Of a stretch of DNA of 26,003 nt, positions 1 through 26,003 are shown in pieces. Within the stretch, counting starts at the first letter, position 1. Each line of letters begins with the position of its first letter. A program made the translations under genes and the position numbers. The stretch lies in the IMG/VR virus record IMGVR_UViG_3300021961_007851, positions 1 through 26,003 of that record; one strand, written 5' to 3'. The DNA is from a virus. The notes under the pieces were generated by a model. That model was not told the origin of the DNA, ran no database searches, and saw only the letters and a program-made list of their open reading frames with translations.

Positions 1-1694
1 CTGCTGTTGAACAAGCATGTTACTTAATTGATTATCCAATAAAATCAAACAGTTTATTCCCACATATCAATTCACAAGAACAAGAAAATAAATTCATTGA
101 TCTTGTAATTCGAGCATATAATGATCCATATCTTCATCAACAAAAGATGTATTATTGTAATATCATCAAAGATATTTGCGGATGGGATTCGGTTGCATTA
201 CAATGGAAACAACATTTCTATAGAAAATTAAATCAATTCCTTTCCATTGAAGAATATAGAAAGGTTCATCAAATCAATCATGAAGTACATAAGATTTTTG
301 GTAGAAGATTCAGTAATAAAGAAGAATGGGTTGAACCTAAGAATCCAGAACAAAAAATAGTAATCATTAGTACATTATATAATGCAGAAAATTATATCGA
401 GAAATGTATATCATCTGTAGCATCTCAGGATTATAATAATTACTCTCATATCATCATCAATGATTGTTCAACCGATAATTCTAAAGAAATAATAGAGAGG
501 TTGATAAATTCATTTCCAAAAGAATTGAAAGATAAATTCATTCTTTTGAATAGAGAAAAGAATGAAGGTGCGGTTTATAATCAGATCATGAGTATTCGTG
601 ATCCATTCATTCAAGATGATGATATCATCATGATTCTCGATGGTGATGATTGGTTGGTGAATGAACCTGATATTTTTGATTTTTATAATAACCTATATCA
701 TAAAGATATTGAGTTCAGTTATGGATCATGTTGGTCCTTGGTTGATAATATTCCATTGATCTCTCAACCCTATCCTGAGAAGATTAGAAAATCAAAGAAA
801 TATAGAGAACATAAATTTAATTGGGGAATACCTTATACCCATTTGAGAACATTTAGAAAGAGGTTGATCAATAAGATCGATGATTCCGTTTTCTTGGATG
901 AGAATGGTGAATGGTTTAGAGCGGGTGGTGATGTTGCAACCTTCTATAATATCATTGAGCAAGCGGATCCCGATAAGGTAAAATGTGTTTCAAAGATTGT
1001 TTACAATTATAATGATATGAACCCGTTGAATGATTATAAGGTTAATTCTGAAGAGCAGAATAAGAATTCAAAATTTATAAATGAAGGTGTTGTGAAGATG
1101 GGTAAAAAGAAAATATTGATCGCTATTCCTACAGCAAAATATATCGAGTGTGAAACATTTAAATCAATCTATGATTTGCAAATCCCAGATGATTGTGAAG
1201 TAAATTTCCAATACTTCTATGGTTACCAAATAGATCAAGTAAGAAATTTGATAGCGCATTGGGCAGGAGGTTATGATTATTTGTTTTCTGTTGATAGCGA
1301 TATGAAATTTACACCTGATACATTAGTTAAATTGCTGAACCATGATAAAGATATAGTAAGCGGATTATACATTCAAAGAAACCAAAACCATATTTTAGAA
1401 GTATACAAAGCAAATGATTCTGGAGGAAACACTAATATTCCATATGATGAAATCAAAGATAAAGGATTAGTTGAAATAGAAGCTTGTGGGTTTGGATGCG
1501 TTTTGATAAAATCAGAAGTGTTAAGAAAAATAGGTTATCCTCAATTCGTTTATAAATCAGCAATAGATCATAAAGATACTATATCAGAGGACATCTATTT
1601 TTCAAGAAAAGCTAAAGAGAATGGATTTAAAATATTTGCAGATACTTCTATACTATGTGATCACATAGGCTCAACGACTTACAGGGTGAAATAA
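1..1694 (+). CDS. Multidomain glycosyltransferase, 5' end outside the window
   Basis: Transfers sugars, probably building a surface glycan or decorating a phage or host molecule. The frame is open to the left edge (first full codon at base 3), so ATG 147 is an internal Met and 563 residues are visible. The first ~75 residues (AVEQACYLIDYP... to GWDSVALQWKQHFYRKL) resemble the C-terminal end of a GT-B enzyme. From about base 355 a GT-A family-2 domain follows, with VIISTLYNAENYIEKC, IINDCSTDNS and ILDGDDW (acidic metal/nucleotide-sugar motif). From base 1098 a further GT-A-like domain begins (KKILIAIPTAKYIE) with FSVDSDMKFTPDTLVKLL as its DxD-like site. It ends in TAA overlapping the ATG of the next gene by one base, so the two are probably co-translated. 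The GT-A assignment is firm, the GT-B remnant is tentative, and the substrate is unknown. Confidence 0.85.
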   Translation, partial: AVEQACYLIDYPIKSNSLFPHINSQEQENKFIDLVIRAYNDPYLHQQKMYYCNIIKDICGWDSVALQWKQHFYRKLNQFLSIEEYRKVHQINHEVHKIFGRRFSNKEEWVEPKNPEQKIVIISTLYNAENYIEKCISSVASQDYNNYSHIIINDCSTDNSKEIIERLINSFPKELKDKFILLNREKNEGAVYNQIMSIRDPFIQDDDIIMILDGDDWLVNEPDIFDFYNNLYHKDIEFSYGSCWSLVDNIPLISQPYPEKIRKSKKYREHKFNWGIPYTHLRTFRKRLINKIDDSVFLDENGEWFRAGGDVATFYNIIEQADPDKVKCVSKIVYNYNDMNPLNDYKVNSEEQNKNSKFINEGVVKMGKKKILIAIPTAKYIECETFKSIYDLQIPDDCEVNFQYFYGYQIDQVRNLIAHWAGGYDYLFSVDSDMKFTPDTLVKLLNHDKDIVSGLYIQRNQNHILEVYKANDSGGNTNIPYDEIKDKGLVEIEACGFGCVLIKSEVLRKIGYPQFVYKSAIDHKDTISEDIYFSRKAKENGFKIFADTSILCDHIGSTTYRVK

Positions 1695-2407
1695 TGGAAC
1701 CAATTTACAATCAAGAAACAGCACAGAAAGAATTTATTCTTCATGGAGAAGATTGGATTTTACGTAAATTAAACGGACAACTAACCACAATATTTGATGT
1801 AGGTTGTAATATTGGAGAATGGACTAGACTAGCCAGATCTATACATCCAGAAACAAATATTCATATGTTTGAAGTTGTTCCTGATACATTTGAAAATATG
1901 AAAAAGAACATAACACTGGATGATAAAATGTTTGCCAACCCATTTGGTCTTTCATCGGAAGCTGGAACACTAGCAATGAAGTACAAACCTTCTTATAGCG
2001 CAGTCAGTACGTGCCTTAAGATGTTGAGAGTTGATGACTCAGAACATAGAACTGGACTAGTCTTTAAAGGCGATGACTACGTTGAAAGCAGAATGATTGA
2101 TAGGATCAACTATTTAAAAGTTGATGTGGAAGGTGCTGAGAAGATGGTGTTCGAAGGATTTACCAATACACTAAAACAAAACAAAATTGATATAATTCAA
2201 TTTGAATATGGATACGCCTGTATATTAACTAAATGGCTATTAGTTGATGCGTATGAACTATTAAGACCGTATGGATTCATACTTGGTAAATTTAGTAATG
2301 ATAAGATCGATTTTCATGAATATGCATTATGGAGAGAAGATTTTCAAGGACCAGACTATTTCGCAGTCCACGAATCTAGAAAAGACTTAATAGATTTATT
2401 ACGTTAA
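1694..2407 (+). CDS. FkbM-family SAM-dependent methyltransferase
   Basis: A 237-residue class I methyltransferase that would transfer a methyl group from S-adenosylmethionine, typically to a sugar or other small hydroxyl substrate in the FkbM family. The SAM-binding motif I is IFDVGCNIGEWTRLA (residues 33-47), followed by the acidic end of strand 2 in HMFEVVPDTFENMKKN (57-72). The FkbM hallmark LKVDVEGAEKMVFEGF sits at 141-156. Its ATG shares one base with the stop of the glycosyltransferase (TAATG), so glycan assembly with O-methyl capping is a reasonable reading of the pair. The stop codon lies in the palindrome TTAA, which also holds the stop of the opposing gene at 2404. The family call is strong; the substrate is not visible. 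Confidence 0.88.
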   Translation: MEPIYNQETAQKEFILHGEDWILRKLNGQLTTIFDVGCNIGEWTRLARSIHPETNIHMFEVVPDTFENMKKNITLDDKMFANPFGLSSEAGTLAMKYKPSYSAVSTCLKMLRVDDSEHRTGLVFKGDDYVESRMIDRINYLKVDVEGAEKMVFEGFTNTLKQNKIDIIQFEYGYACILTKWLLVDAYELLRPYGFILGKFSNDKIDFHEYALWREDFQGPDYFAVHESRKDLIDLLR

Positions 2408-2661
2408 AAAGTACCGCAATCAATGTCACCAGATATAAGCTCATATGTCATAGGTTTGATTTCATAAATCTGAGTAGCTGAATTGTAAATCAATGTAGCA
2501 TTGTTTGATAAGTCTACGGCTTCAACGTCGTTGATATTTTGTAACGCAGCAATTTGGATTACTTGATTTTTTAAAGTAATTGGCGATGATGTAGTAAGAA
2601 CACCACCAAAATTATTTACTTTAACGTTCTGTCTATGCTGCTCGCCTAATACTACTTTCAT
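2404..2661 (-). CDS. Small protein of unknown function, coupled to the BppU-like gene
   Basis: An 85-residue protein starting MKVVLGEQHRQNV that I do not recognise. It is short, has no cysteine pair or membrane segment, and looks like a small beta-rich domain (alternating hydrophobic stretches such as QVIQIAALQNI and ATLIYNSATQIYEI). The ATG overlaps the TGA of the upstream gene in ATGA (2658-2661), so translation is probably coupled and the two products may act together. In phages a downstream partner of a BppU-like domain protein is often another virion component, but that is inference. The stop shares the TTAA palindrome at 2404-2407 with the convergent methyltransferase. The gene is probably real because of its coupling. 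Confidence 0.6.
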   Translation of the reverse strand: MKVVLGEQHRQNVKVNNFGGVLTTSSPITLKNQVIQIAALQNINDVEAVDLSNNATLIYNSATQIYEIKPMTYELISGDIDCGTF

Positions 2662-2984
2662 CTAGTTACTTCCGGAGTAATAGTAACGATTCCTTCTAGT
2701 ATCCTAGAGACTACTCCGGCTAATGTTAATTCACAATCATACACATAACGACCAGCAACCATGTTTGCAGTTGCGTTTGCAGTCAATGCAAGAGTCACTT
2801 TACCAGCAGCTTCATCGATTGATACTGTAAAAGAAACTGAATTTGAAGAGGTATAGTGCTTGCGTATCTGAGCAGCACCAGCATAACCAGAAAGATCCAT
2901 TGCCGCCCCATCATCGTCAGTGACAGTGATGGTTGTACTGAAGTTACTTCCTTGGTCTACAACTAAGTTTGCTTTAGTAGCCAT
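2658..2984 (-). CDS. Small BppU-N-like virion domain protein
   Basis: A 108-residue protein with the layout of the N-terminal beta-sandwich found in phage baseplate/tail proteins of the BppU type. It has an opening strand with a DQGSNFSTTITVTDDDG turn, then the signature MDLSGYAGAAQIRKHY (residues 29-44), and a C-terminal strand pair ending RILEGIVTITPEVTR. Here the domain stands alone with no receptor-binding extension. It is the first gene after a 152-base gap that carries an exact TATAAATA late promoter 29 bases upstream of the ATG, so it is probably a late, virion-associated product. The downstream 85-residue gene overlaps it by 4 bases. The BppU-like call rests on the DLSGYxxxxQIRK pattern only. 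Confidence 0.6.
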   Translation of the reverse strand: MATKANLVVDQGSNFSTTITVTDDDGAAMDLSGYAGAAQIRKHYTSSNSVSFTVSIDEAAGKVTLALTANATANMVAGRYVYDCELTLAGVVSRILEGIVTITPEVTR

Positions 2985-3012
2985 TTAGTTACTCTGTTTT
3001 ATTACTTTTTAT

Positions 3013-3020
3013 TATTTATA
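3013..3020 (-). promoter_or_regulatory. T4-type late promoter TATAAATA
   Basis: On the minus strand this reads TATAAATA, an exact match to the T4 late promoter consensus recognised by the gp55 sigma-like factor. It lies in an intergenic gap, 29 bases before the ATG at 2984. That leaves room for a short leader after the usual start ~12 bases downstream. In sequence this AT-rich the octamer is expected several times per strand by chance, so the intergenic position is what supports this copy. Confidence 0.6.
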
Positions 3021-3074
3021 ATCTTCCCCACCTAATCTTCAACCAAATTCGTTCATGAATATAGTAGTCTAAAC

Positions 3075-3140
3075 TTAAAAGAAGATGCAAAATTGCACTA
3101 AAAATAGTACTTTCACCGATATCATTTGTGTAGTCTTCAT
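3075..3140 (-). CDS. Possible 21-residue hydrophobic peptide coupled to the methyltransferase
   Basis: An ATG overlaps the TGA of the methyltransferase gene in ATGA (3137-3140). It opens a 21-codon frame reading MKTTQMISVKVLF then LVQFCIFF, ending TAA at 3075-3077. The peptide is strongly hydrophobic and could be a membrane micropeptide. The start would need coupled re-initiation, since no separate ribosome binding site is seen. Frames this short arise easily by chance, so I list it only as possible. Confidence 0.2.
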   Translation of the reverse strand: MKTTQMISVKVLFLVQFCIFF

Positions 3141-3928
3141 GATACACCGTTCAATTTTAATAATGTTTTCAAAGCTAATGATCCGCCATGAATAACATAT
3201 GTTTTCATGTCTATGATATTTATATCATGTTTATCTAAAAAAATTTTTAAAGATTTTTCATTCCATTGATTTAGATGTTCATCACAAACATTTGGTGCGA
3301 GTGGGTACTCTTCTTTATATGGAACTTCTAAGTATAAAAAAGACTGAGAATGCATATGAGTCTTTAACTGTTCAATTAAACTAGAAGGATCTGACTTATG
3401 TTCTAAAACATGAGCACAAATTATAAAATCAAAAAGTTTATCAATTGAATCTAGATGTTTTACTCCATCTATTAATATTGGCCGTCCTATATCATAAACA
3501 TATCTATCTGCATGCTTAAGACTTGAAGGAATCATATCACCCGTATCACCACCAAAATCGAGTACTGAATTAATTTTTGAAAAAGATACATGTTTTTGCG
3601 CTAAAGACTGAATCGCAAATTGTCTTTTTTTAATATACAACATCGATTCAAAAATAATTTTTAATCCTTTATAAAAAGGAGTGCATATATCTCTTTGTTT
3701 ATTATACGTTTCATCTCTATATCCAGTATAATAATTTATTTCTTCTTGTTCAGTTAGTCTAAGACCACTAAAAATTAAAGAACAGTTATTACATACGCAT
3801 TTTTCATTATCTATATCTGCTCCTGGATCTATTCCAAACGATCTCCACACCATTATACGTGTCAATGATCCAGGCTCTTTTGATATATCTTTTGATTCAC
3901 ATGAAGGACAGTAATCAATTTTTACCAT
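3137..3928 (-). CDS. Class I SAM methyltransferase with N-terminal zinc ribbon
   Basis: A 263-residue SAM-dependent methyltransferase. Residues 7-49 form a likely zinc ribbon (CPSC at 7-10, CVCNNC at 44-49), as in sugar C-methyltransferases and other enzymes of the Methyltransf_13/Methyltransf_23 type. Motif I is VLDFGGDTGDM (122-132). The strand-4 region is FDFIICAHVLEHKSDP (166-181), followed by FLYLEVPYKEEYPL (197-210) and DEHLNQWNEKSL (217-228). Members with this architecture methylate nucleotide sugars or small metabolites; the substrate here is unknown. It lies 111 bases downstream of the TauD-like gene, past an AT-rich hairpin. The ATG at 3928 follows AAGGAATGGAAAAAGCAT on the minus strand, a weak ribosome binding site. 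The family call is strong. Confidence 0.85.
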   Translation of the reverse strand: MVKIDYCPSCESKDISKEPGSLTRIMVWRSFGIDPGADIDNEKCVCNNCSLIFSGLRLTEQEEINYYTGYRDETYNKQRDICTPFYKGLKIIFESMLYIKKRQFAIQSLAQKHVSFSKINSVLDFGGDTGDMIPSSLKHADRYVYDIGRPILIDGVKHLDSIDKLFDFIICAHVLEHKSDPSSLIEQLKTHMHSQSFLYLEVPYKEEYPLAPNVCDEHLNQWNEKSLKIFLDKHDINIIDMKTYVIHGGSLALKTLLKLNGVS

Positions 3929-4010
3929 ATGCTTTTTCCATTCCTTCCATAGCTTTCTTCAAAAGATCTAGTCTAATAAGTTTCTTTATATTTAGAAAGA
4001 TATAAAATCT

Positions 4011-4033
4011 TTTTAATTATGTTATAATTAAAA
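4011..4033 (-). terminator. AT-only perfect hairpin after the TauD-like gene
   Basis: A perfect 10-base inverted repeat (TTTTAATTAT and ATAATTAAAA) with a 3-base loop lies 7 bases beyond the stop of the TauD-like gene on the minus strand. A weaker stem-loop, AAAGAT/ATCTTT, follows. With no G-C pairs and no clean U-run it is a poor classical terminator. It may instead protect the 3' end of the mRNA or mark a processing site. Confidence 0.35.
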
Positions 4034-4039
4034 TGAAAA

Positions 4040-4984
4040 TCAAGTTTTCGAAACATTATTTTTTTCAAAGTTGAATATCAATCTATGAAGGAGTCTATCT
4101 TCATCTTCATAAGGATCTCTAGCATGTTGTGTGCAGACTGTATCAAATAATACAACATCTCCATCATCCCAATAATGACTATACTTATATTTATCTTTCA
4201 CTATAATGGATTCTAACCATTGAGAAATTTGAATACTTTCTCTTAAAGATTTTCCTTTAAAATATAACAACGTATTGTATTCAAACGCAAATCCTGGGAT
4301 ACCCATGATAGAATTTTGAATAAGAGGTTTATCAACATTATTATAATGATCATCTGTGAAATTTAAAAAGATTTCTTTATAAGTTAAATTAGGATAATCT
4401 TTAGTTTCATCACTTCTTGTTCTGTTTGTTACACCGGTGATAATTCTTTTCTTTTCTTTTTTTAATTCTTTCTGAACTGTTTCATAAAGCTTTTCGTTTT
4501 TATACTCATAAACCAAAGAATCTACAAATTTTTTATCTTCAGAAGAAAGTAAAGAATATTGAGTTACCGTTTCTAAAATATAAGTAACAGATTTGACTGT
4601 ATTTTGGCCATGTAATGCTAAAATTCTATAGGGATAAACAAATGCTGGAGTATCCCTATGCCAATTCAATTTTTCTTTTATAGGTACTATCCCCAGCTGT
4701 ATACCTAAATCATTTTTTTTACAATTTACTTTTAAAACACCTGGGTATTCATCATAAGATATATTTTTTATAAACTGATTAAATTCTTCAATTCCTTCAT
4801 TACCAAAAAAATGTTGTATAACTTTATCCATATTATTTAAAGTCAATATATCACACTGTTTAAATACATCCCAAAAACTTTCTAAAGTAAAAGCTTTCTT
4901 TTTTACAACTACAATAACGTTTTTCTTAAACGCTTCTTTAATTGCGTCTAAAGTAAATTCATTCAAAACAGCAACATAATCCAT
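4040..4984 (-). CDS. TauD/TfdA-like Fe(II)/2-oxoglutarate dioxygenase
   Basis: A 314-residue protein with the iron-binding facial triad of TauD/TfdA oxygenases. HRD sits at 109-111 in LNWHRDTPAFVYP, and the distal histidine is H287 in WDDGDVVLFDTVCTQHARD. R301 in RLLHRLIFNF is placed to bind 2-oxoglutarate, as in the RRxxHR end of TauD. Between them lies an inserted lysine-rich helical segment (about 165-185) and the conserved-looking GIPGFAFEYN (228-237). These enzymes hydroxylate small molecules, using O2 and 2-oxoglutarate; the substrate is not identifiable. A good ribosome binding site, AAGGTGAT, lies 7 bases before the ATG, just past the stop of the desaturase gene 17 bases upstream. The pair is therefore probably one transcription unit. 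Length is normal for the family. Confidence 0.85.
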   Translation of the reverse strand: MDYVAVLNEFTLDAIKEAFKKNVIVVVKKKAFTLESFWDVFKQCDILTLNNMDKVIQHFFGNEGIEEFNQFIKNISYDEYPGVLKVNCKKNDLGIQLGIVPIKEKLNWHRDTPAFVYPYRILALHGQNTVKSVTYILETVTQYSLLSSEDKKFVDSLVYEYKNEKLYETVQKELKKEKKRIITGVTNRTRSDETKDYPNLTYKEIFLNFTDDHYNNVDKPLIQNSIMGIPGFAFEYNTLLYFKGKSLRESIQISQWLESIIVKDKYKYSHYWDDGDVVLFDTVCTQHARDPYEDEDRLLHRLIFNFEKNNVSKT

Positions 4985-5001
4985 ACTGTATCACCTTATC
5001 C

Positions 5002-5754
5002 TTAACAAAATATTTTTTTTGATATGTTTCCTAATAAATCATATTCGTACCATTTTTTTCCTAAAACAGGATCATTTGGAAATTTATGATGATTATTTTG
5101 ATATCCTTCTCCAAACATAAGCCAACCAACTAACAAATTATTTTTACTGTTATCATTCGTTGGATAATTTACATATCCACTTTTGTGTGATAAAATAGCT
5201 ATACCATATCCTGTAGCAAACCAGATACAAACGATAGGTATTGCATAACAAATCATAAAATATTTTATACCCATCAATAATAAAAATGAAACATAAATCG
5301 CATGTATAAGCCAATATGCATTATGAAATCTTACCACTAATTTGTCATTAAAAAAATCTTTACCATATAGTAAACTTACATTATTTCGTTTGCGTAAAAT
5401 ATCCCAATATAGTAAAAATGTGTTTTTGAATAAAGGACTGTGGGGATCTTCTACCGTATCGCTTTTCTTGTGATGTTTCCTATGAGTCATAGCCCATTCT
5501 ATAGCACTACCTTGCCCGGCCAATGTTCCTAAAATAAGACCTATAAATTCTAGCCACTTTGGCATTTTCTTAAAACATCTATGAGAATAATGGCGATGAT
5601 GAATCAACGATATTCCTATAGCGCCAAATAGAAAATAAAAAATAAAAGAAAAAAGATAATAATTTAAAGGAAAATAAAAAAGTCCACCAATCACAATAAT
5701 ATGTAATATTGATAGATGTAATATTCTTAAGTATGGAGTAATTTTACTAAACAT
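5002..5754 (-). CDS. Membrane fatty-acid (acyl-lipid/acyl-CoA delta-9 type) desaturase
   Basis: A 250-residue integral membrane di-iron desaturase that would introduce a double bond into fatty acyl chains, using O2 and reductant from the host. Hydrophobic segments lie at about 11-50, 66-80, 146-165 and 166-190. The histidine boxes are HRHYSH (53-58) and HRKHH (91-95, in EWAMTHRKHHKKSDTVEDPH). The third is QNNHH (219-223, in FGEGYQNNHHKFP), where the usual first histidine is glutamine. It is slightly shorter than many delta-9 enzymes (~300 residues) but the core looks complete. The ATG overlaps the stop of the upstream gene by one base (TAATG), and a TauD-like dioxygenase follows 17 bases downstream. 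The family call is very secure; substrate and regiospecificity are not. In a phage late operon this is an auxiliary metabolic gene. Confidence 0.92.
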   Translation of the reverse strand: MFSKITPYLRILHLSILHIIVIGGLFYFPLNYYLFSFIFYFLFGAIGISLIHHRHYSHRCFKKMPKWLEFIGLILGTLAGQGSAIEWAMTHRKHHKKSDTVEDPHSPLFKNTFLLYWDILRKRNNVSLLYGKDFFNDKLVVRFHNAYWLIHAIYVSFLLLMGIKYFMICYAIPIVCIWFATGYGIAILSHKSGYVNYPTNDNSKNNLLVGWLMFGEGYQNNHHKFPNDPVLGKKWYEYDLLGNISKKIFC

Positions 5755-6344
5755 TAGTCAAACACCGCCAAAACTAAATTAGAATCGGCTGTAACATTTA
5801 TAGTTTTTTGTTCTTCTACTAAACACCAAGATCCAGTTTCAAATTGTATACCATCAATAACCATACTTGAATCTATATTATATACGTAAGTGTTTGCATC
5901 ACATGCTATGGATATAGATTGTTGTGGTTGTAAAATATAAGTTCTTCGCAAAGTTAATTTTTCTTCTGGTCTTATTGTAGTAGCGTAATTATATTGAAAA
6001 CAGGCCATCATAGTATTTTCTTCTTGAGGAATAGCATTAAAATTCATTGGTGCATCTAATGGCATAGGAGGAGTTGGATCGCCATTATTAGTCTGACCAT
6101 ATATCATTGAAGCAACTTCATCTACAGAAGAAAAGTCTCCCCTATAATGAGTCCTAGAATTAGACTCATTTCTTATCCACTCTAAAGAATCTTCACCATG
6201 AATATATTTCAAAGACCCGTTTAAAGTTATAGAAGCCTTTACAACTTTTAAATTTCTTCTACTTTCTTTTAATGAAGGCAACGGAAGATCAACATAATCA
6301 ACAGGATTATGTGTAGTTATAATAACATTAGGAAATTTCTTCAT
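5754..6344 (-). CDS. Unrecognised protein, weakly cupin-like C-terminus
   Basis: I place the start at ATG 6344 (196 residues, MKKFPNVIITTHNPVDYVD). The longer frame begins with TTG at 6362, inside the upstream gene; the ATG is separated from that gene's TAG by one base, which fits the tight packing here. No family is recognised with confidence. The middle is polar (RTHYRGDFSSVDEVASMIYG). The C-terminal ~60 residues form a run of short beta strands (SISIACDANTYVYNIDSS, VIDGIQFETGSWCLV, TINVTADSNLVLAVFD) reminiscent of one half of a cupin or other beta-roll. No metal-binding His set is evident. It overlaps the desaturase start by one base (TAATG), so the two are translationally linked. Confidence 0.65.
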   Translation of the reverse strand: MKKFPNVIITTHNPVDYVDLPLPSLKESRRNLKVVKASITLNGSLKYIHGEDSLEWIRNESNSRTHYRGDFSSVDEVASMIYGQTNNGDPTPPMPLDAPMNFNAIPQEENTMMACFQYNYATTIRPEEKLTLRRTYILQPQQSISIACDANTYVYNIDSSMVIDGIQFETGSWCLVEEQKTINVTADSNLVLAVFD

Positions 6345-6345
6345 A

Positions 6346-6816
6346 CTATATTTTATGAACAATAAATTTATCTGTATAGCCTTCCATGCCTAACGATTCA
6401 TTTTCAATACGCTCGATCGTAACTTCATAATTTTTTCCAGCAAGAGTTTTTAACTGTGGATTTTTAACTACAGTTTTCTTCTTTAAATATGTTTCAAACT
6501 GATCATCCGGATATAATAAAGATATTCGACGTATCAATTCATCTTCTGAAACAAAGTTATTGTTTTCATCGATTGGTATATCGACGCTATAAATTAAATC
6601 ATCATTTGGATTTTGTGTTGTTAACACTTTTTCTTTTTTGGGTATTTTTCGGCCATTCTTGTCTATATCTTCTCCCGGCACTTCAACCTCAACCATAAAA
6701 TCTTCAATAGTTTTTTGTTTTGTGTGTATTGGGCCGTGTTTATTAATGAATCTGACTTCAACTTGTCCACCGTCCAAGTCAACACTCTGTATTGAAAACA
6801 ATGCTACGTTACTCAT
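6346..6816 (-). CDS. Unrecognised 156-residue protein
   Basis: A charged, soluble-looking protein (MSNVALFSIQSVDLDGG) that I cannot assign. It begins with a beta-strand pair (FSIQSVDLDGGQVEVRFINKHG) and continues with a charged linker rich in Lys/Glu (VEVPGEDIDKNGRKIPKKEK). It ends with mixed helix and strand (EDELIRRISLLYPDDQFETYLKKK, given here in part). There is no signal peptide or membrane segment. The start is well supported: AGAGGA lies 6 bases before the ATG and overlaps the stop of the upstream adhesin gene. Position directly after a putative adhesin suggests an assembly factor, chaperone or minor virion protein, but nothing in the sequence proves this. Confidence 0.65.
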   Translation of the reverse strand: MSNVALFSIQSVDLDGGQVEVRFINKHGPIHTKQKTIEDFMVEVEVPGEDIDKNGRKIPKKEKVLTTQNPNDDLIYSVDIPIDENNNFVSEDELIRRISLLYPDDQFETYLKKKTVVKNPQLKTLAGKNYEVTIERIENESLGMEGYTDKFIVHKI

Positions 6817-6825
6817 ATATTCCTC

Positions 6826-7914
6826 TTATGAATATGGTCCTATTAAGGACGGCAAATTAACTGAACTTGCTGGGTTTATGTTTGTTGGCGCTGGTACAGG
6901 ACCCCAACCAAATACAGCTCTTCCTGTTGCTCCTCCATTTCCTCCGGCGCGTGTTTGGCTAGCACCACCTGGGTTAGGACCAATTGTAGATGTTGTTCCT
7001 GTACTACCAGCAGATCCAGCAGCGCCTCCTGCACCTCCTCCACCTCCTACTAGAGGAACAGTTATTGGAGATTTAGAAGGATTACTAAATGTTGTTGGAT
7101 TAGGTGAACTAGCCGCTCCGGCATTAGTACCTCCATCATTTCCTACTTGTGCTCCTGCACCTCCTGATGATGGACTTCCTGCTCCACTTGGTGCAGGAGC
7201 ACCGTGTGCTCCTCCTCCTCCACCCCCTCCTGGTGCTCTTGCGCCCAAAAAAGATTTATTAATTGCTGGAAAAGTAGCAGGAAAGTAACCATAAACAGCC
7301 CCTCCTCCACCTCCACCTCCGCCCCCGCCTTTAATTCTTCCTGCGGGGGGTAGATTTAATGTTATAGGGAATCCTAATCTCAAACCCGGACTTCCGGCCG
7401 ATCCTGCAGATCCAACTGTTGCTGTAGCAGTAACACCGGATATATAGCTGGGTGGTGTCCCTGTCGTAGTTGAAAATGTAGTAGTACCTCCTGCGCCACC
7501 AGCACCACCTTTTCCTACAATTTCTCCATTAACAGTTAGAGTTATGGTACTTGGAGCTGGAATAACTTTTCCTGGATTTGTAGGAGGATTTGGAGATATC
7601 CTTAATCCATAACCAGGCGCACCAGCCACAGTTGAATATACTACTACACCAGGGTTTATCACAAGTGTTGCTTCTACTTCATCGGTTCCATTCCATCCAT
7701 TCGATATCATGTCGTTAACTAAGTCATAATCAGATTCATTTACAGTAAATGTTTTATTAAAAACAAATTCATTAGTGTGGACCTGTCTCCACGCTGTGCC
7801 GTCCCATATGTATGAATATTTGATCAATCGCCACGTAGATACGGATGAATCATAGATATGAATCTTTTTTACTTCTCTCCAACTGCCATCATATACGTGT
7901 GTTTTTGTTACCAT
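6826..7914 (-). CDS. Glycine-rich putative tail-fibre adhesin
   Basis: A 362-residue protein, probably a receptor-binding tail component. Residues ~5-48 hold three imperfect copies of a Tyr/Trp motif (THVYDGSWREVKK, IHIYDSSVSTWRLIK, YSYIWDGTAWRQVH), a pattern seen in marine phage fibre proteins. After a short mixed domain (about 49-130) the rest is dominated by glycine motifs. These include GKGGAGGAGG, ten consecutive Gly (bases 7300-7329), seven consecutive Gly (7210-7230), VGGGGGAGGAAG and AGGNGGATG. They are separated by variable Ser/Thr/Pro/Ala segments. This resembles the glycine-rich adhesins of the T2/S16 gp38 kind, where Gly motifs pack as polyglycine II helices and the loops between them contact the receptor. 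It follows the fibre genes, as expected for a distal adhesin. The homology to gp38 is by composition and context only. Confidence 0.6.
   Translation of the reverse strand: MVTKTHVYDGSWREVKKIHIYDSSVSTWRLIKYSYIWDGTAWRQVHTNEFVFNKTFTVNESDYDLVNDMISNGWNGTDEVEATLVINPGVVVYSTVAGAPGYGLRISPNPPTNPGKVIPAPSTITLTVNGEIVGKGGAGGAGGTTTFSTTTGTPPSYISGVTATATVGSAGSAGSPGLRLGFPITLNLPPAGRIKGGGGGGGGGGAVYGYFPATFPAINKSFLGARAPGGGGGGGAHGAPAPSGAGSPSSGGAGAQVGNDGGTNAGAASSPNPTTFSNPSKSPITVPLVGGGGGAGGAAGSAGSTGTTSTIGPNPGGASQTRAGGNGGATGRAVFGWGPVPAPTNINPASSVNLPSLIGPYS
7300..7329 (-). repeat. Run of ten glycine codons
   Basis: Ten consecutive GGN codons within the adhesin gene make a G-rich minus strand and C-rich plus strand in an otherwise AT-rich genome. 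A second run of seven lies at 7210-7230. Both are candidates for length change by slippage and for G-rich secondary structure. Confidence 0.8.
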
Positions 7915-7918
7915 ATGC

Positions 7919-9064
7919 TTATCTAAAATAAGGTCCTAATAGCCAGCAAACTACCGAATGTCTTGTTCCTCTAATAATATCTTCTACGCCATGCAAAAGA
8001 AAAGAAGGAAACACAATGATCGTTCCTTTTGATTGGTGCGGATAAATTTTCTGATCTCCCATTTGTAAATAAAATTTACCACCTTCAAAATCATCATTTA
8101 AAAAAGCTAGTACAGTTAATTTCCTACAGTCATTATGAGGATAAGACATAAAAGTATCAATGTGTGTTTTATATCTTCCTTCTTTTTCATATTTTAAATA
8201 TTCAATTTGAACACAATTATTTATATCAAATCTCCAAGCTTGTTGATTGGCAACGAATCCTGAACCTATAAGTTGAAACCCTATAGGGTCATGAATAGGT
8301 ATAAGGTGTTTTTCAACATTGCGTATAGTTTTATTCAAATGTCCTAAATCATCTCCTCCAATTAAACCCTTTTCTAAATCATACTTAGAATATTTTCCAA
8401 TTACTTGATCACAAAAATCATTACTAATAGCGTTCTCGAAAAACCAATAATTGACTGTATCTTTTTCATTGGAACAAATGACTTGTTTTTTTGTCTCTGC
8501 AGGAGTACCTATTTTTTCTCTGCAATCATATTTTTCATCTTTATAAGGACCTTCTTCATCTACATAATGAAGAAAAACTTGACACTGCCATTCACCATCA
8601 AACTCATCTCTCCAATGATAAATCTCTGTTCCTTTGTATAAAACTACATCTCCTACTCCTAATATCAATGGATTAGATTGATCAATTTCATTTTCATTAT
8701 TAAAATATATAGGCCAACTTTTTTCATCAAATCCTAATGTAATCGTAGCACTTATTTCGCAAGCAGGTCTATCACTATGTATTTCCAGCTTTTCACCTTT
8801 TCTATAAATTCTAGCATAGCTATAAGTAGGAATTAATTTTTTTCCGCTAACATCTGAAAAATAATCTTTCAATTGATCTAACAAAGAATCAAAAAATGGA
8901 TTACCGTAAACAGAATCGGACAGAGGGCATTGTTCGTCTTTGATAGTTTCTTTATTTTCATATAAAGAAAAAAGGAGATCACAACCTTTCTTACAATCTT
9001 CGGGAGATATTACACCCGCAATTACAACATATTTTTTGTCATTAAAATCATCAGTAATATTCAT
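7919..9064 (-). CDS. Tandem two-domain 2-oxoglutarate/Fe(II) oxygenase
   Basis: I place the start at ATG 9064 (381 residues, MNITDDFNDKKYVVIAG), because GGAG sits 5 bases before it and the upstream gene stops at 9078. A longer frame starting with TTG at 9124 would overlap that gene by 47 bases. Two oxygenase domains lie in tandem. Domain 1 (about 10-170) has YARIYRKGEKLEIHSDRP with the H96xD98 pair, and GTEIYHWRDEF with H150, followed by QVFLHY. Domain 2 (about 205-381) is prolyl-4-hydroxylase-like: YEKEGRYKTHIDTF (H301xD303), DDFEGGKFYL, then FPSFLLHGVEDIIRGTRHS with H358 and R368. Both iron sites look intact. Related enzymes hydroxylate proteins or small molecules. The gene sits between a repeat fibre and the Gly/Pro-containing adhesin, so a virion protein could be the substrate, but that is inference. 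Confidence 0.85.
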   Translation of the reverse strand: MNITDDFNDKKYVVIAGVISPEDCKKGCDLLFSLYENKETIKDEQCPLSDSVYGNPFFDSLLDQLKDYFSDVSGKKLIPTYSYARIYRKGEKLEIHSDRPACEISATITLGFDEKSWPIYFNNENEIDQSNPLILGVGDVVLYKGTEIYHWRDEFDGEWQCQVFLHYVDEEGPYKDEKYDCREKIGTPAETKKQVICSNEKDTVNYWFFENAISNDFCDQVIGKYSKYDLEKGLIGGDDLGHLNKTIRNVEKHLIPIHDPIGFQLIGSGFVANQQAWRFDINNCVQIEYLKYEKEGRYKTHIDTFMSYPHNDCRKLTVLAFLNDDFEGGKFYLQMGDQKIYPHQSKGTIIVFPSFLLHGVEDIIRGTRHSVVCWLLGPYFR

Positions 9065-9077
9065 AATAACTCCATTA

Positions 9078-11270
9078 TCAATAAATGTATACGATATCTC
9101 CGGATTGCGGAGAAGGATTTGCAACAGCTGGATCAGTTGTTGTAGCAGTTGCGACTATAGTTCTTCTGCCTTGAGCGTTTGTGTTACCAGTTATAGATGC
9201 GGTTGATTCTATCTGCAAAGTATTATTGACTGAAATAATGGTGTTATTTACACGCATTCTTTCAACACCGTTGGTAGTAATACCAAGAGTATCTGCTGCT
9301 GGTCTATATATGCCTAAATTAGTATCACCAACCCATGAAAATCCAGGCACGCTAACAGTATCGCTTCCATAGGTTCTAATCGATGCAGGAATTATTTGTG
9401 TATTGACCGAGGTGTTACCAACTTTAATCAAATTATTAGAAGCACTAAATCCGTTTGTAGTGGCGCTTATCGTGCCAATCGTTAAACTTGCAGCCGTACC
9501 TATAGAAACATCTCCAGTAAAATCACCAGTATTAGCATTTAAAATCCATCTTTGAGTAGAACCACCTAACGAAGTACCTACTGTATTAGAACTTGGATAA
9601 ACACCGGCACCGGCTGCTGTAGACTTAATAACTACACCGTTAGTAGGTCCTATGTCTACGTTTGATGTGCTGTTACCAACTACAATTGATGTATTGGTGA
9701 TAGTGACACCATTAGTGGTACCAACACCACCTCCCATATTTAATGTTCCAGTGAGAGCAGTTGTATTAGATAATGTTACTGCACCAGTAACTGCTAATGT
9801 ATTAGATAATGTGGTCGCACCAGTAACACCAAGAGTATTAGATAATGTTGCAGCCCCAGTTACAGAGATAGTATTTGATAATACAGCGGCACCGATAATA
9901 TTTGCTGCGCCATCTACTTTCAATCTTGTATCTGGAGAAACTGTACCTATACCTACTCTTGAATTTACAGAGTCTATGAATAATCCACTAAAACTTACAT
10001 TGCCAGAAACATAGTGAGTACACGCGGTAGTAACCATCAGGTTACCGGAGACAGTTAGGTTATTTGAAAATGTAGCAGCGCCGGTCACGGCTATTGTGTT
10101 TGATAACGTAGTGGCTCTAGTTACACCTAACGTTCCACCAACAGTGACGTTGTTGCTCAAAGTGGCTGTATTGGTGACTGCTAATGTATTAGATAGTGTT
10201 GCTGCACCAGTAACTGCTAATGTGTTAGATAATGTGGCTGCACCGGTGACACCTAAAGTGTTTGATAACGTTGCTGCACCTGTAACGGCTATTGTATTAG
10301 CAAACGTAGCCGCGCCAGTAACAGTAACTGTATTTGATATTCTTGTTACCGTTATAACATTGCCACTTATTGAAAGATTATTTGCAAGAGTGACAGCACC
10401 TGTAACAGCTACTGTATTAGCAAATGTAGCGGTGTTCGTTACTGCTAATGTATTAGATAAAGTCGTTGCACCAGTAACTGCTAATGTATTAGATAAAGTG
10501 GCTGCACCAGTAAGTGCTAATGTGTTAGAAAGAGTAGCTGTATTCGTAACTGAAATAGTGTTACCAAATGTTGCCGCGCCAGTAATTGTTACGGTGTTAG
10601 AAAAAGTAGCGGTGTTCGTTACTGATAGTGTATTTGAAAGAGTAGCAGCACCTGTAACACCTAATGTATTAGATAAAGTGGTTGCACCAGTAACTGCTAT
10701 TGTATTTGATAATGTAGCAGCTCTAGTTACACCTAATGTTCCAGCAACGGTAACATTATTACTAAAAGTAGCTGTATTTGTTACTGATAGTGTGTTGGAT
10801 AAAGTGGCTGCGCCAGTTACAGCAATCGTATTAGAAAGAGTCGCTGCTCCAGTTAAACCTAAAGTATTAGATAGTGTTGCTGCGCCTGTGACTGTAAGAG
10901 TAGTAGAAAGGTTTAAACTATTACCGCTAATAACCCAACGATTAGTAGAGTTGCCTAAAGGTATCGTATTACCAACTGGATTAAGATAATTATATATTAG
11001 CGTGTTTGCAAAATGACCATTAAATTGATAAGTAGTATTACCTATATTCAATCCATCACTAGCAGGCAATAAATCACCGCTATATTGGGTAGCTGAAAGA
11101 GATATTACTTCACCATCAATATAATAATTACCATTAATATGAAAGATATCTCCATCTAAATATAAATTAGCCCTTGAACTTGTATTTCCAACATAAACTG
11201 TGTTTGCGAATTCAGCATCACCACCTGTTACTAACAATCCATTCTCTGTTTTAAACTTGGTATTAGCCAT
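9078..11270 (-). CDS. Tail fibre protein built of 12-residue repeats
   Basis: A 730-residue fibre protein. The N-terminal ~125 residues (MANTKFKTENGLLVTGG... to RWVISGNSLNLSTTLTV) include a pattern ending in LPLGNSTNRW-type sequence (GNTIPLGNSTNRW) that recurs near the C-terminus as VGTSLGGSTQRW. From residue 128 to 407 come 21 copies of a 12-residue unit (consensus TGAATLSNTLAV) broken by short inserts, and four more at 459-506. Between them is the fibre motif FIDSVNSRVGIGTVSPDT. The C-terminal part has TNGVERMRVNN and ends SPQSGDIVYIY, with no S74 chaperone domain seen. Such short-period repeats are expected to form a trimeric beta fibre. The ribosome binding site AGGA lies just before the ATG (AGGAACATATG), 9 bases after the previous stop. 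Which T4 fibre it replaces is unclear. Confidence 0.8.
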   Translation of the reverse strand: MANTKFKTENGLLVTGGDAEFANTVYVGNTSSRANLYLDGDIFHINGNYYIDGEVISLSATQYSGDLLPASDGLNIGNTTYQFNGHFANTLIYNYLNPVGNTIPLGNSTNRWVISGNSLNLSTTLTVTGAATLSNTLGLTGAATLSNTIAVTGAATLSNTLSVTNTATFSNNVTVAGTLGVTRAATLSNTIAVTGATTLSNTLGVTGAATLSNTLSVTNTATFSNTVTITGAATFGNTISVTNTATLSNTLALTGAATLSNTLAVTGATTLSNTLAVTNTATFANTVAVTGAVTLANNLSISGNVITVTRISNTVTVTGAATFANTIAVTGAATLSNTLGVTGAATLSNTLAVTGAATLSNTLAVTNTATLSNNVTVGGTLGVTRATTLSNTIAVTGAATFSNNLTVSGNLMVTTACTHYVSGNVSFSGLFIDSVNSRVGIGTVSPDTRLKVDGAANIIGAAVLSNTISVTGAATLSNTLGVTGATTLSNTLAVTGAVTLSNTTALTGTLNMGGGVGTTNGVTITNTSIVVGNSTSNVDIGPTNGVVIKSTAAGAGVYPSSNTVGTSLGGSTQRWILNANTGDFTGDVSIGTAASLTIGTISATTNGFSASNNLIKVGNTSVNTQIIPASIRTYGSDTVSVPGFSWVGDTNLGIYRPAADTLGITTNGVERMRVNNTIISVNNTLQIESTASITGNTNAQGRRTIVATATTTDPAVANPSPQSGDIVYIY
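9753..9896 (-). repeat. Second block of fibre 12-residue repeats (4 units)
   Basis: Four 36-base units encode IGAAVLSNTISV, TGAATLSNTLGV, TGATTLSNTLAV and TGAVTLSNTTAL. They continue the array seen at 10050-10889 after an unrelated 51-residue interruption containing the RVGIGTVSPD motif. Confidence 0.85.
10050..10889 (-). repeat. Main block of fibre 12-residue repeats (21 units)
   Basis: Twenty-one units of 36 bases encode TGAATLSNTLAV-like dodecapeptides, with variants TNTATFSNTVTI and TRAATLSNTIAV. A six-residue half-unit (AGTLGV or GGTLGV) is inserted twice, 202 residues apart, each time between TNTATxSNNVTV and TRAxTLSNTIAV. A 16-residue spacer (SGNVITVTRISNTVTV) lies between units 14 and 15. 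Neighbouring copies use different synonymous codons, so the array is not freshly amplified. Confidence 0.9.
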
Positions 11271-11279
11271 ATGTTCCTA

Positions 11280-12479
11280 CTAAGCTTTGATTAAAGTGGC
11301 AACTACTTTTGAAGCTGAAGTTATTGAATTTTGTTTGAATTTTAATTGAACATCAGATCCACTTATAGCAACACTAAAATCTCCTGGATCTGATGTTGAA
11401 GGAGACACAACTGTTGCGTATACTGTTATATATGGATCTGTACCATCATGGGCTAAAACCATTTCGGCAGCTAATGTATTACCGCTCAACGTCTTTACCT
11501 GCGCATTGATTTTTGCAGTAGAATATGTCGTTTTATCGAATGAAAATATAGTTAGAGCACTAGATGTATCTGATCCTAAATTAGTATTTGCTAATGAAGT
11601 CATCACATAATCATTATGTACTGAATTAGATGAGAACGTTACTATATTTGAAAAAGTAGCATTCCCAGTAACAGTAAGGGTGTTTGCTAGCTTTACAACT
11701 CCAGATACATTTGCTGTTCCAGAGACATGTAAGTTAGCATCTGGCGTAGTTGTTCCTACACCAACTTTGTTGCCTGCGCTATCTACAAACAACGTTGCAG
11801 TATCAAACGCTACGTTACCGCCAATCGTATGCACTGTTCCTGTTACATCTAAGTTTGATGCAATCTGTGTTAAGTTTCCACCTAAAACTACATTAGAGGT
11901 GGTTCCATTTCCACTAGCAGTTATTAAAGTAATTGTACTATTAGCTTTAACACTCGTATTACCGGTGATGATGGTTATACTATTGACGCTGGTGTTTGTT
12001 GCAGTAACGAATAGATCTGTTCCATCAACAATTGTATTTGTTACACTTGAATTACCTAGAACAGTTATAGCAACAACCGAAGTATTGCCCTTGATTGAAC
12101 TGTTACCAGTGATGGTAATAATTTGTCCATTGACTTGAGTGTTTGCGTTGTCTATCCATACGTTTGCATGACAATTAACAACAGAAGCATTAGCTGTAGA
12201 GTTTCCACCAATGAAAGTATTTGATGTGATAGTTAATAACGCTGAACCAGAATCACCAACGTTACCTCCACGTAATTCATTTGTAGCTACAAGTGTGTTT
12301 GCACCAAACCTGCCATTCAGCTGTGCTCTTCTTGGCTCCGCTGTAGTACCGGTATTTGCGGTTGCATCATTGGCCGTTATTATCTCAGTGGATAATGCGT
12401 ATAAAACTTCATTAGTTTTATTAACCCATAATTGAAATGTGTCAGAAGTTACATCTACATTAGCTACAGTTCTTGACAT
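11280..12479 (-). CDS. Fibre/virion structural protein with NT-rich repeats and phage C-terminal domain
   Basis: A 399-residue virion protein. The N-terminus (MSRTVANVDVTSDTFQLWVNKTNEVLYALSTEIITAND) resembles the attachment region of T4-like marine phage structural proteins. The middle (about 60-250) is Asn/Thr-rich with loosely repeated GNTSV/GNSSV/NTSVNSITI units suggesting a beta fibre. It is followed by the fibre motif LFVDSAGNKVGVGTTTPDA, shared with the next gene downstream. The last ~110 residues (SALTIFSFDKTTYSTAKINAQVK, AAEMVLAHDGTDPYITVYATV, and FSVAISGSDVQLKF) match a C-terminal beta domain common in marine T4-like fibres. The ATG overlaps the stop of the 70-residue gene by one base (TAATG), and the next fibre gene starts 9 bases after its stop. 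Confidence 0.75.
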   Translation of the reverse strand: MSRTVANVDVTSDTFQLWVNKTNEVLYALSTEIITANDATANTGTTAEPRRAQLNGRFGANTLVATNELRGGNVGDSGSALLTITSNTFIGGNSTANASVVNCHANVWIDNANTQVNGQIITITGNSSIKGNTSVVAITVLGNSSVTNTIVDGTDLFVTATNTSVNSITIITGNTSVKANSTITLITASGNGTTSNVVLGGNLTQIASNLDVTGTVHTIGGNVAFDTATLFVDSAGNKVGVGTTTPDANLHVSGTANVSGVVKLANTLTVTGNATFSNIVTFSSNSVHNDYVMTSLANTNLGSDTSSALTIFSFDKTTYSTAKINAQVKTLSGNTLAAEMVLAHDGTDPYITVYATVVSPSTSDPGDFSVAISGSDVQLKFKQNSITSASKVVATLIKA

Positions 12480-12691
12480 TATTTTTTACCGTTGACTAGT
12501 TGAAGTATCAGCTCTTTTAAGTCTGTGAACTCGTTCTTCAAAGCATCTATCTGTTGTTGAACAGTTTGTATTTGACGTGATTGCTTTCGCTTTTCTAAAA
12601 CATAATTATATTCAGATATGTTAGTATTTATAATCGCCTTAGTAGACATATCACGCATAAGCCCAGCTTTCTCGGTTTTAACAAAAGACAT
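12479..12691 (-). CDS. Small coiled-coil protein between virion genes
   Basis: A 70-residue protein. The first half (MSFVKTEKAGLMRDMSTKAIINTNISEYNY) has the look of a small conserved protein found between structural genes of marine T4-like phages. Residues ~36-67 (RKQSRQIQTVQQQIDALKNEF then TDLKELILQLV) form a clear heptad pattern of Ile/Val/Leu, so a short coiled coil is likely. The start shares one base with the stop of the 1151-residue gene and the stop shares one base with the next start, both as TAATG. The gene is thus locked into the structural operon. An AGGAG lies 10 bases before the ATG. It could be a minor virion or assembly protein; its exact role is unknown. Confidence 0.75.
   Translation of the reverse strand: MSFVKTEKAGLMRDMSTKAIINTNISEYNYVLEKRKQSRQIQTVQQQIDALKNEFTDLKELILQLVNGKK
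12625..12632 (-). promoter_or_regulatory. Candidate late promoter TATAAATA inside the coiled-coil gene
   Basis: An exact minus-strand TATAAATA lies within the 70-residue gene, 146 bases before the ATG of the fibre gene at 12479. It could give the fibre genes their own late transcript. Chance occurrence in AT-rich DNA is equally possible. Confidence 0.25.
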
Positions 12692-15600
12692 TATGCGGAT
12701 ACTCCTATCGCTCTAATATCATTCACTCTAGGCACTATGTAAGAACTATTGGATAACATCACAATCTTCACAGCAAATGTGTCATAAGTTGTAAATTCAT
12801 TCAAGCTTGTGCTATAGTACGTTGCAACGTTATCACTGTGAATATCATTGAAAGCCATATAAGTTTTATCAACTTTTCCTATCTTCAGAGTAGCAGCTTC
12901 TAAGCTAACATTTGCAAATGCTTTATTTATTTCAAATGAAGTTGATACTGGAGTGTTGGCAACCAATGCTACACCATAAGTTGTATTTGGAAATTGTTCA
13001 TCATATAGAACAATTAAATCACCGTTAGCTAAATCAGTATTAAAAGAAGTTCCTACACCCGTAACAGTAGTGTTTCCTGCTGATGAATAGACAAAAGCAT
13101 CACCGGTGATAGTAGTTGAATAATCTGGCCAGCCTTTAAACCCATAAGTTAATTCAATGTAATCTTTCTTATTTGCTTTGGAGCTAAACAGTCTACCACC
13201 AAATGTAGCATCAGTTATTTCAAGTTCAGACCAAGCTTTATCATCAAATGCATCTTCGTCTTTTGAATTGTGTATCTTTGCATATACCTTTACGTCTGTT
13301 CCGGGAGGTCTGTATGCAGTTAGTATTACACGAATATCTTCTGCGAAACGATCCTTATCGAATATTATTTTCTTTGAAATATGGCGTGCAACTGCGTTAC
13401 CAAAATTGGTATGTTCATCTGTTGCATCGTTGTTTATATCATTATTGAAAGCAAAAATAGATGTTAGTTCTTCATGTAACTCCGGAGAATCATATTTGTT
13501 ATCGGCAGATAAAGTAAATTTAATTAAAGAACTCTTTCCCTCGGATGTACTTCTTACAAGTTTTTCACGATTCAACACTTCAAGAGATTTAGACATAACA
13601 ACACCATCAAAAGTTGTTATGTCAGTTGATTGTCCAGAAACCACTGCAGTAAAATTAGCATCATTTAAATCATAAGTATTAGCGACTGAATCTAAGTAAG
13701 CAAAATTTATGTTCGTGTTAGAAATGTTTCCGCCTTTGAGATTGAAATCCAAATTAGGAATGAAATTATTGATCGGAAAAGAAGTTATATTGACTATATC
13801 AGCTTTTGGACTAAAGATTTCACCCTTTATTTGGCCACCAATTGATGCGGATATTGAAGCACCACTACCAGAACCACCTGATACTTTATCCTTGGTATAA
13901 ATTGTTGATGTTGGAGAAGTAGTGAAACCAAATCCTGTATTAACTATGTTAATGGATGCAATTGTACCATTAGCGTATGTAGTGATTTCAGCTCGCCCAT
14001 TTCTTTTAGTATTAGCGCCAGAGAATACTATATAGTCTGTATTAGCGTAACTAGTTCCACCACTAAATGTTATGTAATTTACAGCATTGCTAACAAAGAA
14101 TTTATTTTCATCTGCATTAGATTTAGTTAGAACCAAAGTATCTGGATTTACTAATGTTGTTTCCATTTCTGCTACAGGAGTAACTTTATATTTTCCTGAA
14201 GTAGTATTAAAATTACATGGCTCATTAATAATTATTGTTGTATTATTGACTACTTTTCTAACTCTTCGGACACATGTGTTTGCTACATAACCAAGAGTGT
14301 CTGAAGCAATTCCATCAGTTAAAACTATAAATGAACTAAAATCTAAATCCTGAGTAAAAGTAGTTCCTACTCCTGTTATTATTAAACTCTGTGGATAACT
14401 TTCAGGTTTATTAAGATATATTATCTTTTCATCACCTGGATATAAACCGGTTCCTATTGGAGGAACATTAATAGTTAATGTTCCCGGCTTATAGTAAAAA
14501 ACGTTTGAACTAACATTACCAAAATCTTGATAAATTAGTTGCTTATTATCAAAAGCTTCGGATAAATTCATATATCCAAATAGTGGACTATACGGGAAAG
14601 CTACTTCTAAAAATTCATAATCATCGTTAACTAATTCTATACTAGCACGTTGAAGATTACCATTGTCATCTGTAAATTCTAAAGCTAGTATGTCGAATTT
14701 CAAATCCGTTGCAGGAATTGGTTTTAACACTTCATCTTGTGTCTTAGGATCATTATCTATCTCAAGATAGTTAGATGCTCTAAACAATTTACCAAAATTA
14801 TACGCACTATCACACGTTTCTTGTGTTCCAATCAATGTTCTTCCTTGTGTAGCCGTCCATAATGAATATTGCGGATCTTCAAAGTTTATAACGATAGCAT
14901 ATGATTTTCCAGTTTTCAATGGCATTGGCGACTTAAATGAAAAGATAGTAAAATCAGCAGAATCTAATGAAGCATTTATTTGTTCGTAATCACATCTTAC
15001 TATTGATTCTCTTAATGCTTTTCGTAAATTAGGTACATCGTTTTCTACTTCACATATAAACATGTAAACACCAGGATTTACTAAACCAGATTGATTATTT
15101 GTTGGGTGTGGTTTAGATTTAAAATATAGATTAATACCAGTTAATGTAACATACTGGCTTCCATCTAGTTGTGCTGGATCTAAATAAAAAGTTTGTGCAT
15201 AATCGAAATACAATGACACTTCAGATAAAGGCACCTGACCACCGGTGCCAAATTGTTTTGAAGTCTTTAGAACACCGAGTTCACGTGATGTTGTTACTGT
15301 GCTAGAAGATATAGTTTTTTCAGTTATAGTATTTGCTGGTAAATCAGGTTTATTTGTATCCCAACCAACTGGTGGTGTAGGAGGTCCTAAAGGAACTGGT
15401 TTAACAGGCTTAGGGTCTACATAATTTGATTCTCTCAAAGTAACATTCATTGAAGTTATAGTATCAGAAACACCTGCCACTTCAAACTGAGCCATAGGAG
15501 TAAAACTAGTTGATGGTGTTAAACTAGTAATTCCTAATTCTTTCGTTACAATAGCAATCCCACTGGAGTCGGAACGAATTGTCCCCCCCGCACTAGTTGT

Positions 15601-16146
15601 TGCTGGAAAATTTATTGTCCCATTAGACTGAACGTATATAAGCGTAAGATATGCACCAGAATTTTTATCAAGTATACTATATAATTGTACTGTTGCACCG
15701 GGAGCGGACGTCTGAACTACTTTAAATTTAGCTCGTATAGTGTCTAAAGTTATAGGAGTAGAAGTTGAAGAAGTAACAACTGTTCCTTTTCCACCATCTT
15801 TCAACCATACGTTTCCATCAAATCTAAATCTAATATTTCCCGCTTTTCCACTTTTAAGCGGAAGATCAGCTTTACTAATATATGTCCCGTCTGCATTAAT
15901 TAAACCTGAAGTTTTCAAATCTATATTTGTAGGCAATTCAATATTTTTTATTCTTTTTAATGTTTTTGAATATGGATTAACAGCTTGTTCACCTGGTTCT
16001 TGGGTAGCACAATGGTTAGACACAACACCTTCACAGATAACATCATAGTATGTGTTTGGCTTTAAGCCAGAAGCATTGAAAGTAAAGATTTTCTGAAAAT
16101 CTTTAACTGAAGTCTTTACACCATTAAAATTAGTTTCGAATGCCAT
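12691..16146 (-). CDS. Giant virion structural protein of the marine T4-like type
   Basis: I start at ATG 16146 (1151 residues, MAFETNFNGVKTSVKDFQK) because AGGG lies 8 bases before it; a TTG two codons upstream is unlikely. The N-terminal segment with FNASGLKPNTYYDVICEGV resembles a domain shared by marine T4-like virion proteins. About 280-480 carries LYFDYAQTFYLDP, VTLTGINLYFKSKPHPTNN and NPGVYMFICEV, a pattern I associate with the structural gene next to the DUF4815 gene in cyanophages. Two GVGTxFxxDL modules (ITGVGTTFTQDL and VTGVGTSFNTDL) and one GFGFTTSP-type beta module follow. The C-terminal third has DIRVILTAYRPPGTDVKVYAKI and TTYDTFAVKIVMLSNSSYIVP. It is probably a baseplate-periphery or fibre-base component. 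No T4 gene number can be assigned. Confidence 0.75.
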   Translation of the reverse strand: MAFETNFNGVKTSVKDFQKIFTFNASGLKPNTYYDVICEGVVSNHCATQEPGEQAVNPYSKTLKRIKNIELPTNIDLKTSGLINADGTYISKADLPLKSGKAGNIRFRFDGNVWLKDGGKGTVVTSSTSTPITLDTIRAKFKVVQTSAPGATVQLYSILDKNSGAYLTLIYVQSNGTINFPATTSAGGTIRSDSSGIAIVTKELGITSLTPSTSFTPMAQFEVAGVSDTITSMNVTLRESNYVDPKPVKPVPLGPPTPPVGWDTNKPDLPANTITEKTISSSTVTTSRELGVLKTSKQFGTGGQVPLSEVSLYFDYAQTFYLDPAQLDGSQYVTLTGINLYFKSKPHPTNNQSGLVNPGVYMFICEVENDVPNLRKALRESIVRCDYEQINASLDSADFTIFSFKSPMPLKTGKSYAIVINFEDPQYSLWTATQGRTLIGTQETCDSAYNFGKLFRASNYLEIDNDPKTQDEVLKPIPATDLKFDILALEFTDDNGNLQRASIELVNDDYEFLEVAFPYSPLFGYMNLSEAFDNKQLIYQDFGNVSSNVFYYKPGTLTINVPPIGTGLYPGDEKIIYLNKPESYPQSLIITGVGTTFTQDLDFSSFIVLTDGIASDTLGYVANTCVRRVRKVVNNTTIIINEPCNFNTTSGKYKVTPVAEMETTLVNPDTLVLTKSNADENKFFVSNAVNYITFSGGTSYANTDYIVFSGANTKRNGRAEITTYANGTIASINIVNTGFGFTTSPTSTIYTKDKVSGGSGSGASISASIGGQIKGEIFSPKADIVNITSFPINNFIPNLDFNLKGGNISNTNINFAYLDSVANTYDLNDANFTAVVSGQSTDITTFDGVVMSKSLEVLNREKLVRSTSEGKSSLIKFTLSADNKYDSPELHEELTSIFAFNNDINNDATDEHTNFGNAVARHISKKIIFDKDRFAEDIRVILTAYRPPGTDVKVYAKIHNSKDEDAFDDKAWSELEITDATFGGRLFSSKANKKDYIELTYGFKGWPDYSTTITGDAFVYSSAGNTTVTGVGTSFNTDLANGDLIVLYDEQFPNTTYGVALVANTPVSTSFEINKAFANVSLEAATLKIGKVDKTYMAFNDIHSDNVATYYSTSLNEFTTYDTFAVKIVMLSNSSYIVPRVNDIRAIGVSA

Positions 16147-16160
16147 GTGCAATCCCTATT

Positions 16161-19100
16161 TTAAGAATTAATGTCGTCTTGAATGAATGAAAGTAAATCA
16201 ATCGTTGGTGAATTGATTTGTCCTGGTAAATTGAACAATTGATCCATCTGCATCAATGCACTCGGTTTTGGATTAAATAAAGACTCTGTTATACTTGTAG
16301 TTTTTTCTTTCACAGAAGTATCAACTACTACTTCTTCTTTCGTTGTAACATTTCTTGTTTTATCAACCTTATATATGGTTTGTGTTCTGGGCTCATATCT
16401 AGTAGTATCTTCGGTAACTGTGACTTCTTCTTCGTAATTTTCTATAACTGTGGTTTGTTTAGATGTTGGATAATATCCATCTACTTCCAAATCACCTCCG
16501 CTTTGAAGACTCACTACTCTAAACTGAGTTTCATTAGATGGGCCATAATCATAAGAAAATGTTGGATATGCTTGTCCACTTCCACCAGAAACAACAGTAG
16601 TCCAAGCTCCATTGATATATCTTTGAAGTCCTGCCGGCCCTGATGCCTTTTGTCCTCCTCTTCGCATTGTTACAGTTCCACCTAGTTTACTAGCAGTAAA
16701 GCTAACTAAAACAGTTCCATTACCAGGTTTTTGATACCATTTATAATACCTAACTCTTTCTCCAGCAACATTTCTTACTACATCTCTCTGTTTAGTAACT
16801 GTTTTCTTAACACGCTTCTTTTCACCAACTAGTTCTTTGTATTTTTGTTCTCTAGTTCTTAGCTCCCACTCTTCAACAGTTACTCTAACGATATTAGTAG
16901 TTGTGTTTGTTATTTCCGTACCAGTAGTGGTAAATGTAGTTTCAGTTACAGCTATATCTACAGTCGTAGCTTCAGTTGCTTGATTTTGTTTTATGATCGC
17001 TACTTCTCTACTAGGAAGCATTACTTTTTTACCACGAATACAGCTTACAGTTTCTGGATCATTGAGATTAAAGCTATATTCTATTTTATTTTGCTTCTTT
17101 TTGGGATTAAGTTCAAACCCATATATTTGAGCATAATATGTTGGATCTCTAACTTCAGCAAAATTAGAAGTTGTAAAATTATCTACAAAGAAACCAAACT
17201 TAAATCTATTAGTTGTAGTATCAACAGAGCTTGTTAGTTGTAAATTATTAACTGTGTCTTCAGTAAAACTTAAAGAAGTGTAGTATTCAAGATCTGCTAT
17301 TCTTCTTTCAAGAGCTGCAATATCCTCCATAGTATATGGTTTACTTTGAATCGTTGGTAAACCATCTGGTGTTATTGGAGTAGTAACAGTGTGATCGTTT
17401 TGTCTCTTCTTAATTCCACTAACATTTAATATTTTCTTGTTAAGATAATCAAGAGTTGGCTTTGAAAGCTGCTTTGGTAATGAAGGATATGGTGGTACTA
17501 TCAAATGATTTAATAACAATGCTTCTTTAGGTATCTTAGGCGCTTGTGGTTTTTCAGCAGGCACACCGGGAATAACTTTTATAGCGGTATTGCTTAAGAT
17601 GACAACTAAATCAACTCTTGGTAAATATTTCTCAACTGTTATATCGCAAACTGAATCTGGTACAGGAAATTTCTTATCAACAATCAAGTTAAATCTAGCA
17701 GAAGAGGTAGGCTCTAATGGATTCAAAGGAGCACCATTTACAGTAGTTGAAATAGCTACTGTATTTGAGGAATAAGGTCTGAAATCTAATGTATCTCTTA
17801 AGTCAAAATATTCACCGTTATCATGCAGTAATTCTGGTATTTCTAATGTATGAATGCCGGCTGTGTTTAAACTTAATGGTGTTGCGTCGTTGATTGGATA
17901 AGACGATACAGTTTTAATTCCATTTTCTGAAGTTGTCATCACATCAAACTGAGCTAAAAATAATTTATTAGATGCAAGTACATAAGATGGATTTTTATAT
18001 AAGAATCCAACATCATAATAATCTTTTCTTTGATTATGATCGATATAAAAATTTTGTGTTACATCTAAGTCATTATTGGAAACTGAGAGAAGATATTGTG
18101 TAGTATCGCTTCCCGTTGCAGTAAGACTAATTGCAGAACCACCGCTAGAAGAAGCTAATTTAACTCCAGTTGAATTTGCCGATACTACATAATAAGCCTG
18201 ATTATTTGATAATCCAACAACATTAGTATTTCCAGTAGCAGTTCTATATACAACTACTTCACCATCAGACAAAAAGTCATTGGTAAAATTAATAAAATCT
18301 GAACTTACTATAGTGCTGTTTCCGTTAAATTCAGTTGTTCTTCCTTCATAAACATTCTTCAATCTAATGATGTCAGGATGTCCTAAACACCATGGACCAA
18401 TTGATCCACTAAGATTCGTTGTTGGATCTATCTTAACAAATACATCTCTTTTTATAGCTTTAGGGACACTTTGTGTTGACTTTCTAACGTTATAAGAGAT
18501 AGCAACTGGCACAGAAGTACTTAATGTGTTTCCAATACTTATATTTAAAGTCGTATTTGACTGTACGTTTGCGTTCCGACGATCATCTTCAGACCCAAGT
18601 TTGATTGGTACATATCTTGGGAAAAATAAAACTGCGTTAGCTGTACCTAAGTTATTTGCAAATGGTTGATCAACTGTTAGGTGTGTTGCATTTGCTATCT
18701 TTGTAATTCTTTTAATTTCAAAGTCACCACCAGAATTAGCAACTTTAATGTAGTCTCCAACTCTAAATGATGTTCTAAATGAAGTAGAAACACCGATCAA
18801 GTTACCTACACCAGCCCCCGATACTTGAACTTCTCCCGCAGCGTTCTGAGTTGCGACTGTGTTCGCAAGAGGTACCATTGTGATTGAACGTTTTTCAGCC
18901 TGGGTAAGAAGACTTGTGTAATCAAAGTATTCACCGGGTGATTGTGCAACAGATATTGAAACTACACCATTGGTGCCAAGAGTTAAATTGTCAGTAGTAG
19001 TTCTATAGGTGTAAGATATTGAATTAACTGAACTTAGTGATTGTAATCCGCTTGGGAAAAGCAAAGAGCTGTTCTTTACATTATATGTAACAGCATCACC

Positions 19101-21077
19101 ACCATCTAATACTATGTCTGCGACTCCATTATTGTCACCGGATCCATCATAAAAAATACTTCTTACATTTTTAAAATTTTTACCAGTGTTCATTCTTATA
19201 TCAAAGAGGTATAATTTATACACCGTATTAGACACACCAGGTATACCATCTTCGATCTGCATTGAACGTATCTTAGCTGTACCTATTTCATCACCGGCTG
19301 CTGTTGGTACTGGGAATTGAGATGCACCTTGTGCGGCTGTTGATGAAGAAAGATAAGTTTTTGCTGCATTTCTTAAAGAAATAACATCGCCTACAGCGAA
19401 GTTGAAGAAACCAGCAACTTCTTTAATACGTATATAATTGCCGTAGCTTATAGCTAATGAAGTATCACGTGTGATAGTTGAAATAGATTTAACAGTATCT
19501 ACTAAACTAGAAGCTAACGTTTGAACTCTATATCCATCGATATATGCGGTACCAGGATCTGCTTTTGTTCTAAACACTAATGAATTTTGAGCAATATCAT
19601 CGATGTCTTCTGTTGAAATCAAGAATTGATCGAGTACATAGTTTCCGCTTTGTTCAAATGTTCTTTGAGCAAGTTCTTTAGCTATAGAATTAAATTGAGT
19701 TGTTTTTCTTTGTCTAGCTGGTTTACCAAGTGTATATTCGATGAGTGGTAAGAAAATATTATTAGCATCAGCTTGATCTTTAATTAAACTTACTAAAGTA
19801 GGTGTTAGTTTCAAACGATCAGCACCAGGAGCTCTTTCATTTAAAGAGCCGCTAGCGTTATCTAATAAATTTTGATCCTGTCTAAAAGTAACAATTTCTT
19901 CGAGAGTATCAAATCCAACAACGTTATTTGTTTGCGCATTATATTTGTCAACTACTTTAAACTGTTCATTTACCCGAACAAAGTGGCCTTTCTGATAGAT
20001 GATACCATCTGATACGGCTATACCAGTACCGTATCCTATGGCTGTAGTTGCATCATTTACTGTTACATTACAGAGATAATTTTTAGAAGACATTCTAAGA
20101 GCATCTATAACAGTATTAGCTGTTGGGCTTGTGTTTGGAGTTGAATATGCTACTGTAAGCCAGGGTTCAACATAATATCCAGTGCCACCATTTAATATAG
20201 CGACGCTTTTGACACCACCTGTAGAATCAGTTACAATCGTTCCTATCGCGTCTTTACCAATGTTTCTCGTTAAAACAGCATTAATTTTAGATTCGGAAGA
20301 TATGATTTCATAATTTTCAGCAAAAAGCCAAGAAGCTGCATTGCTAACTCTTAGATTGGAAGCAAGTGGTCGTATTTTTAAAATTAAAGTTTCGACATTA
20401 GCAGTCGTGTTTACTTCCATGATTTGTGCTTGAGCACCCGTCACAGACTGCGTAATTATTTCATTAACTGTAAATGTACATGCTTGGCCTGATGCATTAA
20501 CGAAATCATCGCCGCCTTCAGTATTAGATACTTCTATAGCGCTGACGATGATCAAATTATCATTATTACTAAATCCGCTAGATTTAACAACAACATCTGC
20601 TTCAGATACTATTAAAGCTGGATTATAAATGGTAAGTTCATCTTCAGGTGAAAAAGCAACTGTATTTGATGATGTTCCGGAAGAAACATACTTTACATGA
20701 AGAGTGTTTAAGTCTGGAGCTGTTGCTTCAAAGCCGCTTGCAGTTTCAACAATTTGAGCTACTACATTGTTAGCATTTTTTGCAAAGAATCCTTTGAAAG
20801 ATGAAACATTTACGGGAGCTCCGTCAGTTTGGACATCATCAATCTTTACGTATGGTAAATTGGAGTGAAACGTAAAGTTACAGCCATCAATAATGGTTCC
20901 TCGCTTGTAAACGTTATCACCGAATCTTTCAATTTGATTCTGTAAAATCGTTTGAAGCTGGTTTAGCTCACGTACTTGAACTGCAACTGATGGCTTAAAA
21001 AGAATTTTATGATAGTTATCTATTTCTTTATAATCATCAAAATAAGGAGAACGTGATAGGTCAGTTTGAATCGGCAT
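16161..21077 (-). CDS. DUF4815-type giant virion protein
   Basis: A 1638-residue structural protein. The N-terminus is the DUF4815 signature: LSRSPYFDDYKEIDNYHKIL, FKPSVAVQVRELNQLQTILQ, NQIERFGDNVYKRGTIIDGC. I know this as a virion protein family of T4-like marine phages, probably baseplate-attached. Later parts include a GGTGYYVEPWLTV beta module (~300), a GVSTSFRTSFRVGDYIKV module (~770), and an NNQAYYVVSANSTGVKLASS module (~965-1000). A long fibre-like region follows. A coiled-coil-like YTMEDIAALERRIADLEYYT sits near 1250, and there is a charged Thr/Lys/Glu-rich C-terminal third (VRVTVEEWELRTREQKYKEL; EEEVTVTEDTTRYEPRTQT). GGAG lies 10 bases before the ATG, and the gp8 gene ends 4 bases upstream. 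The family call is strong; the exact role is inferred. Confidence 0.82.
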   Translation of the reverse strand: MPIQTDLSRSPYFDDYKEIDNYHKILFKPSVAVQVRELNQLQTILQNQIERFGDNVYKRGTIIDGCNFTFHSNLPYVKIDDVQTDGAPVNVSSFKGFFAKNANNVVAQIVETASGFEATAPDLNTLHVKYVSSGTSSNTVAFSPEDELTIYNPALIVSEADVVVKSSGFSNNDNLIIVSAIEVSNTEGGDDFVNASGQACTFTVNEIITQSVTGAQAQIMEVNTTANVETLILKIRPLASNLRVSNAASWLFAENYEIISSESKINAVLTRNIGKDAIGTIVTDSTGGVKSVAILNGGTGYYVEPWLTVAYSTPNTSPTANTVIDALRMSSKNYLCNVTVNDATTAIGYGTGIAVSDGIIYQKGHFVRVNEQFKVVDKYNAQTNNVVGFDTLEEIVTFRQDQNLLDNASGSLNERAPGADRLKLTPTLVSLIKDQADANNIFLPLIEYTLGKPARQRKTTQFNSIAKELAQRTFEQSGNYVLDQFLISTEDIDDIAQNSLVFRTKADPGTAYIDGYRVQTLASSLVDTVKSISTITRDTSLAISYGNYIRIKEVAGFFNFAVGDVISLRNAAKTYLSSSTAAQGASQFPVPTAAGDEIGTAKIRSMQIEDGIPGVSNTVYKLYLFDIRMNTGKNFKNVRSIFYDGSGDNNGVADIVLDGGDAVTYNVKNSSLLFPSGLQSLSSVNSISYTYRTTTDNLTLGTNGVVSISVAQSPGEYFDYTSLLTQAEKRSITMVPLANTVATQNAAGEVQVSGAGVGNLIGVSTSFRTSFRVGDYIKVANSGGDFEIKRITKIANATHLTVDQPFANNLGTANAVLFFPRYVPIKLGSEDDRRNANVQSNTTLNISIGNTLSTSVPVAISYNVRKSTQSVPKAIKRDVFVKIDPTTNLSGSIGPWCLGHPDIIRLKNVYEGRTTEFNGNSTIVSSDFINFTNDFLSDGEVVVYRTATGNTNVVGLSNNQAYYVVSANSTGVKLASSSGGSAISLTATGSDTTQYLLSVSNNDLDVTQNFYIDHNQRKDYYDVGFLYKNPSYVLASNKLFLAQFDVMTTSENGIKTVSSYPINDATPLSLNTAGIHTLEIPELLHDNGEYFDLRDTLDFRPYSSNTVAISTTVNGAPLNPLEPTSSARFNLIVDKKFPVPDSVCDITVEKYLPRVDLVVILSNTAIKVIPGVPAEKPQAPKIPKEALLLNHLIVPPYPSLPKQLSKPTLDYLNKKILNVSGIKKRQNDHTVTTPITPDGLPTIQSKPYTMEDIAALERRIADLEYYTSLSFTEDTVNNLQLTSSVDTTTNRFKFGFFVDNFTTSNFAEVRDPTYYAQIYGFELNPKKKQNKIEYSFNLNDPETVSCIRGKKVMLPSREVAIIKQNQATEATTVDIAVTETTFTTTGTEITNTTTNIVRVTVEEWELRTREQKYKELVGEKKRVKKTVTKQRDVVRNVAGERVRYYKWYQKPGNGTVLVSFTASKLGGTVTMRRGGQKASGPAGLQRYINGAWTTVVSGGSGQAYPTFSYDYGPSNETQFRVVSLQSGGDLEVDGYYPTSKQTTVIENYEEEVTVTEDTTRYEPRTQTIYKVDKTRNVTTKEEVVVDTSVKEKTTSITESLFNPKPSALMQMDQLFNLPGQINSPTIDLLSFIQDDINS

Positions 21078-21081
21078 TTAG

Positions 21082-24000
21082 CTAAAACTCCAAAATTAGC
21101 TTGATTGTTTCAGATTGCGTATTGCTACGAGCAATTGGTTCTATATTTTCTATATATATGATGTCCCCAGAGCCTCTCATGAAATCACCCTCATATTTAT
21201 ATGTGCTTGCAGAATCAAGCACTACATAATTTTCTGTATCTTCACCGGTAACAGTATCGCCTGCAAGGAATACTCCGTTTGGTCTTACTACGCGGATGCA
21301 TGTAGAATTTCCTGAATGGAAATACGCGCTTCCACCATTAGCACCAGTGAGTATTTCATCTTCATCAAATAAAGATACGTCTCCTGAAGCTATAAAATAC
21401 GTAAATAATTGATCAACATTTGTTCCGGTTTTAGACATTCCATTGAAGGATACATCCAAAACATTAGCATAAGATCTTGATGAAACACCTATGATATCAT
21501 TTGATTGAACAAAGAATCCTGTTACATTACTTACGTTAATATAATTAGCACCACGATCTTGAACATTTCCTTTAGCATTTACTTTTGCTACAGATATAGC
21601 AACCGCTGTGTTGGTAAATGCTGGAAACTCAGTGACGGTAAGCCATGTAGAATTAGAAACTTCTTCTACTGTCAATACTTGTGATTGACTGGTAGTTTGC
21701 AAGTATATTTGATCGCCAGCTGATATAGAGCTATCAAACGTAGTGCGATTATCACCGATGATTAATGAAAGATTAGCGGCTTGTGTAGTCGTAAAGAATA
21801 AGTTTGCACTTTCATCTACCTGTACTTCAAGACTTGCAGGAGTAGAAAGAATAACTAATTCTGTTGTATTTCCTATAGTAGGAGCATATACGAGATTGGC
21901 AACTAATGTTGGAGAAGCTTTAACCGTTAACGTTAAATCAGCAAACTGTCCTATAGACGGATTGCCATTAGCGTTATAAACTCTCAGAGTCGTTGGCTTT
22001 GTTAACTTAGCTACTAAGTTAGCGCTGGTACCGTTTGCTGCTCCGCCTGTAGTATTTGCTACTTCTACTTCTGGAGCACAGTCATAGTTTTCTCCTCCAT
22101 TTACTACATATACTCTAACGATTCCTCCTGAGGAATTAGTTAGCAGTGCTGCTTCTGCACCAGTTCCACCACCTCCACAGAAGTCAATCGTATCCGCATT
22201 AGAGTATCCAGTACCACCAGAGATTATCTCGATCTCAGACACATACCATGGGACTATACCTTGGCCACGATTTGATAATTGAGTAGAAACAATCGTTCCT
22301 GAAACAGTTGTTTCTATGTTAGCTCTTGCCGGAATTCCGCCTGAAGAAGTTATGATGATGTAATCTGTATTGCTATACCCGGTGCCTCCATCAGATATTC
22401 CTACTGAACTTACTACATTTGTATTGAAGTATCTTACATCACCACCAGTTGAATTAACTGCATACATATTCAATGAAGAAGTATTTACAAAGCCTTGGCC
22501 ACTTATGGTTAAGTTTACTGTGTCTAACCCACCAGTTGCATTAGTGACTGCATTGCCAACTGCATTTATATTTCCATTCGTTACGTAGATAACATCAGTA
22601 TTGGAACCAAATTGTTCAAATCCTCCAGAAGATACTGTGATTTCTTTAATGATCGTTCCATTGAAGTATCTCGTGTTTCCGCTAGTTGCGTTTGTAGCTT
22701 TTAATCTAATATTTGTTGTGTCGAATCCGCCGCCTGAATCGGTAACATCAACTGATTGTAAGAAGTAAGTAGCATTCGCCGTTGCGTTACCAGAAGCGTT
22801 TGCTGTGCCGCCAAACGCAACGAATAAATCGTTTGTTGCAAAGCAATTTGCTCCACCATCAATACTTACGGTTAAATCAACACCCGCACCCGTATCATCT
22901 GAAATAGTTGCTGTTGGTGCAGTGGTGTAACCAAATCCTGAGTTAACAATAGATATGCTTGTAACATCTCCGGATGCGCCATTCGCAAAGTAAGCAACTG
23001 CACCATAACCACCTACAGTACTTGTAAACGTTATTGAATTAGCTAACACAGCAACTAAGTTCGCACCAATTCCATTTGCTTGAGCGTTTGCAGTAACAGT
23101 AGGTGAAGTAAGATAACCAGTACCATTAGCTACCATTGTAACCGTTATTATTTTTCCTGAACTATCGTTGGCAAAAGTTGCGTTTGCACCGGAACCAGTA
23201 CCACTTGTGAATATTAAGATATTATTAGCAGTTGAATTATAACCAATACCACCATCTACAATATCTACTCTCAATACTTTTGTTGCATCGTAATCTGCAC
23301 CGGCTGTATCTATTGATATCGATGAAACTTTATAGTGAGGAGCTGAGTTTGAAACTACAACATTACTTACAATCTTACTATCAAATCTTCTTACAAATCC
23401 TCCAGTAGCATTAGCTACATAGTAATCTAGGTTTGTATTACCAATATTAAATCCAAAATTATTGCCTGCATTCACATTTGCAAAGTTTAAAGATCCATCT
23501 GCGTTAGTTTCAATATTAGCTACAGCATTTCCGTGTGAACTAGATGGACTTACAAATACTAAAAGATCTGTGTTACTATATAAGTCAATGTCACCGTTAG
23601 CATTTGTGATTGTTTGTATTACTTTAGCTCCGTTAGAATAACCGCCAGAACTATTTGCAACTTTAATGCTTAAACCGTTTGCTTGAAGAACTGGAGTAAT
23701 CACAGCTGAGCTTCCGCCACCTCCTGGTGTAGCAGTAGGTACTGACGTATAACCGATTCCTCTGCTTACTAGAGTTACACTCGTAATTATGCCAGAACCA
23801 TCATTTGCATAAGTAGCTACAGCGCCAGTTCCGCCACCTCCAGTGAATGCAATTTGATTGCAAGATGTGGAATCATAACCAGATCCGCCATCATCAATAC
23901 TTAGATATGCAATTTCATTACATGCAAATCCTTTACCGCTATTCGTTATAGTAACATCTAATATACCACCAGTAGAATTAGTGGATAGAACAGCTATGGC

Positions 24001-25683
24001 ATTTACAACAGCTGAAGTGCTAGAAATTTGTATATAGTCAGCATTGGTGTAGGCTAGTCCATTTGCTGATGCTGTTAAACCCGTGATAATTCTAGAATCA
24101 AAGTATCTTACATTACCACCCGTGGCATTTGCTGACGTGATAACTGGTGTTGATGTGTCGCTGATGCCGTATCCAGCAGAAACTAATGGAAGACTTGAAA
24201 GATAACCAGTTGCATTAGTAACGGCGTTTGCTGTGGCGTTTATTACTACATTTGATACTGTAATTATATCTGTATTTGAGAAAGTTACATTTCCAGCCGC
24301 AGTAACTTGAATAGCTGTTAATGTACCAATACTAAAGATATTCTTACTTGTCGTAGAGACACCTACAGTACCATTGATTCTGTTTAATTTTGCTTGTATA
24401 ACTTGTTCAGTATCAGAGAAACCAGAACCAACTAATGTATCGTATTGTAATTTAACATCTTTGAATTTTGGATCTTTCAGTAGGCCAATTGTTCTGAAAT
24501 CATTGTCTGTAGATATTTCTCCGTTTTCATTATTAGAAAATTTAACACTTATGCCCATTCTAGTAGCAAATAATTCAGATTCAGCGTCGTATCCATGACC
24601 ACCTTTGGGAGAATATATTACACGAAGATTTGCTGCGTTTATTGTGTTTGTTGTCTTTGCTATAGGATTAGCATATACATTTGCTGAAGCTAAGAAATAT
24701 TCTTTACCTTTATTCAATATTTCAATTTTGTAAACGGAGTTAGATGCAGTTGAATTGATCAAAGCTCTTGCTTCTGCGTTTACAGTTTGTCTTCCATCAC
24801 CAGTAATTGTTATCTCCGGTGATATTTCAAAATCACTTGTGGTAGGAGTAGTGGTAAATGGTTCATCTATGATAGCAACATAATAACCATTGACTTGCGA
24901 ATACTGTGTAATCTTTCTGTATTGTCCGATACCATCACCTGATGTAATCTTTAAAATACATCCTTCATAAAAATTTGTATTAGATGCAGCGTTTGAAGAG
25001 GTAATTCTGTATTGTGTTGAGACACCATTAAATCTTACATCTGATGCTGTGAATGTACCGCTTAGGTAATTGTTGTAATCTCTTCCGCCGGACACAATTT
25101 TGATTACATCTATTTCACCATTAATAGCATTTGCTGAAACGTTTGCATCTGGAATAACTGGTATATAATCAATAGTAGCAAACTTATTAAATGTAGTTTC
25201 ATCGATTTGATACATGTATTTCCAAACATAGCCATCAGCGGTTTCATAATATGAGTCATCTGCTGCAGTCGCACTGAATATGGGTTGGCTAGTAGAATTT
25301 GCACCTTCTTTATTATATAAACATTTAAATACGTAATATGTGCCGCCTTCTTTTGATAAAACAAAGAAAGCCTTATCTTTTAGATTTTTATCTAAGCTAT
25401 CATACATATTATAAACTGTACCGGTAGTCCAGTTATGACGTTGCACTAAAGCTTTCACATCATTTGAAGTTACTTTTTTAGCCAAAACCATTTCATCATA
25501 AACACGAGTAGTAAGTGATTCTATATCAGTATTAGGAGCATCTATAGTATTGTCACCTAATAAGTACTGAGTTGGTTTACCTGCAAAAGCATAATAGATT
25601 GTATTTGCAGGTTCGGTTATCGACTCTACAAATTGGCGTATTTGATGAAGTTTAAATTCAGTAGTTACTAACTTATTTGCCAT
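21082..25683 (-). CDS. 8: Baseplate wedge protein gp8, greatly enlarged
   Basis: A 1533-residue homologue of T4 baseplate wedge gp8 (334 residues). The N-terminal ~180 residues align with gp8: TTEFKLHQIRQFVESI, NTIYYAFAGKPTQ, ALVQRHNW (T4 PRRDW), YYVFKCLY (T4 LVYRCLD) and DGYVWKYMYQI at 150-160 (T4 DGYVWEYLFEI). The C-terminus GDIIYIENIEPIARSNTQSE then TIKLILEF matches T4 GEMIYMENRPPI...INILFTF. SPKGGHGYDAESELFA (~360) is typical of marine gp8 versions. Between about 430 and 1230 lies an insertion of ~800 residues made of GxGYxxxP and NATGGxVRYFxxxIV beta repeats. The protein would sit in the baseplate wedge with the repeats projecting outward (inference). The ATG follows AAGAGATTAAG, 11 bases after the previous stop. 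A plus-strand-only reading makes no sense here; the gene is intact. Confidence 0.85.
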   Translation of the reverse strand: MANKLVTTEFKLHQIRQFVESITEPANTIYYAFAGKPTQYLLGDNTIDAPNTDIESLTTRVYDEMVLAKKVTSNDVKALVQRHNWTTGTVYNMYDSLDKNLKDKAFFVLSKEGGTYYVFKCLYNKEGANSTSQPIFSATAADDSYYETADGYVWKYMYQIDETTFNKFATIDYIPVIPDANVSANAINGEIDVIKIVSGGRDYNNYLSGTFTASDVRFNGVSTQYRITSSNAASNTNFYEGCILKITSGDGIGQYRKITQYSQVNGYYVAIIDEPFTTTPTTSDFEISPEITITGDGRQTVNAEARALINSTASNSVYKIEILNKGKEYFLASANVYANPIAKTTNTINAANLRVIYSPKGGHGYDAESELFATRMGISVKFSNNENGEISTDNDFRTIGLLKDPKFKDVKLQYDTLVGSGFSDTEQVIQAKLNRINGTVGVSTTSKNIFSIGTLTAIQVTAAGNVTFSNTDIITVSNVVINATANAVTNATGYLSSLPLVSAGYGISDTSTPVITSANATGGNVRYFDSRIITGLTASANGLAYTNADYIQISSTSAVVNAIAVLSTNSTGGILDVTITNSGKGFACNEIAYLSIDDGGSGYDSTSCNQIAFTGGGGTGAVATYANDGSGIITSVTLVSRGIGYTSVPTATPGGGGSSAVITPVLQANGLSIKVANSSGGYSNGAKVIQTITNANGDIDLYSNTDLLVFVSPSSSHGNAVANIETNADGSLNFANVNAGNNFGFNIGNTNLDYYVANATGGFVRRFDSKIVSNVVVSNSAPHYKVSSISIDTAGADYDATKVLRVDIVDGGIGYNSTANNILIFTSGTGSGANATFANDSSGKIITVTMVANGTGYLTSPTVTANAQANGIGANLVAVLANSITFTSTVGGYGAVAYFANGASGDVTSISIVNSGFGYTTAPTATISDDTGAGVDLTVSIDGGANCFATNDLFVAFGGTANASGNATANATYFLQSVDVTDSGGGFDTTNIRLKATNATSGNTRYFNGTIIKEITVSSGGFEQFGSNTDVIYVTNGNINAVGNAVTNATGGLDTVNLTISGQGFVNTSSLNMYAVNSTGGDVRYFNTNVVSSVGISDGGTGYSNTDYIIITSSGGIPARANIETTVSGTIVSTQLSNRGQGIVPWYVSEIEIISGGTGYSNADTIDFCGGGGTGAEAALLTNSSGGIVRVYVVNGGENYDCAPEVEVANTTGGAANGTSANLVAKLTKPTTLRVYNANGNPSIGQFADLTLTVKASPTLVANLVYAPTIGNTTELVILSTPASLEVQVDESANLFFTTTQAANLSLIIGDNRTTFDSSISAGDQIYLQTTSQSQVLTVEEVSNSTWLTVTEFPAFTNTAVAISVAKVNAKGNVQDRGANYINVSNVTGFFVQSNDIIGVSSRSYANVLDVSFNGMSKTGTNVDQLFTYFIASGDVSLFDEDEILTGANGGSAYFHSGNSTCIRVVRPNGVFLAGDTVTGEDTENYVVLDSASTYKYEGDFMRGSGDIIYIENIEPIARSNTQSETIKLILEF
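21194..21201 (-). promoter_or_regulatory. Candidate late promoter TATAAATA before the DUF4815 gene
   Basis: An exact minus-strand TATAAATA lies in the last codons of gp8, 117 bases before the DUF4815 ATG. It is well placed to boost the downstream giant gene, but it lies in coding sequence and chance copies are expected. Confidence 0.3.
22020..24400 (-). repeat. Degenerate beta-repeat region within gp8
   Basis: Two protein repeat types alternate here. One has the pattern GGxGYxx...FTGGGGTGAxATYAND.SGxIxxVTxVxxGxGYxxxPT. The other has NATGGxVRYFDSxIVxxVxxSxxGxxYxNxDYIxI. I count four or five clear copies of the second (for example at ~24090, ~23390, ~22670 and ~22430). Copies differ widely at DNA level. 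Boundaries are approximate. Confidence 0.7.
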
Positions 25684-25694
25684 CTTAATCTCTT

Positions 25695-26003
25695 TTAAAC
25701 CGTGTTATGTATGCCGTGACCGTTTTCATTACTTAAAGGACTTACTAAGTTAATGATATCACCGTTGCTATTTCCTAATTTAAATCCAGTACTATTCGCA
25801 AATCTTACAAGATAAGATTCATTATTAGCTAAATTCGTCATCACCGTATTTCCAGTATCAACACTATAAACTATACTGTCTCCATTTGCATAAGAGTGAT
25901 TCAATCTTATAAAGTTTTCAGCAACATCTACATTTGCTGTTGGATTAAATGTAACTCTTATATCTAATTTTCTAGAAGCTGTTATTAGTTGTTCGTTATC
26001 GCT
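25695..26003 (-). CDS. C-terminal end of a virion structural protein, 5' end outside the window
   Basis: The frame is open to the right edge, so the 102 visible residues are a C-terminal fragment; the TTG at 25904 is not a real start. The segment RVTFNPTANVDVAENFIRL leads into a module GDSIVYSVDTGNTVMTNLA then NNESYLVRFANSTGFKLG. A recognisable relative of this module lies in the DUF4815 protein (NNQAYYVVSANSTGVKLASS), pointing to a virion protein of the same kind. In T4 the gene directly before 8 is gene 7, so an enlarged gp7-like wedge protein is possible. Nothing visible proves it. It ends 11 bases before the gp8 start, in the same operon. Confidence 0.7.
   Translation of the reverse strand, partial: SDNEQLITASRKLDIRVTFNPTANVDVAENFIRLNHSYANGDSIVYSVDTGNTVMTNLANNESYLVRFANSTGFKLGNSNGDIINLVSPLSNENGHGIHNTV

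Follow-up and report, generated by a model that had tools for sequence, protein, structure and literature searches.

What does a virus oxidise with two different 2-oxoglutarate (2OG) and Fe(II)-dependent oxygenase domains that are joined in one polypeptide and encoded among its fibre genes? The question is raised by a 381-residue protein encoded within a viral contig of 26,003 nucleotides (IMG/VR record IMGVR_UViG_3300021961_007851), the whole of which we call the window. A preliminary description made from the sequence had put forward hydroxylation of virion proteins as an attractive idea, with a two-step oxidation of one small molecule as the alternative.

The oxygenase gene and its surroundings

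The gene lies on the minus strand (Table 1). Between 7919 and 9064 the forward strand contains 19 stop codons, and the reverse strand is an open frame from an ATG at 9064 that is preceded by GGAG five bases upstream. An alternative TTG start at 9124 would give a protein of 401 aa, but overlaps the fibre gene. The enzyme is part of a run of minus-strand genes, in the order second fibre-like gene, repeat fibre, enzyme and adhesin-like gene, with tight spacing; the repeat fibre ends 13 bases upstream of the enzyme, and the Gly-rich gene starts 4 bases downstream. The preliminary description had given the same interval, neighbours and pair of 2OG domains, and every residue it named (H96, D98, H150, H301, D303, H358 and R368) is present in the protein. 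Its further suggestion of structure prediction has now yielded two beta-helix domains, as described below.

Table 1. The two-domain oxygenase gene, its parts and its nearest neighbours in the window
Feature	Position	Strand	Evidence
Two-domain 2OG-Fe(II) oxygenase gene, 381 aa	7919..9064 (stop codon included)	-	Open frame; fused homologues
N-domain, residues 1-189, phrog_2954 family	8498..9064	-	phrog_2954 E 2.6e-46; AF2 model; VIA with residues 1-194
N-domain iron motif H96-S-D98	8771..8779	-	Sequence and alignments
N-domain distal iron ligand H150	8615..8617	-	Sequence and alignments
Flexible linker, residues 190-203	8456..8497	-	pLDDT <50 at residues 190-202
C-domain, residues 204-381, P4H-like, PF13640	7922..8455	-	Pfam E 2.5e-13; vCPH 5c5t Z 19.2
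C-domain iron motif H301-I-D303	8156..8164	-	Sequence and alignment of fused proteins
C-domain distal iron ligand H358 to R368	7961..7993	-	R368 at the usual place of the 2OG-binding base
Repeat fibre gene, 730 aa, directly upstream	9078..11270	-	PHROG matches of structural or unknown function
Second fibre-like gene, 399 aa, upstream	11280..12479	-	ORF and PHROG scan
Gly/Pro/Ala-rich adhesin-like gene, 362 aa, directly downstream	6826..7914	-	Weak phrog_10745 match

The 362-aa protein contains 75 Gly and 33 Pro, and from its composition and place we infer that it is an adhesin. Its only match is a weak one, to a PHROG of unknown function, and it has no relatives in the phage collection, for which the low-complexity filter is perhaps the cause. 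Comparison with a related locus (L002) shows how the genes of the run have diverged. The enzymes are 74% identical over their full length, with dN/dS values of roughly 0.14 for the N-domain and 0.09 for the C-domain at a dS near saturation, and both domains look to be under purifying selection. The 730-aa and 399-aa fibres are 53% and 77.5% identical to their counterparts. For the adhesin only the N-terminal half aligns, with 48.5% identity over ~195 aa.

Elsewhere in the window, a large protein (21077-16161) has matches in 1,077 phage records. The eight of them listed are DLP_6, Cr30 and the Sinorhizobium M7/M12/M19 group, which we take to be T4-like, with 30-35% identity over 55-76%. Further downstream in the same direction, past the adhesin and two short ORFs, are two more oxidative enzymes, a fatty-acid-desaturase-like protein (5002-5754, minus strand; PF00487, 6.5e-18) and a TauD-type dioxygenase (4040-4984, minus strand; PF02668, 8.5e-18). 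Judged by eye from the translations, the regions 147-2407 (plus strand) and 3137-3928 (minus strand) contain glycosyltransferase-like, FkbM-methyltransferase-like and methyltransferase-like genes, possibly a surface-modification group.

The C-domain is a prolyl-4-hydroxylase-type oxygenase

Residues 289-375 match PF13640 with a score of 51.2 bits (E 2.5e-13) against a curated cut-off of 27. The domain contains an HxD...H triad followed by a basic residue about ten positions after the distal histidine (H301, D303, H358 and R368), and these four residues, together with H96, D98 and H150 of the N-domain, are invariant in 29 aligned fused proteins. With a profile of C-type proteins the first match is the viral collagen prolyl hydroxylase (vCPH) of PBCV-1 (8.2e-13), followed by PKHD-type enzymes and other prolyl 4-hydroxylases (P4H). 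A profile of the fused proteins matches the bacterial-type enzyme 3itq (1.6e-11), which is labelled prolyl 4-hydroxylase and which we take to be that of B. anthracis; the HxD motif, the distal histidine, an arginine in the following loop and a late tryptophan all align. Y298, R314 and W374 presumably correspond to the tyrosine, arginine and tryptophan framing the proline in known prolyl hydroxylases. In the predicted structure the best fold match of the domain by VIA is again vCPH (Z 19.2, rmsd 2.8, 160 aligned residues). By sequence and predicted fold the C-domain is a prolyl-4-hydroxylase-type oxygenase, as the preliminary description had recognised, and its activity is predicted.

The N-domain is a diverged oxygenase of a family labelled ferrochelatase

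The N-domain matches no Pfam family. Its clear PHROG matches are phrog_2954 (2.6e-46) and phrog_3531 (3.4e-32), both named 'ferrochelatase', with a weaker match to the 2OG family phrog_81, and it is 33-43% identical to six members from named phages. By tblastn the family is found in 156 of 50,697 phage records, nearly all of which (154) bear the name Synechococcus, cyanophage, Prochlorococcus or Pelagibacter, and many of the matches listed carry the ferrochelatase label. Membership of this family was beyond what the preliminary description could have seen.

We examined in detail 14 of the 156 records, chosen from the tblastn lists irrespective of motif. H96, D98 and H150 are kept in all 14 proteins, as are R85, Y87, R99 and R152. 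In a wider alignment each of the three ligands is found in 156 of 157 sequences, where conservation of H96, D98 and R99 is partly built in because most of the loci were selected with an HxDR pattern. Unlike the C-domain with its R368, the N-domain of the window has no Arg or Lys ten residues after H150. The place of the basic residue that binds the 2OG carboxylate varies between subfamilies of 2OG oxygenases, and the invariant R85, R99 and R152 of the 14 proteins are candidates for the role. To judge from these sequences, if the N-domain binds 2OG at all, it must do so through a different invariant arginine.

An AlphaFold (AF2) model of the fused protein (pLDDT 89.2, pTM 0.52) comprises two beta-helix domains connected by a loose linker. 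Residues 1-194 of the model match SnoN (Z 17.6), the 2OG-family oxidoreductase 6n1f (17.0) and human P3H1 (16.5) by VIA. We also modelled a standalone contig homologue (L078) that is 63% identical to gp58 of HTVC033P, a 'putative ferrochelatase', with a pLDDT of 94.7 and a pTM of 0.90. Foldseek matches of this model are led by P. putida P4H and PHDs, followed by FtmOx1, SnoN, vCPH and others, and VIA gives SnoN (Z 17.2; 2.8 Å, 180 residues), PHD2 (16.2; 2.7 Å, 169) and P4H (16.1; 2.6 Å, 162). The double-stranded beta-helix fold is thus present in the predicted models of the N-domain. At the level of sequence the family gives weak matches to a Fe2+-dependent dioxygenase model (0.003), WelO5 (0.074), 2OG-FeII_Oxy_2 (0.1) and AlkB (0.14), and among these are the unrelated Baculo_PP31 (0.025) and tom40 (0.078). 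Profiles of the family found nothing significant among PDB sequences, the best being a Naegleria Tet-like protein (0.22). A recent internal duplication finds no support, since comparison of the profiles of standalone N-family (A6) and C-type (A2) proteins aligned only 29 columns with a probability of 2.3. The two domains are related by fold only.

Taking together the conserved ligands, the lack of a ferrochelatase profile (below) and the models of the fused and standalone proteins, we conclude that the N-domain is a second, highly diverged 2OG oxygenase of the family labelled 'ferrochelatase', with a predicted activity.

The label of the phrog_2954 family is therefore probably wrong. In addition to the oxygenase models and the iron ligands kept in 14 of 14 proteins, no ferrochelatase profile was found at E up to 10 in nine members searched against Pfam and NCBIfam. 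Four standalone proteins of named phages, one of them among the nine, likewise have none in Pfam at E up to 1. No chelatase fold is among the 50 Foldseek matches listed for the standalone model, although absence there does not exclude one. The same protein of S-SCSM1 is a '2OG-Fe(II) oxygenase' in GenBank and a 'ferrochelatase' in RefSeq, and S-CREM1_80, one of the 14 relatives, carries a 2OG oxygenase annotation already. Enzymes of this class work with non-haem iron. That the N-domain is truly a ferrochelatase supplying haem or iron to oxygenases, as the names of phrog_2954 and of RefSeq entries would have it, is extremely improbable given the confident beta-helix model, the conserved HxD...H, the missing profile and the conflict of labels, and on these grounds of profile, motif and fold we reject the function.

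The label has had consequences in the literature, here cited from the accessible parts of the articles. PMC11561400 treats ferrochelatase phrog2954 and 2OG phrog61 as enriched and often co-occurring auxiliary metabolic genes of seasonal marine viruses. PMC9599517 also uses the label, reporting that pelagiphages encoding ferrochelatase always had a 2OG oxygenase next to it, and explains this through haem. PMC6832022 places phage ferrochelatases and oxygenases among the genes of highest pN/pS. Many phage 2OG proteins resemble human EGLN3 according to PMC12774648, in whose main text, as far as accessible, ferrochelatase does not occur. We found no published statement that phage ferrochelatase is a misannotation in a search that reached few subscription journals. 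Should these genes encode oxygenases, the explanation through haem no longer applies, and the co-occurrence in those reports is that of a single oxygenase pair.

A second label may also be wrong. Two cyanophage proteins named 'DNA endonuclease V' (L172:1649-2254 and 2235-2855, minus strand) match 2OG-FeII_Oxy_3 (4.2e-5 and 7.8e-5), just under the Pfam cut-off; a third of that name, Mosig_00058, has no Pfam match. Many neighbouring proteins match phrog_274 and phrog_2297, which carry this name.

The two domains occur together

The viral loci, 84 in total and 72 when made non-redundant, are the 80 best matches out of at least 600, with four others added. The set leans towards the type of the window, and the ORFs are our own greedy calls. 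Within this set 27 of the 72 loci are fused and 45 unfused, and a C-type oxygenase lies within three genes of the N gene in 39 of the 45, a number that is the same with a profile from fused C-domains alone. The C gene is found only directly after the N gene, i.e. in fusion order, in L004, L041, L042, L043, L046 and L060; most other paired unfused loci have it before. Several of the six loci that lack a C-type neighbour end close to the N gene. In L005 repeat proteins are followed by the N gene, then by the C gene and a Gly-rich gene, with terminase- and portal-like genes downstream as judged by eye.

The significance of this pairing was assessed by permutation. A first calculation, with loci of fewer than 12 genes dropped (17 of 45 kept), gave 16 of 17 loci against a permuted mean of 6.4, but the random genes near contig ends favoured pairing. 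We therefore applied a full-window rule as edge control, which keeps 14 of the 27 fused and 15 of the 45 unfused loci. All 15 unfused loci have the pair within three genes, against a permuted mean of 9.0 (0 of 2000 permutations).

Fused forms are present in three of the 14 named phages (S-T4, ACG-2014f and S-SCSM1). Among 73 loci from bacterial genomes two are fused, and in 23 a C-type gene is no more than three genes away; some of these contigs look phage-like by eye. Pairs also occur in bacterial contigs that have no fibre genes. In some bacterial contigs the N gene lies near glycosyltransferases (L129, L131) or a TPR-sulfotransferase (L099). In L146, L148 and L149 it is beside proteins that combine Sel1 repeats with a 2OG-oxygenase domain. 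No single pathway emerged from the bacterial contigs, and pairs in such company may have surface-glycan or other protein-modification roles.

Since the domains are fused or close in most viral loci examined, it is very likely that they act on one substrate or pathway. That 2OG oxygenases are common in cyanophages is already known from PMC9602691, the accessible part of which reports 24 such ORFs in S-SCSM1, including one that combines two 2OG-type domains. What is new, as far as our literature search reaches, is how widely the pair occurs, whether fused or adjacent.

The fused form is associated with Gly-rich fibres

We defined a Gly-rich ORF as one of at least 100 aa with 17% Gly and two GGG or GGxGG motifs, a definition set after the neighbourhoods had been viewed. 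In the same set of loci (the best 80 of at least 600 plus four) such ORFs make up 18 of 69 genes at positions -1 to -3, upstream of the fused genes, 1 of 73 at +1 to +3, and 3 of 174 that are four or more genes away. Sixteen of the 27 fused loci have one within three genes. A first permutation, with loci of fewer than eight genes dropped (20 of 27 fused and 34 of 45 unfused kept), gave 12 of 20 fused loci against a mean of 5.6 (0 of 2000), with a contig-end bias in favour of the link. With edge control the effect is weaker, 9 of 14 loci against 4.4, and is still reached in 0 of 2000 permutations; the enrichment is unchanged (0 of 2000) at Gly thresholds of 12, 15 and 20%. Unfused loci exhibit no enrichment, with 6 of 34 against 6.8, and 2 of 15 against 2.1 when edge-controlled.

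Family matches agree. We scanned 144 of 148 listed neighbours of fused genes, and the 25 commonest families include 15 matches to Gly_rich_2, 11 to 2OG-FeII_Oxy_3, five to 2OG-FeII_Oxy_5, three to Mtd_N and two to collagen; the tail-fibre PHROGs 863 and 21412 have 18 and 16 matches. A scan of 111 neighbours from 25 of the 45 unfused loci gave 33, 19 and four matches to 2OG-FeII_Oxy_3, 2OG-FeII_Oxy_5 and Gly_rich_2. In contigs like the window the fused form is genuinely linked to adhesins, and this link does not extend to the family in general. The statistical association with Gly-rich fibres is new within the reach of our literature search.

The named phages are divided. A labelled virion gene lies in the 4-7 kb flank in seven of 14 (S-SSM5, Mosig, HTVC008M, HTVC033P, HTVC023P, S-SCSM1 and Sf-CH1a), and none is labelled there in P-SSM7, Syn30, S-PM2, ACG-2014b, ACG-2014f, S-CREM1 and S-T4. 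These last include the fused relatives of ACG-2014f, beside nrdAB, and S-T4, neither with a labelled fibre in its flank. In P-SSM7 (L165:4001-4573) and Syn30 (L167:3881-4480) a standalone N gene has dam directly on one side and a clamp-loader gene (gp62 in P-SSM7) on the other; these are replication surroundings, unlike those near fibres. The preliminary description had held that relatives far from any adhesin gene would speak against a role in virion modification. This holds in part: ACG-2014f, S-T4, P-SSM7 and Syn30 have no labelled fibre in the flank covered, the standalone forms are not enriched near Gly-rich genes, and pairs occur in bacterial contigs. The fused form is enriched near Gly-rich genes, and the interpretation that the description offered is partly supported.

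Two further features of these neighbourhoods were observed. Two genes downstream of the fused enzyme in L033 (1759-2589) and L047 (1525-4137) there are Ser-rich collagen-like (GxS) proteins that are nearly devoid of proline; their Gly-X-Y runs are 33 and 62 triplets long. A collagen-type substrate was set aside on finding these neighbours Ser-rich and nearly proline-free. A family of small proteins starting MKALISP or MAKKALVST is encoded a little upstream of the fused enzyme in 12 of the 27 fused loci, and also in the unfused L045, usually after a Gly-rich fibre (e.g. L026:1551-1844 and L022:3722-4036). The L022 member has a weak match to phrog_1787, of unknown function, and the L026 member none; the family is possibly a fibre chaperone.

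What might the pair modify?

Our leading proposal, to which we would give a probability of about 0.4, is that the pair putatively hydroxylates virion proteins, either a fibre or the Gly-rich adhesin. Each domain would bind Fe(II) and 2OG, split O2 and place a hydroxyl group on a side chain of a fibre or adhesin protein from the same operon, in the infected cell before assembly. The outcome would be a stiffer polyglycine or polyproline-II-like shaft, or acceptor sites for further decoration. The proposal is supported by the invariant triads, the two beta-helix models, the linkage of the domains, the fibre context and the tight gene spacing; from these we infer the enzymatic activity, the common substrate and the choice of fibre or adhesin as that substrate. 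Against it, half the named phages and two of the three fused relatives among them have no labelled virion gene nearby, the standalone forms lack Gly-rich enrichment, and pairs occur in fibre-free bacterial contigs. Also counting against it are the missing Arg or Lys ten residues after H150, the near absence of proline in the collagen-like neighbours of L033 and L047, the late setting of the Gly-rich definition and the lean of the loci towards the type of the window. The late-gene position might simply reflect a site into which cargo genes tend to insert.

Of the two proteins the adhesin has changed faster (48.5% identity over its N-terminal ~195 aa against 74% for the whole enzyme), so a shared target could only be a conserved part. 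This favours a target in a conserved part of the fibre or in the N-terminal half of the adhesin.

We tentatively suggest that a paired and often fused 2OG system, one half of it concealed by the ferrochelatase name, may hydroxylate receptor-binding fibres of phages, an oxygen-dependent post-translational maturation of adhesins, comparable to the hydroxylation of collagen, that would stabilise polyglycine or polyproline-II shafts or create acceptor sites for sulfation or glycosylation. Hydroxylation of fibres or virions in phages was not stated in the titles and abstracts that we found, most subscription journals being outside the search. Were fibres the substrate of the pair, adsorption of the phage would be tied to the oxygen, iron and 2-oxoglutarate of the host cell, and virion proteomic data of a kind already collected could reveal the modification; PMC9602691 reports a virion proteome of S-SCSM1 with 974 peptides.

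The main rival to hydroxylation of virion proteins is chemistry on a surface glycan or small molecule, in which a sugar, lipid or small molecule, perhaps part of a host- or phage-made surface glycan or of a secondary metabolite, would be oxidised twice in succession. SnoN, the best single structural match of the N-domain (Z 17.6 and 17.2 in the two models), is an epimerase of an antibiotic pathway, and the desaturase-like and TauD-type genes lie downstream of the adhesin in the window. The glycosyltransferases and TPR-sulfotransferase of the bacterial contigs are also in keeping with this chemistry, as are a sulfotransferase-like neighbour (by eye, with one Sulfotransfer_3 match among the 144 neighbours) in the fused viral locus L018, a carbamoyltransferase adjoining the pair in S-SSM5 and a tryptophan halogenase in Sf-CH1a. 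In its accessible part, PMC7824862 proposed secondary metabolism or capsule decoration for a cyanophage cluster of carbamoyltransferases, a halogenase and 2OG enzymes, and that of PMC9602691 repeats the idea that phage 2OG oxygenases affect host metabolism via 2-oxoglutarate levels. We nevertheless think this explanation rather unlikely, as the relatives of the C-domain by sequence among solved structures are prolyl hydroxylases and hydroxylases of the PKHD type, and among the 25 commonest families no biosynthetic one recurs near the fused genes as the tail-fibre families do.

Hydroxylation of EF-Tu, a ribosomal protein or some other protein of the host, leading to altered translation during infection, would account for locations away from fibres. 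The whole-length fold matches include OGFOD1 and Tpa1, whose entry describes modification of the ribosomal protein Rps23, and the P. putida P4H structure is that of a complex with EF-Tu. This would not explain why Gly-rich ORFs and tail-fibre families are enriched next to the fused form, and we consider it improbable.

It is very unlikely that the pair acts on DNA or nucleotides in the manner of AlkB, TET or JBP, in repair or base modification. The position of the standalone genes of P-SSM7 and Syn30 is consistent with such a role, as are UvsW (two of 111) and UvsY (one of 111) among the neighbours of unfused loci. The accessible part of PMC9146016 cites a repair proposal for 2OG oxygenases beside uvsX, uvsY and uvsW, and reports that those of S-SZBM1 are not between uvsY and uvsW. 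The matches to Tet_JBP (0.084, C-domain) and to Naegleria Tet and AlkB (N-family, above) are all insignificant, and the fused form is mostly in fibre surroundings.

Comparison with known systems

The two-domain protein has several partial precedents. PHROG families 2954 and 3531 of cyano- and pelagiphages clearly match the N-domain, which in the window is fused to a P4H-like domain. Another parallel is ORF248 of S-SCSM1, likewise a single ORF with two 2OG-type domains according to the accessible part of PMC9602691. It is possibly the fused relative gp124 of that phage, a protein of 453 aa labelled 'ferrochelatase' in RefSeq and encoded a few genes after a short tail fibre. The C-domain resembles vCPH of PBCV-1 and the bacterial P4H enzymes of B. 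anthracis and P. putida in profile and fold matches. It has ~21% identity to vCPH, and has Arg where the aligned 3itq has Lys at the 2OG site; the window protein differs from all of these in carrying a second oxygenase domain. The best whole-length Foldseek matches of the fused model are the ribosomal prolyl hydroxylases Tpa1 and OGFOD1, with TM-scores so low (0.32-0.36) that the same packing of domains does not follow. Tpa1 and OGFOD1 have two beta-helix domains in one chain, only one of which is catalytic, whereas the protein of the window has both triads intact.
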